NCBI RefSeq assembly: GCF_013256625.1
Contig: NZ_CP053908.1
Location: forward strand, 1,488,001 to 1,552,000
Length of the DNA stretch: 64,000 nt
Reading direction: 5' to 3'
Origin: Hymenobacter sp. BRD128
GTDB lineage: Bacteria; Bacteroidota; Bacteroidia; Cytophagales; Hymenobacteraceae
Made by a program: the position numbers and the translations under genes. The notes under the pieces were generated by a model that searched no databases, was not told the DNA's origin, and saw only the letters and a list, made by a program, of their open reading frames with translations. Below are positions 1 to 64,000 of this stretch, piece after piece. Every line of letters starts with the position of its first letter. The first letter of the stretch is position 1.

Positions 1-3000
1 ATGGACGATATGACCGAGCACGCCGCCACGCGCCTCATGTCGTCGGCCCTGTTCGGGCAGTTTATCATCCTCATCGTGTACTTCCCCATCCTGTCGCTCA
101 CCGGTATTGAGGGCAAGATGTTCCGGCCGATGGCCCTTACCGTGAGCTTTGCCATTATCGGGGCCATGCTGATGTGCCTCACCTTCGTGCCCGCCGCCAC
201 GGCCTGGGCCCTGAAGAAAGATATCAAAGAGGAAGGCACGCTGGCTTACCGCATTATGAGGTTTCTGCACCGGGGCTACGACCCCATCATCCGGGCGGCG
301 CTGGGGGCGCGCTGGCTGGTGGCGGGCGCGGCGGTGGGGCTGCTGGTGCTGGCGGGCTTCATTTTTTCGCGCATGGGCGGCGAGTTTATTCCGCAGCTCG
401 ATGAGGGCGACATTGCCCTGAACGTGACGCTGGCCCCCGGCTCCTCGCTGAGCCAGACCATCGCCACCAACAGCCGCGTGCAGCAGATTCTGCTTCAGAA
501 ATTTCCTGAAATTGAGCAGATTGTGGGCAAGAGCGGCACCTCCGAGATTCCGACCGACCCGATGTCGCTGGAAGACAGCGACGAGATGGTGATTCTCAAG
601 GACCGCAAGGAGTGGACCTCGGCCAGCTCGCGCGAGGAGCTGGCCAACAAGATGCAGGCGGCGCTGGCCGGCATTCCGGGCGTCACGATGGAGTTTCAGC
701 AGCCCATCCAGATGCGCTTCAACGAGTTGATTTCGGGCGTGAAATCGGACGTGAGCATTAAGATTTTTGGCGACGACCTGGCCGTGCTCTTCGAGAAAGC
801 CAACGATGCGGCCGACCTCATCCGGCCGCTGCAAGGCGTGGGCGACCTCAAGGTGGAGCAGATAGCCGCCCTGCCGCAGATGCGCGTGAGCTACAACCGC
901 CAGAAGCTGGCGCAGTACGGCCTGAAAGTAAGCGATTTGAACAATCTGCTGCGCTCGTCCTTCGCCGGCGACGTGGCCGGGCAGGTGTACGAAGGCGAGC
1001 GTCGCTACGACCTGGTGGTGCGCCTCGACAGCGCTCACCGCCAGGGGCTGGCTAACCTCCAGGATTTGTACGTGGACACGCCCGGCGGCCAGAAAATCCC
1101 CCTCGACGAAGTGGCCCAGGTGAGCTACCACAACGCGCCCATCCAGATTTCGCGGGATGATGCCCGCCGCCGCATCAACATCGGCATCAACGTGCGGGGC
1201 CGCGATGTGCAGAGCCTGGTCGAGGAGATTCAGCAAAAGCTGAACACCGGCCTCAAGCTGCCGCCCGGCTACACCTTGCAGTACGGCGGCCAGTTTGAAA
1301 ACCTGGTGCAGGCCAAAAAGCGCCTGTCGATAGCCGTGCCGGTGTCGCTGACGCTGATTTTCATGCTGCTCTACCTCTCATTCCGGTCGGTGAAGCAGGC
1401 GCTGCTCATTTTTACGGGCGTGCCGCTGGCCACCATCGGCGGCATTGTGGCGCTGTGGCTGCGCGGCATGCCGTTTAGTATTTCAGCGGGCGTGGGCTTC
1501 ATTGCGCTGTTTGGCGTGGCCGTGCTCAATGGAATTGTGCTGCTGGCTAGCCTCAACGAGCTAGCTGCCGAAGGCGTGAAGAGCGTGCGCGAGCGCGTGC
1601 TGCGCGCCACCGAGGAGCGTTTCCGGCCGGTTATTCTCACGGCCAGCGTGGCGTCGCTGGGCTTCCTGCCGATGGCGCTCAGTACTTCGGCCGGCGCCGA
1701 GGTGCAGAAGCCGCTGGCTACGGTCGTTATCGGCGGGTTGATTTCGGCTACTTTGCTCACCCTCATTGTGTTGCCGGTGCTCTATTCCTTCTTTACGAAA
1801 GACGGCGAGCCCAACCCCGAAGAAGCCGCCGAGGCCGAAGAAAAAGCCAAGCACGCCGCCGAAGTAGGCGAGGCCCCACCCGCTGAAGATGGCAAGGCCA
1901 ACGGAAACCAGGATAAAAACCCGGCGCCCCAGCCGGCTCCGGTCGTGGCTAGCCTCGTGCTGCTGCTCGGGTTGCTGGGAGCGGCATCCGGTGCGCACGC
2001 GCAGAACACGTTCGGCTCGACGGCCGGCCAGCCGCTGAATCTGAACCAGGCCCTGCAAACGGCGGGCGTGCAAAACCAGTCGCTGCAAACCTCCAGCCTG
2101 CAAGTGCAGCAGCAGCGGGCGCTTATCCGCACCGGCATTGAGCCACCGCGCACGACAGTCGATTCTCAATTTGGGCAGGTGTCGAGCAACCTGATTGACC
2201 ACACCTTCAACGTTATTCAGCAAACGGCTTTTCCGGGTGTGTACCTGGCCCAGCGCCAACTCCTGCAAAGCCAGAGCGTAACGGCCGAGCAGCAGGCCCG
2301 CCTCAATCAGCGCACCCTGGCCGGTACCATCCGCACCAGTTTCTACAGTCTGCTCGTGACGTACCGCCGGGTGGCGCTGCTGCGCCGGCAAGACAGCCTC
2401 TACCGGCGCGCCGCCCGCGCCGCTCGCATCCGCTACCAGGTGGGTGAAACCAACCGCCTGGAGCAGGTAGCCGCCGAGGCCCGCGCCAGTGAGCTCGAAA
2501 ACCGCCTGCTCACCACGCTTTCCGACCTCGATGTGCAGCGCGCCCAGCTCGGGCAGCTGCTGGGCCAGGCCGGGCCGGCCGCCATCGACACCACTGCGGC
2601 GCTGGTGGCCCCGCTCACCCCCGCCGACACGGCCGCCCTCTCGCCCGAGAGCAACCCCACGCTCGGCCTGCTGCGCCAGCAGGTGGCCGTGAGCGAGCAG
2701 CAAACCAAGGTAGAGCGCCTGCGCCGCCTGCCCGACCTGCGCGCCGGCTATTTCCAGCAAAGCATCCGGCCCGAGTTTCGAGCGCTGAATGTGGGGCAGC
2801 TGGGGCTGGCGTTTCCGCTGCTGGGCGGGGCGGGGCGGGCCAGGGTAGCCGCCGCCCGCATCGGCGAGCAGGTGGCGGCCGGTCAGCTGAGCTACGCCAC
2901 GGCCCAGCTCAGCACCCAGCTGCGCACCCTGCGCATGCAGCTGCGGCGGGCGCGGGCCTCGCTCGACTACTACGAGAAAACGGCCCTGCCCCAGGCCCGG

Positions 3001-3183
3001 CTCATTCTGGCCACGGCCGAAAAAAGCTTCCGGGCCGGCGATGTGGACTACGTGACCTACGTGGTGAATACCGACCCGGCCTGGCAAATCCTGAATAATT
3101 ACCTCGACCAGGCGCAGCGCTACAACGAAGTGGTGGTGAACATCGAAACCCTCGTCGGCACCGGTCCGACGGCCGCGCGCTAG
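1..3183 (+). CDS. Heavy-metal efflux RND pump fused to a TolC-like outer membrane factor (5' end outside window)
   Basis: This is a CusA/CzcA-type inner-membrane pump that drives metal cations out by proton exchange. The window opens inside the gene: RND pumps of this family are about 1040 residues, and the visible start falls in the middle of one, so the ATG at base 1 is not the true start. Residues about 1-125 hold the central membrane helices, 130-440 the second periplasmic porter domain, and 450-605 the last membrane helices. An acidic, Ala/Glu-rich linker follows (about 610-645). A hydrophobic stretch (about 646-663) then ends in Ala-His-Ala, like a signal peptide. Residues about 675-1055 are a TolC/CusC-like coiled-coil outer membrane factor. 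Such pump-OMF fusions are known in Bacteroidota. The adaptor gene follows 45 bp downstream. The metal cannot be read from the sequence. Confidence 0.9.
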   Translation: MDDMTEHAATRLMSSALFGQFIILIVYFPILSLTGIEGKMFRPMALTVSFAIIGAMLMCLTFVPAATAWALKKDIKEEGTLAYRIMRFLHRGYDPIIRAALGARWLVAGAAVGLLVLAGFIFSRMGGEFIPQLDEGDIALNVTLAPGSSLSQTIATNSRVQQILLQKFPEIEQIVGKSGTSEIPTDPMSLEDSDEMVILKDRKEWTSASSREELANKMQAALAGIPGVTMEFQQPIQMRFNELISGVKSDVSIKIFGDDLAVLFEKANDAADLIRPLQGVGDLKVEQIAALPQMRVSYNRQKLAQYGLKVSDLNNLLRSSFAGDVAGQVYEGERRYDLVVRLDSAHRQGLANLQDLYVDTPGGQKIPLDEVAQVSYHNAPIQISRDDARRRINIGINVRGRDVQSLVEEIQQKLNTGLKLPPGYTLQYGGQFENLVQAKKRLSIAVPVSLTLIFMLLYLSFRSVKQALLIFTGVPLATIGGIVALWLRGMPFSISAGVGFIALFGVAVLNGIVLLASLNELAAEGVKSVRERVLRATEERFRPVILTASVASLGFLPMALSTSAGAEVQKPLATVVIGGLISATLLTLIVLPVLYSFFTKDGEPNPEEAAEAEEKAKHAAEVGEAPPAEDGKANGNQDKNPAPQPAPVVASLVLLLGLLGAASGAHAQNTFGSTAGQPLNLNQALQTAGVQNQSLQTSSLQVQQQRALIRTGIEPPRTTVDSQFGQVSSNLIDHTFNVIQQTAFPGVYLAQRQLLQSQSVTAEQQARLNQRTLAGTIRTSFYSLLVTYRRVALLRRQDSLYRRAARAARIRYQVGETNRLEQVAAEARASELENRLLTTLSDLDVQRAQLGQLLGQAGPAAIDTTAALVAPLTPADTAALSPESNPTLGLLRQQVAVSEQQTKVERLRRLPDLRAGYFQQSIRPEFRALNVGQLGLAFPLLGGAGRARVAAARIGEQVAAGQLSYATAQLSTQLRTLRMQLRRARASLDYYEKTALPQARLILATAEKSFRAGDVDYVTYVVNTDPAWQILNNYLDQAQRYNEVVVNIETLVGTGPTAAR

Positions 3184-3228
3184 CCTATCCTTTCCGAAAA
3201 ACGAGCCCCGGCTCCCTTCCTCCTCGCA

Positions 3229-4437
3229 ATGTCAGTTGCCCTCAAATACTATACCCTAGCCACCAGCTTAGTCCTGCTCACCGCCTGCGGCAGCAAGCCC
3301 GACGCGGCGGCCAGCAAAGACGCGCCCGCCGGCAAAGACAAAGACGGCAAGCCCGCTGCCCCGGCCCCGCCCGCCAACCCCGACCAGGTAGAAGTCAGCG
3401 CTGCCCAACAGAAAGCGGCTGGTATTCAGCTCGGCAGCTTCGAGCGCCAGAATATGACCACCGAGGTGCAGGCCAACGGCTCGGTGGAAGTGCCGCCCCA
3501 AAACCGGGCGGCCATTACGGCCATCATGGGGGGCTACGTGCAGACGGTGAATGTGCTGCCCGGGCAGCACGTAGCGGCCGGCGCGGTCATCGCCACGCTG
3601 CGCTCGCCCGAGTACCTCACCATGCAGCAGCAGTACTTGCAGAGCAAAGCCAAAGTGCGCTTTCTGGCCGAAGACCTGGAGCGCCAACGCATTCTGGACG
3701 TGGAAGATGTGGGCGCCAAGCGCAAGCTGCAAATGGCCCGCGCCGACTACGCCACCGAGCAGGCCACGCTACGCACTACGGCCGCCCAGTTGCGGCTGCT
3801 GGGCATCTCGCTGGCTAGGCTCGACGCGGGCACCATCGCGAGCGCGGTGCCGCTCACCACGCCCATCGCCGGCTACGTGAAGTCGGTCAACATCAACCCC
3901 GGCGAATTCGTGAACCCTCAGGACCCGCTGGCCGAGGTGCTGAACCGCGACGACCTGCACCTGGAGCTCAAAGTGTTTGAGAAAGACGTGGCGTTGGTGA
4001 AGCCCGGGCAGAAAATCCTGTTCAAGGTGCAAAACTCGGGGCGCGATGAGGAGCTGACGGCCCGCGTTTTCCTGGTGGGCAAGGCCTTCGACGACAATGC
4101 CCGCACAGTGCGCGTGCACGCTCACCTCGAGCCCGAGCGCAGCGACCTGCTGCCCGGCCAGTTTGTGGCGGCCCGCATCCAGACGGCCGGCGCCCGCGTG
4201 CGCACGCTGCCGGAGGCGGCCCTCATTCAGGCCGGCGACCTGAGCTACATCTTTCAGCGGGTGGGCACCGACTCGGGGCGCACCGTTTTTCGGCGCGTGA
4301 AGGTGCGCGCCGGCCAGCCCCAGCACGGCGACGTGGCCGTGACTATACTCGACCCCCTGCGCGATACCACCCAGCTTGTGCGGCGCGGCGCCTACTTCCT
4401 CGATGCCGAGCTGCGCAAGGGGGCTGGCGGCGATTAA
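3229..4437 (+). CDS. RND efflux periplasmic adaptor subunit (CusB/CzcB family), lipoprotein
   Basis: This membrane-fusion protein bridges the RND pump and the outer membrane channel encoded just upstream. The start ATG gives a lipoprotein signal peptide with lipobox LLTAC at about residues 16-20, so the protein is probably anchored to a membrane by Cys20. A low-complexity Lys/Asp/Pro/Ala stretch (about 21-50) acts as tether. It is followed by a barrel-sandwich (biotinyl-lipoyl-like) half-motif around GGYVQTVNVLPGQHV, an alpha-helical hairpin (about 125-195), the second lipoyl half (TPIAGYVKSVNINPGEFV) and a beta-barrel domain. The length of 402 residues is normal. It lies 45 bp after the pump, so the two are very likely co-transcribed. 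No His/Met-rich metal-binding segment is visible, which leaves the substrate open. Confidence 0.9.
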   Translation: MSVALKYYTLATSLVLLTACGSKPDAAASKDAPAGKDKDGKPAAPAPPANPDQVEVSAAQQKAAGIQLGSFERQNMTTEVQANGSVEVPPQNRAAITAIMGGYVQTVNVLPGQHVAAGAVIATLRSPEYLTMQQQYLQSKAKVRFLAEDLERQRILDVEDVGAKRKLQMARADYATEQATLRTTAAQLRLLGISLARLDAGTIASAVPLTTPIAGYVKSVNINPGEFVNPQDPLAEVLNRDDLHLELKVFEKDVALVKPGQKILFKVQNSGRDEELTARVFLVGKAFDDNARTVRVHAHLEPERSDLLPGQFVAARIQTAGARVRTLPEAALIQAGDLSYIFQRVGTDSGRTVFRRVKVRAGQPQHGDVAVTILDPLRDTTQLVRRGAYFLDAELRKGAGGD

Positions 4438-4642
4438 CCGTTTTTAAAATTAGTAGCCTTATCCCTAAGCCAGCCGGTGGTCGCCTGCTTCGCGCTCTAC
4501 CGGACCCACTCGGTCAACGACAAACAGTACAGGGCGCTCGACCTGCGTGGCCGCCACCGCCAAAGCACTGGCTTCACCGCCAACGCGGTAAGCGCCGACT
4601 TTTCTTTCGTAATGCCGTAACTGATTGAAAAAATAAATTAGC

Positions 4643-5358
4643 ATGACTCCTGCCGTAAAACAAGCCCCCGCCGAAAAGCACCTCACCAGCTCGGCCGTAT
4701 TGCAAGACATCGTTATTGGCTTGTCCGATGGCCTCACCGTGCCCTTCGCGCTGGCGGCCGGCCTGAGCGGGTCCGTGCAGTCGTCGGGCCTGGTTATCAC
4801 GGCGGGGCTGGCCGAAATCGTGGCCGGCTCCATTGCCATGGGGCTAGGCGGCTACCTGGCCGGCCGCACCGAGGTAGACCACTACGCCGCCGAGCTGGCC
4901 CGCGAGCACGAAGAAGTGCGCACTGTGCCCGACGTAGAGCGCAAGGAAGTGCAAGAATTGCTGGTCGAGATGGGCCTCAGCGAGGCTACCGCCACCCAGG
5001 CCACCAACGAGCTGGTGAAAGACCCCGAGCAGTGGGTCAAGTTCATGATGAAGTACGAGCTGGGCCTCGAAGAGCCTGACCCCAAGCAGGCGTTCAAGAG
5101 CGCATTCACTATCGCGGCGGCCTACGCCGTGGGGGGCTCATCCCGCTCAGCGCCTATTTTTTAACCTCCACGCCGCACGAGGGGCTGCTGTGGTCGGGCG
5201 TTATCACGCTGGTGTGCCTGCTGGTATTTGGCTTCTTTAAAAGCCGCATGACGGGCCAGGCACCCGTGGCCGGCGCCTTCAAGATGGCTGCCACGGGCGC
5301 CGCCGCCGCCGCCGCCGCGTTTTATGTGGCGCGGCTGGTGCAGGGCCACGGCGTGTAA
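4643..5358 (+). pseudogene. VIT1/CCC1-family iron/manganese transporter, frameshifted
   Basis: VIT-family proteins move Fe2+ or Mn2+ across membranes. The N-terminal part carries the family's first helices (DIVIGLSDGLTVPFALAAGL, then a Gly/Ala-rich helix with EIVAGSIAMGLGGYLAGR) and the charged cytoplasmic region (about 70-150) rich in Glu, which binds metal in this family. The frame that starts at the ATG runs into a stop at 5164 soon after AYAVGG. One extra G in the G6 run at 5131-5136 restores the two last helices, ending at the TAA at 5356-5358. This is one of nine similar one-base lesions in the window, so the gene is probably intact in the organism. It lies 205 bp after the metal efflux pair, which fits a metal-homeostasis neighbourhood, although no operon is proven. 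Confidence 0.8.
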
Positions 5359-5413
5359 TAAGCTGGGGTATTGGCGGGCTAGCCCCACCAAGAGCGAACC
5401 CGGCAGCGCAATT

Positions 5414-5448
5414 AAAAACGGCCTTAGCATTTCGCTAAGGCCGTTTTT
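5414..5448. terminator. Bidirectional rho-independent terminator
   Basis: A perfect 15-bp stem (5414-5428 with 5434-5448) surrounds a 5-base loop. It has an A-run on one side and a T-run on the other, so it can stop transcription from both the VIT gene (+) and the ohrR-ohr operon (-), which converge here. Confidence 0.9.
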
Positions 5449-5477
5449 GGTTTAAGCCAGTGCGAGGCTAGCCCGCG

Positions 5478-5912
5478 CTAGGCGTGGGTCGTGGTAGTAA
5501 GGTTTACCTCGATATTGCCTTTGGTGGCGCGCGAGTAGGGGCAGATGCCGTGGGCGGCTTCGACCAGCGCTTCGGCTTGCTGCTGCTCCATGCCGGGCAG
5601 GTTCACGTGCAGGTCGGCCGAGATGCCGTAGCCGCCATCTTCGGCCTGGCCGAAGCCGATGAGCGCTTCCACGGTTACTTTTTCCAGCTTTAGCTTGGCC
5701 TGGCGGGCGGCTACGCCCAGCGCGCCTTCAAAGCAGGCGGCGTAGCCCGCGGCGAAAAGCTGCTCGGGGTTGGTAGCGCCGGCTTTGCCCGCGCCGCCCA
5801 TCTCTTTGGGCGTGCTTAGGTTGAGGTCGAGGGCGTTGTTGGCGGTGGTGACGTGGCCGTCGCGGCCACCCTGTACTTTGGCCTGGGCCGTAAATACTTT
5901 GTTGATTTTCAT
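5478..5912 (-). CDS. ohr: Organic hydroperoxide resistance protein, Ohr subfamily of OsmC
   Basis: Ohr is a cytoplasmic thiol peroxidase that reduces organic hydroperoxides with lipoylated proteins as electron donors. The 144-residue length is typical. The two catalytic cysteines are Cys60 (in YAACFEGAL) and Cys124 (in HGICPYSRA), and the partner arginine is in GGRDG near residue 17. The N-terminal motif starting at KVFTAQAKVQGGRDG is characteristic of Ohr and separates it from OsmC. The gene follows the MarR-family regulator with a 22-bp gap on the same strand, so the two should form one operon controlled by that regulator. Confidence is high because catalytic residues, length and context all agree. 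Confidence 0.95.
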   Translation of the reverse strand: MKINKVFTAQAKVQGGRDGHVTTANNALDLNLSTPKEMGGAGKAGATNPEQLFAAGYAACFEGALGVAARQAKLKLEKVTVEALIGFGQAEDGGYGISADLHVNLPGMEQQQAEALVEAAHGICPYSRATKGNIEVNLTTTTHA

Positions 5913-5934
5913 TGGGGGTAATAAAAACAGCTGC

Positions 5935-6390
5935 CTACGCGGTCAGCTGGGAAAGAAGTTGCGTAAGTTGAGTGCGCAGGGCCACCACTTCGGCCGGCGA
6001 TAAGGTCAGCTTAGCCAGCAGCTGCGTTGGTAGCTGGCTGGCCGGGGCTTGCAGGGCGCGGCCGGCCGGCCGCAGGGCAATGATAACCGAGCGCTCATCC
6101 TGCGGGTCGCGCCGGCGACTGAGCCACTGCCGCTGCTCCATGCGCTTGAGCAGGGGCGTGAGCGTGCCCGAATCGAGCAGTAGCTTTTTGCCTAGCTCTC
6201 TCACCGTCAGTTGCCTGTGCTCCCACAGTAGCAACAGCACGAGGTACTGCGGGTACGTGAGGCCGAGTGCCTGCAACAACGGTTGGTAGGCCTTGGTAAG
6301 CTGCCGCGATACCGCATAGAACGGGAAGCACAGCTGGTTTTCCAGCTTCAGCAGGTAGTCGGGTGCAGCAGAAACAGAAGTAGTTGCCAT
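5935..6390 (-). CDS. ohrR: OhrR, MarR-family organic peroxide sensor and repressor
   Basis: OhrR represses ohr until a single N-terminal cysteine is oxidised by organic hydroperoxide. The motif LENQLCFPFYAVSR places the sensing Cys at residue 21, matching Cys15 of Bacillus subtilis OhrR. A winged helix follows (about 45-115), with LTVRELGKKLLLDSGTLTPLLKRME as recognition helix and RRDPQDERSVIIALRPAGRA as wing. The length of 151 residues is usual. The start ATG at 6390 leaves a short tail before the conserved block. It is the first gene of the ohrR-ohr operon, and a palindrome 42 bp upstream is a candidate for autoregulation. No second, C-terminal cysteine is visible, so it looks like a one-Cys sensor. 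Confidence 0.93.
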   Translation of the reverse strand: MATTSVSAAPDYLLKLENQLCFPFYAVSRQLTKAYQPLLQALGLTYPQYLVLLLLWEHRQLTVRELGKKLLLDSGTLTPLLKRMEQRQWLSRRRDPQDERSVIIALRPAGRALQAPASQLPTQLLAKLTLSPAEVVALRTQLTQLLSQLTA

Positions 6391-6431
6391 GAGCGAGCAG
6401 CGAGCAAACCGGGCTTGGTTGGGTAATGTTT

Positions 6432-6445
6432 AATTGTGCACAATT
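6432..6445. promoter_or_regulatory. Candidate OhrR operator upstream of ohrR-ohr
   Basis: A perfect 14-bp palindrome, AATTGTGCACAATT, lies 42 bp upstream of the ohrR start. Known OhrR operators contain CAATT/AATTG half-sites, which are present here. It is the only obvious palindrome in this upstream region. Binding is inferred, not shown. Confidence 0.6.
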
Positions 6446-6701
6446 TATTGGCGAATTAGTTGCCGCTTTTCGCGCCGCGGCTGATTCGCCACCAGGTGCC
6501 TGGTGCGGCTGGTGCCGGGCACCTGGGTAGCTACGTTGATAAAGCAAACTGGGCAGTCACTGGCTTGAGCGCGGGATGGCGGCTAGAGACAGCCGGTGCC
6601 AGGAGTAGAAGCAGGGGGCAGACTCCCCGTCGGCCGAGTTGAAGAGGCACCAAGTAGCGGGGCTAGCCAGGGCTTAGGCTGAAGCCTGCTAAAAATTCAT
6701 C
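6446..6701. other. Non-coding stretch between ohrR and the barrel-protein gene
   Basis: This stretch lies upstream of ohrR and downstream of the minus-strand barrel gene. I see no convincing gene, RNA or terminator in it. Short open frames here show no family resemblance. Confidence 0.5.
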
Positions 6702-7937
6702 CTAAAACACGTCGCCCAGGTTGAAAAACACCCCCTGCGAACCTTGGATGCCGAAGGCATAGTCCACGGCCAGGTAGGAGCTGGATTTCTTGCTCAGACA
6801 CAGCCGGATGCCGGCGCCGCCGGCCGGGGCTAGCCGCCCGTAGCCGGAGTCGGGGTTGCGGGCCGACTGGCTGTTGGCGAATACTACGCCGCCCAGCACC
6901 CGCGAGTGGGTGAGATTGAAGCGGTATTCGGCCTCGCCATACACGAGGCTGGTGCCCCGGAAGCGACCCTGGATATAGCCCCGCCCGGTGACGCTGTAAG
7001 TATCCCAGCCCGTGGCGGGCAGGTCGAGGTAGGGCGCGGCCTGGCCCAGTGCAAAATCGCCATAAAGCCAGAAGGCCAGCACGTTGCCGCGCGGCCCGGC
7101 GTGGAAATAGCGCCGGGTGTCGAACTGGAAAAAGCGGTAATTGCCATCCGAGCCCAGGGCTTGCAGGTTGTTGCGCAGGGCTAGAAACAGGTAGCTTTCG
7201 CCGGCGGCGGGGCGCAGCTGGTTGTCGCGGGTATCGCGCAGCACCGACACTACCAGGCCCGACGAGGTGGAGTGCCCCGCCACGCCCGCCCGGTAGCCCG
7301 AGATAACGTAAATCTGCTGCCCCTCGCCGTTCACGCTCTCGATATTCCAGCGCGTATCCAGAAAATAACCGCCGCCCACGTACAGGTTGCCCTTCAGCCC
7401 GATGCGGTGATAATAGCTCTGGTGTATACGCAAGAAGTTGTAATTCATGCCAATAGCATCGTAGATACTAGCATTGCTACCCAGGCCGTAGGTTTGCTGT
7501 GGGTAATGCAGGAGGCGAAAATCAGTCAGCCAGAGACTATGGTTGTGGGATGTCCATAGCGGACCGTTCAAAGCCAGGATAATCTGCTGGTTCTGCGTAT
7601 AAGTGAGCGTGGTGGAGAGCACCGACAGGTTGGCATCGGCCCGCTCGAAGGTGTAGCTGGCCGTGAGCGTAGCCAGAAAGCGGGCCTCCAGGGTGTAGGC
7701 CACGGCGGGCAGCACCACCAGCGAGTGCGCTTTGGGCGGGCGGGCAGCGCGGGCCGAGTCGGCGGCGGCGCGGTGGCGGCGCGGCAGCACCGCGCGCACC
7801 AGGTCACCTAGGTCTTTCGTCGGATGAGGCAGCGAGTCGGAGCTAGCCGAAGCGGGCGCCTGAGCCTGAGCCTGAGCCTGGGCAGTAAGCGTAGTTAGCG
7901 CCAGCAGCGCCAGGATGCGTAGTCGTTTAGCAATCAT
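6702..7937 (-). CDS. BamA/TamA-like outer membrane beta-barrel protein
   Basis: This is a predicted outer membrane barrel of the Omp85 surface-antigen type. An N-terminal signal peptide (about 1-24) ends in an Ala-Gln repeat. Residues about 25-75 are a short proline/alanine-rich linker with no POTRA domains that I can see, and the rest (about 75-411) alternates amphipathic strands. Typical barrel features are RDTRDNQLRPAAGESY, where Omp85 proteins turn into the last strands, and a terminal Phe (GDVF), the signal for outer membrane insertion. At 411 residues without POTRA it is one of the short, barrel-only members whose substrate is unknown. The signal peptide is encoded by a 6-bp tandem repeat (about 7859-7884), which could change in length. 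It stands alone, with no operon partner nearby. Confidence 0.75.
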   Translation of the reverse strand: MIAKRLRILALLALTTLTAQAQAQAQAPASASSDSLPHPTKDLGDLVRAVLPRRHRAAADSARAARPPKAHSLVVLPAVAYTLEARFLATLTASYTFERADANLSVLSTTLTYTQNQQIILALNGPLWTSHNHSLWLTDFRLLHYPQQTYGLGSNASIYDAIGMNYNFLRIHQSYYHRIGLKGNLYVGGGYFLDTRWNIESVNGEGQQIYVISGYRAGVAGHSTSSGLVVSVLRDTRDNQLRPAAGESYLFLALRNNLQALGSDGNYRFFQFDTRRYFHAGPRGNVLAFWLYGDFALGQAAPYLDLPATGWDTYSVTGRGYIQGRFRGTSLVYGEAEYRFNLTHSRVLGGVVFANSQSARNPDSGYGRLAPAGGAGIRLCLSKKSSSYLAVDYAFGIQGSQGVFFNLGDVF

Positions 7938-8175
7938 TAGTTCTTAGTCCGCCTTCAAACCAGCAGACGCGGCTAATGATTTGATATTTTTCACATGGCT
8001 ATTAGCGCGGTTCCCAAGTCCGGGTGCCGCTTGGCTGGGGCGGGCGGCCGGATTTTGACTGCCCGCCCGCCCGCTGGAACAACGAGTGGCCCGAACAATG
8101 AGTGAACCGCCGGCCAAAAGCCGGCCGCCCGCCCTGTGCGTTGATTTAAAAAATAATATATTGTTTGGCAAGCTG

Positions 8176-9513
8176 TTAGGCTGCGGGCGCGGCGCCTGGC
8201 CGCTGGCCTTTGGCGGGCACGGACTGAGGGGTGGCCGCCGGCCGGCCAAGCGCCCCCAGCTGCCGCCCGGCCAGCCGCCCAAACAGCGGGTGCTTGGCCT
8301 GCCCAATTTGCTGCGAGCTATAAATACCCGAGTGGCCCGAAAATAGGTACGCTACCACGCAGGCCAGCGCCAGGTACACACCCGCCCCGGTCCCAAACAG
8401 CTCCAGCCCCATCAGCAGGCAGGCTAGCGGCGTGTTGGCCGCGCCCGCAAACACCCCCACGAAGCCCATGCCCGCCAGCAGCGCCACCGGCAGCGGCAGC
8501 ACGCCCGCCAGCGCCGAGCCCAGCGCGGCCCCGATGAAAAACAGCGGCGTCACCTCGCCGCCCTTGAAGCCGGCGCCCAGCGTGAGGGCCGTGAGGAGCA
8601 GCTTTAGAGCAAAATTCTGGGCCCCCAGCTGGTGCTGAAATGCCTCCACAATCACCGGCACCCCTAGCCCGGCGTAGCGCTGGGTGCCCAGCGCCCACAT
8701 GGCTCCGGCCACCAGCACGCCCCCCACCACCGGCCGCAGTGGCGGGTAGGCTATCCGGCTAAAAAGCTTGCTGATAGCGTGCGTGAGCGTGGCGAAGCTG
8801 CGCGCCGCCAGCCCAAACAGCGCGCCCGCCAGCAACGCCGACCCTAGCCCGGCGGCCGTGAGCGGCAGCGCCGCCAGGGTAGGGTAGTGGGTGTGGCCCA
8901 CGCCCCAGGCGCGCGTTACCACGTCGGCCAGCACGGCCGCCAGGAAGCTGGGCAAAATGGCCTCGTAGCGCACGCCGCCCAGCAAATACACTTCCAGCCC
9001 AAACACCGCTCCCGCCAGCGGCGTCCCAAACACCGACGCAAACCCCGCGCTCATGCCCGCAATGAGCAGCAGCCGGCGCTCGCGCCGGGGCAGCCAGCGG
9101 GCTAGCTGGTCGGCCAGCGCGCCGCCCATTTGCACGGCCGTGCCCTCGCGCCCGGCCGAGCCGCCCAGCAGGTGCGTGAGCAGCGTGCTGCCCAGCACCA
9201 GCGGCACCAGCCGCAGCGGAATAGTAGCGCCAGGGGCATGTATCTCGTCGAGAATGAGGTTGTTGCCTTTCACTACGCGGTTGCCGAAGTAGTGGTAGGC
9301 CAGCCCGATGAGCAGGCCACCCAGCGGCAGCAAGGCCAGGGCCCAGGGGTGCGCCGTACGCCAGGCCGTCACCCAATCGAGGCTAGCCAGAAAGCCGGCC
9401 GAGGCCGTGCCAGCGAGCGCACCCACCAGGCTAGCCAGCAGCAGCCAGCGCAGGGTGAAACTAGCTGTCGGCGTGAAAGCGCGGAGATAGCTGCTAAAAG
9501 GAGAAGTAACCAC
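8176..9513 (-). CDS. CLC-type fluoride/proton antiporter (CLC-F clade)
   Basis: This membrane protein of about 445 residues belongs to the CLC family of chloride channels and antiporters. The motifs differ from classical chloride CLCs and fit the fluoride-specific clade: GNNLILDEIH, then GGSAGREGTAVQMGG (GREGT in place of GREGP), and GMSAGFASVFGTPLAGAVFGLE. Later helices carry GGEVTPLFFIGAALGSAL and AANTPLACLLMGLELFG. It should expel fluoride using the proton gradient. The assignment is strongly supported by a fluoride riboswitch in its leader (9569-9627), 55 bases before the start codon. The C-terminal tail (about 405-445) is Pro/Ala-rich and not conserved. The gene stands alone, transcribed divergently from the SPFH gene. 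I rate the fluoride specificity high because protein motifs and RNA agree independently. Confidence 0.92.
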   Translation of the reverse strand: MVTSPFSSYLRAFTPTASFTLRWLLLASLVGALAGTASAGFLASLDWVTAWRTAHPWALALLPLGGLLIGLAYHYFGNRVVKGNNLILDEIHAPGATIPLRLVPLVLGSTLLTHLLGGSAGREGTAVQMGGALADQLARWLPRRERRLLLIAGMSAGFASVFGTPLAGAVFGLEVYLLGGVRYEAILPSFLAAVLADVVTRAWGVGHTHYPTLAALPLTAAGLGSALLAGALFGLAARSFATLTHAISKLFSRIAYPPLRPVVGGVLVAGAMWALGTQRYAGLGVPVIVEAFQHQLGAQNFALKLLLTALTLGAGFKGGEVTPLFFIGAALGSALAGVLPLPVALLAGMGFVGVFAGAANTPLACLLMGLELFGTGAGVYLALACVVAYLFSGHSGIYSSQQIGQAKHPLFGRLAGRQLGALGRPAATPQSVPAKGQRPGAAPAA

Positions 9514-9568
9514 GGTGCGAAATAACAGGACGATTCGTCCGGCGCGGCCCTACTGGCCGGTCGGTAGC

Positions 9569-9627
9569 GTAGGAATCATCAGCGCGGCGCTGGGGGCGCC
9601 GGCGGTTCGCGGTGGCAATCCATCACC
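9569..9627 (-). promoter_or_regulatory. Fluoride riboswitch (crcB RNA motif)
   Basis: Read on the minus strand, this leader has the three conserved blocks of the crcB/fluoride aptamer in order: GGTGATGG, then CCACCGCGAACCGCC, and after a GC-rich hairpin GCTGATGATTCCTAC. It ends 55 bases before the CLC-F start codon, so it probably turns on translation or transcription of the exporter when fluoride binds. A small hairpin (9528-9540) between aptamer and gene could be part of the switch, but it has no T-run and is not a standard terminator. Confidence 0.93.
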
Positions 9628-9779
9628 GGTAATGACGCAAAAGTAAGGCAGTAGGCCTACCAACTGGGCCCTGAGGTGTAATGCGCGCCCGGCGCTGGCG
9701 AGATACCATTCCAAACGTGCAGCCAGGCGCTTACCTTGCCGCACGTTCGGCTATCCATCTCACCTTTTTGCCCGCTGCC

Positions 9780-10709
9780 ATGAGCTTTTCGCTGATTCTG
9801 TTCGGTCTGCTGCTTCTCACGCTCTTTCTGAGCTACGTTATTGTGCCGCAGGGCACGGTGGCGGTGGTCACGGTCTTTGGCAAATACCGCCGCGTAATGA
9901 TGCCGGGCCTCAATTTTAAGCTGCCGTTTATTGAAACGGTGTTCAAGCGCATCTCCATTCAAAACCGCTCGCTGGAGCTGGAGTTTCAGGCCATTACCAT
10001 CGACCAGGCCAACGTCAATTTTAAGGCCATGCTCGTGTACTCGGTGCTCAACCAGGCCGACGAAACCATTAAAAACGTGGCCTTTAAGTTTGTAGATGAG
10101 CGCAGCCTCATGCAGGCGCTCATCCGCACCGTGGAGGGCAGCATCCGGGCTTTCGTGGCTACCCAGCGCCAGGCGGCCGTGCTGAGTTTGCGCGGTGAAA
10201 TCGTGCTGCACGTGAAAGACCAGCTCGACGAAACCCTCGAAAGCTGGGGCTACCACCTCATCGACTTGCAGCTCAACGACATTGCCTTTGACGAAGAAAT
10301 CATGCGCTCGATGGCCAAGGTAGTGGCCAGCAACAACCTCAAGGCCGCCGCCGAAAACGAGGGCCAGGCCCTGCTCATCACCAAAACCAAGGCTGCCGAG
10401 GCCGAGGGCAACGCCATTAAAATCTCGGCCGAGGCCGAGAAAATCGCCGCCCAGCTGCGCGGCCAGGGCGTGGCGCTGTTTCGCGAGGAAGTAACCAAGG
10501 GCATGGCCCACGCCGTGCAGGAGCTGGCCGAGAACAACCTGGACCCCTCGCTCGTCTACTTCTCGATGTGGACCGAGGCCATCAAGCACTTTGCCGAGCA
10601 GGGCAAGGGCAACGTTATTTTCCTCGATGGCTCCAACGAGGGCCTGGAAAAAAGCCTGCGCAACATGACGGCTTTGCAGCACCTCGACCGGCCCGCGGCC
10701 GGCCGCTAG
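9780..10709 (+). CDS. SPFH/Band 7 membrane protein (stomatin/prohibitin-like)
   Basis: Band 7 proteins assemble into large rings on membranes and organise membrane domains or protease partners. I chose the ATG at 9780 because it begins directly with the single N-terminal membrane helix (about 3-22, SFSLILFGLLLLTLFLSYVI). The frame is open further upstream but without hydrophobic sequence. The Band 7 domain (about 25-200) contains VPQGTVAVVTVFGKYRR and PGLNFKLPFIETV. A coiled-coil segment rich in Ala and Glu follows (about 190-260), with repeats such as AAAENEGQALL and AAEAEGNAIKISAEAEKIA, as is usual for stomatins. Length is 309 residues. No NfeD-type partner is next to it, so its partner is unknown. 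Confidence 0.88.
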   Translation: MSFSLILFGLLLLTLFLSYVIVPQGTVAVVTVFGKYRRVMMPGLNFKLPFIETVFKRISIQNRSLELEFQAITIDQANVNFKAMLVYSVLNQADETIKNVAFKFVDERSLMQALIRTVEGSIRAFVATQRQAAVLSLRGEIVLHVKDQLDETLESWGYHLIDLQLNDIAFDEEIMRSMAKVVASNNLKAAAENEGQALLITKTKAAEAEGNAIKISAEAEKIAAQLRGQGVALFREEVTKGMAHAVQELAENNLDPSLVYFSMWTEAIKHFAEQGKGNVIFLDGSNEGLEKSLRNMTALQHLDRPAAGR

Positions 10710-11078
10710 GCCCGGCAGATTCACCCACGCCGCGCACGGCGCTACCATTGCAGGGGCCTGTGCTTGACCAGAATGTGCTGGCGGCCGGAACCAAACTCAT
10801 GCGGTTTCTGAGCCAGGGTCGGCGCTGCGGGCATACGCCAGCCGATGCCTATCGGGTGGCGGTGCAGGTTAAAAGGGCATCGACTTACCGCTCTTACAAA
10901 AGCTGTAGCAACAGGGAAAGGGATACTTGAGGTATAACTAATACTCAACAGTAGCCGTAACGGGAGGGCGGCGGCTGGCCTGGTTTGGGTAGCCGTCTGG
11001 TAGCAGAAAATGGCCTGGCTAGGCCTGGCTCAGCTGCAAGTACTTGTTAAATACCCTTTTTACTCTTCTCATTCTTTG
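10710..11078. other. Non-coding region upstream of the OmpA gene
   Basis: These 369 bases separate the SPFH gene from the OmpA-family gene. I find no open frame with family resemblance, no RNA and no clear terminator. The last 60 bases before the OmpA start are relatively AT-rich and presumably contain its promoter, but I cannot place the boxes with confidence. Confidence 0.5.
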
Positions 11079-12728
11079 ATGAAACACCCCCTATTCAAAA
11101 CCGCGCTATTGAGCGGGATTGCTTTACTGGCTGCCGCGCCGCGCAGCCAGGCCCAAAACGCCGACCGCAAATGGGGCATCAGCGGCTACGTATCGGCTCT
11201 GCAGTACCGGGGCGACCTGGGTAGCAACTTCTGGGACCTGCGCAACCAGCCCTACGGCGGTGGCCTCACGCTCAGCCGCTACGTAACCAAAGGCATCGAC
11301 ATTAACCTGTCGGCCAACCAAGGCCTGCTGCGCTACCCCAGCGAGGATAATACTTTTACTACCCCTACCACCCCCGGCAACTATGGCACTGCGCGTCGCT
11401 TCCGGGCCAACGTAACTACCCTGGGGCTGGGCTTTAAATTCAAGCTGCTGCCCAACTCGCCGATTGACCCCTACATCCTGCTGCAGCCGGGCCTGGCCAT
11501 CGTGTATTCGGACCGCTATATCAATACGGCGCCCTCGGTTAGCAACCACACCAGCTTCGGCTCTTTCGACGGCCAGGCTGCGCTAGGTCTTGATTTTCGC
11601 ATCTCGCCGGGCTTTGGCCTCTTCGTGCAGGCCGGTCAGCATTACCTCGACCGCGACGACTACCGCCTCGATGGCGTGGGCGGCAACCCGGACAATGATA
11701 ACTTCTGGGATAAATACGACCGCTACATGCAGTTCTCGGCGGGTATTACCGCCAACTTTGGCAAAGCCAAGGATACGGACGGCGACGGTGTGCCCGACCG
11801 CAAGGACAAGTGCCCCGACACGCCCGCGGGCGTGAAAGTGGACGTGAACGGCTGCCCGCTCGATACGGACGGCGACGGCGTGCCCGACTACCAGGACAAG
11901 TGCCCCGAGGTGAAGGGCCTGCCCGCCCTGCAAGGCTGCCCCGACAGCGACGGCGACGGCGTAGCCGATGCCGATGACAAGTGCCCCAACACCCCGGCCG
12001 GCGTGCGCGTCGATGCCTCCGGCTGCCCGCTCGACGCCGACGGCGACGGCGTGCCCGACTACCTCGACAAGTGCCCCGGCACACCCAGCGGCGTGAAAGT
12101 GGACGCCACCGGCTGCCCGCTCGACCGCGACGGCGACGGCGTGCCCGACTACCAGGACCGCTGCCCCGACCGCGCCGGCCCGGCCTCCAACAAAGGCTGC
12201 CCCGAGATTCCGGCCGAGCAGAAGAAGATTCTCAACGAGGCCACCAAGTACATCAACTTCGACTTCAACAAGGCCACGCTCAAGCCCAGCTCGTACCCGC
12301 GCCTGAACCAGATGGTGCAGATACTGAACGACTACCCGGACTACTCGCTCTCCATTGCCGGCCATACCGACAGCAAGGGCGACGAGGCCTACAACCTGCG
12401 CCTGAGCTACGAGCGCGCTGCCTCGGCCCGCAAGTACATGCTGGAGCACGGCATCCCGGCCGAGCGCATCGAGAGCCGGGGCTACGGCAAAACCAAGCCC
12501 ATTGCCGACAACAAGACGGCCGCGGGCCAGGCCCTGAACCGGCGCGTGGACTTCGACCCCTACCTGACGGGCGAGACCAACGCGGCCGAAGCCAAGTATG
12601 GCCCGGCCCCGAGCATCGCGGAGCTGAAGGCGGAAGGCAAGAAGCTGCCCGGCAAGAAGACCACCGGCACCGGCGCCCCCCACAGCCGCAAGGCCCCGGC
12701 CAAGAAGGCCCCGGCCAAGCGCAAGTAA
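11079..12728 (+). CDS. OmpA-family outer membrane protein with thrombospondin type 3 repeats
   Basis: This is a structural protein that ties the outer membrane to peptidoglycan. The ATG at 11079 starts a clear signal peptide (MKHPLFKTALLSGIALLAA, cleaved near SQAQ), so the longer open frame upstream is rejected. Residues about 25-225 form an eight-stranded beta-barrel. Residues about 230-375 hold five calcium-binding TSP3-type repeats of the form D-x-DGDGV-x-D-x-x-D-K-C-P. Residues about 385-500 are the OmpA peptidoglycan-binding domain (INFDFNKATL, IAGHTDSKGDEAYNLRLSYE, ALNRRVDF). The final 40 residues form a strongly basic Lys/Ala/Pro tail, unusual for this family. A strong terminator follows 30 bp downstream, so it is probably transcribed alone and at high level. 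Confidence 0.93.
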   Translation: MKHPLFKTALLSGIALLAAAPRSQAQNADRKWGISGYVSALQYRGDLGSNFWDLRNQPYGGGLTLSRYVTKGIDINLSANQGLLRYPSEDNTFTTPTTPGNYGTARRFRANVTTLGLGFKFKLLPNSPIDPYILLQPGLAIVYSDRYINTAPSVSNHTSFGSFDGQAALGLDFRISPGFGLFVQAGQHYLDRDDYRLDGVGGNPDNDNFWDKYDRYMQFSAGITANFGKAKDTDGDGVPDRKDKCPDTPAGVKVDVNGCPLDTDGDGVPDYQDKCPEVKGLPALQGCPDSDGDGVADADDKCPNTPAGVRVDASGCPLDADGDGVPDYLDKCPGTPSGVKVDATGCPLDRDGDGVPDYQDRCPDRAGPASNKGCPEIPAEQKKILNEATKYINFDFNKATLKPSSYPRLNQMVQILNDYPDYSLSIAGHTDSKGDEAYNLRLSYERAASARKYMLEHGIPAERIESRGYGKTKPIADNKTAAGQALNRRVDFDPYLTGETNAAEAKYGPAPSIAELKAEGKKLPGKKTTGTGAPHSRKAPAKKAPAKRK

Positions 12729-12757
12729 GCGCTGGTTAGCCCACCGGCTACGCTAAC

Positions 12758-12795
12758 AAAGCAGCCCGCTCGTGTTGAGCGGGCTGCTTTTTTTA
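12758..12795 (+). terminator. Rho-independent terminator after the OmpA gene
   Basis: A perfect 14-bp stem (12758-12771 with 12777-12790) encloses a 5-base loop and is followed by a T-run to 12794. Confidence 0.92.
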
Positions 12796-12914
12796 GGGCC
12801 CGAAAGTAGGAGCGGGGCTAGCCCCGCGGCACCCCTAAAACCCTGGCGCACCGAATCGGCTTTAACTTGCGGCCCGGTTGCGGCGGAAGCTGCCGCGCCC
12901 CCACTACTGCTTTT

Positions 12915-14378
12915 ATGGACGACGCCCTTCTTGCCAGCTACCAGCCCGTAATCGGGCTCGAAGTACACGCGCAGCTGCTGACGCACAGCAAAATGTATTC
13001 TTCCGATGAGAATGAGTACGGCGCTATGCCCAATACCAACCTCTCGGTTATCACCCTGGGCCACCCCGGCACGCTGCCCCGCGTGAACCGCACGGCCGTG
13101 GATTTTGCCCTGAAAATGGGCCTGGCCACCAACTGCCAGATTCAGCGCGAAAACCTGTTTGCGCGCAAAAATTACTTTTACCCCGACCTGCCCAAGGGCT
13201 ACCAGATTACGCAGGACAAGACCCCGATTTGCTACGGCGGCCACGTCGATATTCGCCTCGCCGACGGCAGCACGCGCCGCATCGGCATCACGCGCATTCA
13301 CCTGGAGGAAGATGCCGGCAAGAGCATGCACTTGGCCGGCGAAACCGAAACCCTCGTGGACCTGAACCGCGCCGGCGTGCCGCTCATCGAGATTGTGAGC
13401 GAGCCCGATATTCGTACCGAGGAAGAAGCCTACGCCTACCTGGCCGAAATCAAGAAGCTGGTCGAGTACCTGGGCATCTGCGACGGCAACATGGAGGAAG
13501 GCTCCCTGCGTTGCGACGCCAACGTGAGCGTGATGAAAAAGGGGGCTAGCCAGTTCGGTACCAAGGTGGAAGTCAAGAACATGAACTCCTTCCGCAATGT
13601 GCAGCGGGCCATTGAGTACGAGGTGAAGCGCCAGATTGAGATTCTGGAAAATGGCAGTGAGGTGGATTCCGAGACGCGCGGCTTCGACGCGGCCAGCGGC
13701 ACCACCAGCGGCCAGCGCTCGAAGGAAACCCTCAACGACTACCGCTACTTCCCCGAGCCCGACCTGCCGCCCCTCGTCATCGACGATGCCTGGCTGCACC
13801 GCGTGCAGGCCGGCTTGCCGGCGCTGCCGCAGCAGCTCTACGCCCGCTTCACGGGCGAGCTGGGACTGAGCGACTACGACGCCAACGTGCTGATTGACCA
13901 GAAGGAAGTGGCCCAGTACTTCGACGACCTGGCCCGCCTGCTGCCGGCTGGCAGCGCCAAGGCCGCCGCCAACTGGGTGATGGGTCCGGTAAAGTCGTAC
14001 CTGAATGAGCGTGCCTTAGAAATCAACGACTTTCCGATGGACCCCGGCCAGCTGGCCGGCATTATCGAGCTGATTGAGGCGGGCCAGCTCAACTACTCGG
14101 TGGCCAGCAAGCAGCTGTTTCCCTTCCTGCTCGACCACCCGCAGGCCAACGCTACCGGCGCCGCCGAGCAGCTGGGCCTGCTCACCAAGGCCGATGCCGG
14201 CGAGCTCGAAGCCCTCGTGCAGCAGGTGCTGGCCGCCAACCCCGCCAAAGTAGCCGAGTACCGCGCCGGTAAAAAGTCGCTCACCGGCATGTTCATGGGC
14301 GAGCTCATGAAGCTCACCGGCGGCAAGGCCGACCCCAAGCTAGCCAACCAGCTGCTGCGCCAGGGCCTCGACGGCTAG
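12915..14378 (+). CDS. gatB: Aspartyl/glutamyl-tRNA amidotransferase subunit B
   Basis: GatB is the kinase and tRNA-recognition subunit of GatCAB, which converts Glu-tRNA(Gln) and Asp-tRNA(Asn) to the amidated forms. I chose the ATG at 12915, giving MDDALLASYQPVIGLEVHAQL, because IGLEVHAQL is the conserved start of the family. Signature stretches include PNTNLSVITLGHPGTLPRVN, RKNYFYPDLPKGYQITQ and the metal-site region IHLEEDAGKSMH. The cradle domain is complete, and the C-terminal YqeY-like tRNA-binding domain (about 330-485) ends in LTGGKADPKLANQLLRQGL. The length of 487 residues is normal. As in many Bacteroidota, gatA and gatC are not adjacent. It is preceded by a strong terminator and therefore has its own promoter. 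Confidence 0.96.
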   Translation: MDDALLASYQPVIGLEVHAQLLTHSKMYSSDENEYGAMPNTNLSVITLGHPGTLPRVNRTAVDFALKMGLATNCQIQRENLFARKNYFYPDLPKGYQITQDKTPICYGGHVDIRLADGSTRRIGITRIHLEEDAGKSMHLAGETETLVDLNRAGVPLIEIVSEPDIRTEEEAYAYLAEIKKLVEYLGICDGNMEEGSLRCDANVSVMKKGASQFGTKVEVKNMNSFRNVQRAIEYEVKRQIEILENGSEVDSETRGFDAASGTTSGQRSKETLNDYRYFPEPDLPPLVIDDAWLHRVQAGLPALPQQLYARFTGELGLSDYDANVLIDQKEVAQYFDDLARLLPAGSAKAAANWVMGPVKSYLNERALEINDFPMDPGQLAGIIELIEAGQLNYSVASKQLFPFLLDHPQANATGAAEQLGLLTKADAGELEALVQQVLAANPAKVAEYRAGKKSLTGMFMGELMKLTGGKADPKLANQLLRQGLDG

Positions 14379-14418
14379 GCCCCAAAAAAGGCTGCTGCGG
14401 AACCAGTTGGCTGTTTTT

Positions 14419-14426
14419 TAGCTTTG
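14419..14426 (+). promoter_or_regulatory. Possible -7 promoter box (TAgcTTTG) before the thioredoxin-like gene
   Basis: This matches the Bacteroidota -7 consensus TAnnTTTG exactly and lies about 50 bp before the start codon. I could not find a good -33 TTTG at the usual spacing, so confidence is low. Confidence 0.35.
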
Positions 14427-14475
14427 TGCGGCAGTCGCTAGCCCTGGCCGGCGGCGCCTTCTTTTTTCTTTGTCA

Positions 14476-15612
14476 ATGATTCCTTTTATGAAACCAGCCC
14501 TTGTTGCCGTGGCCCTGCTCGGCCTCACCAATGCCTGCCAGAATGCCAGCGCCGCCGAGGGCTACGAGATAACGGGCCAGCTGCGCAACGTGGCGGCCGG
14601 CACTACCCTGCACCTTTCGGAGCTGACCAGCAGCCAGTTTGTGGAGCGCGGCACGGCCAAGACCGATGCCCAGGGCAAATTTACCTTTAAGGGTTCGTTG
14701 CCCGTGACGGCGGCGGTCTATCAGCTCAAGATTGACGAGCCTAACCAGGTCTTGCTGGTGCTCGATAATAAGACGCACCTCACGCTCTCGGGCGATGCCA
14801 AGAGCTTGGCAAACAGCTATCTGGTAAAAGGCTCGAAGGATTCGGAAGTCATTCAGCAGCTGACGCGCACCATGAACGCCAGCCGCGGCCAGATGCAGCG
14901 CCTGGGCCAGCGCTACAACGCCGCCGGCCAGGCCGGCCGCACCGATTCGCTGCCCATCATCGAGCAGCAGTACAATGTGCTGGCTCACGCCACGGCCAGC
15001 CGGGCCAAGGCGGTGATTCGGCGCAACGCCTCGTCGGTGGCGGCGGGCTTTGCTGCGCTCAGCTTCGTGGACCCCAACGAGGACTTTGCCTTCGCCGACT
15101 CCATCGCCAGCATTCAGCGCAAGGCGCAGCCGGCTTCGCCCTTCACCCAGGCTTTGACCGAGCGCCTGGAACCGCTGCGCGCCACGGCCATCGGCGCCAC
15201 GGCCCCCGAAATCAACCTGGCTAGCCCCGATGGCAAGCCGGTTTCGCTGAAAAGCCTGCGTGGCAAGTACGTGCTAGTCGATTTTTGGGCGAGCTGGTGC
15301 GGCCCTTGCCGCCAGGAAAACCCCAACGTAGTGAAGGCTTATAACCAGTTTAAGGACAAGGGCAAAGGTTTTACGATATACAGCGTGTCGCTCGATGACG
15401 ACAAGGCCCGCTGGACCCAGGCCATCGCCGCCGACGGCCTGGCCTGGCCCAACCACGTCTCGGACCTCAAAAAGTGGAACAACGCCGCCGCCGCCGCCTA
15501 CGGCGTGCAGTCCATCCCGGCCTCGTTCCTGCTCGACCCGAGCGGCAAAATCATCGGCAAAAACCTGCGCGGCCCGGCGCTGGAAGCCAAGCTGGTGGAG
15601 GTGCTGAAGTAG
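14476..15612 (+). CDS. TlpA-like thioredoxin-fold lipoprotein with N-terminal DUF4369-type domain
   Basis: This is a periplasmic thiol-disulfide oxidoreductase of the Bacteroidota type. The N-terminus carries a lipoprotein signal with lipobox LTNAC, so the protein is membrane-anchored. ATG codons at 14476 and 14488 both fit, and I kept the first. Residues about 28-110 form a beta-rich DUF4369-like domain (ITGQLRNVAAGTTLHLSEL). A helical linker follows (about 125-220), then an AhpC/TSA-thioredoxin domain (about 235-378) with the active site WASWCGPCRQE and the cis-Pro loop SIPASFLLD. The WCGPC motif suggests a reductase role, for instance in cytochrome c maturation or general disulfide repair, but no partner gene is adjacent. 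A strong terminator follows 19 bp after the stop codon. Confidence 0.88.
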   Translation: MIPFMKPALVAVALLGLTNACQNASAAEGYEITGQLRNVAAGTTLHLSELTSSQFVERGTAKTDAQGKFTFKGSLPVTAAVYQLKIDEPNQVLLVLDNKTHLTLSGDAKSLANSYLVKGSKDSEVIQQLTRTMNASRGQMQRLGQRYNAAGQAGRTDSLPIIEQQYNVLAHATASRAKAVIRRNASSVAAGFAALSFVDPNEDFAFADSIASIQRKAQPASPFTQALTERLEPLRATAIGATAPEINLASPDGKPVSLKSLRGKYVLVDFWASWCGPCRQENPNVVKAYNQFKDKGKGFTIYSVSLDDDKARWTQAIAADGLAWPNHVSDLKKWNNAAAAAYGVQSIPASFLLDPSGKIIGKNLRGPALEAKLVEVLK

Positions 15613-15631
15613 AGTGCCTCGTGTTCAAAAC

Positions 15632-15668
15632 AAAAAAGGCCTTTCTACGCGCAGAAAGGCCTTTTTTT
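15632..15668. terminator. Bidirectional rho-independent terminator
   Basis: A perfect 15-bp stem (15632-15646 with 15653-15667) around a 6-base loop, with A-rich and T-rich flanks. It serves the thioredoxin-like gene (+) and, read the other way, ends the minus-strand transcript containing the tRNA-like gene 13 bp away. Confidence 0.9.
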
Positions 15669-15680
15669 GAATATGCCAGA

Positions 15681-15774
15681 ACTGAGGGTAGGACTCGAAC
15701 CTACGGAGGAACCGCTACATAGCTTCCATCGGCGTGCTTGTGCACGACGGCAATCACCGCTCTGCCACCTCAGT
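15681..15774 (-). tRNA. tRNA-like gene with long variable arm and non-canonical anticodon arm (identity unassigned)
   Basis: On the minus strand the 94 bases have a perfect 7-bp acceptor stem (15768-15774 with 15681-15687), a normal D-arm (GCAG, loop with GG, TTGC) and a perfect T-arm (15688-15704, GTAGG-TTCGAGT-CCTAC). A long variable arm also folds, so the shape is that of type II tRNAs (Ser, Leu or Tyr). The anticodon arm is wrong: in its place is a 5-bp hairpin with a 4-base loop (15733-15746), and no 7-base loop with U33 can be drawn. The base after the acceptor is U, and CCA is not encoded. It could be a decayed tRNA, a tRNA with an insertion, or a specialised tRNA-like RNA. It follows the gene at 15790-16533 by 15 bp and ends in a terminator. 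Confidence 0.55.
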
Positions 15775-15789
15775 GACAGGGCGAAGTTA

Positions 15790-16533
15790 TTAGGCCAAAA
15801 ACATGCGCTGCAAGCCGCCCCAGAGGCGTTTTTTGAGGCTCACGTCGTACTCTATCATTTCGACCTCGGCGCCGGCCAGGTAGGCGAGGCCCACGGCTGG
15901 GAACTGCACGGGCTCGTAAATCTGGGTGGTGCGCACGGCCACGTCGAGCAGGTTTTTGCCGAAAGCCAGGATGTGCGTGGCGGCAATCTCCTTGCGTAAG
16001 TTTTGCAAGGCTACCGGGTACGTGCCTTCCACATTCACGAGCACCACGTCGGCCATTACCAGCCTGATGGCTTGGAGCAGCTTGTTGAGAAACACGTTGC
16101 GCGGCAGCTTCTTAAACTGCTCGGGCGGCAGGCGCACCAAAATAACCACCCCCTGCGCGTTTTCGCCCAGGGTGCTGAAGGTGGTGAGTAAATAGGGTGC
16201 GACGGGCGGCGTTGCCGCTGGCGCCGGGCTAGCCGGGGCTGGCGCCGCTACGGGCGGCGGAGAAACTAACTGAGCAGTGGGCAGGCTAGCGGGCGCACTA
16301 GGCGGCGCCGCCGCCGGCGGGGGTAGCTGGCCGCTGGCAGCCGGCGCGGGCAAAGCCGGCCCCGCTGCGGCGGGCGCCGCTGCGGCCACTGCCAGGGCTA
16401 CTGGCACGGCCCCGGGTGCCGGAGCCACTTCCGCAGCGGGGCGCTCTTCGGCCTCGGCGGGCATGTAAAGCGTGACGCCAGTGTAGAAGTTTTGCAGGAA
16501 GGCCAGGGTGCCACTTTGCTCGTCCTCAGTCAT
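15790..16533 (-). CDS. Uncharacterised protein with Pro/Ala-rich linker and conserved C-terminal domain
   Basis: I do not recognise this gene firmly. It encodes 247 residues. A short N-terminal segment (about 1-25, LAFLQNFYTGVTLYMP) is followed by a long disordered linker of alternating Ala and Pro (about 30-115) and a folded C-terminal domain (about 118-247). That domain contains GVVILVRLPPEQFKKLPRNV, ATHILAFGKNLLDV and a basic-hydrophobic end, SLKKRLWGGLQRMF. The pattern of an FG-turn and a terminal basic helix faintly recalls the HolD (DNA polymerase III psi) fold, but this is a guess. It lies 12 bp after the thioesterase gene on the same strand and is probably co-transcribed with it. There is no signal peptide, so it should be cytoplasmic. 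Confidence 0.6.
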   Translation of the reverse strand: MTEDEQSGTLAFLQNFYTGVTLYMPAEAEERPAAEVAPAPGAVPVALAVAAAAPAAAGPALPAPAASGQLPPPAAAPPSAPASLPTAQLVSPPPVAAPAPASPAPAATPPVAPYLLTTFSTLGENAQGVVILVRLPPEQFKKLPRNVFLNKLLQAIRLVMADVVLVNVEGTYPVALQNLRKEIAATHILAFGKNLLDVAVRTTQIYEPVQFPAVGLAYLAGAEVEMIEYDVSLKKRLWGGLQRMFLA

Positions 16534-16545
16534 CTATGATAAAAG

Positions 16546-17064
16546 TTAAGCCAGCTCGAACATCGCTTTCAGCTCGGCGGCATCGCTAGGCTTCATGCGG
16601 CCGGCCAGCACTAGGCGCAGCTGGCGGCGGCGCAGGGCACCCTCGTAGAGCGCAATTTCTTCGGGAGTTTCGGGCAGGGCCTCGGGCACGTCGATGGGCC
16701 GGCCCGACTGGTCAACGGCCACGAAGGTGAAGAACGCCTCGTTGGTTTTTAGCTTGGTGCCGCTCGGGATGTCTTCGGCCCACACATCAATGTGCACCTC
16801 CATGCTGGAGGCGAAGGCGCGCGTGACCTGGGCCTGCAAGGTCACCACGTTGCCGAGCCGGATGGGGTCGCGAAACGACACGTTATCGACCGAGGCCGTG
16901 ACCACAATGCGGTTGGAGTGCTTCTGGGCGGCGATAGCGGCGGCAATGTCCATGAGGTGCATCATGCGGCCGCCCATCAGGTTGTTGAGCGTGTTGGTAT
17001 CGTTGGGCAGTACCAACTCGGTCATGATGACGAACGAGTCGGATACGGGGCGTTGCTTGCGCAC
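16546..17064 (-). CDS. Acyl-CoA thioesterase, hotdog fold
   Basis: This cytoplasmic enzyme hydrolyses acyl-CoA to free acid and CoA. It is a single hotdog domain of 172 residues, like YciA and the ACOT family. The motif NTLNNLMGGRMMHLMDIAAAIAA holds the conserved Asn and Gly of the active site, and ASVDNVSFRDPIRLGNVVTLQAQV is the typical central strand region. The C-terminal 40 residues are helical and Arg-rich. The gene is followed after 12 bp by the uncharacterised gene at 15790-16533 and preceded by pcm on the same strand 120 bp upstream. The ATG at 17064 gives a plausible short N-terminus. Substrate chain length cannot be told. Confidence 0.9.
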   Translation of the reverse strand: MRKQRPVSDSFVIMTELVLPNDTNTLNNLMGGRMMHLMDIAAAIAAQKHSNRIVVTASVDNVSFRDPIRLGNVVTLQAQVTRAFASSMEVHIDVWAEDIPSGTKLKTNEAFFTFVAVDQSGRPIDVPEALPETPEEIALYEGALRRRQLRLVLAGRMKPSDAAELKAMFELA

Positions 17065-17184
17065 TTTATTGAGTTATGAGTTAAAAAGATAGGAGCGAGG
17101 AATTGGGTGGGAGGTGTGCAAAGGTAAGCCGGCCGCGCCGCGGGACGGCTGGCCCGGCTAGCCAGCAACAAGCCAGCTCCTCAC

Positions 17185-17889
17185 TCAAACTGCCCAGCCG
17201 GCCGCGCCGCGCAGGGGCACGAAGCGGCAGTCGCCCAGCGCCTCCCGCACGAAGCTTTCGGGCCCCTCGCGGGTGATGCGCAAGAGCTGCTGCTGGCCAG
17301 GGTCGGCGGTGCCCACCGGCACCACCAGCCGCCCCCCAATGCGCAGCTGCCGCAGCAGCGCCGGCGGCAGGGCCGGCGCCCCGGCCGTGACCAAAATGCC
17401 ATCAAAGGGGGCTAGCGCGGGCAGCCCCAGCGAGCCATCGCCGAGGTGCAGGCCGGTCGTGGGCAGGCCCAGCGCCGCCAGCCGCTGCCGGCCCCGCTCA
17501 AACAGCACCGGGTTGAACTCGATACTCTGCACATACTCAGTAAGCTGGCACAACACCGCAAACTGGTAGCCCGAGCCGGTGCCAATCTCCAGCAGCCGCT
17601 GGCCGGGCAGCACCCCGAGCAGCTCGGTTTGCAGCGCTACCATGCTGGGCTGCGAAATCGTTTGGCCTTCGCCGATGGGAAAGGCCTTGTCCTGGTAGGC
17701 GTGGGCCTCGAAGGCCGGTTCAAAAAATAAGTGGCGCGGCACCGCGCCCAGCGCCGCCAGCACCCGCTCGTCGCGGATGCCGCGCTGCGCGCGCAGCAGC
17801 GTTACGAGGGCGCGGCGCTGGCCCCGGTGGCGGTACGTGTCGGGTAAAGAGTGAATAAGACGCACAAGAATTAAAAAGTGGCACCGCAT
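17185..17889 (-). CDS. pcm: Protein-L-isoaspartate O-methyltransferase
   Basis: Pcm methylates abnormal isoaspartyl residues with S-adenosylmethionine so that damaged proteins can be repaired. The family motif GEGQTISQPSMVALQTELL is complete. The SAM-binding motif I is LLEIGTGSGYQFAVL, followed by the acidic end of strand 2 in YVQSIEFNP and by motif II in PFDGILVTAGAP. About 20 residues precede the usual family start at DTYRHRGQRRALV, so the real start may be the in-frame GTG at 17865 instead of the ATG at 17889. Total length of 234 residues is slightly long for that reason. It is divergent from the sugar transferase gene downstream on the plus strand. Confidence 0.93.
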   Translation of the reverse strand: MRCHFLILVRLIHSLPDTYRHRGQRRALVTLLRAQRGIRDERVLAALGAVPRHLFFEPAFEAHAYQDKAFPIGEGQTISQPSMVALQTELLGVLPGQRLLEIGTGSGYQFAVLCQLTEYVQSIEFNPVLFERGRQRLAALGLPTTGLHLGDGSLGLPALAPFDGILVTAGAPALPPALLRQLRIGGRLVVPVGTADPGQQQLLRITREGPESFVREALGDCRFVPLRGAAGWAV

Positions 17890-18005
17890 GCCGCCCGTCT
17901 GCCAAAGCCGGCAGTAGGGCTAGCCGGGTAGCGAAACCGTCGGTTTGCCCGGCTAGCCCGGCCTCCGCTCGCGGCCCGGTCGGTGGCTACAACTAGAAGT
18001 ACCCC

Positions 18006-18013
18006 TATTTTTG
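18006..18013 (+). promoter_or_regulatory. Possible -7 promoter box (TATTTTTG) before the sugar transferase gene
   Basis: TATTTTTG fits the Bacteroidota -7 consensus TAnnTTTG, and the same octamer followed by C(A/G)G lies before the nuclease-helicase gene (47486-47493). If this is the promoter, translation must start further downstream than 18011. No good -33 box is visible. Confidence 0.4.
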
Positions 18014-19471
18014 CAGCATTCGCCCACAAAATTACACGCTACCGCGCTCCCCTTGTTGCTTCGCCGACTTCAGTACCTCAAGCTTGTGGCGGCCGATTTT
18101 GTGGCGGCGCTGCTAGCCTGGTCCGCCTTCTTTTTGCTGCGCAAGTACTTACTGAAGGAAAGCGTGGCCTATCACCTCACCCAAAACGACCTGTATTACC
18201 TGTCGGGGGCGGCCGTGCTGGTAGCCTTGTTCTGGACTACGCTCTACGCGCTGGTGGGCGAATACCGCGACATCTTCCGCAAATCGCGCCTGAGCGAGCT
18301 CATTCGCCTGGCTAGGGTGTCGCTGCTGGGCACGGTGGTTATTTTCTTCGTGCTGCTGCTCGATGACCAGGGCGTGAATAATTACCGCGCTTACTATAAG
18401 ACGTTTACGGCGTATTACCTGCTGCATTTTGGCATTACGGCGGTGCTGCGCATCTGGGCCGTGAGCAGCGTGCAGCGCCTAGTGCGGCGGGGTGTTATTT
18501 CCTTTCCAACGCTGCTGGTGGGCTCTAACCAACTGGCCCTTACCACCTATACCGACTTGCAGCGCACCGGCCGGCACCTGGGGCTGCGGCTGGTGGGCTT
18601 TGCGCCGGTAGGCACGGCCGTCGATGCCGAGCTGGCTAGGGTGCTGCCGGCGGCGGGCTCTTACCAGCAGCTGCCCGGTCTGATTCATAGCCTTAGCATT
18701 GAGCAGGTTATCATTGCCATTGAGCCGAGCGAGCACCGTCGCATCCAGGAAATCCTGAATTTGCTGGAAGACTCGGTGGTGCGCATCAGCGTGCTGCCCG
18801 ACCTCTACCAGATGCTGCTGGGCTCGGTGAAGGTGAACCACATTTTTGGTACGCCGCTCATCGAAATCAAGCAGGATTTGCTGCCCGTGTGGCAGCAGGT
18901 GCTCAAGCGGGTGATTGACGTGGGCGCGGCAGTCGGGTTTTTGCTGCTGGCCTGGCCGGTGTATGTGTTCACGGCCCTGATGGTGCGCTCGTCGTCGCCG
19001 GGGCCGGTTTTTTACCGCCAGCCGCGCATCGGCAAGAATGGCGTGCCGTTCGACATCATCAAGTTTCGCTCGATGTACGTCGATGCTGAAAAAATGGGCC
19101 CCGCGCTCAGCTCCGACTTCGACCCGCGCATTACGCCCTGGGGCCGGTTTATGCGCCGGGTGCGGCTCGACGAGTTTCCGCAGTTCTGGAACGTCATCAA
19201 GGGCGATATGAGCCTGGTGGGGCCGCGCCCCGAGCGGCAGTTTTTTATCGACCAGATAGTGCAAATCGCGCCCCACTACCGCCATTTGCACCGCGTGCGG
19301 CCCGGCCTCACCTCGCTGGGCCAGGTGAAATACGGCTACGCCGAAACCGTGGCCCAGATGGTCGAGCGCCTCAAATTCGACATCCTCTACATCGAAAACA
19401 TGAGCCTGGCCATGGATTTCCGGGTGCTGCTCTACACCTTGAAAATCATCGTAGAAGGCCGCGGCAAATAA
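18011..19471 (+). CDS. Exopolysaccharide-type undecaprenyl-phosphate sugar-1-phosphate transferase
   Basis: This integral membrane enzyme transfers a sugar 1-phosphate to undecaprenyl phosphate and so starts assembly of an exopolysaccharide or glycan repeat. Residues about 15-130 contain four or five membrane helices, about 140-280 a nucleotide-binding-like CoA_binding_3 domain, and about 295-486 the catalytic domain (PF02397 type). The latter includes KRVIDVGAAVGFLLLAWP, the motifs PGPVFYRQPRIGKNG and FDIIKFRSM, then RLDEFPQFWNVIKGDMSLVGPRPE, and ends LYTLKIIVEGRG. There is no ATG near the expected N-terminus. Frame-compatible starts are TTG at 18011, 18053 and 18056, and the last two are preferable if 18006-18013 is the promoter. 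No other glycan genes are adjacent, so the polymer it serves is unknown. Confidence 0.9.
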   Translation: MQHSPTKLHATALPLLLRRLQYLKLVAADFVAALLAWSAFFLLRKYLLKESVAYHLTQNDLYYLSGAAVLVALFWTTLYALVGEYRDIFRKSRLSELIRLARVSLLGTVVIFFVLLLDDQGVNNYRAYYKTFTAYYLLHFGITAVLRIWAVSSVQRLVRRGVISFPTLLVGSNQLALTTYTDLQRTGRHLGLRLVGFAPVGTAVDAELARVLPAAGSYQQLPGLIHSLSIEQVIIAIEPSEHRRIQEILNLLEDSVVRISVLPDLYQMLLGSVKVNHIFGTPLIEIKQDLLPVWQQVLKRVIDVGAAVGFLLLAWPVYVFTALMVRSSSPGPVFYRQPRIGKNGVPFDIIKFRSMYVDAEKMGPALSSDFDPRITPWGRFMRRVRLDEFPQFWNVIKGDMSLVGPRPERQFFIDQIVQIAPHYRHLHRVRPGLTSLGQVKYGYAETVAQMVERLKFDILYIENMSLAMDFRVLLYTLKIIVEGRGK

Positions 19472-19620
19472 ACCGCAGCTTTTGCTGATTAACCATGATT
19501 GCGCCGTTGCGGAGGGGCTAGCCGCCAGGCAAGAGCCCGGGGCTGAGCAGCCGCCCCGGCGCCAGGGCATGACAAACCAATCAGTGAAATCACGGTTAAT
19601 CAGCAAAAGCTGCGATTTAT
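19468..19620. repeat. Long perfect-arm inverted repeat between the sugar transferase gene and ribE
   Basis: Arms at 19474-19494 and 19594-19614 are perfect 21-bp inverted copies, and with one mismatch the pairing extends to 27 bp (19468-19494 with 19594-19620). The outer ends overlap the stop codon of the upstream gene and the start codon of riboflavin synthase. The 99-bp interior is GC-rich and not an FMN riboswitch. It may be a small MITE-like element or a regulatory hairpin. Confidence 0.8.
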
Positions 19621-20236
19621 GTTTACAGGGATAATTGAAGCCGTGGGCACCGTGGTGGCCGTGGCCGCCGAAGGCACCAACCGCCACTTTACCGTGCAGT
19701 CGCCCTTTGCCGGCGAGCTGAAAATCGACCAGAGCGTGGCGCACGATGGCGTGTGCCTTACGGTGGTGGCCGTAGATGCGGCGGCCGGTACGCACGTGGT
19801 CACGGCCATTGATGAAACACTGAAAAAGACTAACTTAGGCCAGTGGCAGCCCGGCCGGCACCTCAACCTGGAGCGTTGCCTGGCCGCCGGTGGGCGCTTC
19901 GACGGCCACATTGTGCAGGGCCACGTCGATGCCACCGCCGAGTGCCTGCGCGTGGAGGACCAGAATGGCTCCTGGCTATTCCGCTTCCGGCACGCGGCCG
20001 GCCCGCAGCGCCTCACGGTAGAAAAAGGCTCCATCACGGTTAACGGGGTGAGCCTGACCTGCTTCGACAGCACGGCCGACGAGTTTTCGGTAGCAATTAT
20101 CCCCTACACTTACGAGCACACCGGCTTTCACCAGCTGCAAGCCGGCGAGCGGGTAAACCTGGAGTTTGACATCGTGGGCAAGTACGTGGCCAAGCTGCTG
20201 GCCAGCCAGGGGCTGCTTGCCAGCGTGGGGGCATAA
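19619..20236 (+). CDS. ribE: Riboflavin synthase, alpha subunit type
   Basis: The enzyme dismutates two molecules of 6,7-dimethyl-8-ribityllumazine into riboflavin and the pyrimidine precursor, the last step of vitamin B2 synthesis. It has the two tandem lumazine-binding barrels: residues about 1-95 beginning MFTGIIEAVGTV with HDGVCLTVV, and about 98-190 beginning GHIVQGHVDATA with VNGVSLTCF. The repeat structure and the length of 205 residues are standard. The start ATG at 19619 is fixed by MFTGIIE, which is nearly invariant. That ATG lies inside the outer arm of the inverted repeat 19468-19620, so the ribosome-binding region could be hidden in a hairpin. Other rib genes are not nearby. Confidence 0.96.
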   Translation: MFTGIIEAVGTVVAVAAEGTNRHFTVQSPFAGELKIDQSVAHDGVCLTVVAVDAAAGTHVVTAIDETLKKTNLGQWQPGRHLNLERCLAAGGRFDGHIVQGHVDATAECLRVEDQNGSWLFRFRHAAGPQRLTVEKGSITVNGVSLTCFDSTADEFSVAIIPYTYEHTGFHQLQAGERVNLEFDIVGKYVAKLLASQGLLASVGA

Positions 20237-20327
20237 GGCCACCAGTCAAAATAAGTACGGACAGGGCCACACCGATAATCGATAAAATCGCTAGGCTGCT
20301 TAGAAAGCGCCGCAGTAGCAGCTCTTT

Positions 20328-20918
20328 TTAAGCAGCAGGTGGCGTTGCTGGCGGCCACCAGTAGGGGTCAACCTTGGCAAAGGCCCAGGCGGCCAGCCAG
20401 CCCAGCAGCGCGCCCACCAGCCAGCCGCTGATAACGTCGCTAGGGTAGTGAGCCGCGAGATAAACGCGGCTATAAGCGAGCAGGGCGGCCCAGCAGCATA
20501 CCCAGAGTTTGAGGCCCCGAAACCGGCCCGCCGGCAGGGCCAGCAGCAGAAAAACGGCCATCGCGGTCGAGTTGGCGGCGTGCGACGACATAAAGCCGAA
20601 GGCCCCGCCGCAGCCGTCGGGCAGGTGCAGCAGCGGCGCCAGGTCGGGGGCGTGACAGGGCCGGGGCCGGCCCACAAAGGGCTTGAAGAGCTTGCTCGTG
20701 ATACTATCGGCCAGTGCCACGGCCGCGATAAGCAGCGGCAGCACGGCTTTAGCCCGGTGCTGATAATGATAAAGCAGCCAGATGATTAACACTGCGTAGA
20801 ATGGTATCCATACGTAGCGGTCGGACGCGAAAACCATTATCCGGTCCAGCGCCGGCGAGTGGGCACCGTTGAGGGCTAGCAGCAGCCGGTGGTCGAGGGC
20901 GCGCAGCGACTCAAGCAT
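20328..20918 (-). CDS. PAP2-family membrane phosphatase
   Basis: Type 2 phosphatidic acid phosphatases remove phosphate from lipid phosphates such as undecaprenyl pyrophosphate or phosphatidic acid. All three motifs are present: KPFVGRPRP (residues about 79-87), SSHAANS (about 111-117) and SRVYLAAHYPSDV (about 148-160), which contains the catalytic histidine. Five or six membrane helices surround them. At 196 residues it is a compact member. Its start codon at 20918 overlaps the end of hemF by 8 bp, so it is probably translationally coupled to hemF. Whether the substrate is the undecaprenyl carrier cannot be decided from sequence. Confidence 0.92.
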   Translation of the reverse strand: MLESLRALDHRLLLALNGAHSPALDRIMVFASDRYVWIPFYAVLIIWLLYHYQHRAKAVLPLLIAAVALADSITSKLFKPFVGRPRPCHAPDLAPLLHLPDGCGGAFGFMSSHAANSTAMAVFLLLALPAGRFRGLKLWVCCWAALLAYSRVYLAAHYPSDVISGWLVGALLGWLAAWAFAKVDPYWWPPATPPAA

Positions 20919-21819
20919 GGGCGGCGGTCCAATCGACGCCCTTGCGGAGCCAGCCGAGCGTGATGGCCTCGGGTGAGCCTTCCTCGGGCGGGGCGGGGTT
21001 GTAGCTCCAGCCGCAGCGCGGCGGCAGGCTCATCAGAATGCTCTCGGTGCGGCCGCCGGTTTCGAGGCCGAAGCGGGTGCCGCGGTCGAAAGCCAGGTTA
21101 AATTCGGCGTAGCGGTTGCGGCGCAGCGTTTGCCAGGCTTCTTCGCGGGGGCCGAAGGCTAGCGCGTGGTTTTCGCGCATGATTTCGGTGTAGGCCGGGG
21201 CAAAGGTTTCGGCCACGTCCCGCACGAAGGCGAACAAGTCGTTTACCGAACCGTCCTGGCCTACGGTGAGGCGGTCGAAGAAAATGCCGCCCACGCCCCG
21301 CGTTTCGTGGCGGTGGGGCAGGTAAAAGTAGTCGTCGGCCCAGCGGGTGTACTTAGGGTAGTAAGCCGGATTATGCTCGTCGCAGGCCTTTTTGAGCCGC
21401 TGGTGAAAGCGCCGGGCCTGGGCTTCATCCACGTAAATCGGCGTCAAATCAATGCCGCCGCCAAACCATGCTTCGCCGTTGCCGGCCTCGAAATAGCGCA
21501 CGTTCATGTGAATGATGGGCACGCGTGGCGAGCGCGGGTGCAGCACCACGCTCACGCCGGTGGCAAAAAAGTGCGGGTCGGGCAGGTGCAGCTGCCGGGC
21601 GGCGGCGGCGCTCAGCTCGCCCTCCACGGCCGAAAAGCCCACGCCGCCCTTTTCCAGAATGGCGCCGCCTTCGAGCACCCGCGAGTGGCCGCCGCCGCCG
21701 CCGGGCCGCTGCCAGTCGTCTTGCCCAAAGCGGGCGGGGCCGCCGTCGGCGGCTTCGAGGCTAGCGCAAAGGCGGGTTTGAAAATCCTGGAGCCAGGCGG
21801 CAATGTCGGTGCGGGACAT
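20911..21819 (-). CDS. hemF: Oxygen-dependent coproporphyrinogen III oxidase
   Basis: HemF decarboxylates two propionate side chains of coproporphyrinogen III in haem synthesis, using O2. I chose the ATG at 21819 (MSRTDIAAWLQDFQ). A longer frame upstream only translates a simple repeat. Typical blocks are GGGGHSRVLEGGAILEKGGV, VPIIHMNVRYFE, WFGGGIDLTPIYV, YPKYTRWADDYFYLPHR, RGVGGIFFD, RRNRYAEFNLAFDRGTRFGL and RTESILMSLPP. Conserved histidines (in SVVLHPRSPR, PIIHMNVRYFE, PHRHE) are in place. Length of 302 residues is standard. The PAP2 gene overlaps its 3' end. The upstream spacer to the divergent E1 gene carries a short heptamer-repeat structure. Confidence 0.97.
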   Translation of the reverse strand: MSRTDIAAWLQDFQTRLCASLEAADGGPARFGQDDWQRPGGGGGHSRVLEGGAILEKGGVGFSAVEGELSAAAARQLHLPDPHFFATGVSVVLHPRSPRVPIIHMNVRYFEAGNGEAWFGGGIDLTPIYVDEAQARRFHQRLKKACDEHNPAYYPKYTRWADDYFYLPHRHETRGVGGIFFDRLTVGQDGSVNDLFAFVRDVAETFAPAYTEIMRENHALAFGPREEAWQTLRRNRYAEFNLAFDRGTRFGLETGGRTESILMSLPPRCGWSYNPAPPEEGSPEAITLGWLRKGVDWTAAHA

Positions 21820-21821
21820 AA

Positions 21822-21912
21822 GTAGTGAACAGTGAACAATGAACAGTGAACAGGTGGCGAAAAGGGCTCGCCGCGTGCCGCGAAGCATTGTTCACTGCTC
21901 ACTGCGCACTAC
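21822..21912. repeat. Heptamer-type repeat forming an imperfect inverted repeat
   Basis: The left part (21822-21852) repeats GTGAACA-like units three to four times. The right part (21886-21912) carries the reverse-complement type (TTCACTG, CTCACTG). Together they could pair as an imperfect hairpin. The region lies between the divergent hemF and E1 genes and gives no protein. Confidence 0.6.
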
Positions 21913-21978
21913 TCACTGGCTACAAAGGTCGGGCCAGGGCGTAATTTTACCATCCCCACTGGATCTCCCCACCCCTGT

Positions 21979-24073
21979 ATGTTCCTCGATGCCCTAGCCG
22001 CTACCTCGGCGGCCACCCCGGCCCCGCCCGAAATAGACCTGCTGCGCCGCGCTTACCTATTGATGCACACGGCCGCCGAGATGGCCGCCCTTTACGAAGC
22101 CCAGAAAGCCGTGGCCGCCCGCTACGTGCACGCCACCGCCAGGGGCCACGAGGCCGTGCAGCTGGCGGCGGCCTTTTTGCTTACCGGCGCCGACTACGCC
22201 GCGCCCTATTACCGCGACGATGCCCTGCTGCTGGGCCTGGGCCTGCGGCCGTATGAGCTGATGCTGCAACTGCTGGCCAAGCGCGACGACCCCTTCAGCG
22301 GGGGCGCACGTACTATAGCCACCCCAGCCTGCGCCGGTCGGGCGTGCCCGTCATTCCGCACCAAAGCTCGGCCACTGGTATGCAGGCTATTCCGGCGACG
22401 GGTATGGCACAGGCCATCAGCTATTTGGAAAGCCAGGGGCTGGCCAGCCAGGCTAGCCAGCCGCTCGTGCTATGCTCCATCGGCGATGGGGCGATGACCG
22501 AGGGCGAGGTGAGCGAGGCGCTGCAAATGGCGATTTTGCACCGCTTGCCCATCGTGTACCTGGTACAGGACAACGACTGGGGCATCTCAGCCACCGGCCG
22601 CGAAATGCGGGCCATGGACGCCTATGAGTTTGCCGCCGGCTTCCCCGGCCTGCACCGCGTGCGGGTCGATGGAGCCGACGTGGTGTCGTCCTACAACGGG
22701 CTAGCCGAGGCTTTCGAGCACGTGCGGGCGCGGCGCGGGCCGGCGCTGGTGCACGCCAAATGCCCGCTGCTGGGCCACCACACCAGCGGCGTGCGGCGCG
22801 AGTGGTACCGGGGCGACAACCTCACCGAGCACCAGCAACAAGACCCGCTGCCCCGCCTGCACCGCCGCCTGCTGCACGCCGGGGCCAGCGAAGAGGAGCT
22901 GGCTAGCCTGGCGGCCCAGGCCCGCGCCACCGTGCTGGCCGACTGGGCCGAAGCCCAGGCCGCGCCCGACCCTGACCCCGCCACTTTTGCCGACCACGAG
23001 TTTGCGCCGCCCGCCGTATTGGCTGAGGCCGGCGAGCGGGCCCCCGCCGGCGCCGACAAAGTGCTGATGGTAGACGCCGCCCTGCACGCCGTCGATGACA
23101 TTTTGCGCGAGTTTCCGGAGGCCTTGTTCTACGGCCAGGATGTGGGGGCGAGCTGGGCGGCGTGTTCCGCGAAGCGGCCCTGCTGGCCAAGAAATACGGC
23201 GCCCAGCGCGTCTTCAATACGCCCATCCAGGAGGCCTACATCGTGGGCAGCACGGCGGGCATGGCGGCCGTGGGCGCCCGGCCCATTGTGGAAATTCAGT
23301 TTGCCGACTACATCTGGCCGGCCCTGAACCAGCTGGTCGAAGAGCTGTCGAAGAGCTGCTACCTAAGCATGGGCAAGTTTCCGGTGCCAGCGCTCATTCG
23401 GGTGCCGGTGGGGGCCTACGGCGGCGGCGGGCCGTACCACTCAGGCTCGGTCGAAAGCACGCTGCTCACCATCCGGGGCATCAAGGTGGTGTACCCCAGC
23501 AATGCCGCCGATATGAAAGGCCTGCTGCGCGCCGCGTTCCTTGACCCCAACCCGGTTATATTGCTTGAGCACAAAGGTTTATACTGGAGCAAAGTGCCCG
23601 GCACTGAAGATGCCAAAACCACCGAGCCGGCCGCCGGCTACGTCATTCCGCTAGGGGTGGCGGCCGTGGCCCAGGCCGCCGACGCGGCAAAGCTAGCCAC
23701 CGGCGAAACCTGCGTGGTCATCACCTACGGCATGGGCGTGCACTGGGCCAAAGCGGCTGGCCGCGCCTACCCCGGCCGCGTCGAAATCCTGGATTTACGC
23801 ACCCTCAACCCGCTCGACTGGGAGGCCGTGCAGGCGGCGGTGCGCCGCCATGGCAAGGCCCTGGTGCTCACCGAAGAGCCGCTGCTCAACTCCTTTGCCG
23901 AGAGCCTGGCCGGGCGCATCCAGCGCCACTGCTTTCGCCAGCTCGACGCGCCGGTGTTCACCCTCGGCGCGGCCAACCTACCGGCCATTGCCCTCAACGT
24001 GGAGCTCGAGAAGCAGATGCTGCCCAGTGCCGCCAAGGTGGCCACGGCCCTCGGCGAGCTGCTGGGGTACTAG
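21979..24073 (+). pseudogene. Fused E1 alpha/beta 2-oxoacid (branched-chain type) dehydrogenase, two frameshifts
   Basis: E1 decarboxylates a 2-oxoacid with thiamine diphosphate and passes the acyl group to E2. Here alpha and beta chains form one polypeptide of about 698 residues, a form known in Bacteroidota. The alpha part (about 1-340) has the ThDP motif CSIGDGAMTEGEVSEAL with VQDNDWGIS and the loop HHTSGVRREWYRG. The beta part (about 355-698) has NTPIQEAYIVGSTAGMAAVG, EIQFADYIWPALNQL and GAYGGGGPYHSGSVES. The frame breaks twice: after DDPFSGG at the G5 run 22300-22304, and after GQDVG at the G5 run 23144-23148. One extra G at each site restores the whole protein, so sequencing error is likely. 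The stop codon TAG at 24071-24073 is also part of the target site of the adjoining IS element. Confidence 0.85.
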
Positions 24074-24865
24074 GAAGTGTTAACAGTCACGCAGCCACAG
24101 TACGGTGGCCGCCAAGTGAATAAAAGCCAGAAAATGCGCATCCAACTTGTCGTAGCGGGTGGCCACGCGCCGAAATTGCTTCAAGCGGCTGAAAAGCCGC
24201 TCCACGGGGTGACGCTGGGCATACTGCGCCGCGTCGTAGGCGCGGGGCGTGCGGCGCTTGCGCCGGGGTGGAATCACGGCACAGGTACCACGCGCCGCCA
24301 GGGTCGCCACGAGCGGGTCGGAATCGTAGCCGCGGTCGGCGATAAGGTAGGCCGGGGCCAGGCCTACGAGCAGCGGCAGGGCCTGCGGGGCATCGTGGCG
24401 CTGGCCCGCCGTCAGCCCGCCGCGCACGAAGCGGCCACGGGCGTCGGCCACGACGTGCAGCTTGCTCGTCAGCCCGCCGCGGCTGCGGCCCAGGGCTTGT
24501 GGCCCGTTTTTTTGCGCGCCCCTGACGCGTGTTGGTGGGCCCGTACCGTGGTCGAATCCACGAGCAGCGTGTGCAGGGCATCGTCTTGCTGCACCGCTGC
24601 CAGCACCCGCGCCCACACGCCCGCGGCAGTCCAGCGCTGGAAACGGGTGTACGTGGTGTGCCAGTTGCCCCAGGCCGCGGGCAAGGCCCGCCAGCGGCAG
24701 CCGTTGCGCGTGAGCCAGCGCACCGCCTCCACAAAGCGGCGGTTGTCCTGGCCCCGGCCCCCTTTCGTGCCGGCGCGACCTGGTAGTAGTGGTTCAATCC
24801 GCGCCCACTGCGCGTCAGTCAACAGGTATTCCATACCCGAACCTAACACCTACTGTTAACACTTC
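24074..24865 (-). mobile_element. IS5-family insertion sequence (IS427-like), flanked by CTAG
   Basis: The 792-bp element has perfect 14-bp terminal inverted repeats, GAAGTGTTAACAGT at 24074-24087 and its complement at 24852-24865. Both ends are flanked by CTAG (24070-24073 and 24866-24869), which matches the YTAR target duplications of this family. It carries two overlapping transposase frames on the minus strand. Both ends are intact, so it may be active. Confidence 0.92.
24080..24834 (-). CDS. IS5-family transposase, made by programmed frameshift of two frames
   Basis: The DDE transposase is encoded in two overlapping frames, as is normal in the IS427 group. The first frame (24469-24834) starts MEYLLTDAQWARIEPLLPG and carries the DUF4096-type N-terminal domain and the first catalytic Asp in LLVDSTTVRAHQ. 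The second (ending at 24080) carries GGLTSKLHVVAD, the second Asp in YLIADRGYDSD and the Glu in ERLFSRLKQFRRVATRYDK. A run of seven A (minus strand, 24507-24513) lies in the overlap. A -1 shift there joins KK to NGPQALGRSRGGLTSK, the expected continuation. The total is about 250 residues. I treat the shift as programmed and not as damage, because the A-run is placed as in related elements. Confidence 0.88.
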
Positions 24866-24870
24866 CTAGA

Positions 24871-24925
24871 GGAGTTAGGAGCTGGCCGAACAGTCAACTC
24901 TTAACTTTTAACTTATCCTAACTCC
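24871..24925. repeat. Short inverted repeat with TTAACTT-like heptamers
   Basis: GGAGTTAGGA (24871-24880) and its complement (24916-24925) face each other across a spacer with repeated TTAACT(C/T/T) heptamers. It lies between the IS element and the 3' end of the TamL-like gene and may act as a weak transcript end. Confidence 0.55.
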
Positions 24926-27787
24926 TTAGAATGGGTAGCCCAGGCCCACGTTCACCACCGTCTGGTTGTCTACGTGGCGCAGGGCATTTTGCAGGCGCCA
25001 GGGCGCGGCCGTTTCGGTGGGGTCGTAGACTTTGGTGGCGATGTCGAAGCGCAGAATGAGGAAAGTAAAATCCATGCGCAGGCCAAAGCCCGAGCCCACG
25101 GCAAACTGCTTGTAGAAGCGGTCGAACAGGAACTCGGCGCCCGGCCGGTTGGTATCGGGCTGCAAGGCCCAGACGTTGCCAAAATCGGTGAAGAGCGCGC
25201 CCTTGAGAAACGAATAAATCGGAAACCGGTATTCGAGCGAGCCTTCGAGCAGCACCTCGCCGGGCTGCTCGGTGTAGTAGTCGCGGTTGCCGTTGGGTAG
25301 ACGCGTAGCGTAGGAGCCGGTGCCGAGGCGGCGCGGACTCCAGGCGCGCACGCTGTTGGAGCCGCCCGCAAACAGGTACTTATCGTAGGGCAGGATGTAC
25401 CCGTAGGTGGCCGGCTGGCCCGGCAGCGGGCTAGGGTCGAGGCTTTGAGTCAGGGCGTGGGCCACCCCGCCGTTGAGGCGCCAGGCCAGGTAGGTGAGGG
25501 GCGACAGCTTGTAGTAGCGGCGATAATCAACCGTCAGCTTGGCAAAGTTGTAGACCGAGAGCCCGGTGTCTTTAAACCACTGCTCGTTGCGGTACACCCC
25601 GCGCGTGAGGCCCCCCAGCTCGGCAAAAATGCGCAGAAAATGCGCGTTGCGCGTCTGGTTGAGGTCGTTGGAATTGTAGAGCGAGGTGAAGCTGAAACTG
25701 GGCTCGTAGATGGGCAAAAACGAGCGGTAGAGCGGGCTGCCCTGGTTAACGCGCAAGTCGGTCAGGCGGCGCTGGTAAAACTCGCTGATGTTTCGGGTGC
25801 GCACCAGGCCCAGGTCGATGGGCGTGAAGATATACTGCTGATAGCCCGAGGCTTGCCAGAGGTAGTCGAACGTAAACTCGGTATTGCTGCGGATGTAATA
25901 ATTGGTGTTGGTGTAGGTAGTCGAGAGGGCTAGCCGCGTGCGGGGCTGGTCGTTGCGCAAAAAATTACCCAGGTGAAAGGGCGTCAGAAACTGGGGCAGT
26001 ACCAGGGCGGCCGTCACGCCGTACTGCACGGTGTAGGTGGCGGCGGTGGTGTTGCCACTGTCGCCGAGCTGGGTTAGCTGGCCCTCCACGCCGGCCCGGC
26101 CGCTGAGCTCCAGCACCTCGGCCCCGCCGAAGGGGTTGCGCCACTTCAGGCGCAGGTTGGCAAACGGCCCCACCAGGCCCGCCACGTAGGTACCGCCAAA
26201 TTCGGTAGTTTCGGAAAAGCGCGGGCTGGGCGAGGTCGTGACGATGGCGTCGAGGTAGTTGGCCGTGCGTCGGGGGGCGGTTGTGCCCGGCCGCAGCGTC
26301 TGGCTGCTGTCGGCGGTTCCGGCTTCGGCCGGGCTGCTGAGCCCCACCTTGCGGTAGCTCACGGTATTAAACCGGAACATGTCGAGGTTAGACAGCTGGC
26401 GCTGGGTGCGCTGGGTGCGGGTCTGGCTGTAAAGCTGCCCCGGCCGCACGCTTATCTGCCGGGCCAGGATGGTGGGGCTGATGGGCAGCGGCCCCCGACT
26501 CGAAAAAATAAGCGAGTCGAGCCGCACCGTATCGCGCGGAATGGCCCGGCGGCCGGCCCGGCGCAGCCGCCGCGCGCTCAGCGAGTCGGCCACGGCCGCC
26601 GGCGTCACACCGGCCGGCATGTTGGCCGTCGAGATGCGCCCCGACCCCGGCGCGCGGCCCGTGAGGCTGGTAGTGTCGGCCGGGGCTAGCCCGCGGGCGC
26701 GGCGGTTGGTCAGCCCCGGCCGCGTGGTATCGCCCGACGCCAGGCGCAGGGCGCGGGCCTGGTTGACGTCGGTGAGCACCGTGACGCGGCGCAGGCGGTA
26801 GGCGCGGTGGCCGCCGGGCGGGCTGGCAATGAGCAAGCGCAGGCGCACCTGGTTTTTCTCGAAGCTGGTGTCGGCTTCCAGCGTAATATACTGCGCGCGA
26901 AAATCATAGTAGCCCGCGTTCTTGAGCAAGGTTTCGAGGCGCTGCCGCTCCTGGCCGATGAGGTCTTCGTTGTAGGCCGCCCCCACGTGCAGCAGCGTGG
27001 CTGCCTGCGCGCCGTTCACTACCCGGGCCACGCCCGTGTCGGGGATGCTGCGCGTGAGTTGACTCAGCCTGAAGCCTTTGCCCTCGCGCACCTGGTAGGT
27101 AACCGTGACGAGCCGGTGCAGGCGCCCGCCCGCCGAGTCGCGCAAGGGGGCGTAGGGCAGCGGCTTGCGCAGCCCTAGCCCGCGCATCGTGCGGGCAATA
27201 ATAGTTGGCTTCGAGCGGGCCGAGTCGGTAAACGTGGCTGTGGCTCGGAAATAGCCCTGCGAGCGCAAATAAGTGGTAAGCTGCTCCACGGTGCGCTGGC
27301 TCAGGCTCGGGTCGTAGATGACCGGCGGCTCGCCCAGGCGCATGAGCGAGTTGCCTTTTTCGAGGGCCGTGCGCTTGCGGGCCAGGCGGCGGTCGCGGCG
27401 GGCCAGCAGCTTGCCGCTGCGCGCTGAGTCGCCCTGGGCCGAGGCTAGCCGGCCAGCGTATTTCTGCTTGATATTCGCAATCTTCCGCTCAATGCGGGTC
27501 GAGTCGTAAAACGAGTGCCCAAACTGGTACACCGCCAGCTTCGGAATGGGAATGGTGCGGTTGGGCTTTTGCTGCACCAGCGTGAGCAGGCGTTCCTGCT
27601 GGGGCGTCGTCAGGCCCTCGCTCTGCATCACTACTTTGGTGAGCAGGCGCTGCTTGGGCTGCAACAGGCGCAGCGGCGAGCAGCCCACGGCCACCAGCAG
27701 CACCGCCAGCCCAAGCAGCAGCCCGGCCGCCGCCGCGCGGGGGCCGAAGCGCGGCCGGTCGTTACTTTGTTGTTCTAATGGTTTCAA
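24926..27787 (-). CDS. TamL-like BamA/TamA-family outer membrane assembly lipoprotein
   Basis: TamL is the lipidated Bacteroidota version of TamA, which works with TamB in outer membrane biogenesis. The 953 residues begin with a hydrophobic signal ending in the lipobox VAVGC (Cys about 36). Residues about 45-330 form POTRA-like domains (TVEQLTTYLRSQGYFRATATF; NEDLIGQERQRLETLLKNAGYYDF), about 330-430 a variable linker, and about 500-953 the Omp85 barrel, ending in the insertion signal GLGYPF. The only start available is TTG at 27787, because a TAG stop precedes it closely. It therefore overlaps by 10 bp the start of the divergent trmH gene. The tamL-trmH pairing itself is, as I recall, common in this phylum. 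A tamB gene is not in the window. Confidence 0.85.
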   Translation of the reverse strand: MKPLEQQSNDRPRFGPRAAAAGLLLGLAVLLVAVGCSPLRLLQPKQRLLTKVVMQSEGLTTPQQERLLTLVQQKPNRTIPIPKLAVYQFGHSFYDSTRIERKIANIKQKYAGRLASAQGDSARSGKLLARRDRRLARKRTALEKGNSLMRLGEPPVIYDPSLSQRTVEQLTTYLRSQGYFRATATFTDSARSKPTIIARTMRGLGLRKPLPYAPLRDSAGGRLHRLVTVTYQVREGKGFRLSQLTRSIPDTGVARVVNGAQAATLLHVGAAYNEDLIGQERQRLETLLKNAGYYDFRAQYITLEADTSFEKNQVRLRLLIASPPGGHRAYRLRRVTVLTDVNQARALRLASGDTTRPGLTNRRARGLAPADTTSLTGRAPGSGRISTANMPAGVTPAAVADSLSARRLRRAGRRAIPRDTVRLDSLIFSSRGPLPISPTILARQISVRPGQLYSQTRTQRTQRQLSNLDMFRFNTVSYRKVGLSSPAEAGTADSSQTLRPGTTAPRRTANYLDAIVTTSPSPRFSETTEFGGTYVAGLVGPFANLRLKWRNPFGGAEVLELSGRAGVEGQLTQLGDSGNTTAATYTVQYGVTAALVLPQFLTPFHLGNFLRNDQPRTRLALSTTYTNTNYYIRSNTEFTFDYLWQASGYQQYIFTPIDLGLVRTRNISEFYQRRLTDLRVNQGSPLYRSFLPIYEPSFSFTSLYNSNDLNQTRNAHFLRIFAELGGLTRGVYRNEQWFKDTGLSVYNFAKLTVDYRRYYKLSPLTYLAWRLNGGVAHALTQSLDPSPLPGQPATYGYILPYDKYLFAGGSNSVRAWSPRRLGTGSYATRLPNGNRDYYTEQPGEVLLEGSLEYRFPIYSFLKGALFTDFGNVWALQPDTNRPGAEFLFDRFYKQFAVGSGFGLRMDFTFLILRFDIATKVYDPTETAAPWRLQNALRHVDNQTVVNVGLGYPF

Positions 27788-28533
27788 AAGCCCTCGCTAA
27801 ATACATCCGGTCGCTGCACCAGCGCAAATATCGGCAGCGCCACGCCGCCTTCCTGGTCGAAGGTGCCAAAAGTGTGCTAGAACTGCTCGGCTCCGGCCTC
27901 GAAATCGAGCATTTGCTCGCCACGCCGGCCTTCGCTCCGCAGCTGGCTGGCCCCCGCGCCCTGCCCGTGCAGCTCGCCACCGAAGACGAGCTAGCCCAGC
28001 TCGGCACGCTGCAAACCAACGCCGCCGCGCTGGCCGTAGTGCGCCGCCCGCCCGAAAGCGAGCTGCCGCTAGCCCTGCCCGCCCGCCGCCTCGTGCTGGC
28101 CCTCGACAACGTGGCCGACCCCGGCAACCTCGGCACGCTCTGGCGCCTGGCCGACTGGTACGGCCTGCCCGGCGTGGTGCTGAGCGAAAATTGCGCCGAC
28201 CCTTTCAACCCCAAAGCCGTGGCCGCCAGCATGGGCGCCTTCGGCCGCGTGCCGGTGTGGGCCGACGTAAACCTGGCCGCCTGGCTTTCAGGTATGCCTA
28301 CAAGCATCGGTATTTACGGCGCTGATTTAGAAGGTGATAATGTGCACAAGCTGCACCTGCAGCCGGCCGGTGTGCTCGTCATGGGCAGCGAGAGCCATGG
28401 CCTCAGCCCCGCCGTAGCGGCTAGCCTTACGCAGCGCCTGCACATCCCGCACGGCCCCGGCGGCCGCGCCGAAAGCCTGAACGTAGCCGTGTCGGCCGCG
28501 ATTTTGCTGGATAATTTTTTTCGCAACGAGTAA
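27778..28533 (+). CDS. TrmH/SpoU-family RNA 2'-O-methyltransferase
   Basis: This SPOUT-class enzyme methylates ribose in rRNA or tRNA using S-adenosylmethionine. Residues about 1-95 form the substrate-binding domain (YIRSLHQRKYRQRHAAFLVEGAKSVLELL), and about 100-251 the knotted methyltransferase domain. Motif 1 is LVLALDNVADPGNLGTLWRLADWYG, motif 2 is GVLVMGSESHGLSP, and motif 3 is IPHGPGGRAESLNVAVSAAILL. The conserved Asn, Glu and Asn/Ser are present. The 251-residue length is normal. The start at 27778 is fixed by the conserved N-terminus and overlaps the 5' end of tamL on the other strand. A REP-like hairpin follows the gene. The target nucleotide cannot be predicted. Confidence 0.92.
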   Translation: MVSKALAKYIRSLHQRKYRQRHAAFLVEGAKSVLELLGSGLEIEHLLATPAFAPQLAGPRALPVQLATEDELAQLGTLQTNAAALAVVRRPPESELPLALPARRLVLALDNVADPGNLGTLWRLADWYGLPGVVLSENCADPFNPKAVAASMGAFGRVPVWADVNLAAWLSGMPTSIGIYGADLEGDNVHKLHLQPAGVLVMGSESHGLSPAVAASLTQRLHIPHGPGGRAESLNVAVSAAILLDNFFRNE

Positions 28534-28551
28534 TAGCACAAATCCAAAAAA

Positions 28552-28632
28552 CGTCACGCTGAACTTGTCGAAGCATCTCTACTGTATCGCTGAGCGACAC
28601 GGTGAAAATGCTTCAATAAGCTCAGCATGACG
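28552..28632. repeat. REP-like palindromic element, copy A
   Basis: This is the shortest (81 bp) of four related palindromes in the window. It begins CGTCACGCTGAACTTGTCGA, and its end is the near complement (AGCTCAGCATGACG). It sits between the convergent ends of trmH and the barrel-protein gene at 28653. Confidence 0.85.
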
Positions 28633-28652
28633 CGCTGGTTGGCGCAATCCCG

Positions 28653-29798
28653 CTATTGCAGCAGGCGCAGGCCGAAGCTCAGCGTCTGGGCCTGCAGGCC
28701 CTGGCCGGCGCGGAAGAGTGGGTTGAGATTATATTTTGCAAAGAAGGTTAGCGACCCGAAGCCGATGACCCCTTGCAGGCCGTACTGCCAGTCGTTGAGG
28801 TTATACGGGCCGTAGTCTTTGTCCTTGTAAGTCGTGTTTTCCTCGAAGTACTTGAGCTTGGTCCAGCTAGCCAGGCGGTAGCCCACGAAGCCGCCCGCGC
28901 CCAGGCGAAAGTGGCTGTGGCCGTGCGGATTGAGTTGCAACATCAGCGGCACGGTGAGGGTCGAGGTCGCCAGCTTGGTTTTCTGGTACTGCCGGCCGTT
29001 GGTTTCGAGCACCACGCTGGTCAGGCCGTTCTGGTTCACCCACTTGTGGTTGCCTTCAAGCATGTAGTTGTTAAAGGCAAACTCGGGGCCGACCTTTAAA
29101 TAAAGCGGGCTGCGCCGCCCGCCCAGCCGCTGCTTAAAGTTGAGGCCGATATTGACGTAGCGCGAGCCGCCGGTGCGCAGGTCGAGCGGGCTGGTCGGCG
29201 TCTGGCCGGCCGGCGTTACGCGGTCAATACGGTTGTTAACGAGCGCATTAAGCCCCAGGTCAAATATCACGTCGGTCGAAGACGACTTGCGGTCCCAGCG
29301 CGCCTCGCGCAGCGAGTCGCGGTAAGCCTGGCGGTCGGGGCGGCTGGCCGCGGCGCGGGGCTGGTCGTTGGTTTTGCCATCAATGTTAACAACGACGCCG
29401 AATTTCTTTTCCAGCAGCACCTCTACCTTGTTGCTAGGGCCATAGGCGCTGCCCGACTGCTTGCGGGTGGTGATGCGGATTTCCTCGGGCAGGCCCTGGT
29501 CGGGCTGGTCCTGGTTGGGGTGAAACACGGTGGTCAGGCGCTCGGTATCAGCCGCTTTCGTGGCGGCATCGGCCCGCCGGATGTAGCCATCGAGCCGCGC
29601 CACCAGCGAGTCGAGGTGGTACTGCGGCAGCTGGCGCAGCTGCTGCGCGTCGCGCACCACCAGCGTCAGCACGGCCTTATTGGGAAGGCGCACCACGATG
29701 GTGTCGGCGGGCGGCGGGCCCAGCGTGCGGGCCTGGGTACTAAACGAAGCGGCGGCGAGCAGGGCGGCCAGCGCGGCAGAAAAAAGGGAAGATTGCAT
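28653..29798 (-). CDS. Outer membrane beta-barrel protein of unknown function
   Basis: The protein has 381 residues. A signal peptide (about 1-23, cleaved after STQA) is followed by a charged helical region (about 35-175) containing LPQYHLDSLVARLDGYIRRAD and EVLLEKKFGVVVNIDG. A C-terminal set of amphipathic strands follows (about 180-381), with SRYVNIGLNFKQRLG, SPLYLKVGPEFAFNNYML and FRLGAGGFVGYRLASW. The last strand ends LSFGLRLLQ. This resembles the PorT-like outer membrane barrel group, but I cannot name a family member. It is the third gene of a minus-strand set after an ECF sigma factor and a membrane-bound anti-sigma-like protein, so it may be a target or a co-regulated partner of that system. 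Confidence 0.75.
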   Translation of the reverse strand: MQSSLFSAALAALLAAASFSTQARTLGPPPADTIVVRLPNKAVLTLVVRDAQQLRQLPQYHLDSLVARLDGYIRRADAATKAADTERLTTVFHPNQDQPDQGLPEEIRITTRKQSGSAYGPSNKVEVLLEKKFGVVVNIDGKTNDQPRAAASRPDRQAYRDSLREARWDRKSSSTDVIFDLGLNALVNNRIDRVTPAGQTPTSPLDLRTGGSRYVNIGLNFKQRLGGRRSPLYLKVGPEFAFNNYMLEGNHKWVNQNGLTSVVLETNGRQYQKTKLATSTLTVPLMLQLNPHGHSHFRLGAGGFVGYRLASWTKLKYFEENTTYKDKDYGPYNLNDWQYGLQGVIGFGSLTFFAKYNLNPLFRAGQGLQAQTLSFGLRLLQ

Positions 29799-29889
29799 GG
29801 TTGAAGGCGTTGCGAAAGGATTGTGAAAGAGAAGCCTGCCTCGTGCGAAGGCAGAAATACAGGATGCTATTCGGCTAGGGGATAAGAGC

Positions 29890-30858
29890 TTATAGCTGAA
29901 CGGTTTTGCTCAGTGTGCGGCCCCCGAGGTGGGCCTGCACCGTCACGGTTTCGGGCAGGCCGGTGGCCTCGGCCAGGCTCACCGGCTCGCCGTGCACCAG
30001 GTGGTCGGCCTGGCGCAGCAGGCCTCCTAGCCGCAGCCGGGGCCGGCGGGTGGGGGCCGGCTCGGCCGCCGCTATAACCGGTGCAGCGGCCGGCTGGCTC
30101 GGCTCGGGGCCGCGCCGCACTTCGACCTCGACTATCTCGGGCTGGGAAGCCATGGCGACGGCCACTACCGGCGGGCGCTGGTCAGAAGCCGGCGCAACGG
30201 CTAGCGCTTCGGCCGAAGCAGCCGGAGACTTACTAGCCGGGCTATTCCGCCGCCCGGTGGTGGCCAGCTGGCCTGTTGCCGCGTCCGGCTGCTGAACGCG
30301 GCCAGCCTCCCGGAGCGCAGCGGCGGCGCGGCGCGGCCGGGTAGCGGCGGCTATCGAGGGGCTAGATGAAGAAGCGGTTGCGGCCGTTGCCTGCGCAAAG
30401 AAATTTTTCCGGTTTTTTTCTTTTGCGGCAGCGACATTGTTGGCAATGCTTTGGTCATTCAGCGGTTGGGCTAGGGTATGGGTGGCCACTTGAGGAGCCC
30501 CGGCCGGGGTTTTAGTAGTCGGAAGCGAGCTGGCTAGCCCACCTCCGGCTTGGTTCAAATAGCCACCGCGCCACAGGCCGCCGGCCAGCAGCGTGAGCAG
30601 CAGCACGGCCGCCGCCGAAAGCTGCCACCAGGCTACCCGCCGGCGCTTAGGCTGCGGGTGCAGGTGCTCGTCTTCCAGGCGCTCCCACAACTCGCGGCGG
30701 GGCTGGGAAGCGTGGCTTCCCAGCCCCGTGCGGAAGTGGGCGTCGAGGCGCTCGGCCGCGGCCAGCTCGGCTAGCCGGTGCTGCAGGTCCTCGCCGGGCG
30801 GCGTGGCGTGCTGGCCCAGCTGCTGGCGAAAAAGGTCATCAAGGTTATCAGAAGGCAT
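29890..30858 (-). CDS. Probable membrane anti-sigma-like protein
   Basis: I recognise this by context and architecture, not by a firm family match. The N-terminal cytoplasmic part (about 1-75) is helical with a repeated pattern (DNLDDLFRQQLGQHATPPGEDLQHRLAE; LDAHFRTGLGSHASQPRRELWERLEDE). One membrane helix follows (about 80-100, WWQLSAAAVLLLTLLAGGLW). The rest (about 105-322) is a low-complexity Ala/Pro/Ser periplasmic domain. The ATG at 30858 lies 13 bp after the stop codon of the ECF sigma gene, and such sigma/anti-sigma pairs are standard. I therefore infer that it holds the sigma factor at the membrane. No zinc-finger HxxxCxxC motif of the ZAS type is visible, so it is a different anti-sigma type or a structural partner. 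Confidence 0.65.
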   Translation of the reverse strand: MPSDNLDDLFRQQLGQHATPPGEDLQHRLAELAAAERLDAHFRTGLGSHASQPRRELWERLEDEHLHPQPKRRRVAWWQLSAAAVLLLTLLAGGLWRGGYLNQAGGGLASSLPTTKTPAGAPQVATHTLAQPLNDQSIANNVAAAKEKNRKNFFAQATAATASSSSPSIAAATRPRRAAAALREAGRVQQPDAATGQLATTGRRNSPASKSPAASAEALAVAPASDQRPPVVAVAMASQPEIVEVEVRRGPEPSQPAAAPVIAAAEPAPTRRPRLRLGGLLRQADHLVHGEPVSLAEATGLPETVTVQAHLGGRTLSKTVQL

Positions 30859-30871
30859 AGCGGATAGCAAA

Positions 30872-31407
30872 TTAAGAAGCCATAACTACGTGTAGCCGCC
30901 GCTGCAGCAGGGCCCGCGCCTTGCTAAGCTGCGACTTGCTGGTGCCCTCCGTGATGCCGAGCGCTTCCGCAATCTCGGGGTGCGAGTAGCCCTCGATGGC
31001 GTAGAGGTTGAACACCGTGCGGTAGCCGGTGGGCAGGCTTTGCAGCAGGGCCAGCAGCTCGTCGGCCTGCAGCTGGGTATCGGCGGTGGCGGGGTGGCGG
31101 CCAGGTTTTCGGGTTGGGCAAAGTCCTCGAAGGAAAGGTGCAGCGGCTCGCGGCGGCGCAGCTCCATCAGGGCCTGATTCACCATAATGCACCGAATCCA
31201 GCCCTCAAACGAGCCTTCCTGCCGAAACGTGGGCAGCGCCTGGAACACCTTGGCGAAGCCCAGCAGCAGGGCCTCCTCGGCGTCTTCCTGCCGTTTCAAA
31301 TAGCGGCGGCACACCGTCAGCATCAGCCCCGCAAACTGGTCGTAGAGCTGGTGCTGGGCACGGGGCTCGCCCCGCAGGCAGGCGGCGATAAGGTCGGGCT
31401 CAGTCAC
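30872..31407 (-). pseudogene. ECF-type RNA polymerase sigma factor, frameshifted
   Basis: This is an extracytoplasmic-function sigma-70 factor of about 178 residues. Region 2 (about 5-85) contains LYDQFAGLMLTVCRRYLKRQEDAEEALLLGFAKVFQALPTF and FEGWIRCIMVNQALMELRRR. Region 4 (about 120-178) contains LPTGYRTVFNLYAIEGYSHPEIAEALGITEGTSKSQLSKARALL, a typical helix-turn-helix. The frame breaks in the linker between the two, at a run of four G (31091-31094 on the plus strand). One added base gives the smooth linker NLAATPATADTQLQADELL. It is one of nine similar lesions, so the gene is probably functional. It heads the set sigma, anti-sigma-like, barrel protein. Confidence 0.85.
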
Positions 31408-31469
31408 GAGAAAGGGTAGTAGTAAGGCAGTGGCTAGGGGTAGTTGGGGCGGTAGATGCCGGGCAGGGG

Positions 31470-32366
31470 CTAGCGGTTGCCTAGCGCGAATGAATTTTGC
31501 AAAGAAAAAGCCCCGCCGGTGGGGCGGGGCAGTTCGCTATTTAGCGTAAATGATTGGTTTGTCAGAGTCTTTATATCAGAGTCTTTATAACCGTAGAAAG
31601 CGCCGTACTGTGCTTTCGCTTTGCGCTGAGTCAGCGCCGAATCTAGGACCAATCCGCTGGGGCGGACTTCGTAATAGAGCGTTGGAATATACATCCGTCG
31701 GCGGCCCCGCGTATCCTCCCACTGCTCTCCCCAACTATAAAATCCGGAAAATTCGGCCCGGCCGTCATGGTCAACATCGCGCGCCGGCCCGTCAAACGTA
31801 AGGAGCGTATCAATATGAGCAACCCGGTCAGGCTCAATAAAAAAGCGCCGCGCCAATGCCTTCAGGGGGCGGTTATCATAGGCTATTAACAACTCGCCCC
31901 GGCCTGGCCCGGTTGGTATCCAGAGCGGGTAGAGGTGGCGGGCCAGCGGTTCCAACACGGACAGGTCGTAGGCTAGCCCATCGGTGGTATCACGGTAGAT
32001 TTCTTTACCTGACTGCCGAATGGTAAACGCTATTTTTATGTCGCCTGGGTCACCCACTATGGCGGTATCGGCTCGGGGAATGCTATGGTAGCCGACTACC
32101 AGGCCCGGGGCCAATGTAGTGTCATCGGCAAATGCCAGGTTGTGCAACGAAGGCACATCACCAGAGGGCGTTGGCTCTGTCGAAAGCCGTGTATCTTGGT
32201 TGGTAGCAGGGAGGATAGGAGTCGGCCTAGCGGTGAGAGGAGGTCGGTTTTTAACGCTGGCAGAAGGATGCGTAGACGTAGGTGTGCTATTGCAAGCCGT
32301 GAGCGTGCCCAGTGCGACAGCCGCTAAATACCTGCCTAAGCAACTCCTTAGAGAGGGAACTAGCAT
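31470..32366 (-). CDS. Hypothetical lipoprotein with shifted C-terminus
   Basis: I do not recognise the family. The N-terminus is a lipoprotein signal with lipobox LTAC (Cys about 25), then a Thr/Pro/Ser-rich tether (about 26-70) and a folded domain (about 75-280) with KIAFTIRQSGKEIYRDTTDG and DVDHDGRAEFSGFYSWG. The last resembles an FG-GAP or calcium-binding DxDxDGxxE loop. The C-terminus is abnormal. A perfect 14-bp tandem duplication (31562-31589) shifts the frame, so the protein now ends about 20 codons further on, reading through a terminator hairpin. Without the duplication the frame would end KDSDKPIIYAK at a TAG (31537-31539) just before that hairpin, which I take as the ancestral end. 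It may still be functional with an altered tail. Confidence 0.65.
   Translation of the reverse strand: MLVPSLRSCLGRYLAAVALGTLTACNSTPTSTHPSASVKNRPPLTARPTPILPATNQDTRLSTEPTPSGDVPSLHNLAFADDTTLAPGLVVGYHSIPRADTAIVGDPGDIKIAFTIRQSGKEIYRDTTDGLAYDLSVLEPLARHLYPLWIPTGPGRGELLIAYDNRPLKALARRFFIEPDRVAHIDTLLTFDGPARDVDHDGRAEFSGFYSWGEQWEDTRGRRRMYIPTLYYEVRPSGLVLDSALTQRKAKAQYGAFYGYKDSDIKTLTNQSFTLNSELPRPTGGAFSLQNSFALGNR
31501..31530 (-). terminator. Rho-independent terminator now inside a coding frame
   Basis: On the minus strand an 8-bp GC stem (31523-31530 with 31510-31517) is followed by a T-rich tail (31501-31509). It lies just after the ancestral stop of the lipoprotein gene but is now translated, because of the 14-bp duplication upstream. 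Confidence 0.8.
31562..31589. repeat. 14-bp perfect tandem duplication in a lipoprotein gene
   Basis: Two adjacent copies of TCAGAGTCTTTATA (31562-31575 and 31576-31589). Since 14 is not a multiple of three it shifts the reading frame of the gene at 31470-32366 near its 3' end. Confidence 0.9.
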
Positions 32367-32432
32367 TTTATTACTAGAATAAAGCTTTAAATAAGCTAAA
32401 ATACTGGCTGACGAAGTGCTGAACTTGTCTTG

Positions 32433-32921
32433 TCACGGCCGCCACCGAAATGACTGATTATCAATGGCGCGCATAGTGCACAAAATGCCATCCAAGTGGT
32501 CGCACTCGTGTTGCACTAGCTCGGCTACAGCGCCCTGCACGGCCCAGCGCCGCGGCTGCCACTGCGCGTCGCGGTAGGTCACGGTCAAGGACTCGTGGCG
32601 CCGCACGCGCACCAGCAGGTTGGGGAAGCACATGCAGTCGTCCCAGAGCGCAAACATCGCCGCGCTCAACTCGCTCAGCTCGGGGTTGAGCAGCACGTGG
32701 GGCTGGCCGTCGAGGTGCAGGTACACCAGGCGCTTCATGATGCCGAGCTGCGGGGCCGCAATACCGCGCCCGAAGTGGTATTTCGCGCGCACTTCCTGCA
32801 TCACATTATGCAAATCGGCTACCCAGCCGGCCACCAGGGGCAGGTCGGCCTCGGCCACCGGTGCGCAGACTTCGTAGAGGCGCGGGTCGCCGAGTAATAC
32901 CAGGTCGGCCAGGGTTTTCAT
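32433..32921 (-). CDS. Peptide deformylase family protein, atypical
   Basis: Peptide deformylase removes the N-formyl group from new proteins. The ATG at 32921 starts MKTLADLVLLGDPRLYEVCAPV, the normal family beginning, while an upstream extension only reads into a repeat. Motif 1 is GIAAPQLG. Motif 3 is QHECDHLDGIL, with both metal histidines and the catalytic Glu. Motif 2, normally EGCLS, is here DDCMCFPN: the metal-binding Cys is kept but its neighbours differ. At 162 residues it is slightly short. These changes suggest a secondary deformylase-like enzyme and not the essential housekeeping copy, though it could still be active. It lies alone, with a REP-like element 48 bp upstream. Confidence 0.88.
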   Translation of the reverse strand: MKTLADLVLLGDPRLYEVCAPVAEADLPLVAGWVADLHNVMQEVRAKYHFGRGIAAPQLGIMKRLVYLHLDGQPHVLLNPELSELSAAMFALWDDCMCFPNLLVRVRRHESLTVTYRDAQWQPRRWAVQGAVAELVQHECDHLDGILCTMRAIDNQSFRWRP

Positions 32922-32968
32922 AGAAAGTAGAAAATGAACGGAGGAAATTAAATTAAAATGGAGCTGAA

Positions 32969-33062
32969 CGTCATGCCGAGCCCGGCGAAGCATCTCGCTC
33001 GCATCGCTAGGGTACTATCCTACACGATTCGGGCGAGATGCTTCGCCGGGCTCCGCATGACG
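32969..33062. repeat. REP-like palindromic element, copy B
   Basis: This 94-bp palindrome has ends CGTCATGCCGAG and CTCCGCATGACG, with long complementary arms around GAAGCATCTCGC. It lies between the deformylase start and the end of the S9 peptidase gene. Confidence 0.9.
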
Positions 33063-33083
33063 AAAATAAATTTCTGACAGCCG

Positions 33084-35147
33084 CTAATTCGAGCCGGCGC
33101 GCGGCGCCTCGGCGTGGCCGCCGGGTTGCAAATACGTGTCCATCCAGTCGAGCCAGAAGCGGTTGCGCTCGCGCTGGCGCACCGGGTCGCTGGCATTGTG
33201 CGCGGCCACCGGCCAGGCGATGAACTTGGTCGTGACGCCGTTGTCCTTCAGGGCATGAAACAGCTTGTACGACTGCGTGATGGGCACCCGCGGGTCGGCC
33301 GTATTGGCCAGGATGAGGGTGGGCGTGCGGATGCGGCCGGCCAGGGTAATGGGCGACTGCTCGCGGTAGTTGAGGGCGTTGGCCTCGCTCAGCCAGGGCG
33401 ACTCGCCGATGGCGGCCGCGCGCTGCACGTTCGAGTCGCCCAGATTATACTGGTCGAGCCAGTCGGTGACGGCCGCGCCGGCCACGGCGGCTTTCCAGGC
33501 GGTAGGGTAGTGGCCGAGCAGCCACACGGTCATGTAGCCGCCATACGACCAGCCACTTACGCCGATGCGGGTAGTATCGACCATGCCGCTGCGCTTGAGC
33601 TGGGCTAGCCCGGCCATCACGTCGCGGCCCGGTCCAGCACCCGCATCCTTGAAAATGGCAGCCTTGTAGGCGTTGCCCAGGTTGTCGCTGCCCCGGTAGT
33701 TGGGCTCAAACACGAAGTAGCCCCGGCCCGCAAACAGCTGCGCCTGCGCCGAAAACGTGGCCGTAGAAGCCGCCGTGGGCCCGCCGTGAATGACGAGCAC
33801 CAGCGGGTACTGCTTGCCCGCCACGTAGTTGGCCGGGTAGGTCAGCTCGCCGTCGTTGGTCACGCCGTCCGATTGCCAGGTCAGGGTTTGGGCCTTGCCC
33901 AACTGCAAGTCCTTCACGGCGTGGTTGAAGTTGGTGAGCTGCCTGGGCTTGGCCGTAGTGGAGGGCAGATAGAACAGCTCGGCCGGCTGGCCAGGGTCGG
34001 TGCCGATAAAGGCCACGGCGCCCGTGCGGCTCACGGCCACATCGACCCAAAATGACCAGTTGGGGCTCACCGAGCCCAGGTTGAGCCGGCGGGCCGCGCC
34101 GCCCTTCAGCGGCTGCACCCACAGCGAGGTGCGGTTGCCGTCGAGCCCCCCTAGCAGCAGCGATTTGCCGTCGGGCATCCAGATGGTGCGAAATACGTCG
34201 CGGTCCAGCGCCGGGGTGAGGTTCCGGCCCTCACCACCCGCCACCGGCGACACCCATATTTCATTAATATTCATCGTATTGCCCTGGCGCGGATACCAAT
34301 AAGAAAGCTGCGTGCCATCGGGCGAAAACGACGGGTAGCCCTCCAGCAGCTTGCGCGTGGTGAGCGGGTGCACCGCGCCCGTGGCCACATCGAGCACCTG
34401 CACGGTGCGCTGGTTGCCGTTGCCCGAGTGCGGCGTGGGCACCTGCACAAAGGCCAGTGATTTGCCGTCGGGGCTCCACGAAAGCGGCGACGCTGGCGCC
34501 CCCGGCGGAATGGTCACGGGCAGGCTCCACGCGCCCGAGGTCAGGCGCCGGGGCTCGCCGCCGGCCGCCGGCAACAGCCAGATGTGCGAAGCCGTGGGCG
34601 CCGCGCTCAGAAACAAGTCGTTGTTGCCCACCTCAAACGCATCGTAGCCCTTGTCCACCGGCCCGGCCGCGTTGCTGGGCTCGTCGGCCATTACGAAGGC
34701 CAGCGCGCTGCCATCGGGCCGCCAGGCGTAGTGCTGAATGGCTTTTTTGGTGTGCGTGAGCTGGCGCGGCTCGCCGCCCGCCAGCGGCTGCACAAACAGC
34801 TGCAGCGCCGCCTCTTTGCCGGGGCCCGTTTTGGCCAGGTAGGCCAGCTCCTGGCCGCTGGGCGACCACCGGGGCTGGGTCAGGCCGTTCTTGTTGGCGG
34901 CCAGCACGCGCTGCTCGCCGCTGGGCACGGCCACCAGCACCACGCCCGTCAGGTAGCGGTCCTCGGCGTAGTCGGGCGTCGAAGTCACCACCGCAAGGCG
35001 CTGGCCATCGGGCGAAAACTGCGGGTCCGAGAGGCCGGTCAGCTTGGCCAGGTCGGCCAGCTCGAACGGGTGCTGCTGGGCGCGCAGGCCGAGCGGCAGC
35101 AGGGCTAGCCACAGCGCGGCTACCCGCCAGGAGTATCGGTTTTTCAT
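33084..35147 (-). CDS. S9-family serine peptidase (dipeptidyl/acylaminoacyl peptidase type)
   Basis: This is an exported prolyl-oligopeptidase-type enzyme of 687 residues that cleaves short peptides. A signal peptide (about 1-23, ending LRAQ) directs it to the periplasm. Residues about 25-410 form a beta-propeller with WD40-like repeats (FSPDGQRLAVV, WSPDGKSLAFV, FSPDGTQLSYW). Residues about 430-687 form the alpha/beta hydrolase domain. The catalytic Ser is in GVSGWSYGGYMTVWL (about 533), the Asp in ANTADPRVPI (about 616) and the His in WPVAAHNASD (about 650). The next gene upstream on the same strand is an M20 peptidase, 33 bp away, so the two probably form a peptide-scavenging operon. Confidence 0.93.
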   Translation of the reverse strand: MKNRYSWRVAALWLALLPLGLRAQQHPFELADLAKLTGLSDPQFSPDGQRLAVVTSTPDYAEDRYLTGVVLVAVPSGEQRVLAANKNGLTQPRWSPSGQELAYLAKTGPGKEAALQLFVQPLAGGEPRQLTHTKKAIQHYAWRPDGSALAFVMADEPSNAAGPVDKGYDAFEVGNNDLFLSAAPTASHIWLLPAAGGEPRRLTSGAWSLPVTIPPGAPASPLSWSPDGKSLAFVQVPTPHSGNGNQRTVQVLDVATGAVHPLTTRKLLEGYPSFSPDGTQLSYWYPRQGNTMNINEIWVSPVAGGEGRNLTPALDRDVFRTIWMPDGKSLLLGGLDGNRTSLWVQPLKGGAARRLNLGSVSPNWSFWVDVAVSRTGAVAFIGTDPGQPAELFYLPSTTAKPRQLTNFNHAVKDLQLGKAQTLTWQSDGVTNDGELTYPANYVAGKQYPLVLVIHGGPTAASTATFSAQAQLFAGRGYFVFEPNYRGSDNLGNAYKAAIFKDAGAGPGRDVMAGLAQLKRSGMVDTTRIGVSGWSYGGYMTVWLLGHYPTAWKAAVAGAAVTDWLDQYNLGDSNVQRAAAIGESPWLSEANALNYREQSPITLAGRIRTPTLILANTADPRVPITQSYKLFHALKDNGVTTKFIAWPVAAHNASDPVRQRERNRFWLDWMDTYLQPGGHAEAPRAGSN

Positions 35148-35180
35148 GGTCGCAACGGGAAAAAGTGAAAAAAGGCCGCG

Positions 35181-36622
35181 CTAATCGCGGTAGTTCAGGG
35201 CCGGCTTGCGGTCGCCGAGCAGCGGCTTGTACACGTAGCTGCCTACCTGCTGCGTAAGCTCCGCCTTGGCTTTGGCCAGCAAATCGGGAGTAGTGAAGAG
35301 GTCGATAGCCGTGAGGGTCATCGTCTTGGCGGCTACCATCATGCCCTTGGTGCCCACTTCGAGGCCGCTGCACGCCACGGCCTGCCAGCTGTGGGCGGGC
35401 GTGCCGGGTATCCAGGTGGCGGCCGTGAGGCCCACGGTGGGCACCACGTAGCTCACGTCGCCCACGTCGCTGCTGCCCCCGGCGTCGCGGGGCTTGTAGC
35501 TTCCAACTTCCGCCGCCTGGGTCACGGGTGGCGCGGGCACCCCTAGCGAGGCCTGAATCTGCTGGCCAAAGGTGGTCTCCTCGGGCGTGTAAGTCACGCC
35601 GCCAACCTGTTCGAGGTTGGCTTGCAGGGCGTGGGCCAGCGTTTGGTTGACCAGCAGCTCGTGGGTGCCCCCGATTATCTCGTAGTCGGTGGTGGTGCCG
35701 GTGCCCAGCGCCGCGCCTTCGGCGGCCTTGGCCACGCGCTCAAACACGGCCTGCACCACGGCCCGGTTGGGGTGGCGCACGTAGTAATAGACCTCGGCAA
35801 AGTCGGGCACCACGTTGGGCGCCTTGCCGCCGCTCGTGATGACGTAGTGAATGCGCGTTTCCTGGGGCACGTGCTCGCGCATCATGTTGACCATCACATC
35901 CATGGCTTCTACCGCGTCGAGGGCGCTGCGCCCGCGCTCGGGGGCGGCGGCGGCGTGCGCCGCCACGCCGTGAAACCGGAACTTGGCCGATTTATTGGCG
36001 ATGTACGAGCCGGTCATGGCGGCGTTTTCGTTGCTGGGGTGCCAGTGCACCACCGCGTCCACGCCGTTGAAAAGACCCTCCCGCACCAGGTACACCTTGC
36101 CGCTGCCGCCTTCCTCGGCCGGGCAGCCATACACCTTCACGGTGCCGTGCAGCTTGCCTTCCTTCAGCAGCTTTTGCAGCTCCAGGCCGGTGGCCACGCT
36201 GGCCGTGCCAAACAAGTTGTGGCCGCAGCCGTGGCCCGCGTCCTGGCCGGCAATGGGCGTCTTCGTAGCCACTGCCTGCTGGGCTAGCCCCGGCAGCGCG
36301 TCAAACTCGGCCAGCACGCCAATCACCGGCTGGCCGCTGCCATACGTGGCCACGAAGGCCGTGGGCATGCCCGCCACGCCTGCCTGCACCGCAAAGCCGT
36401 GCTCACGCAGCGTTTTTTGCAGCAGCGCCGAGCTTTGGGTCTCTTTATAGCCCACTTCGGCAAAGCCCCAGATGCGCTGGGCCAGCTGGCGATACTCGGC
36501 GTAATGGGCCTGCAATTCCTGAATGGCCTGGGCTTTCAGCGGCTCGGCCGGGGGAGAGGGCTAGCCGGCCGGAAGGCCAGCAGGCCGGCGCCGAGCAACC
36601 CGAGTAAGTAGTAGTTTTTCAT
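35181..36622 (-). pseudogene. M20D-family exported amidohydrolase (AbgB-like), frameshifted near the start
   Basis: M20D enzymes hydrolyse amide bonds of aminoacyl or p-aminobenzoyl-glutamate compounds with a metal centre. Metal-binding and catalytic stretches are present: GVLAEFDALPG, GHGCGHNLFG, CPAEEGGSGKVYL and PGTPAHSWQ. The lid domain (about 190-310) contains RFHGVAAHAAAAPERGRSALDAVE. The main frame starts only at TTG 36515, but an ATG at 36622 encodes a good signal peptide (MKNYYLLGLLGAGLLAFRPA) in a frame that differs by one base. One extra C in the run at 36550-36554 joins them through PLPPAEPLKAQAIQELQAHY. I therefore take 36622 as the start and the break as one of nine similar lesions. 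It is probably co-transcribed with the S9 peptidase. Confidence 0.87.
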
Positions 36623-36754
36623 GCAACTAAATTGACTAAGCAACCTGCCAAAAGTAGGAGGTCTGCGGCGGGTCTTTGCAAGTGTAAGTCAATAATTTGT
36701 TGAAATAATGCCGCTGGCGCGCTGGGGGTAGCAGTGCGTAAATGCAGCAGCACA

Positions 36755-36777
36755 TAAAAAAAGCCCCGGCGCGGGGC
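36755..36777 (-). terminator. Rho-independent terminator after the barstar-like gene
   Basis: On the minus strand a 6-bp GC stem with a 3-base loop (36763-36777) is followed by eight T-type bases (36755-36762). It closes the CoA-binding/barstar gene pair. Confidence 0.85.
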
Positions 36778-36790
36778 CAGGGCTTATGGG

Positions 36791-37060
36791 CTAATCTACT
36801 TGTAAATAGCATCCTTCATCGAGGTCAGCAGCTTCCTGAAAAACCTGCAAAGTCCGGTCGGCATAGTCACCTAACAGTAACTGGCTGTGCGCAAAGTCTT
36901 GCCAGATAAGGGTAACGGGCAGCGGAATTGTCGCGCTGATTAAATCCCAAAGCGCGTCCAGGTTGCGGCCATAGTAAGGGAATGCCAGCGCTTCGTTAAG
37001 CCAGTCGTGCAGCTCGTCGCGGGTGGCGAGCTGGCGGCCGGGTAGCACTACAGTTTTCAC
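36791..37060 (-). CDS. Barstar-family protein (ribonuclease inhibitor-like)
   Basis: Barstar binds and blocks the ribonuclease barnase. This 89-residue protein has the family pattern: MKTVVLPGRQLATRDELHDWLNEALAFPYYGRNLDALWDLIS, where FPYYGRNLDALWD is the barnase-binding helix and loop. An acidic C-terminal half with strand VTLIWQDF and helix DRTLQVFQEAADLDEG follows. No barnase-like ribonuclease is visible in the window. It is the second gene of a pair, 7 bp after the CoA-binding protein gene, and is followed by a terminator. It may neutralise a ribonuclease encoded elsewhere or a foreign toxin; the target is unknown. Confidence 0.88.
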   Translation of the reverse strand: MKTVVLPGRQLATRDELHDWLNEALAFPYYGRNLDALWDLISATIPLPVTLIWQDFAHSQLLLGDYADRTLQVFQEAADLDEGCYLQVD

Positions 37061-37067
37061 GGCTAGC

Positions 37068-37430
37068 CTATTGCTCGTACTGCCCCACGCTGAGCATCAC
37101 CAGCGTGCAGGCTTCCTCGGTTCGGATGCCGGCGGCCTGAGCTTTTTGCTCCAGCTCGGGGTTTTCGGTGCCGGGGTTGAAGATGATGCGGCGCGGCTTG
37201 AGGCTGAGAATATAGTCGTACCAGGCCGGCTGGTTCTGGGGGCCGACGTAGAGCGTCACCGTGTCGATACCCGTCTCAGCGGGGCGGTCGGTGTGAATGG
37301 CGAGGCCAGCCACCTGGCCTTTGCGGATGCCCACGGGCACTACTTCGTGGCCGTGGCGCTGCAGGGAATGCACGGCCTTATAGGCGTAGCGGTCAGGGTT
37401 GTCGGTGGCTCCTAAAACTAAAGTTTTCAT
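37068..37430 (-). CDS. CoA-binding domain protein (YccU-like)
   Basis: This is a small, single-domain Rossmann-fold protein of 120 residues of the CoA_binding_2 family. The ATG at 37430 starts MKTLVLGATDNPDRYAYKAV, the conserved beginning; a longer frame upstream reads into a REP-like repeat and is rejected. Other conserved parts are GHEVVPVGIRKGQVAGL and the region IIFNPGTENPELEQKAQAAGI. The family binds CoA and in some bacteria takes part in protein CoAlation or redox control, but its role is poorly known. It is followed after 7 bp by the barstar-like gene. Confidence 0.9.
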   Translation of the reverse strand: MKTLVLGATDNPDRYAYKAVHSLQRHGHEVVPVGIRKGQVAGLAIHTDRPAETGIDTVTLYVGPQNQPAWYDYILSLKPRRIIFNPGTENPELEQKAQAAGIRTEEACTLVMLSVGQYEQ

Positions 37431-37450
37431 GGAAATAAAATCAAAAAGCA

Positions 37451-37544
37451 CGTCATGCTGAGCTTGTCGAAGCATCTCTACCGCGCCGCTAGGGTCAGTA
37501 ACCCAACTGGCGCGGCAGATATGATTCGGCAAGCTCAGCATGAC
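37451..37544. repeat. REP-like palindromic element, copy C
   Basis: This 94-bp palindrome starts CGTCATGCTGAGCTTGTCGA and ends GGCAAGCTCAGCATGAC. It lies between the CoA-binding gene and the end of the FAD enzyme gene. Confidence 0.9.
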
Positions 37545-37567
37545 AACGATTATTAAACAAACGGGTT

Positions 37568-39144
37568 TTAGCGCCCCACGGCTACCGCTAGTGCCTCGGC
37601 CACGCGCTCGCCGTCCATCGCCGCGCTCACGATGCCGCCCGCGTAGCCCGCGCCCTCGCCGCAGGGGAAGAGGCCGGCCACTACCGGGTGACGCAGCGTT
37701 TCATTGTCGCGCGGGATGCGGACGGGCGACGAGGTGCGGCTCTCGACGCCCACAATCTGGGCGGCGTTGGTGGCAAAATCGGGGATTTTGCGGCCGAAGG
37801 CGCGGAAGCCCTGCCGCAGCCGCTCGCTGAGGGCGGGGCCGAGCACGGCGTCCATCTCCACGCTCACCAGGCCGGGCTGGTAGCTGGTTTCGAGCAGGGT
37901 AGGGGAGAGTTTCTTTTGCAGGAAGTCGCCTAGGCGCTGGGCGGGGGCCAGCTGGGTGTTGCCGGCCAGGCGGCAGGCGCGCTGCTCGATTTCCTGCTGC
38001 AAGCGCAGGCCGGCCAGCACGCCGTGGCGGGCTACGTCCATGTCGGCCAGCTCCACGGCGGCCACGATGCCCGAGTTGGCAAAGCGCGAGTCGCGGCGGC
38101 TGGGGCTCATGCCGTTTACCACTACCTCGCCGGGCGCGGTGGCCGCCGGCACGATGAAGCCGCCCGGGCACATGCAAAACGAGAACACCCCGCGCTGGGC
38201 GTCGCGCACCTTGGTTTGCTCGACCAGCGCGTAGCTGGCGGCCGGCAGCAGCCCGCGCTCGGGCCGCCCGTACTGCGCCCGGTCGATGAGCGCCTGCGGG
38301 TGCTCGACGCGCACGCCTAGGGCAAACGGCTTGGCCTCGATGGCCACCCCGCGCCGGTGCAGTAGCTCGTAGATGTCGCGGGCCGAATGGCCGGTGGCCA
38401 GCACGGTGGCCTCGGCCTCCAGCGCCTCGCCGGTGTGCGTGACCACACCGCGCAAGTGGTTGTCTTCCAGAATTAAATCCTCGACCCGCGTCTCAAACCG
38501 CACCTCGCCGCCGGCCTCGATGATGGCATCGCGCAGGCTCTGCACCACGGCGGGCAGCTTGTTGGTGCCGATGTGGGGGTGGGCATCGACCAGGATATCG
38601 GGGGTGGCGCCGTGCTGCACCAGCCGCCGCAAGATGCGGCCCACGTCGCCGCGCTTGGTGGCGCGGGTGTAGAGCTTGCCATCGGAGTAGGTGCCCGCGC
38701 CGCCCTCGCCAAAGCAGTAGTTGGAGTCGGGGTGCACGAGGTGTTCCTTGTTGAGGGCGGCCAGGTCGCGGCGGCGGGTGCGCACGTCCTTGCCGCGCTC
38801 CAGCACGATGGGCCGGATGCCCAGCTCGATGCAGCGCAGCGCCGCAAACAGCCCCGCCGGCCCCGCCCCACGATGAGCACCCGCCGCCGGGCCTGCCGCA
38901 CATCGGGGTATTCAAACCACGGCCCCAGCAGCTCGCGGGCGGGGGCGGGCGTGGCGCGGTCGTACACGTCGGCCCGCAGGCGGATGAGCGGCCGGCGGCC
39001 CCGCGCATCGAGCGAGCGCTTGCGGATGTGCACAAAATCGGCTTCGCCGGGGCGCAGGCCGGCGGCGGCCAGAATGGCCTCGTAGCGGGCCAGCTCGTTG
39101 TAGGCTACCTCGGGGGCGAGGGCCAGGTCTAGTTCTTGTTTCAT
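37568..39144 (-). pseudogene. COG2509-like FAD-dependent dehydrogenase, frameshifted
   Basis: This flavoprotein of about 525 residues belongs to a widespread group with no firmly known substrate. The N-terminal domain (about 1-90) has the group's typical stretch ADFVHIRKRSLDARGR. It is followed by the FAD-binding dinucleotide motif, VLIVGAGPAGLFAAL when restored. Later parts include SNYCFGEGGAGTYSDGKLYTR, TVLATGHSARDIYELLHRRG, FCMCPGGFIVPA and the C-terminal FAD contact LFPCGEGAGYAGGI. The frame is broken inside the GxGxxG motif by one missing base in a run of four C (plus strand 38866-38869). It is one of nine similar lesions. The ATG at 39144 is the only reasonable start. No partner genes are adjacent. 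Confidence 0.85.
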
Positions 39145-39314
39145 AAAGCAGGCGAACGGGAGTTAGCCGTTAAGCAAGCGCAAATTTATGATGGGGGCGG
39201 AATGGGTGGGGCTGGTTGTGGCTTATACTTGCGGGCATTGTACCAATAGCTGTGTAATACCCGTAGTTACTGTGTGGAGAATTTCGAGAACTACGATATT
39301 AACGGTTATTGATT

Positions 39315-39704
39315 ATGAATATTTTCGATAAAATATTTGGAAGGAAGAAAACGATTGACACAGCTTACCAAACTGACATCAAGATGGATACTTTAGAGGA
39401 TTTTGCAAAGCTTTCAAGTGACAACCGTATGTTGGCTTTAATGAGGTTTAGTGACAGACAGCAAGTAAATATAAATCATTTTGCTATTTTTCAATTTGCC
39501 ATTCTTTCCGACCCTAATAAGAACGTAAAGCTTACTGCTTTGAAAAGAATACATGCCTTCAAAGAACATCCGGATATAATGCCAATGATGAAAAAATTTA
39601 TGGCAGAAAATGATAACAATGGCTTAGAGCCATACTTTTCAATGGCATTAAGCAGACTCGGGATTATTTCCTTGGAAGACCTTAATACAAAATTAAATAG
39701 TTAG
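39315..39704 (+). CDS. Hypothetical protein, AT-rich gene, helical
   Basis: I do not recognise it. The 129-residue protein is soluble and predicted mostly alpha-helical. Helical-repeat character appears in DLTLEDF-like and LTALKRIHAFKEHPDIMPMMKKF segments, perhaps one or two HEAT-type units. The gene is much richer in A and T than all genes to its left and uses codons such as AAA, ATA and TTA freely, which suggests recent transfer. The ATG at 39315 is chosen over a TTG two codons earlier. It is followed 20 bp later by a second AT-rich gene on the same strand, so the pair probably arrived together. Its size and origin would fit an immunity or accessory protein, but nothing proves that. Confidence 0.65.
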   Translation: MNIFDKIFGRKKTIDTAYQTDIKMDTLEDFAKLSSDNRMLALMRFSDRQQVNINHFAIFQFAILSDPNKNVKLTALKRIHAFKEHPDIMPMMKKFMAENDNNGLEPYFSMALSRLGIISLEDLNTKLNS

Positions 39705-39724
39705 TTTATTTTCAATTGTAAGCA

Positions 39725-39931
39725 ATGAAATATTTGAAAATAATTCTTGGGATGCTTCTCTCACTAAGTGGATTTGTGCAATTGATAAAAGTAGTCTCAA
39801 TCTATTTAAGTCAACCTTTGGATAAGTGGCCAGTTGGTGCTGAGATTGGAACAGGATTAGTGCTTGTTGCTGGGATTCTCATATTCAAGAGTGGTCTTCA
39901 GCACAAGAAAGATAAACGGGTAGTTAACTAA
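39725..39931 (+). CDS. Small hypothetical membrane protein, AT-rich gene
   Basis: This encodes 68 residues with two predicted membrane helices (about 4-28 and 40-57) and a basic tail (HKKDKRVVN). No family is recognised. Base composition matches the gene just before it and differs from the surrounding chromosome, so the two form a small acquired cassette. The ATG at 39725 is the natural start, leading directly into the first helix. Confidence 0.6.
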   Translation: MKYLKIILGMLLSLSGFVQLIKVVSIYLSQPLDKWPVGAEIGTGLVLVAGILIFKSGLQHKKDKRVVN

Positions 39932-40023
39932 ATAGCACACTGTCTGCCGCTACGTTCGGCCCCATGCTTGCCTTCCTACTTCGCCTTATCTTTCCCCGCT
40001 CTCTCAGCCACCTAGCGACCCTA

Positions 40024-40165
40024 GCCGCTACGGGCAGCCGGCGGGCTAGCGGCCGGGACCGGGCGGCATTTTGGCTAACACAAAGGGCATTTTGGCCGCT
40101 ACGGGCAGCCGGCGGGCTAGCGGCCGGGACCGGGCGGCATTTTGGCTAACACAAAGGGCATTTTG
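40024..40165. repeat. Two perfect tandem copies of a 71-bp unit
   Basis: Units at 40024-40094 and 40095-40165 appear identical. Each contains a GC-rich half and an AT-richer end (CATTTTGGCTAACACAAAGG). They lie upstream of the oxidoreductase gene at 40229 and may duplicate part of its promoter region. The open frame across them (39964-40149) looks fortuitous. Confidence 0.9.
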
Positions 40166-40228
40166 CGTAAGCCTGCTTTTCGGGGGGTGATGACCTTTGT
40201 ATCGTCAACCACCAGAAAATAATTTTCG

Positions 40229-41203
40229 ATGAAAGCAGTAAGAATCCACGCATTTGGGGGGCCGGAGGTCCTGCAAATCGAAGACGTAGCGCGCCCCGTG
40301 CCGGCGCCGGACGAAATCCTGGTCAAGGTGTACGCCAGCGGCGTAAACCCCGTCGATTGGGTAATTCGGGAAGGCGCCAACGAGATGATGAGGTCATTTT
40401 TGACCTTGCCGCTGACCCTGGGCTGGGACGCGGCCGGCACCGTGGCCGAAGTAGGCAGTGCGGTAACCGACTGGCAGCCCGGCGATGCCGTGTACGGCCT
40501 GCCCAATTTTCCCGGCAACGGCAGCTACGCCGAGTATTGCGCGGCCAAGGCCAGCCAGTTTGCCCGCAAGCCGCAGGGCCTCAGCTTCAACGAGGCGGCG
40601 GGGGTGCCGCTGGCCGGTCTCACGGCCTGGACGGGCCTGTTTGCCCACGGCAAGCTCCAGGCCGGCCAGCGCGTGCTCATTCAGGGCGCTTCGGGTGGGG
40701 TAGGGAGCTTCGCGGTGCAGTTTGCCAAGGCCAAAGGGGCGTACGTCATCGGCCTCGCCTCGGCCGGCAACCTGGCGTATCTTAAGGAGCTGGGCGCCGA
40801 TGAGGCGCTGGACTACCGCAGCCAGCCGTTTGAGGACGTGGTGCGCGACGTGGACGTGGTGCTCGAAGCCTCGCCCCAGCGCGACAACGTGGAGCGCCTG
40901 AAATCGGTGGCCGTGCTCAAGCCCGGCGGTATCTTCGTGAGCGTCAACGTCGATGCGCCGTTTGATGAAACAGTGCTGGCCGCCCTGGCCCAAAAGCAGG
41001 CCACGGGCGAGTTGGCGCCCAACCAGCCCCGGCACGACTGGCTAGCCGAAATCGCCCAGCTAATCGACGCCGGGCAGGTGAAGGTTTTTGTCAGCCAGGT
41101 GTTTCCGCTGGCGCAGGTGGCCGATGCCCACCGCGAAAGCCAGACCTGGCACGTGCGGGGCAAGCTCATCCTGGAAATAACCAAGGACGACGCGCCGGCA
41201 TGA
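40229..41203 (+). CDS. NADP-dependent oxidoreductase, quinone oxidoreductase/zeta-crystallin type
   Basis: This medium-chain dehydrogenase/reductase of 324 residues lacks the zinc ligands and probably reduces quinones or alpha,beta-unsaturated carbonyls with NADPH. The GroES-like N-terminal domain (about 1-120) begins MKAVRIHAFGGPEVLQIEDV and contains GWDAAGTVAEVGSAV. The Rossmann domain (about 125-270) has the cofactor loop VLIQGASGGVGSFAVQFAKAKGAYVIG. The stop codon overlaps the start of the AraC-type regulator by 4 bp, so the two are an operon, and the regulator probably controls this enzyme. The start ATG is clear. Confidence 0.92.
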   Translation: MKAVRIHAFGGPEVLQIEDVARPVPAPDEILVKVYASGVNPVDWVIREGANEMMRSFLTLPLTLGWDAAGTVAEVGSAVTDWQPGDAVYGLPNFPGNGSYAEYCAAKASQFARKPQGLSFNEAAGVPLAGLTAWTGLFAHGKLQAGQRVLIQGASGGVGSFAVQFAKAKGAYVIGLASAGNLAYLKELGADEALDYRSQPFEDVVRDVDVVLEASPQRDNVERLKSVAVLKPGGIFVSVNVDAPFDETVLAALAQKQATGELAPNQPRHDWLAEIAQLIDAGQVKVFVSQVFPLAQVADAHRESQTWHVRGKLILEITKDDAPA

Positions 41204-42108
41204 GGCACTTCAAAACGCTCAGCGAATTCCACGAGTTTGCGCAGCTGCCCAAGCCCCAGCATCCGCTGCTGAGCGTGGTGGATGTGGGCGCCGTGCCGCA
41301 CCAGGCCGAGGCGGAGCCCACGACGATGCTGCTGGATTTTTACGCCATTTCCGTCAAACGAATGCGGAACGTGAGCATGAAATACGGGCAGCAGCCGTTC
41401 GACTTCAACGAAGGCATCCTGTCGTTTATGGCCCCTAGCCAGGTGTTTAGCATGGCGGTGGCAAACAAAGCCGAAGCGGTAGAAAAATCGGGGTGGGTGG
41501 TGTACATCCACCCCGATTTTCTGTGGAATACGTCGCTGGCCAAAACCATCAAGCAGTACGATTTTTGGGATTATTCGCTCAGCGAAGCGTTGTTTTTATC
41601 GGCTAAAGAAGAGGCGACTATTACGAATATTATTCTGGCCATCGAGCAGGAATGCAGCGGCAATATTGACCGGTTCAGCAAGCAGATAATTATCTCGCAG
41701 GTGGAAGGCCTGCTGAATTATGCCGACCGGTTTTACCACCGCCAGTTCATCACCCGCGAAAAAGCCAACCACCAGGTGCTCGAACGGCTGGAAACCCTGC
41801 TGCATGAGTATTTCGCCAGCCCCAACCTGGCCGAGCGCGGCTTGCCCACCGTGCACTACGTGGCCGAGTGCCTGCACCTGTCGCCCAAGTACCTGAGCAA
41901 TATCCTGCGCCTGGCCACCGGGCAAAATACCCAGCAGCATATTCACACCCAGCTGATTGCCAAAGCCAAAGAAAAGCTCTCGACTACCACCTTGACGGTC
42001 AGCGAAATTGCCTACGAGCTGGGGTTTGAGCACGTACCCTCCTTCAGCAAGCTTTTCAAGGCCAAAACGAGCCTCTCGCCCGGGGAGTTCAGGGCTTCGT
42101 TTAGCTAA
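41200..42108 (+). CDS. AraC-family transcriptional regulator
   Basis: This transcription regulator has 302 residues. The N-terminal part (about 20-180) is a ligand-sensing cupin-like domain (SFMAPSQVFSMAV, WVVYIHPDFLWNTSLA). The C-terminal part (about 200-300) has two helix-turn-helix units: VAECLHLSPKYLSNILRLATGQ and LTVSEIAYELGFEHVPSFSKLFKAKTSLSPGEFR, which is the AraC signature. It overlaps the oxidoreductase gene by 4 bp (ATGA). The effector is unknown. An IS630-type element is inserted about 50 bp after its stop codon. Confidence 0.93.
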   Translation: MRHFKTLSEFHEFAQLPKPQHPLLSVVDVGAVPHQAEAEPTTMLLDFYAISVKRMRNVSMKYGQQPFDFNEGILSFMAPSQVFSMAVANKAEAVEKSGWVVYIHPDFLWNTSLAKTIKQYDFWDYSLSEALFLSAKEEATITNIILAIEQECSGNIDRFSKQIIISQVEGLLNYADRFYHRQFITREKANHQVLERLETLLHEYFASPNLAERGLPTVHYVAECLHLSPKYLSNILRLATGQNTQQHIHTQLIAKAKEKLSTTTLTVSEIAYELGFEHVPSFSKLFKAKTSLSPGEFRASFS

Positions 42109-42160
42109 TGTTTGTTCTGGCGTTAAACGCGGAGGGCGACCCACAAGCGGAAAACCAACT

Positions 42161-43186
42161 TATAGCGGATTCTAGAACGGTGTAGCTACTATAAAGCTGT
42201 TTACGTACCGGGTGTATGCAAGCCTATTCTCTTGATTTGCGGCAGCGTATCGCGCAAGCGTGTGCCGAGCCCGGGGCGCGACAAGCCCACGTCGCCGCCC
42301 GGTTTTGCGTGAGTGTGGCCTTCGTCGGCAAGCTGCTGCGTCGCCAGCGGCAAAGCGGGCAGTTGGCCGCCCTGCCCGGCCGCGGTGGTCCGGCCCGCTG
42401 CCTGGATGCGGCGGCGCAGGCCTGGCTCGGGGAGCAGGTGGCGGCCCAACCCGATGCCACCCTGGCCGAGTTACAGACGCTCCTGCTGGTTGAGCGCGGG
42501 CAAGCCGTTAGCCGGGGCTCCGTCTGGCGGGTGCTACACGAACAAGGCTGGCGACGTAAAAAAAAGCCTGCACGCCACTGAGCGCGATACGCCCCGGGTA
42601 CACGCCTTGCGCAGCGCGCACGTCGCGGCTATCGCGCAACGCCCCGACGTAGCCCGCTTTCATTTTCTGGACGAGACCGGCCTGCGCCTAGACTACACGC
42701 GGCGCTATGGCCGGGCGCAGGCCGGCCAGCGTGTGAGTGGGGCCGTACCGTTGCGCCGCCCGGCCCGCTCCCTAACCTTAATTGGCGCCTTGTCCGTGCA
42801 CGGGCTGCACGGGGTCCAGGTGCTGGAAGGGGCCTTGAATCAGCGCAGCTTCGCCCTGTATATCAGCCGCATCCTGGCCCCGCAGCTACGGCGCGGGGAC
42901 GTGCTGGTCCTCGACAACCTGCGGGTGCATCACCTGACCGGGCTGCGGGAGTGGCTAGCCCGGCGCGGCATCGAAGTGCTGTTTCTGCCCCCCTACTCGC
43001 CCGACTTTACCCCCATCGAGCAGGCCTGGAGCAAGCTCAAAACCAAGCTGCGCCACGCCCAGGCACGGACCCGCGACGCGCTCGAAGAAGCCTTACATAC
43101 CGCCATCGACTGGCTTACTGGCCCCGATGCGAAAGCGTGGTTTAATCACTGTGGCTATCACGTACACCGTTCATGAATCCGCTATA
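42161..43186 (+). mobile_element. IS630-family insertion sequence with TA target duplication
   Basis: Terminal inverted repeats of 25 bp (42160-42184 with 43163-43187, 23 matches) enclose one transposase in two frames. Each end contains TA, the target of IS630/Tc1 elements. The element of about 1.02 kb is complete and lies just after the AraC-type regulator. Confidence 0.92.
42216..43176 (+). CDS. IS630-family transposase, two frames joined at an A8 run
   Basis: The first frame (42216-42581) carries the helix-turn-helix part: MQAYSLDLRQRIAQACAEPG, VSVAFVGKLLRRQ and a winged-helix half ending VLHEQGWRRKKK. The second frame carries the DDE domain, with Asp in FHFLDETGLRLDY, Asp in DVLVLDNLRVHH and Glu in SPDFTPIEQAWSKLKTK. 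The frames meet at eight A (42558-42565); leaving out one A joins RRKK to SLHATERDTPRVHALR. Slippage on A-runs is common in insertion sequences, so I treat this as one programmed gene, although simple damage cannot be excluded. Joined length is about 320 residues, normal for IS630. Confidence 0.88.
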
Positions 43187-43390
43187 AAACCCTTGTTGTC
43201 AATAGGTCTATTTGCCTGAAATGGCTATCCCCATGAGAACCTTCGTGCCGGATAGTTAGAGGGGTATCTGCAAAGGCCAGCCCGGACACGACCTGTTGCT
43301 GGAGCAGGCTATTCGGGCGGCGCGGTGAGGGGGCTGCCAGGATTTGGGTTATTGTAACATCACACACAGAATTTAATTTGTTGTTTGCAA

Positions 43391-43789
43391 ATGAAACAGA
43401 TTGATAAACTTGCCTGGATAGAATTAGAGAATAAGGTGATTCTTATGGCAAAAAGCTATGGAAAGGAGCTATTTTACATTCCAGGTGGTAAAAGGGAGAA
43501 TGATGAAACTGACGAGCAGGCTTTATTGCGGGAGGTTTTTGAAGAATTGACCGTTACTATTGATAAGAAAACACTGAAGTACCTAGGGGTTTTTGAAGCG
43601 CAAGCTCATGGGCAGCCAGAGGGAATAACAGTAAAGATGACTTGCTATTTAGGTAAATACTCGGGGCAGTTGCGTGTAAGTTCGGAAATTGAGAGTATTG
43701 AGTGGTACCAGTATGCTGACAAGTATAAAGTCGGGCCGGTCGATAAAATAATTTTTGATTATTTGCATCAAAACGGCTTGCTAGATTGA
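43391..43789 (+). CDS. NUDIX hydrolase
   Basis: NUDIX enzymes hydrolyse nucleoside diphosphates linked to another group. The 132-residue protein has a complete Nudix box, GKRENDETDEQALLREVFEEL, which fits G-x5-E-x7-REUxEExGU apart from the last glycine. Upstream is the typical strand KVILMAKSYGKELFYIPGG. The gene is AT-rich in comparison with its surroundings, like the pair at 39315-39931, and lies between an IS element and a MITE-like repeat, so it may have been acquired. The ATG at 43391 is preferred over a TTG two codons before. The substrate is unknown. Confidence 0.9.
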   Translation: MKQIDKLAWIELENKVILMAKSYGKELFYIPGGKRENDETDEQALLREVFEELTVTIDKKTLKYLGVFEAQAHGQPEGITVKMTCYLGKYSGQLRVSSEIESIEWYQYADKYKVGPVDKIIFDYLHQNGLLD

Positions 43790-43802
43790 ATCGAACTGAT
43801 GT

Positions 43803-43978
43803 GAGTTTAGCGCAGCGTAACTCGTGACAACATTGACGATGAGGTTGTACCTCATCTGCCGCAACGCGGCAAGCGGCGCTGGTTACTTCTTAATAGCTCG
43901 CCCGCCGTCGATTGCCGCGTTGCGGCAGTGGAGGCGCAGCCTCCACGTCAGGAGAAAGCACGAGTTGCGCTGCGCTAG
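43803..43978. repeat. MITE-like inverted repeat element, copy 1
   Basis: Outer arms at 43808-43826 and 43959-43977 match in 18 of 19 positions. Inside are two further palindromes, GATGAGG-TTGTA-CCTCATC (43838-43856) and a pair around TGCCGCAACGCGGCA (43856-43872 with 43913-43929). The same architecture recurs at 51714-51889. No coding capacity is present. Confidence 0.8.
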
Positions 43979-44017
43979 CCTCGACGCCAGCTTGCGCCCG
44001 CCGCTACCTTCGCGGCC

Positions 44018-45295
44018 ATGTCCGCTTCTCCTTTTCGCTCCATCGTCTCCGGCTCCATCGGCAACCTCGTGGAATGGTACGACTGGTACGCCTACTCGGC
44101 CTTTGCGCTGTATTTCGCGCCCGTTTTCTTCCCCAAGGCCAACCCCACGGCGCAGCTGCTGAATACGGCCGCCATCTTCGCGGTGGGCTTTCTGATGCGG
44201 CCGCTGGGCGCCGCGTTTTTGGGTAATTATGCCGACAAGCACGGGCGGCGGGCGGCGCTCTTATTATCGGTGCAGCTGATGGCGGGCGGCTCGCTGCTCA
44301 TTGCCTGCGCGCCGGGCTACGCGACTATCGGGCTGGGCGCGCCGGCTATTTTGCTGCTGGCTAGGCTGCTGCAAGGTATCAGCGTGGGCGGCGAGTATGG
44401 CACCTCGGCTACCTACCTCAGCGAGATGGCCGGGGCGCGGCACCGGGGCTTTTGGTCGAGCTTTCAGTACCTCACGCTCATGGGCGGGCAGCTATTGGCG
44501 CTGATTGTGCAGCTGACCTTGCAGCAGTTCGTGACGCCCGCCGAGATGACAGCCTGGGGCTGGCGCATCCCGTTCGTTGTCGGGGCCGGGGCCGCGATGG
44601 GCGCCCTCTACCTGCGCACCCACATGAGCGAGACCGCCGCCTTCGAGCAGGATAAAGCCGCAGCCCAGGCCACCAACCGCCCCGCCAAGCTCTCGGCCGT
44701 GCAGCAGCTCAAAGCCTGTCCGCGCGAGACGCTCACGGTGGTGGGCCTCACGCTGGGCGGCACGCTGGCTTTCTACACCTTCACCACCTACGCCCAGAAG
44801 TTTCTGGTGAATACCAGCGGTTTTACCAAGGAGCAGGCCACGCTGATTTCGTTCGGGGCGATGGCGGTGGCGCTGCTGTTTCAGCCGCTACTGGGGGCGG
44901 TTTCCGACGTGGTGGGGCGGCGGCCGGTACTGCTGTTTTTCGGCATTGGGGCCACGCTGGGCACGGTGCCGCTGCTGCGCACGCTGGCCCACACCACCAG
45001 CCAGTGGGGCGCGTTCGGGCTGCTGATTGCGGCGTTGTTCGTGGTGAGCGGCTACACCAGCATCTCGGCCATCGTGAAGGCCGAGCTGTTTCCGACCCAC
45101 ATTCGGGCGCTAGGGGTGGGGCTGCCGTTTGCCCTCACGGCGGCGCTCTTCGGCGGCACCGCCGAGTACCTGGCGCTGCTGGCCAAGGACCAGGGCGTGG
45201 CCGAGTATTTCTACTGGTACGTGACGGGCTGCGCCTTTATCTCGCTGCTCGTGTACTGGCGCATGGGCGAGACGCGGGCTAGGGGGCATATGTGA
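44018..45295 (+). CDS. MFS transporter of the metabolite:H+ symporter (KgtP/ProP-like) group
   Basis: This 12-helix transporter of 425 residues imports a small organic acid or osmolyte with protons. The MHS signature is clear: SIVSGSIGNLVEWYDWYAYSAFALYFAPVFFP at the N-terminus, GFLMRPLGAAFLGNYADKHGRR in the first loop, and RLLQGISVGGEYGTSATYLSEMA in helix 4. The second half contains SDVVGRRPVLLFF and the terminal helices. Related proteins carry 2-oxoglutarate, citrate, proline/betaine or shikimate, and I cannot choose among them. It is flanked by a MITE-like repeat and a short hairpin of the same repeat family. Confidence 0.92.
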   Translation: MSASPFRSIVSGSIGNLVEWYDWYAYSAFALYFAPVFFPKANPTAQLLNTAAIFAVGFLMRPLGAAFLGNYADKHGRRAALLLSVQLMAGGSLLIACAPGYATIGLGAPAILLLARLLQGISVGGEYGTSATYLSEMAGARHRGFWSSFQYLTLMGGQLLALIVQLTLQQFVTPAEMTAWGWRIPFVVGAGAAMGALYLRTHMSETAAFEQDKAAAQATNRPAKLSAVQQLKACPRETLTVVGLTLGGTLAFYTFTTYAQKFLVNTSGFTKEQATLISFGAMAVALLFQPLLGAVSDVVGRRPVLLFFGIGATLGTVPLLRTLAHTTSQWGAFGLLIAALFVVSGYTSISAIVKAELFPTHIRALGVGLPFALTAALFGGTAEYLALLAKDQGVAEYFYWYVTGCAFISLLVYWRMGETRARGHM

Positions 45296-45319
45296 GGCAG
45301 TGCAGCGAGCTACTAATGC

Positions 45320-45358
45320 CGCTGGCGCGAGTTTAGCGAAGCGTAACTCGCGCCAGCG
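45320..45358. repeat. Hairpin related to the MITE-like arms
   Basis: A perfect 14-bp stem (45320-45333 with 45345-45358) with an 11-base loop. Its sequence (GCGCGAGTTTAGCG-AGCGTAACTCG) resembles the ends of the MITE-like elements at 43803 and 51714. It follows the MFS gene and lacks a T-run, so it is not a standard terminator. Confidence 0.75.
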
Positions 45359-45414
45359 CGATGCAACTAATGGCTTGTACCGTGCATCTTACCGGCACTT
45401 TAATTCAGGCAATT

Positions 45415-45930
45415 ATGAAAACTACTCTTTATAATCTGGCAACATGTACGCTGCTAATATTAAGTCAGTGCAAAGAAGAGGTAGCGCCGCAATTACCCGC
45501 CGAAACCACTATCGGAGCCGAGACCTTTGGGTGTAAAATTGATGGTAAACTATTGGTGCCCCACGGTTCATGGAATCATCCTGGACTTGGTATGAGCTAC
45601 TATGTCGATACTAAAGGGTATGCCTACTTCTCAGTAAACGCTGCTGATTATAAGGCTTCTGATGGTGGTTTTATCAGTATCACCTGCGATAGCTTACGGC
45701 TGCGAACGGGCAAAACGTATGATTTTAAAATGGGCGGTATTAGCGTAATTGGCTATGGTAGAGCGGGTACCTGGTTCACCTATCTTCGCCAATACCCAGG
45801 AGAATTAACGATTACCAAATTCGATTCAGTTAAGCATATTATTTCTGGTCGATTCGATTTTGTGGGAATAAACCGCGACGCAGGCAAGCAAGTACTTGTT
45901 ACGGATGAGCGTTTCGATGTCGGATTTTAA
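45415..45930 (+). CDS. Hypothetical lipoprotein (DUF6252-like)
   Basis: A 171-residue secreted protein with a lipoprotein-type signal (about 1-19, ending LILSQC). A domain follows with the pattern seen in Bacteroidota DUF6252-type proteins: TFGCKIDGKLLVPHGSW near the start, then alternating strands with DGGFISITCDSLRLRTGKTYDF and PGELTITKFDSVKHIISGRFDFVGIN. Its function is unknown; such proteins are common, single-domain surface or periplasmic lipoproteins. The start at 45415 is chosen because it gives the signal peptide. Composition is somewhat AT-rich. It stands alone between the MFS and DUF2911 genes. Confidence 0.7.
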   Translation: MKTTLYNLATCTLLILSQCKEEVAPQLPAETTIGAETFGCKIDGKLLVPHGSWNHPGLGMSYYVDTKGYAYFSVNAADYKASDGGFISITCDSLRLRTGKTYDFKMGGISVIGYGRAGTWFTYLRQYPGELTITKFDSVKHIISGRFDFVGINRDAGKQVLVTDERFDVGF

Positions 45931-46016
45931 AGATAATAGCTACCAGTCAGCGGGATATTGTTAAACCAATTGCCGAATTTTCAGCTTTCCTCATGACACT
46001 TACTAACCTTTCACCT

Positions 46017-46583
46017 ATGCGTTTTCTCCCCCTCGCTGCCCTAGCCGGCGCCGCCCTGCTCACCTACGCCGCCCCGGCCCAGGCCCAGGCGACCATGACT
46101 GAGCCCACCCAAGCCAAAAAGCCCGAAGACAAGTCGAAGCGCCCCAGCCCGCCGGCCGTAGCCAAAGCTGACGTGCACGGCACGGAGGTCACCATCGACT
46201 ACAGCAAGCCCTCGCTGAAGGGCCGCGCCGCGTTCGGCGAAAAATCGCCGCTAGCCCCCGTGGGCGAGGTGTGGCGCACCGGCGCCAACGAGGCCACCAC
46301 CTTCACGGTGAGCAAAGCCGTGAAAATCAACGGTCAGGCGCTAGCCGCTGGCACCTACGGGCTGTTTACCATCCCCGGTGCCAGCGAGTGGACCATCATC
46401 TTCAACAAAACGGCCAAGCAGTGGGGCGCCTACGACTACAAGGCCGCCGACGACGTGCTGCGCGTAAAAGTGAAGCCCACTACGCTGGCTAGTCCCGTGG
46501 AGCAGTTCACCATCACAGTCGATAAGTCGGGCAAGGTGGCGCTGATGTGGGACAAGACGGAAGCGTCGTTCATGGTGAAATAA
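46017..46583 (+). CDS. DUF2911 domain protein, exported
   Basis: This encodes about 188 residues from the ATG at 46017, which begins a good signal peptide (MRFLPLAALAGAALLTYAAPAQAQ); an ATG eight codons earlier is possible. After a Lys/Pro linker comes the DUF2911 domain (about 55-188) with EVTIDYSKPSLKGRAAFG, VWRTGANEATTFTVSKAVKINGQ, AGTYGLFTIPGASEWTIIFN and VEQFTITVDKSGKVALMWDKT. The family is frequent in Bacteroidota and has no known biochemical role. A REP-like element lies between it and gpmA. Confidence 0.93.
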   Translation: MRFLPLAALAGAALLTYAAPAQAQATMTEPTQAKKPEDKSKRPSPPAVAKADVHGTEVTIDYSKPSLKGRAAFGEKSPLAPVGEVWRTGANEATTFTVSKAVKINGQALAAGTYGLFTIPGASEWTIIFNKTAKQWGAYDYKAADDVLRVKVKPTTLASPVEQFTITVDKSGKVALMWDKTEASFMVK

Positions 46584-46617
46584 GCGCGCTTTATTCCGCT
46601 TCACTCATTACTTAGGC

Positions 46618-46713
46618 CGTCATGCTGAGCTTGCCGAAGCATCTCTGCCGCGCCGCTAGGGGATACTAGTCCTAACGGCGCGAGCGAGATGCTTTGGCAA
46701 GCTCAGCATGACG
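46618..46713. repeat. REP-like palindromic element, copy D
   Basis: This 96-bp palindrome starts CGTCATGCTGAGCTTGCCGA and ends GGCAAGCTCAGCATGACG. It lies between the DUF2911 gene and gpmA. Confidence 0.9.
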
Positions 46714-46761
46714 TTCTTTTTTGCGTAAAAGCCGTTCTTCCTCACAAAAAGCCCAATTCCC

Positions 46762-47484
46762 ATGCAAAAACTCGTGCTTCTGCGCCACGGCGAAAGCGTC
46801 TGGAACCAGGAAAACCGCTTCACCGGCTGGACCGACGTGGACCTCTCGGACCTGGGCAAGCAGCAGGCCGCCCACGCTGGCCAGCTCTTACAAAAGCACG
46901 GCTACACCTTTGATATCGGCTTTACGTCGGTGCTGAAGCGGGCCATCAAAACGCTGGATATTACCCTCGAAAACATGGACCAGCTCTGGATTCCGGTGCA
47001 GAAGTCGTGGCGGCTGAATGAGCGGTTTTACGGTGCGCTGCAGGGCCTCAACAAGGCCGAAACTGCCGCTAAGTACGGCGAGGCGCAGGTGCAGGAGTGG
47101 CGCCGCTCGCCCCACGCGCACCCGCCCGCCATCACGAAAGATGACCCCCGCTTTCCGGGCCACGACCTGCGCTATCAGCACCTCACCGACCGTGAATTGC
47201 CGCTGACCGAAAACCTGAGCGAGACGCTGGCCCGCGTACTGCCGTTCTGGACCGAGAAGATAATGGCCGCCCTGCGCCGCAACCAAAAGGTAATTATTGC
47301 CGCCCACGGCAACAGCCTGCGCGCACTGGTGCAGTACATCGACCACCTCACCGACGAGGAAGTGACCGCCCTCGACATCCCGACCGGCGTGCCGCTGGTG
47401 TACGAGCTGGACGAAGATTTTAACCGCATCCGGCACTACTATTTGCAGGAAGATGGCGCCGCGCCCGGCCCCACTGCGAAATAG
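46762..47484 (+). CDS. gpmA: 2,3-bisphosphoglycerate-dependent phosphoglycerate mutase
   Basis: The enzyme interconverts 3- and 2-phosphoglycerate in glycolysis and gluconeogenesis. The catalytic histidine is in [20 protein letters not shown], followed by [14 protein letters not shown], the substrate region [21 protein letters not shown], and the second histidine in [15 protein letters not shown]. Length of 240 residues is standard, with the full C-terminal tail ([15 protein letters not shown]) present. The start ATG at 46762 is fixed by the family start [13 protein letters not shown] candidate -7 promoter box for the next gene overlaps the stop codon region. Confidence 0.96.
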
Positions 47485-47485
47485 C

Positions 47486-47493
47486 TATTTTTG
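47486..47493 (+). promoter_or_regulatory. Possible -7 promoter box (TATTTTTG) before the nuclease-helicase gene
   Basis: TATTTTTGCGG matches the Bacteroidota -7 consensus and resembles the box at 18006-18013. It starts right after the gpmA stop codon. A -33 box is not clear. Confidence 0.4.
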
Positions 47494-47535
47494 CGGCAAG
47501 GGCTTACCTTTAAGTTTCGCCCACGCCCACCTGTT

Positions 47536-50500
47536 TTGTCTGACTCGCCCCACGCCCGCCTCGCCGCCCTAGCCGACCCCACCGCCGCGCCCGCCGACCA
47601 GCTCCCGCGCCTGCGCAAGCTGCTCGAAAGCCTGCTGCGGGCCGACTACAAGCGCCGCAAGGCGCCCTTCGGCAACCTATTCCAGGCGATAGGCGGGGCG
47701 TGCTACGCCCTGGAATTGGACCCTAGCCTGCGCGCGCGCCTGCAAGACCTGCGCGTGGCCGCTAATCTGGTGCTGCACGAAAGCTATCCCGGCACCCTAG
47801 CCGAGGTAGCCGCCGGCTTCGCGGCCGTAGCCGAATTAGTAGAAGCCCTTACCGGCGAGCCCTACACCGGCCCGCGCCCGCCCGCACCGGCCGAAATCGT
47901 GGCCCACCTGCCCGCAGCTACGCCCGCGCTACCTGCCGTGGCTAGCCCATCCGAAAGCGCCGCCGACCCGCGCGCCGTGTGGCGGGTGCAGGTGGTGCAC
48001 GCCGACTTGGCCAGCGGCGCCATCACCGTCGAAATGAGCGTGCCCGCCGACGACCGCCCGCCCGGCCCCTTCCAGCTGGAGCTGCCGCCCGCCTACGAAA
48101 GCCTGCTGCTACCCGCCGCCGCGCTGCACCCGGCCCTCAACCTCATCGGCCCCGTGCGGCTGCCCGATGGCCGCGTGCGCCCACGCCGCGTGGTGCTGGA
48201 GCCTGATTATCTGATAAGTGTGACGACGTTGGCCGAGTGTGCCCAGCGCGATGGCACCTACGCCGAGCTGGCACTGCTCAAGTATTTCTTGCCCGATGAA
48301 GCCTCGCGCTCGCTCGTCGTGGGTAACCTCGTCAACCGCCTGCTCGATGAGGAGGTGAGCCACGCGGCGAGCCAGGTGGCCGGCAGCCAGCTGCCGGCTA
48401 GCCACGAATGGACTGACTACAAAGGTTTTCGGGTCAGTAGCGAGCTAGCCAATGCCGAGCCGCTGGCAGCTGATAATCACCAGTTACCAAGCGACGCGGA
48501 TTTTGACCTCGAGCATTTTCTTACTAAAAAGCTCTTTCGGGCCGAGCCGCTCACGCTGAGTACCTTGCCCGAGTTTCAGACGCGCACCGGCGTGCCCGAA
48601 TTGCTCAATGACCTGCGCCGCCACCACCGCACGCTGCGGCAGGCGCGGCGGCAGGGCTTTGTGAATAGCTCGCGCAGCGGCTACCAGCAGCAGCCGTTGC
48701 GGCTGGCCGATTGCTTTCTCGAACCCACCTTTCTTTCGGCCACCTATGGCCTGCAAGGTCGCCTCGACCTGCTGCACGAAAGCCCCACCGGCTACGACCT
48801 CGTGGAGCTCAAAAGCTCGGTGAAAGTGCCCGTGGCTGAGCCCTGGACCAACCACGCCGCCCAGGCCCAGCTCTACCGCCTGCTGCTGGAGTCGGTGTTC
48901 GGGGCCGATGGCGAAACCGCCGGCCGGGGCCGCACCAGCATCCTGTATTCCAACGCGGCTGAGGACCAGCCCGCTGTGCGTCCGGTGCTCCAGAACCTGA
49001 CCCTCGTGGACCAGCTGCTGGCCGCCCGCAACCAGCTCGTAGGCCTGGAATTGCAACTGGCCCGCGCCACCGGCCCCGGCCAAACGGCTGCCCTGCTGGC
49101 CCCGTGCTACGCCCCAATCTGGCCGCCATCCCATCTTTCAACCGCGAAAAGGCCGAGAAAACCGCCAACGTCTGGGCCGCCGCCGACCGCACCGAGCGCG
49201 CCTACTGCCTGGAGCTGACCCGCTTCGCGGCCCGCGAAATGCGGCTGGCCCTGCTCGGCGATGAGGGCCGCCCCGGCGACGCTGGCGGCCAGGCCGGCCT
49301 CTGGCTGCTGCCCCAGGCCCGCAAGCACCAGAACTTCAGTCTGCTTGATGAGCTCGAACTCATCGAGGACCACAGCAACGCGCCCGACGACGCCCGCGAC
49401 TGGCTGGGGCCGCACCTCATCTTTCAGCGGCCCGAAGGGGGTAGGGAAGTGAATTTTCGGGCTGGCGACACGCTCATTCTCTACCCGCGCCGTCGCGCCA
49501 CGCTGGCCGAAGCGCAGGGGCTAGCGGGGGCGTCCGAAAGCGCAAACGTAGAAAACGCTAACGAATCTGCCGCTAATAACGTCAAGACGCTCAGTGCCCT
49601 CGATGCCCAAGTGGTGAAAGTGACCCTGGCCGAAGACCTCGGCGCCGATGGCCGCGTAGTGCTGGCCGTGCGCAACCGCCGCATGGCCCCGCGCTACCTG
49701 CACGGCCACTCGCACTGGGCCCTGGAGCCCGATACCTACGACACCTTCCGCCGCGAGTGGGCGGGGCTCACGGCGTTCCTAAGCCTGCCGCCGGGCCGCC
49801 GCCGCCAGCTGCTGGCTCGCACCGCGCCGCGCCCGCCCCAGGATTGGGACGCCGCGCACCCGACCCCCGCCACCGAGGCCAGCGAGGTAGTGAAGCGCGC
49901 CCTGGCCGCGCCCGACTGGTTTGTGCTCTGCGGCCCGCCCGGCACCGGCAAAACCCGCTCGGTGCTGCGCGAGCTGGCCGTGCGCCTCGTCAATGATGAT
50001 AAGAGCACGCTGCTGGCCGCCTACACCAACCGCGCCGTGGACGAAATCTGCGAGCAGCTCATGGATGCCGGGCTGCCGTTTATCCGCATCGGCTCGCGGC
50101 TGAGCACCTCGCCGGCCTACCGGCCGTACCTGCTCGACAACATGATTCGCGACTTGCCCACGCGCCAGATGGTGCGGGCGCGCCTCACCTCCACGCCGCT
50201 CTACGTGGGCACCATCAGCAGTTTGCTGGGCCGGCCCGAGCTGTTTCAGCTCAAGCAGTTCGACGTGGCCGTGGTGGACGAGGCTAGCCAGGTGCTCGAA
50301 GGCCCGATGCTGGCGTTGCTGGCTAAGGCCAAGAAATTCATCCTCATCGGCGACCACCGCCAGCTGCCCGCCGTGGTGACCCAGGAAGCCGAAACCAGCG
50401 CCGTGGCCCCAGCCGTGGCCGATTTGCTGCGCGAGCAGCTAGGCCTCACCAACCTGCGCAACTCGTACTTCGAGCGCCTTTTTCGCCGCGCCGAGGCGCA

Positions 50501-51188
50501 GTGGCCCTACGCCCACGGCACGCTGGCCAACCAGTACCGCGCCCACGCCGACCTGGCGGTGCTCGTCAACGACGACTTCTACGGCGGCCAGCTGCGCAGC
50601 CCCGCGCCCTGGCAGCACGCCAGCCTCAACCCCAGCGCCTGGCCCGTGGCTAGCCCCGCCGATGCCTTTGGTGAGGCGCTGCGCCGCCAGCGCCTCGTGT
50701 TCGTGCCCACCCGCCGCCAGCCCGACGACCTCTCGCAAAAAGAGTCGAGCCAGGAGGCCGAGCTGGCCGCCCGCGCTGCCCTGGCCGTGGTGCAGGGCTA
50801 CGGCCCGGCCTTCGACCCCAACGCCACGCTGGGCATCATCGCCAGCTACCGCAACCAGGCGGCGCGCATCCGCGCCCGGCTGGCCCAGCTGGCCCAGCAG
50901 CACGAGTTACCCGCGCTGGCCCAGGTCAGCGTCGATACTGTGGAGCGCTACCAGGGCTCGCAGCGCGAGGTGATTATCGTGAGCTTCTGCTGCCACCACG
51001 AGCACCAACTCGAGCTTATGGTGTCGCCCGACGAAATCGGCCAGGTCGACCGCAAGCTCAACGTGGCCGTGACGCGGGCGCGCCAGCAACTGGTGCTGCT
51101 GGGCAACGAGCTGGTGCTGAACCGGGCGCCGCACCACGCGGCGCTGCTGGCTAGGGTGCAGGCTAGCGGCGGCTGGGTGGAAAGATAA
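47536..51188 (+). pseudogene. Dna2-like protein: PD-(D/E)XK nuclease fused to SF1 helicase, frameshifted
   Basis: The restored protein has about 1217 residues. After an N-terminal region of unknown type (about 1-300) comes a RecB/Dna2-like nuclease domain (about 330-490) with GRLDLLHE, YDLVELKSS and QAQLYRLLLE, which supply the metal-binding Asp, Glu-x-Lys and the trailing Gln/Tyr. The helicase half has Walker A in CGPPGTGKTRSVL, Walker B in VAVVDEASQVLE, then IGDHRQLPAVV, NQYRAHADLA, VDTVERYQGSQREVIIVS and VAVTRARQQLVLLG, as in the Upf1/Dna2 branch. The frame breaks between the halves at a run of four C (49100-49103); one extra C gives LLAPVLRPNLAAIPSFNREK. Of the non-ATG starts I prefer TTG 47536 to 47491, because the latter lies in the promoter box. 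It could serve DNA repair or defence. Confidence 0.85.
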
Positions 51189-51192
51189 CGTT

Positions 51193-51690
51193 CTACCATC
51201 CGGCTAAGGCGGCTTCTATTCTTGCCCGAAATACCTGAATAGACTCTCTATCAGCTCCTGTAAGCTCAGTTAACGACTCTAGCGGCGAGGGCTCGAAGAG
51301 CTTTTTTCGGCCGCGCCACCACACAAAATGCGAAAGCCGATAAGCCATGCCTGCTGCGGTAGGCGAAAGCAAGGCGTTGCAAGTGAGCACGTAATCAAGC
51401 CTATCGTAGTAGGTAAAATAACCCTGTCCGGCCAAGCTGATGCGTTCGAGTGGCGCCTCATCATATTTAGCGGCCCAGCCAAGCGGTTTGTTTGGGGGTT
51501 TGGATAGCAACCTGACGGCGTACCATTGCTGGACTAGTATCCGTCGCTGCGTCGCTGTGCTGTCAGTTCGCGGCCAGGGCATTATACCTCTAAACTCAAT
51601 GGAGTCGTTTTGAGCGTTGCGTGGCCAGGTAGCCTGTGCTGCTACCGGAAATTTACTTAGCAACAGCAAGGAAAAGATAACTATTTTCAT
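51193..51690 (-). CDS. Hypothetical exported protein
   Basis: This encodes 165 residues from the ATG at 51690, which begins a signal peptide (MKIVIFSLLLLSKFPVAAQA). The longer frame upstream reads into the MITE-like repeat and is rejected. The mature part has ATQRRILVQQWYAVRLLSKPPN, a central YFTYYDRLDYVLTCNALLSPTAAGMAYRL and an Arg-rich end. No family is recognised. It ends 5 bp from the stop codon of the convergent nuclease-helicase gene. Composition is slightly more AT-rich than its neighbours. Confidence 0.65.
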   Translation of the reverse strand: MKIVIFSLLLLSKFPVAAQATWPRNAQNDSIEFRGIMPWPRTDSTATQRRILVQQWYAVRLLSKPPNKPLGWAAKYDEAPLERISLAGQGYFTYYDRLDYVLTCNALLSPTAAGMAYRLSHFVWWRGRKKLFEPSPLESLTELTGADRESIQVFRARIEAALAGW

Positions 51691-51713
51691 ATCGTTTTGC
51701 GGAGTCCTCTCTA

Positions 51714-51889
51714 GCGCGAGTTCAGCGCAGCGCAATTCGTGACTTATTTTAAGATGGAGGTTGTACCTCCACTGCCGGGCCAGCGGCATGGTGGGGCCGT
51801 TCTGCTAGGCCCGTTTCAGTGGCTCGTTCTACAGGAGGCACAGCTTTCCCCGAAAGCCAGTCACGAGTTACGCTGCGCTAAACCCGCGC
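51714..51889. repeat. MITE-like inverted repeat element, copy 2
   Basis: Arms at 51714-51743 and 51860-51889 pair with about four mismatches in 30. The interior includes GATGGAGG-TTGTA-CCTCCACTGCC, the counterpart of the interior palindrome in the copy at 43803. It separates the exported hypothetical gene from the DUF1294 gene. Confidence 0.8.
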
Positions 51890-51899
51890 CAGTAGCCCA

Positions 51900-52175
51900 C
51901 TAGCCCGGGGCCCTAAACTGCGGCGACATAAAAAAATACAAAGCCGCGCCTTGTAGCAACGTCAGCAGCAGCGTGATGCTCCAAAAGGCCGCTTTCCGGT
52001 TTTTATGATGCAGCAAAAAAATGGCTACCCACGCACCCGGCGCGGCTCCCGCTAGGGTAGCCAAGTGCAGCGTTTTCTCGGAAATGCGCCGTTGGCCCCG
52101 CTGGGCTTTTCGCTTGTCCAGGAAAAACAGCATAAAGCATAGCGCGTTGAAGAATAGTAGGACTAGTAGAATCAT
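51900..52175 (-). CDS. DUF1294 small membrane protein
   Basis: This encodes 91 residues with three predicted membrane helices. The family pattern is FFLDKRKAQRGQRRISEKTLHLATLAGAAPGAWVAIFLLHHKNRKAAFW, with the conserved DK-x-A and the RI-x-E-x-x-L motif. I prefer the ATG at 52175 (MILLVLLFFNALCFMLFF). A TTG at 52217 would add 14 residues and directly abut the stop codon of the serine hydrolase gene. The role of the family is unknown. It is probably co-transcribed with the preceding serine hydrolase. Confidence 0.85.
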   Translation of the reverse strand: MILLVLLFFNALCFMLFFLDKRKAQRGQRRISEKTLHLATLAGAAPGAWVAIFLLHHKNRKAAFWSITLLLTLLQGAALYFFMSPQFRAPG

Positions 52176-52217
52176 TCGTGTCAGCAAGGAAATAAACGGG
52201 ATGTAATTTGGAGACAA

Positions 52218-53411
52218 TTACTCCTTCACGGCCGCCAGCACCCGCTTTATCAGCTCATTGGGGTTGCCATTATGCCAGCGCCACACGATGACGAGGTCGT
52301 GCGTGGGGTCTACCCAAATGGTATTCTGGCCCGCGCCGAGGGCAGCGTAGCTGTTGGCGGGCGCGTCGGGCCAGGCCTTTTGCTCGGTGTTGAGCCACCA
52401 GAGGTAGCCGTAGTCGGGGCCGACGGGGCCGCGCGTGGTGGCCTGCTGCACCCAGCCGGGCAACACCACCTGGCGGCGGCCCCAGCGGCCGCGCCGCAGC
52501 ATGAGGTAGCCGAGGCGGGCCTCATCTCGGGCACTGATGCGCAGGCCGCCGCCCCAGCGCGTGCCGCCGCTCACGGAGGGCATGGGCTGGCCATTGACCT
52601 CGGCCACGGCGTTGGGGTAGGGCACCCACTGCCAGGTGCTGGAGGCGCCGATGGGCTGCATCACTTCGGTGCGGAGCACGTCGGGCAGTGGTCTTTTCCA
52701 CACCCGCAGCAGCGAGAGGGCTAGCCGGTTGATACGCACGTCGTTGTATTCGAAGTAGGTGCCGGGCGCTTGCAGGGCGCGGGGCTTGCGCTCGCCCTTG
52801 CCGAAGGCCTCGCGGCCGATGAAGTCGGCGTTTTTGCCCCACAGCTCACCTTCCCATTCGCTGGTTTGGCGGGCGTGGTGTTCCCAGGTTATCAGCTGGT
52901 TATGTTCCGAATCGTAGCCGCCGTCGCGGATGTAGTGGGCTACTGGCTCGTGGATATCCTTGATAAGGCCGCGGTCAAGGGTAATACCCAGAATAGTGGA
53001 TAAATAACTCTTGGCCACGCTGTAAGTGGGGTCGGGGCGCTCGGTGTCGCCCCACTCGGCCACGAGGTAGCCGTGGCGCAGCACCAGGCCGTTGGTGGCG
53101 GCGCGGCTGGTGGGCATGGGGCCGAGCAGCTTGCCAAAAATCTCTTCCTGCGTGGAGAAGTTGGGCGTCATCTGGGTGGTTTCCTGGGTTTGGGCAAAGG
53201 CCACGGCCTCGGCTAGCTTGGCCGGGTCGAGGCCCTCGGTGGCCGGGGCGCGGTGCTGCCAGCCCGCGCCGGGTGCCGGGAAATACCCCGCGGCAGGCGC
53301 GGTCCCGGCGGTGGGCGCGGCGGCGCGGGTGCAGGCGGCCAGCAGGGCCAGCGCCAGCGCGCGCCCGGCACCACCAAGAGTTCCTGTAAAAAGCTGATAG
53401 GAGCGAGGCAG
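52218..53411 (-). CDS. Serine hydrolase, class C beta-lactamase/penicillin-binding-like, lipoprotein
   Basis: This belongs to the beta-lactamase-related serine hydrolases (6-aminohexanoate-dimer hydrolase/EstB type). The catalytic Ser-x-x-Lys is in [13 protein letters not shown] (about 145), the Tyr-x-Asn is in [15 protein letters not shown], and the third motif region lies near [11 protein letters not shown]. The ATG at 53411 begins a signal with lipobox LLAAC, so the enzyme is membrane-anchored. An upstream Met at 53459 is less likely. The length of 397 residues is usual. The substrate could be an ester, amide or peptidoglycan peptide; resistance to beta-lactams should not be inferred. It is divergent from the AraC-type regulator 125 bp away, which might control it. 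Confidence 0.9.
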
Positions 53412-53490
53412 CATAAGTAAAGCGGGCCTAGTAAGTAAAAGAGCTACGGTGGAGTGCAAAAGAAAGCAAGGGCCTCATAAGCTGGGAGTA

Positions 53491-53520
53491 ATTGTAAGAT
53501 GAAAAAGCGGATTATCTTTG
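53491..53520 (+). promoter_or_regulatory. Candidate promoter of the AraC-type gene
   Basis: ATTG at 53491-53494 and TATCTTTG at 53513-53520 with 18 bp between them fit the Bacteroidota consensus TTTG - 17 to 23 bp - TAnnTTTG with one mismatch. The start codon is 16 bp further on. Confidence 0.6.
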
Positions 53521-53536
53521 ATTTTTACAAGCAGCT

Positions 53537-54469
53537 ATGGCCAAGCCTGATTCACTCGAAGCGTTTTACTCCAAGCTAGCGCCCGAGGCTGGGGCGGCAA
53601 GCGGCGCGCTGCTGCCGCCGGATATTCAGCGGGAAGTCGGGCACTTCAACGTCTTTCGCGTGGAAGGCCTCATGGCCGGGCGCCGCGATAAAACCCCCAT
53701 GACGTTCGACCGGCGGGCTTTTTATAAAATCAGCGTGCTGCGCGGGCGCAGCCGGATAGAATTTGCCGACCAGCAAGTGGAGATTGCGGATAACGCCCTG
53801 TGGTTTGCCACGCCCCGCGTGCCCTACCGCTGGCTGCCGCACGACGCGGCGCAGGCGGGGTACTTCTGCATCTTTACCGACGAGTTTTTGCTGCCCGCCA
53901 AGAGCGGGCTAGCCCTGGACGAGCTGCCGGTTTTTCAGCCGGGCGGCCAGCCGGTACTGCTGCTGACGGATGCGGAATACGCGGCTATCGAGCTGATTTT
54001 CGAGAAGATGACGCAGGAAATTTCGTCCGGCTACGCGTATAAGTACGACCTGCTGCGCGCCTACTTGCTGGAGCTGATTCACCTGGGGCAAAAGCTCCAG
54101 CCGGCCCCGGTCGCGGTGCCCGCCCACAAGGCGGCAAGCCGGCTGGCCACGCTGTTTGCCGAGCTGCTGGAGCGGCAGTTTCCGCTGGAAAGCCCGTCGC
54201 AGCAGCTGCGCCTGCGCACGGCCAAGGACTACGCCGACCAGCTGGCGGTGCACGTCAACCACCTCAACCGGGTGCTGAAGGAAACGACCGGCCACACCAC
54301 CACGGCACTCATCGGCGGCCGAATGACGCAGGAAGCCAAAATATTGCTGAAGCAAACAAGCTGGACGGTTTCGGAAGTTGCCGACAGCTTGGGCTTTACC
54401 GACGTAGCGCATTTCTGCCACTTCTTTAAACGCCAAACGGGCCTTACGCCGGGCGATTTCCGCGAGTAG
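53537..54469 (+). CDS. AraC-family transcriptional regulator
   Basis: This regulator has 310 residues. The N-terminal cupin-like domain (about 30-150) contains MTFDRRAFYKISVLRGRSRIEFADQQVEI, and a helical linker with YKYDLLRAYLLELIHLGQ follows. The C-terminal DNA-binding domain (about 210-308) contains DYADQLAVHVNHLNRVLKETTG and TVSEVADSLGFTDVAHFCHFFKRQTGLTPGDFR, the AraC signature. It has its own promoter-like sequence and is divergent from the serine hydrolase gene, a usual arrangement for a local regulator. The effector is unknown. Confidence 0.93.
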   Translation: MAKPDSLEAFYSKLAPEAGAASGALLPPDIQREVGHFNVFRVEGLMAGRRDKTPMTFDRRAFYKISVLRGRSRIEFADQQVEIADNALWFATPRVPYRWLPHDAAQAGYFCIFTDEFLLPAKSGLALDELPVFQPGGQPVLLLTDAEYAAIELIFEKMTQEISSGYAYKYDLLRAYLLELIHLGQKLQPAPVAVPAHKAASRLATLFAELLERQFPLESPSQQLRLRTAKDYADQLAVHVNHLNRVLKETTGHTTTALIGGRMTQEAKILLKQTSWTVSEVADSLGFTDVAHFCHFFKRQTGLTPGDFRE

Positions 54470-54610
54470 GGTAGTTGTTTGAATCGGGCAGAAACTGGCC
54501 AGCCGGCAGGCAGCGGCAACAGGTAGCGCCGCGTGCCAGCCGCCGGCGCGGCCGGGTGTGCATTTTGCCGCTATTTTGCATCTGCTGCTTAGGTAGTAAA
54601 GCCTCTCCCT

Positions 54611-56347
54611 ATGTCAACCCCTACGGCCCTGGCCGAACGCCATACCTGGCTGCGCGACGCAGTTTTTCAGCTCAAAGCCCAGCTGCTGACCGGCCGGCGG
54701 CAGTGGCAAAACCTGCTGGCCCCGCCGCCGCGCTGCCGCCCCGATGGCCGGCTAGCCGGGGCACCGGTGCTGGCCAGCTCGGCCAGCGACCTGTGGAACC
54801 CTGACGATACGCCCACGACCTGGCTGCTCACGGCCGGCAAGGTCGAAAACCTGCGCCGCGCCACCCGCCGCCTGCACGGCCTGGAGGTGCCGGCCGGGGC
54901 CGTGTTCAGCTTCTGGCGGCACGTGGGGCAACCCAGCCGGCGCCGGGGCTACGTGCCGGGCCGCGAAATCAGGGAGGGCTGCGTGGTGCCAATAGTAGCT
55001 GGCGGCCTGTGCCAACTCTCTAATGCCTTGTACGATGCGGCGCTGCAAGCGGGCTTTGCCATTGTGGAGCGGCACCGGCACACCCGCGTTATTGCGGGCT
55101 CGCTGGCCGAGCTCGACCGCGACGCAACCGTGAAGTGGAGCTACCTCGATTTGCGCTTTCGGCCGCCCTTCACGTTTCGCCTCGAAGTCGAGCTCACGGC
55201 CGACCGTTTGCTGGTCCGGTTTCGGGCGGCCGGGGCTAGCCCCGCCGGCAGCACGTTGCCAGCCCAACCCCGAACCGCCTCGAAGCTAAACGACTGCTAC
55301 TCGTGCGGCAACCGGACGTGCTTTAAGCATCCGGGGCAGGTACCGGCGCGGCCGGCCGCCGGGCGCACCACCTTTGTGCTGGATGAGTACTGGCCCGAAT
55401 TTGCCCGCTACGTGCAGGCCACCGCCACTCCGGCCGATGTACTGCTGGTGCCGCTGCCCGCCAACGGCCGGGGCACCGGCCATGCCGGCTGGCCTAGGCT
55501 GGGTACCGCAAAAATGGTAGCGCTCGGCCTGCCCGCCCGCTGGCGGCAGGTGCAGCTGCGGCTGGCGGCCCGCGCGGGCCGCAACGTATTCGCCCAGTCG
55601 CTGCGAGCTGACCGGCAGGTAGCCCTGGCTGCCGCCCGGCGGCTGGCCTTCGATTGCACGCACTTGGTCGTGGCCCAAACCTTGCTGCCTTTTTTAGGGG
55701 AAACGGGCGCGCTAGCTGGCCGCACCTACGATGTGCTGCTCACCCGCCTGCCCGCCGAAGTGTTGCACCAGCGGCTCGACCGGGCCCACGCCCAGCATCC
55801 GGCTAGCCCCACGCTCCGCGACTTTCGGGCGGGGCCGGGGTTTGTCGAAGCCGAAAGCCGCGCCCTCACCCAGGCCCGCCGCCTGTTTACGCCCCACCAC
55901 GAGCTAGTCGACCTGTTTCACCACAAGGCCGAGCGGCTGGAGTGGGCACTGCCGCCCGCGCCGGCTAGCCCGCCGCCCGGCCAAAAGATACTGTTCCCGG
56001 CCGCTGCCCTGGCCCGCAAGGGCGCTTACGAAATGCGCCGGCTAGCCCAGGAATTGCAGGTGCCGCTGGTAGTAGCCGGCCGGGCCACCGAGCACGCGGG
56101 CTTTTGGCAGGAAATAACTACCTCGCCGGCCGGGGCCGACCCGCTGGCGGGCGTGGGACTGGTTGTGTATCCGGCCTACGTGGAGCACCAGCCCCGGCTG
56201 CTGCTGCGGGCGCTGGCGGCTGGCATTCCGGTAGTAGCCACTGCGGCCTGTGGCTTAAGCACTTCACCCGGCCTTACGGTGGTGCCAGCCGGCGACTATG
56301 CGGCGCTCCGCAAGGCCGTGCTGACGGCCCTGGTGCCGCGCAACTAG
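54611..56347 (+). CDS. VanW-domain protein fused to a glycosyltransferase-like domain
   Basis: This encodes 578 residues with two parts. The first (about 60-260) is a VanW domain, with [61 protein letters not shown]; VanW occurs in vancomycin-resistance clusters but its biochemistry is not known. A [16 protein letters not shown] Cys cluster follows (about 230-245). The second part (about 255-578) looks like a GT-B glycosyltransferase lacking a clear N-terminal half. It contains [46 protein letters not shown] and, at the nucleotide-sugar site, [29 protein letters not shown], with the E-x7-E-like region reduced to Glu-His. No signal peptide is present. It precedes the uvrA-like gene by 85 bp on the same strand. 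A cell-envelope role is inferred only from the domains. Confidence 0.75.
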
Positions 56348-56432
56348 GCCGGCAATGCGCGCCAATGTGCCTGTCAGGCTGAAATATTCCGTATGTCGGG
56401 GCCAGTGGCGCTGCGGTGCCCATCCAGCCTCT

Positions 56433-58985
56433 ATGTCTACTCCTCCTTTTCCCCAAACGCCCGGCGCGGGCTTTGTGCGGGTGCGCGGCGCCCGCGAGCA
56501 CAACCTCCAAAACATCGACGTTGATATTCCGCGCGATGCGCTCGTCGTCTTCACCGGTGTGTCGGGCTCCGGCAAGTCGAGCCTGGCTTTCGGCACGCTC
56601 TACGCCGAGGCCCAGCGCCGCTACCTCGAATCGGTATCGCCCTACGCCCGGCGGCTCTTTCACCAATTATCGGTGCCCGAAGTCGATAGCATCGACGGGC
56701 TGCCGCCGGCCGTGGCTTTGCAGCAGCAGCGCGGGGCACCTACCACGCGCTCGTCGGTAGGCTCGGTCACCACGCTCGCCAACTTGCTCCGAATGTTGTA
56801 TTCACGGGCTGGTTATTATCCAAAAGGACAAGGTATTATCTACGCCGAAGCGTTTTCAGCAAATACGCCCGAGGGAGCCTGCCCGCGCTGCCACGGCCTG
56901 GGCCGCGTGTATGAGGTAACCGAAGATTCGATGGTGCCCGACCCGTCGCTCACTATCCGCGAGCGAGCCATTGCGGCCTGGCCCCAGGCCTGGGGCGGTC
57001 AGAACCAGCGCGATATTCTCGTGACGCTGGGCTACGACGTAGACCGCCCCTGGCGCGAACTACCTCAGAAGGACCGCGACTGGATTCTGTTTACCGACGA
57101 GCAGCCCGTAGTGCCGGTTTACCCTGGCTACTCGCCCCAGGAAACTCAGCAAGCTTTGAAGCGCAAAGAGCCGCCCAACTATATGGGTACGTTCTCGAGT
57201 GCCCGGCGGCACGTGTTTTATACATTTGGTAATACGCAAAGTGCCCTTATGAAGAAGCGCGTATTGCAGTACATGCTTAGTCAGGAATGCCCGCTCTGCC
57301 ACGGCAAGCGCCTGCGGCCCGAGTCGCTCAGCGTCACGTTCGCCGGCCTCGATATTGCTGATATGGCGCGGTTGCCCCTGCAGCAGGTAGCTAGCCGGCT
57401 GCGGCCTTTCGCCGAGGGCAAGGCCACCGCGCAACAGCACGACGCGGGCCACCCCGAGCAGGCCGAAGTGACGCGCCGCATCACCCAGGATTTATGCGCC
57501 CGCCTGGCGGTGCTGCTCGACCTGGGCCTCGGCTACCTGGCCCTGGAGCGCAGCACGCCCACTCTCTCGCCCGGCGAGCTGCAACGCCTGCGCCTGGCAA
57601 CCCAGCTTTATTCTAATTTATTCGGCGTCGTGTACGTGCTCGATGAGCCGTCGGCTGGCCTGCATCCTTCTGATACGCAAGCGCTGCTGAAGGCCCTGGC
57701 CAGCCTCAAAAAAGCCGGTAATTCGCTGTTCGTGGTGGAGCACAATCTCGACGTGGTGCGCCAGGCCGACTGGCTCGTGGATGTGGGGCCGGCGGCCGGC
57801 GAGCAGGGCGGGCGGGTGCTCTACAGTGGCCCGCCCGCCGGGCTGGCCGACGTAGAAGAATCCCAAACGCGGCAGTTTTTATTTAACCGCGAAAGCCTGG
57901 CGGCCCGCCCCGAGCGCCCGCCCGTGGGCTGGCTGAAGCTGGCCGGCGCCACCCGCCACAACCTGCAAGGCCTCGCCGCCGAGTTTCCGCTAGGGGTGTT
58001 CACGACCGTCACGGGCGTGTCGGGCTCGGGCAAGTCGACGCTCGTGAGTCAGGTGCTGGTCGAGCTGGTGAGCGAAGCGCTGGGCCTGAAAACCGAAGAC
58101 GCGGAGGCTAGCGGCAGCGAAGCCGCCGAAGAAATCCTGGAGCTGGCCGAGCCGGGCGAAACCTCGCAGGGCAAAATCACGGCCGGTTTGGACATCGTAA
58201 AGCGCCTTGTGCGCGTCGACCAGCAGCCCATCGGCCGCACGCCGCGCTCCAACATGGCTACTTACACCGGCCTGTTTGACCACGTGCGCAAGCTGTTTGC
58301 GGCCACGCCCGAGGCGCGCAAGCGCCGCTACGACGCCGGCCGCTTCTCCTTCAACGTAGCCAAGGGCCGCTGCGAAACCTGCCAGGGCGAGGGCTTCGTG
58401 ATGGTCGAATTACTGTTTTTGCCCAGCGTGTACTCGCCGTGCCCCACCTGCCACGGCGCCCGCTACAACGCCAAAACGCTCGAAATCACCTATCAGGGCA
58501 AAAGCATCGCCGACGTGCTCGGCCTAACCGTGGACGAAGCCTGGGCGTTTTTTGAAGCAGAGCCCAGCGTGCGCCGCGCCCTCACGGTGCTGCGCGAGGT
58601 GGGCCTGGGCTACCTGCGCCTCGGCCAGTCGGCCACGGAGCTCAGCGGCGGCGAGGCCCAGCGCATCAAGCTCGCCACCGAATTGCAGCGCCAGGCCCGC
58701 GCCCACACCCTCTACGTGCTCGACGAGCCCACCACCGGCCTGCACCCGGCCGACGTTGAGAAGCTGCTCACCCAACTTAACGGCTTGGTCGAGGCCGGCC
58801 ACTCGGTGCTGGTAGTAGAGCACGATATGCGCGTGGTGGCCGGTTCCGATTGGGTACTCGACGTGGGCCCCGGCGCGGGGGAGGAGGGTGGCCGCGTTGT
58901 GACCGCCGGCCCTCCCGCCGCAGTCGCGCAAAGCAAGGCTAGCCGCACCGCGCCCTACCTGGCCCGGTTCTTGGCCGAGGGCTAG
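56433..58985 (+). CDS. UvrA-like ABC ATPase, class II (UvrA2)
   Basis: This is a DNA-binding ABC ATPase of 850 residues. Two ABC modules are complete: Walker A in [27 protein letters not shown] and in [17 protein letters not shown]; signatures [15 protein letters not shown] and [15 protein letters not shown]; Walker B in [15 protein letters not shown] and [16 protein letters not shown]. Zinc-finger cysteines are present ([12 protein letters not shown] with [18 protein letters not shown] with CPTCHGARY). The protein is about 100 residues shorter than housekeeping UvrA, and I do not see the UvrB-interacting region, which marks the UvrA2 class linked to tolerance of DNA-damaging compounds. The ATG at 56433 starts [25 protein letters not shown]. 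Its 3' end faces the HEAT-like gene with 6 bp between. Confidence 0.92.
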
Positions 58986-58991
58986 GCGCGG

Positions 58992-61974
58992 CTATAGCAG
59001 GCTAGCGGCCAGCTTCTTGAGCGCGGCCGTCTGGCTCCATTCCGTCAGGCGTGCGCGCACGGCCGGCGGCACGGGCTGGCCGGTGCGCGCCGCCAGGTCG
59101 GCGTAGGCTTCGAGCAGCTTGCGCAGGTTGCGGGGCGCGCTGGCTGGCAGCTCAGGCAGCAGTGCTTCCAGCACCTGGCGCAGGGCGTCGTCCATTGCGG
59201 GCGAGATGGCGCGGAGCGGCGTCAGGTTATCGGCCAGGCGTGCCAGGGGGCGTACTCGGCGGCGAGTAGCTGGCCCAGTACCTGGCCTAACACAGCGGGC
59301 GCTAAGCGGCCATTGGTAACCGCCTGCACCACTACTTCTTGGCCCAGGCTGCGGCAAATGGGCGTGTGGTGAATCAGGCCGCTCGCCAGCATAGCTGAAG
59401 CAGCCAGGTCGAAAGCCGAGCCGGGCCCAAGCAGTGTTTGCAGGGTTTGGGTCACCAGGTCGCGCTCGCTAGATTCGAGATTATCAGCCCAGGCGGCGCT
59501 GCGCAAGGCATACTCATAGAGTGGGGCGGGATGATTAGGTAATAGGGAAAATAGGAATTGAAAATCGTTCTTCAACAGCATGTTGTGCTCCCAGCTGCCT
59601 TGCTTATTTTTTGCTGCGGGGGTGCATACAAGAGTAGCGGCGACGGGGGCGGCCCCTCGGTAGGGCTGTGCCAGTACACTTCGGTCCAGCGGTAAGTGAT
59701 AGTTGGCTGGCCCGGTAGCTGAAACTGCTGCGCGTGGTTTTCGCCCGTGCTTATTTCCGGGGTCGGCCGTAGTGGCCGGGCGATACCGGCGTAGTCGTAC
59801 CCCAGGCGAGCGAGCAGGGTGGGAAACTCGTGCGCAGGGGCTTTCGTGCGAGCAGCCACGGCCCATAATTCGGGCAATGCCGCTGCCAGGGAGGTTTGCA
59901 AGGCAGCCGGGCGGCGCCCCAAAGGCGCAGGCTGCGTCGGCACAGCCAAATCTGGCCCGAAATACCAGGCTAGCAGCTCCCGCAGCTCGGCCCATTGTAG
60001 CTGAGGTAGCAGCTGCAACGCCGCCGCCGCCTCGCCCGGATTGGCGTGCGCAGTGCGGGCTAGCGCGATAAGTAAGTCGGCCACGGCCGGCTCCGTAGCG
60101 GCCTGCTGATAAGCCACTAGCCTAGTTACCAAAGCCGTAGGCGCTATCCAGTAAGGTAAGTGCGTGGGCGTGCTAAGCAGGGGTAGCGACTGTCGTTGCC
60201 GGAGTAGGCTTTCCGCTTGGGCGTAGCGTTGTTTATCCAGCGGTAGCAGGGGCGTGCGAGTGTAATGGGGTGCGGTAATTTCTACATCCGGCACACGGGA
60301 GGTTGCGAAGCCATTGGCCCAGCTCAGTAACAGCGCCTGCGCCAGGCCAGCGTGCCACCAAATAGTTATGGGCCCGGCTAGTAGCGCGGCCGCCTCAAAC
60401 GGGCTGGCTTTTTTAAGCTCAGGCAGTATCTGCACCAGATAAGGCTCCAGCTGCACCGCGTGCCCGGCCGGTAGCTGCCCGTGCAGGCGCAGCAGCCCAT
60501 CGAGCCAGCGCTCCAGGGCTAGCGGGTCGTCGTGGCGCAGCACCTGGCCGGTGAGAAACAGCAACTCGTGCCAGTCGGCCACCGGCGCAATGGCGGTGGC
60601 CGGCGAAAGCTCCGGCACAAACGGCGCCAGCGGCGCGTAAGTCGCGGCTGCTTCGGCGGCGGGCGCGGGGGGCGAGGCAGTCAGCCAGGGCCCCAGCGTG
60701 GTGCGGGCGGCGCGGCCCAGCAGCTCGGCCTGGTCGAGTAGCACAGAGAGAATTTCCGTGGTTTCGGCGGGTGAAAGCAGCGGCTTTTTGGCGGCCAGCA
60801 AGTCGGCCAGGCCCTTGGCGGCGCGTTCCTGCACGGCGGCGTCGGGGTGAGCGAGGGCGGCGGCCAGCAGCCGGGCCACGGCGGGCGCTTGGGCGGCATC
60901 CTGCTTTGGCAGCTTCGCGAGGCTAGCCAGCAGGGTTTTGAGACCGGTTTTGACGTCGGGGCGCAGCAGCAGGGTATCGGCGAAGTGCAGCAGCGGAGCC
61001 AGGGCAAACCCCGGCTCCGGCAGCAGGTCTTTCAACTGCTCGATAGCAAAGTTCACCACCAGCGGCAGCGGGTGGGCTAGCAGCTCCACTAGCTCGGCCT
61101 GGCGGGCCAGGCGCTCGGCCCGCGTCGGTTTCAGGCTCAGAAACAGTTCCTTAAACCACGTCAGCAGCGGGCGGCGGAAATCGCGGCGCAGCGCCAGCAG
61201 GCAGCGAGTGAGAATATCGGCGCGGTCGAGGTGGCCTGATTTCGTTAACTCAAGTAGAATGCGCTGCCAGGTATGCACTTTATAGTTGGCGGCAGGTCGC
61301 CCATCAATACGTGCAATGGATACTTCATATTCGAATTGAAGGGGCAAATCACGCGCTAATGCTTTTTCATCTTCGGCCAGCCGTTTGACTAGTTTATCGG
61401 GGCTTTGCTCAAATGCCAACCAAGCAAATCGAAAGGCAAAGTGTTGCGGGCGGTACTCAATAAAGCCAGCATCTTCTAACTCACGCAGTATTCAATAGTT
61501 AGCCAACGAATTACCTCTGCCACCCATCAGCCAGTCGCTTAACCAGGCTGGACGGGCATGGTGCAAAATTGTCCAAACTTCTTCTCGACGTGAGCTAAAG
61601 AAGTCATGCGCTAGGCTTCCCCACCACTGAAACCCATCCCCGAAGGCGTCTTTGCGGGTGTAGGTGGCTAGGCCAGTCAGAAAAAATAACGCGCTTTCTT
61701 CTTTATCGGGGTCTAGAGCAGGCGTTGGCTGATAGGGAGTGGATGAGTCAAATCCAAGCCCATCTGTGTTAAAAGCGGAAAGCGGCGGAAAGACAGTCCA
61801 TCCGCGCCGCTGCTTGGGGCGGGCGTTGGGAATACCGGATTTAAGAAATTCCAGCGCCTTCGCCCGTACCAGTTGAACGTCTTTTTTGGCCAGGCTCAGT
61901 AAAAAAGGCACTAACTCATGTGTGCCCAGTCGGCTCATGATAACCTCAAACTGCTCGGTAGCTGATAGATTCAT
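58992..61974 (-). pseudogene. Large HEAT-like helical protein (DUF6493/DUF5691-like), interrupted
   Basis: Restored, this is a protein of about 994 residues, almost wholly alpha-helical with HEAT-type repeats. Example stretches are LVELLAHPLPLVVNFAIEQLKDLLPEPG and HPDAAVQERAAKGLADLLAAKKPLL. The N-terminal part contains a Trp-rich DGFQWWGSLAHDFFSSRREEVWTILHHARPAWLSDWL. Three lesions interrupt it: an in-frame TGA at 61492-61494 (after RGNSLANY, where Trp would suit), a frame change near 59618-59622 (run of five G), and another at 59246-59250 (run of five G). Each of the last two is mended by one added base. It follows the SWIM zinc-finger gene on the same strand, 47 bp after it, a pairing I recall from other bacteria. 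Function unknown. Confidence 0.75.
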
Positions 61975-62021
61975 AAACGGCAAAATGATTTATAAATTAA
62001 AGTATTAACTCAGTATAGACT

Positions 62022-63362
62022 CTACCCAAACTGCAGCTGCGCCGCCAGCACGTGCTTGCACATTCCGCGCTGGCCCTGGTGCGCGGTAAACCACTGGCAG
62101 GTGCAGCGCGGGGGCTCGGGGCCGCCCACCAGCACGGTGTGCCACACGTCGGAGCCGCGCACGCGGGCCTCGGTGCGGCCGCCGGGGCCGACGCCCACCA
62201 GCTGCACTTCATCGGGGGCGGCGAGCAGGGCACGGGCGTTTTTGAGGCGTGGGTTGAGCTGCAAAATGCGGTCGGTGCGGAAGGGCAGTCGGCGGTAGAA
62301 ATACTGATTTTCCGTGAGGTCGAAGCCCAGCAGTCCTATGGCCGAGAGGCTGGCGCAGAGCCGCGCCACGGTGCCCGGCGCCAGGTCGTGGGTTAGCCCG
62401 AAGAGCGTTGGGTTAAACATCTCATTGGCCCGAAACAGGTTCTTGGCCCCGCTGAGCCACTCGGCGGGCAACTCGTCGAGCAGTTCGCCCAACTGGGTGC
62501 CTTCGCCCGAAAAGCCCCGGCTAGCCCCGGCCGACAGCGCCAGCAGAAACTCGTGGCCGCCCCCTAGCTCCAGCACCACGGCGCTGGCCTGGCCGTCGGG
62601 GGTGCCATATATACGGGCGGCCTGGGCGAGCGGCAGCAGGCCATCGAGCAGGCGCAGGCGGTGCGCGCCGCCCACCCACACGGCCCCCGGCGCCGGCACC
62701 AGGCCGAAATGCGGCCGCGCCCCGCGCAGCGTCAGGAAGGTATCTACCTTGGCCGCGCCGGCGGGCAGGCTTTGCAGCAGCTGCGCCGCTTGGGGCCGGG
62801 TGAGGCGCAGCTGCTCGTCCATCTGGGCCAGGTAGCCCTGGGCGGCGGTGAGGCCCTTGAGCCAGCGCAGGGGCAGGGCCACCTTGCGCTCGGTCACGGT
62901 GCCGGCGGCGCGGGTCAGCGCTACCGCCTGCTGGCCCACTGCGAGGCTCACCGGCTCGTGGCGGCCGATGCGGGCCAGCGCGTTCACCATTGGCTCGTTG
63001 AAATCGAAGTTGGTCGTGCCGCTGGCCACAAACTCGCCGGCGAGCGCGGCCGGGCCCAGGTCGAGGCGGGCGTACACGCCGTTGCACGACGAAAACGCCT
63101 CGAAGCGCAGCCGTTCCGCGCCGGCCGTCACAATGGGGTCGCGCAGCACCGCGCCCAGCGGCACGAACCGCGCCGCCACCACTTTGGCTAACGTGCTTAG
63201 CCCGCGGGCCGCCAGCCATGAGTCGCGCAAGTGCCCCTGAAAAAAGCAGGCCGCCCCGCCGGCTGGGCTTTCCTCGGCGTAGGCAGCTAGCTGCAGAGAA
63301 TTGCCGTTAGCTGTGACTAGTAGGGCCGATGGCGCGGCGTAGGCATACGTGAGGTCCGACAT
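62022..63362 (-). CDS. SWIM zinc-finger protein
   Basis: This is a cytoplasmic protein of 446 residues with a SWIM zinc finger (CxCx(n)CxH) near its C-terminus: CTCQWFTAHQGQRGMCKHVLAAQL. The rest is an uncharacterised domain with strands and helices (NFDFNEPMVNALARIGRHEPVSLAVG, VWVGGAHRLRLLDGLLPLAQAARI, SGAKNLFRANEMFNPTLFGLTHDLAPG). SWIM fingers bind DNA or proteins. Proteins of this shape are found next to HEAT-like proteins and, in other bacteria, next to MoxR-type ATPases and VWA proteins; the last two are not seen in the window. The ATG at 63362 is clear. The upstream region is AT-rich (63400-63470) and probably carries the promoter for this gene and the HEAT-like gene. Confidence 0.85.
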   Translation of the reverse strand: MSDLTYAYAAPSALLVTANGNSLQLAAYAEESPAGGAACFFQGHLRDSWLAARGLSTLAKVVAARFVPLGAVLRDPIVTAGAERLRFEAFSSCNGVYARLDLGPAALAGEFVASGTTNFDFNEPMVNALARIGRHEPVSLAVGQQAVALTRAAGTVTERKVALPLRWLKGLTAAQGYLAQMDEQLRLTRPQAAQLLQSLPAGAAKVDTFLTLRGARPHFGLVPAPGAVWVGGAHRLRLLDGLLPLAQAARIYGTPDGQASAVVLELGGGHEFLLALSAGASRGFSGEGTQLGELLDELPAEWLSGAKNLFRANEMFNPTLFGLTHDLAPGTVARLCASLSAIGLLGFDLTENQYFYRRLPFRTDRILQLNPRLKNARALLAAPDEVQLVGVGPGGRTEARVRGSDVWHTVLVGGPEPPRCTCQWFTAHQGQRGMCKHVLAAQLQFG

Positions 63363-63507
63363 GGCGAGGAATTGGTGAGCCGTTTTCGTTTAACAAAGAT
63401 GGGGTGTTGTGCGCAATTTTACTAAAATTATTGGCAAAAAATGATAACAAATTTCCCCTTACTTTTTCTGCGGTTAGCACCGCCGCCCGGCAAACGTACC
63501 TGCTGAC

Positions 63508-63897
63508 CTAGTTCACCTTAGCCAGGCTACGCCGCGCCCGCAGCCGCTCCGCCCCCAGCACCACGGCCGCGCCTAGCGTGTAAGCCAGCATATCGCCCCA
63601 CGCAAACTGGCTGCCCAGCACCAGCCGCGCCACCCGCGCGTGCTGCCAGCCTAGCCAGGCGAGCAGGTGCAGCGCCTGCGTGGTTTCGATGGCGTAAGAA
63701 ACCAGTAGCGCCGCCAGGGCAACGAGCCCGGCTGGCACCCGCCAAATGCTTTTGAGCAGGCAGTAAAGCAAGACGGTAGCCAGCGTATCGCCGAGATAGG
63801 GCCGCACCAAGCCGTCGTGTACAAAGCGCGCAATAAAAATTTCCAGCGCCAGCAGGCCCGCCGCGAACAAGGCGTAAGTGTAATTCCAACGCACCAT
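63508..63897 (-). CDS. DUF2809 membrane protein
   Basis: A 129-residue protein with four predicted membrane helices. The order is the DUF2809 pattern: an N-terminal strand and helix (MVRWNYTYALFAAGLLALEIFIARFVHDGLVRPYLGDTLATVLLYCLLKS), then a conserved ALLVSYAIETTQALHLLAWLG and the terminal FAWGDMLAYTLGAAVVLGAERL with the conserved GD. This resembles VanZ-like proteins but is shorter. No function is known. It lies upstream of the SWIM gene on the same strand with 145 bp between, so it is probably separate. Confidence 0.88.
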   Translation of the reverse strand: MVRWNYTYALFAAGLLALEIFIARFVHDGLVRPYLGDTLATVLLYCLLKSIWRVPAGLVALAALLVSYAIETTQALHLLAWLGWQHARVARLVLGSQFAWGDMLAYTLGAAVVLGAERLRARRSLAKVN

Positions 63898-64000
63898 CGC
63901 CTAGCCTTGCGAAGCGGGCCAAACCCGGGCGTGGGGGCAGCCCGCCGGAACCGACGACGGAGCTGCTCCAGAGGCAACTGGCGCCGCATCGAGCGCCCGG

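Follow-up and report, generated by a model that had tools for sequence, protein, structure and literature searches.

A tRNA-shaped gene of 95 nt was identified on the minus strand, from 15774 to 15680, of the window, the stretch of 64,000 nucleotides of the Hymenobacter sp. BRD128 genome that was analysed. It is likely, and well supported, that this element does no decoding. The explanation that is tentatively preferred, though it falls short of being probable, is that the element is a non-decoding derivative of tRNA-Ser kept as an accessory RNA, a tRNA-shaped decoy that would act off the ribosome towards a tRNA-Ser-binding protein. The first-pass annotation had proposed a tRNA whose anticodon arm is altered or else an RNA of tRNA shape that serves another role. 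This is strengthened by six other genomes in which the altered arm is retained at the same site and the acceptor, T and hairpin helices show compensating changes.

The seven carriers are the window genome, G005 (Hymenobacter sp. BRD67), G029, G043 (Hymenobacter sp. H14-R3), G104 (H. artigasi), G107 (H. coccineus) and G136 (H. siberiensis). The G029 and H. siberiensis rows of the alignment are identical, leaving six distinct rows.

Structure of the element

Table 1. Coordinates of the element, its parts and its neighbours in the window.
Feature	Position	Strand	Basis
tRNA-like RNA gene, putatively tRNA-Ser-derived, discriminator U included	15680..15774	-	ARAGORN, Rfam RF00005, covariance model
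Acceptor stem, 5' strand, ACUGAGG	15768..15774	-	sequence; changes on both sides in 3 of 7 pairs, six rows
Acceptor stem, 3' strand, CCUCAGU	15681..15687	-	sequence; pair comparison
D arm, GCA...UGC, conserved GG in loop	15750..15765	-	alignment, RNAalifold
Hairpin instead of anticodon arm, CGUGC-ACAA-GCACG, from 29-42, tetraloop 34-37	15733..15746	-	sequence, alignment
Long variable arm, GGAAGC...AGCGGUUCC, 20 nt	15708..15727	-	alignment
T arm, 5-bp stem and UUCGAGU loop	15688..15704	-	sequence; both-side changes in 2 of 5 pairs
Upstream co-directional gene encoding 247 aa, without a Pfam family; its stop lies 15 nt ahead of the RNA	15790..16533	-	
Convergent gene, DUF4369 and thioredoxin-like (TlpA-type), syntenic anchor	14470..15612	+	
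Terminator-like hairpin flanked by A- and T-runs, separating the RNA from the convergent gene	15632..15667	.	sequence

The acceptor, D, T and long variable arms had been described as well formed in the first-pass annotation, which gave no strand; all of them are read on the minus strand (Table 1). The acceptor helix is indeed perfect over 7 bp in the window copy and the T stem over 5 bp, as had been claimed, and across the six rows 90.5% and 90.0% of the cells of these stems are paired, with breaks in some relatives. The D stem has 5 bp (9-26 to 13-22) in the RNAalifold consensus. The variable arm is of the class II type of tRNA-Ser, with six pairs kept in 97.2% of cells.

The tetraloop hairpin reported in place of the anticodon arm is confirmed. 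The arm has the normal length of 17 nt (27-43), with its pairing shifted by one base and extending into the loop, so that the pairs are 29-42, 30-41, 31-40, 32-39 and 33-38 around four bases at 34-37. The canonical stem, 27-31/39-43, is paired in 46.7% of cells over the six distinct rows, and its pairs 29-41 and 31-39 are formed in none of them; this stem is not formable. A normal 7-base anticodon loop is not predicted, in keeping with the first reading; the loop is of four bases. The tetraloop is ACAA in the window, GCAA in H14-R3 and H. coccineus, UUCA in BRD67, GUAA in G029 and H. siberiensis, and GUGA in H. artigasi, which makes GNRA loops in four of the six distinct rows (GCAA twice, GUAA, GUGA). 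In each of the six rows bases 33 and 38 are able to pair, so the usual U-turn loop is unavailable. The absence of U33 noted earlier holds for the window and for five of the six rows, where base 33 is C, and fails in H14-R3, where a U33 is present, though pairable with A38. The element therefore does not have the combination characteristic of an elongator tRNA, an anticodon stem of 5 bp closing a 7-nt loop with U33.

ARAGORN reports the element as the sole tRNA in the window, at 15679-15774, recognising a tRNA-like gene to which no isotype is assigned ('tRNA-???'). The same label is given in H14-R3, BRD67 and H. artigasi; there is no call in G029 or H. siberiensis, and the H. coccineus copy is called Cys, with the anticodon at position 38. 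When searched locally with permissive filters, the Rfam tRNA model RF00005 gives 34.4 bits against a gathering score of 29; the window-wide Rfam scan at the gathering threshold does not list the element. Two other identities were rejected. tRNA-Sec has a UCA anticodon and an 8-bp acceptor stem, whereas the element is without an anticodon loop for UCA and its acceptor in the window is 7 bp, and ARAGORN, which seeks tmRNA too, reported none in the window.

The genome has 43 other tRNAs, scoring 43.7 to 75.5 bits, all 43 typed by ARAGORN and together covering all 20 amino acids. A need for the element in decoding can thus be rejected, since normal tRNAs exist for each amino acid. Among the 42 distinct own tRNAs, tRNA-Ser(UGA) scores best against eight of eight elements, of which two are distant, and its lead is in some cases small. 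It resembles the element in a near-identical D-arm sequence, the long variable arm and the elbow bases, and differs in having a normal 7-nt loop, a G discriminator and near invariance across the same genomes. Every row of the element has U or C at the discriminator position, whereas the own tRNA-Ser genes have G and tRNA-Ser(UGA) of G029, H. siberiensis and H. artigasi has A; this difference speaks against charging by SerRS. Among the carriers, the tRNA-Ser(UGA) discriminator itself (L133, L134, L135) is A in these three genomes and G in the other four.

Conservation and folding

The RNAalifold consensus is a cloverleaf that includes the tetraloop hairpin. Over the 28 pairs compared and the six distinct rows, 93.5% of cells are paired; slid controls gave 35-53%. 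Changes on both sides are found in six pairs, of which the acceptor has three, the T stem two and the hairpin one. In shuffles that ignore relatedness, and for a structure drawn from the same sequences as were tested, four of five measures, the covariation score among these, were reached by none of 500, and the fifth, further pair types, by 479 of 500. The question raised in the first-pass annotation, whether the hairpin itself is kept by compensating changes, receives a partial answer: a double change is seen at one pair only (33-38), a wobble change occurs once, and two of the six distinct rows have a U-C mismatch at 31-40, so that compensation in this helix is modest.

Identity to the window copy is 0.75-0.85 for the element; at fourfold sites it is 0.59-0.69 in the thioredoxin gene and 0.47-0.75 in the upstream gene, where the value of 0.75 comes from 44 sites only. 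By comparison, variation in the genuine tRNA-Ser(UGA) genes of these genomes is confined to 8 of 86 columns (six rows, the identical H. siberiensis row being dropped). The element is therefore constrained, although far less than a decoding tRNA, and some of this conservation could be a by-product of recent exchange among lineages. Invariant columns make up 12 of 16 in the D arm, 12 of 16 in the hairpin stem, 6 of 7 in the T loop and 15 of 25 in the variable arm, compared with 5 of 14 in the acceptor and 4 of 10 in the T stem. This core of D arm, hairpin stem, T loop and much of the variable arm, kept above the acceptor and T stems, is what a protein recognising the tRNA body would touch.

The minimum-energy fold is a cloverleaf in none of the six rows; the own tRNA-Ser(UGA) does fold to a cloverleaf in the same program. 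The gap between the RNAalifold structure and the best fold is 1.3 kcal/mol in the window copy and 18.4 kcal/mol in G029 and H. siberiensis, and the mean pair probability of the hairpin stem ranges from 0.01 (H. artigasi) up to 0.85. The copy shared by G029 and H. siberiensis looks damaged: 24 of the 28 pairs are kept, with mismatches in the acceptor, T stem and hairpin, and the cloverleaf is much less stable than the best fold (-14.3 or -19.3 vs -37.7 kcal/mol). Mismatches in the acceptor, D or T stem are also found in BRD67, H14-R3 and H. coccineus, and the acceptor end of the BRD67 copy is imperfect, with G-G at 1-72. Folding, damage and discriminator together favour one of two readings: that the RNA can do without charging, or that the element is slowly declining in some of the carriers.

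Distribution and genomic site

A covariance model built from four sequences, all four of which are counted among the carriers, identified the element in seven of 120 Hymenobacter genomes, that is in six of the 119 others, so that absence from all relatives, the outcome named at the outset as fatal to the first reading, is false. The scores are 92-116 bits; in the same search genuine tRNA-Ser reaches about 43 bits, against at least 92 for the element. A DNA search of 99 genomes gave three relatives and one false match, and among 291 genomes sampled from the order three carriers were recovered, each of them a Hymenobacter. No match to the window element was found in the phages, plasmids and viral contigs searched.

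Several weaker matches were rejected. The G037 match of 27 bp in the first DNA search lies in sequence without a tRNA fold, and a Spirochaeta match in the genome-contig pattern scan has no tRNA features beyond the matched stretch. Matches at about 33-45 bits, among those listed, were taken as ordinary tRNA-Ser (two and seven were read), those in G147 and G148 are Thr tRNAs by ARAGORN, and that in G280 (47.1 bits, order search) is an ordinary tRNA-Ser(GGA). Of the genus-search matches at about 27 bits, the one in G052 was read (L091 3950-4100, minus strand); it consists of two tandem tRNA genes of ordinary size whose anticodon loops are abnormal, left untyped by ARAGORN.

Class II tRNA-like genes with tetraloops at the anticodon place are also present in two further genomes, G057 (L086 4052-4138, minus strand, CUUG) and G109 (L087 4030-4123, minus strand, UUCG). 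Their 5' parts agree at 23 of 33 positions, their neighbouring genes differ, and ARAGORN types the G057 gene as Leu. In a joint alignment they keep 23 and 19 of the 28 pairs respectively, and a model that includes them matches nine of 120 genomes, these two by construction. Both genes may be homologous to the element. The G057 element was not found in plasmids, nor the G057/G109 pattern in viral contigs, and the common pattern of the two, allowing up to 2 mismatches, is absent from 395 genomes of the class. A 25-base match of the G109 element in the BRD128 genome has no tRNA features and was rejected.

In all seven carriers the element is located beside the terminator of the convergent thioredoxin gene, and by eye the terminator-like hairpin follows it in seven of seven. 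The Pfam families of the neighbours, taken from eight reading frames, are of household type, including GatB, thioredoxin, thioesterase and PCMT. The thioredoxin gene itself is present in 117 of the 120 genomes. Reading its 30 best-matching loci by eye showed the element in four and its absence from 26; the remaining three carriers were examined separately. Six upstream regions were scanned for a promoter, and a full TANNTTTG motif near the start is found in H14-R3 only.

In a tree of 33 thioredoxin proteins, from the 30 loci and the three remaining carriers, the carriers fall at five places and at least five changes are required. They are hardly clustered, since 43 of 500 label shuffles on this host tree were as low as observed. 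Relatives with 92-93% identical thioredoxin are without the element, whereas hosts at 63-65% have it. Repeated loss, or exchange of the locus by recombination, would explain this scattered presence. In several genomes without the element (L093, L097, L100, L103) the slot downstream of the thioredoxin gene holds long inverted repeats, by eye, so the slot seems to accept insertions.

Possible roles of the RNA

The decoy role is proposed by analogy with phage tRNAs, whose altered anticodon loops evade tRNA-cleaving defences according to the available part of the source (PMC10264068). Going by the same partial text, they are like the element in having a changed anticodon arm that could escape anticodon nucleases; they differ in carrying loop mutations, whereas in the element the 7-nt loop is gone, and the element is chromosomal, with no match in the phage and viral collections searched. 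The RNA would be transcribed with the upstream gene or from a weak promoter of its own. Its ends would be cut by RNase P and the 3' tRNA endonuclease, as the retained acceptor/T helix and elbow bases suggest. A candidate partner recognising tRNA-Ser, either a tRNA-cleaving nuclease or seryl-tRNA synthetase, would then bind the RNA, which would be neither cut at an anticodon loop nor used on the ribosome. An accessory function, for example a protective one, would fit the patchy distribution. A bolder proposal, speculative and rather unlikely, is a Hymenobacter family of non-decoding tRNA-Ser mimics with the arm rebuilt as a stable tetraloop hairpin, to which tRNA-cleaving enzymes would bind without cutting; it would be a chromosomal RNA antidote, repeatedly lost or exchanged at one locus, and the G109 (UUCG) and G057 (CUUG) genes would share its design.

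The main rival, a real possibility though on balance a doubtful one, is that a former tRNA-Ser gene is decaying slowly at one site, with the hairpin arm a relic and the RNA without function. The scattered presence with at least five changes on the host tree is consistent with decay, as are the mismatches in G029 and H. siberiensis (acceptor, hairpin and T stem) and in BRD67, H14-R3 and H. coccineus, a rate of change faster than that of real tRNA-Ser, a cloverleaf that is not the best fold and the lack of a clear promoter in most rows. Decay accounts poorly for the both-side changes in six pairs, for an identity above that of fourfold sites and for the same non-tRNA tetraloop hairpin in seven of seven genomes, with GNRA in four of the six distinct loops. 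The first-pass argument against simple decay therefore gains from the shared site and the paired changes in relatives, but slow decay is still to be reckoned with.

It is improbable that the element acts in cis as part of a 3'-UTR, as a tRNA fold that ends the upstream mRNA, is cut by the tRNA-processing enzymes and so sets or protects the 3' end. The position would suit this, since the element starts 15 nt past a co-directional stop and ends before a terminator-like hairpin, and the gene order is as in the window in BRD67, G029, H. siberiensis, H. artigasi and H. coccineus. However, in H14-R3 a different gene is directly upstream: two other genes lie between the usual upstream gene (ending at L049:273) and the element, which is retained, and this favours a role in trans. 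In addition, by eye, 21 of the 26 loci that lack the element have the same upstream gene at the slot.

Still less can be said for a charged, non-decoding aminoacyl-tRNA that donates serine, or an amino acid set by U73 or C73, to an enzyme outside translation, which is quite improbable. The likeness to tRNA-Ser, the long variable arm and the mostly kept acceptor helix and T loop agree with it, and SerRS is not known to read the anticodon. Against it are the U or C discriminator, unlike that of tRNA-Ser in the same genomes, the imperfect acceptor end in BRD67 and the neighbourhood, where general GatB is the only tie to aminoacyl-tRNA by Pfam among eight frames. It is hardly credible that the element is a tRNA still able to decode through its unusually small loop, for example in frameshifting or suppression: ARAGORN offers a 4-nt 'anticodon' in the window, BRD67 and H. 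artigasi and a Cys anticodon in H. coccineus, but there are five loop sequences over six rows, the loop size is 4, and base 33 is C in five of the six and pairable with 38 in all.

Few bacterial tRNA-shaped RNAs with functions outside translation are known. If scattered lineages do retain the arm in its tetraloop form, the element would offer a clean system for a role of the tRNA body with decoding excluded. Further such genes may be overlooked in genomes, since ARAGORN leaves them untyped or misses them. A literature search at the level of partial texts gave no description of the element, and the Hymenobacter papers with tRNA terms (PMC9262613, PMC10783764) concern other matters in the parts available. 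The closest described RNA found is tRNA-Other, a pseudo-tRNA of Bacillus cereus that, in the accessible portion of its description, is poorly aminoacylated, is not associated with polysomes and has a role outside translation (PMC3399842). Both are tRNA-shaped, but by the same partial account tRNA-Other keeps an anticodon, that of Trp, and lies beside a pathogenicity island, whereas the element lacks an anticodon loop, resembles tRNA-Ser most closely and has household-type neighbours. With regard to a tRNA fold without decoding, as in tRNA-Other, a normal loop is excluded by the sequence of the element itself.

Elsewhere in the window a Fluoride riboswitch (9563-9636, minus strand, Rfam 40.7 bits) was identified just upstream of a CLC-family gene (8176-9513). 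The association of this riboswitch with a voltage-gated chloride channel (CLC) gene is a familiar pairing for fluoride export.
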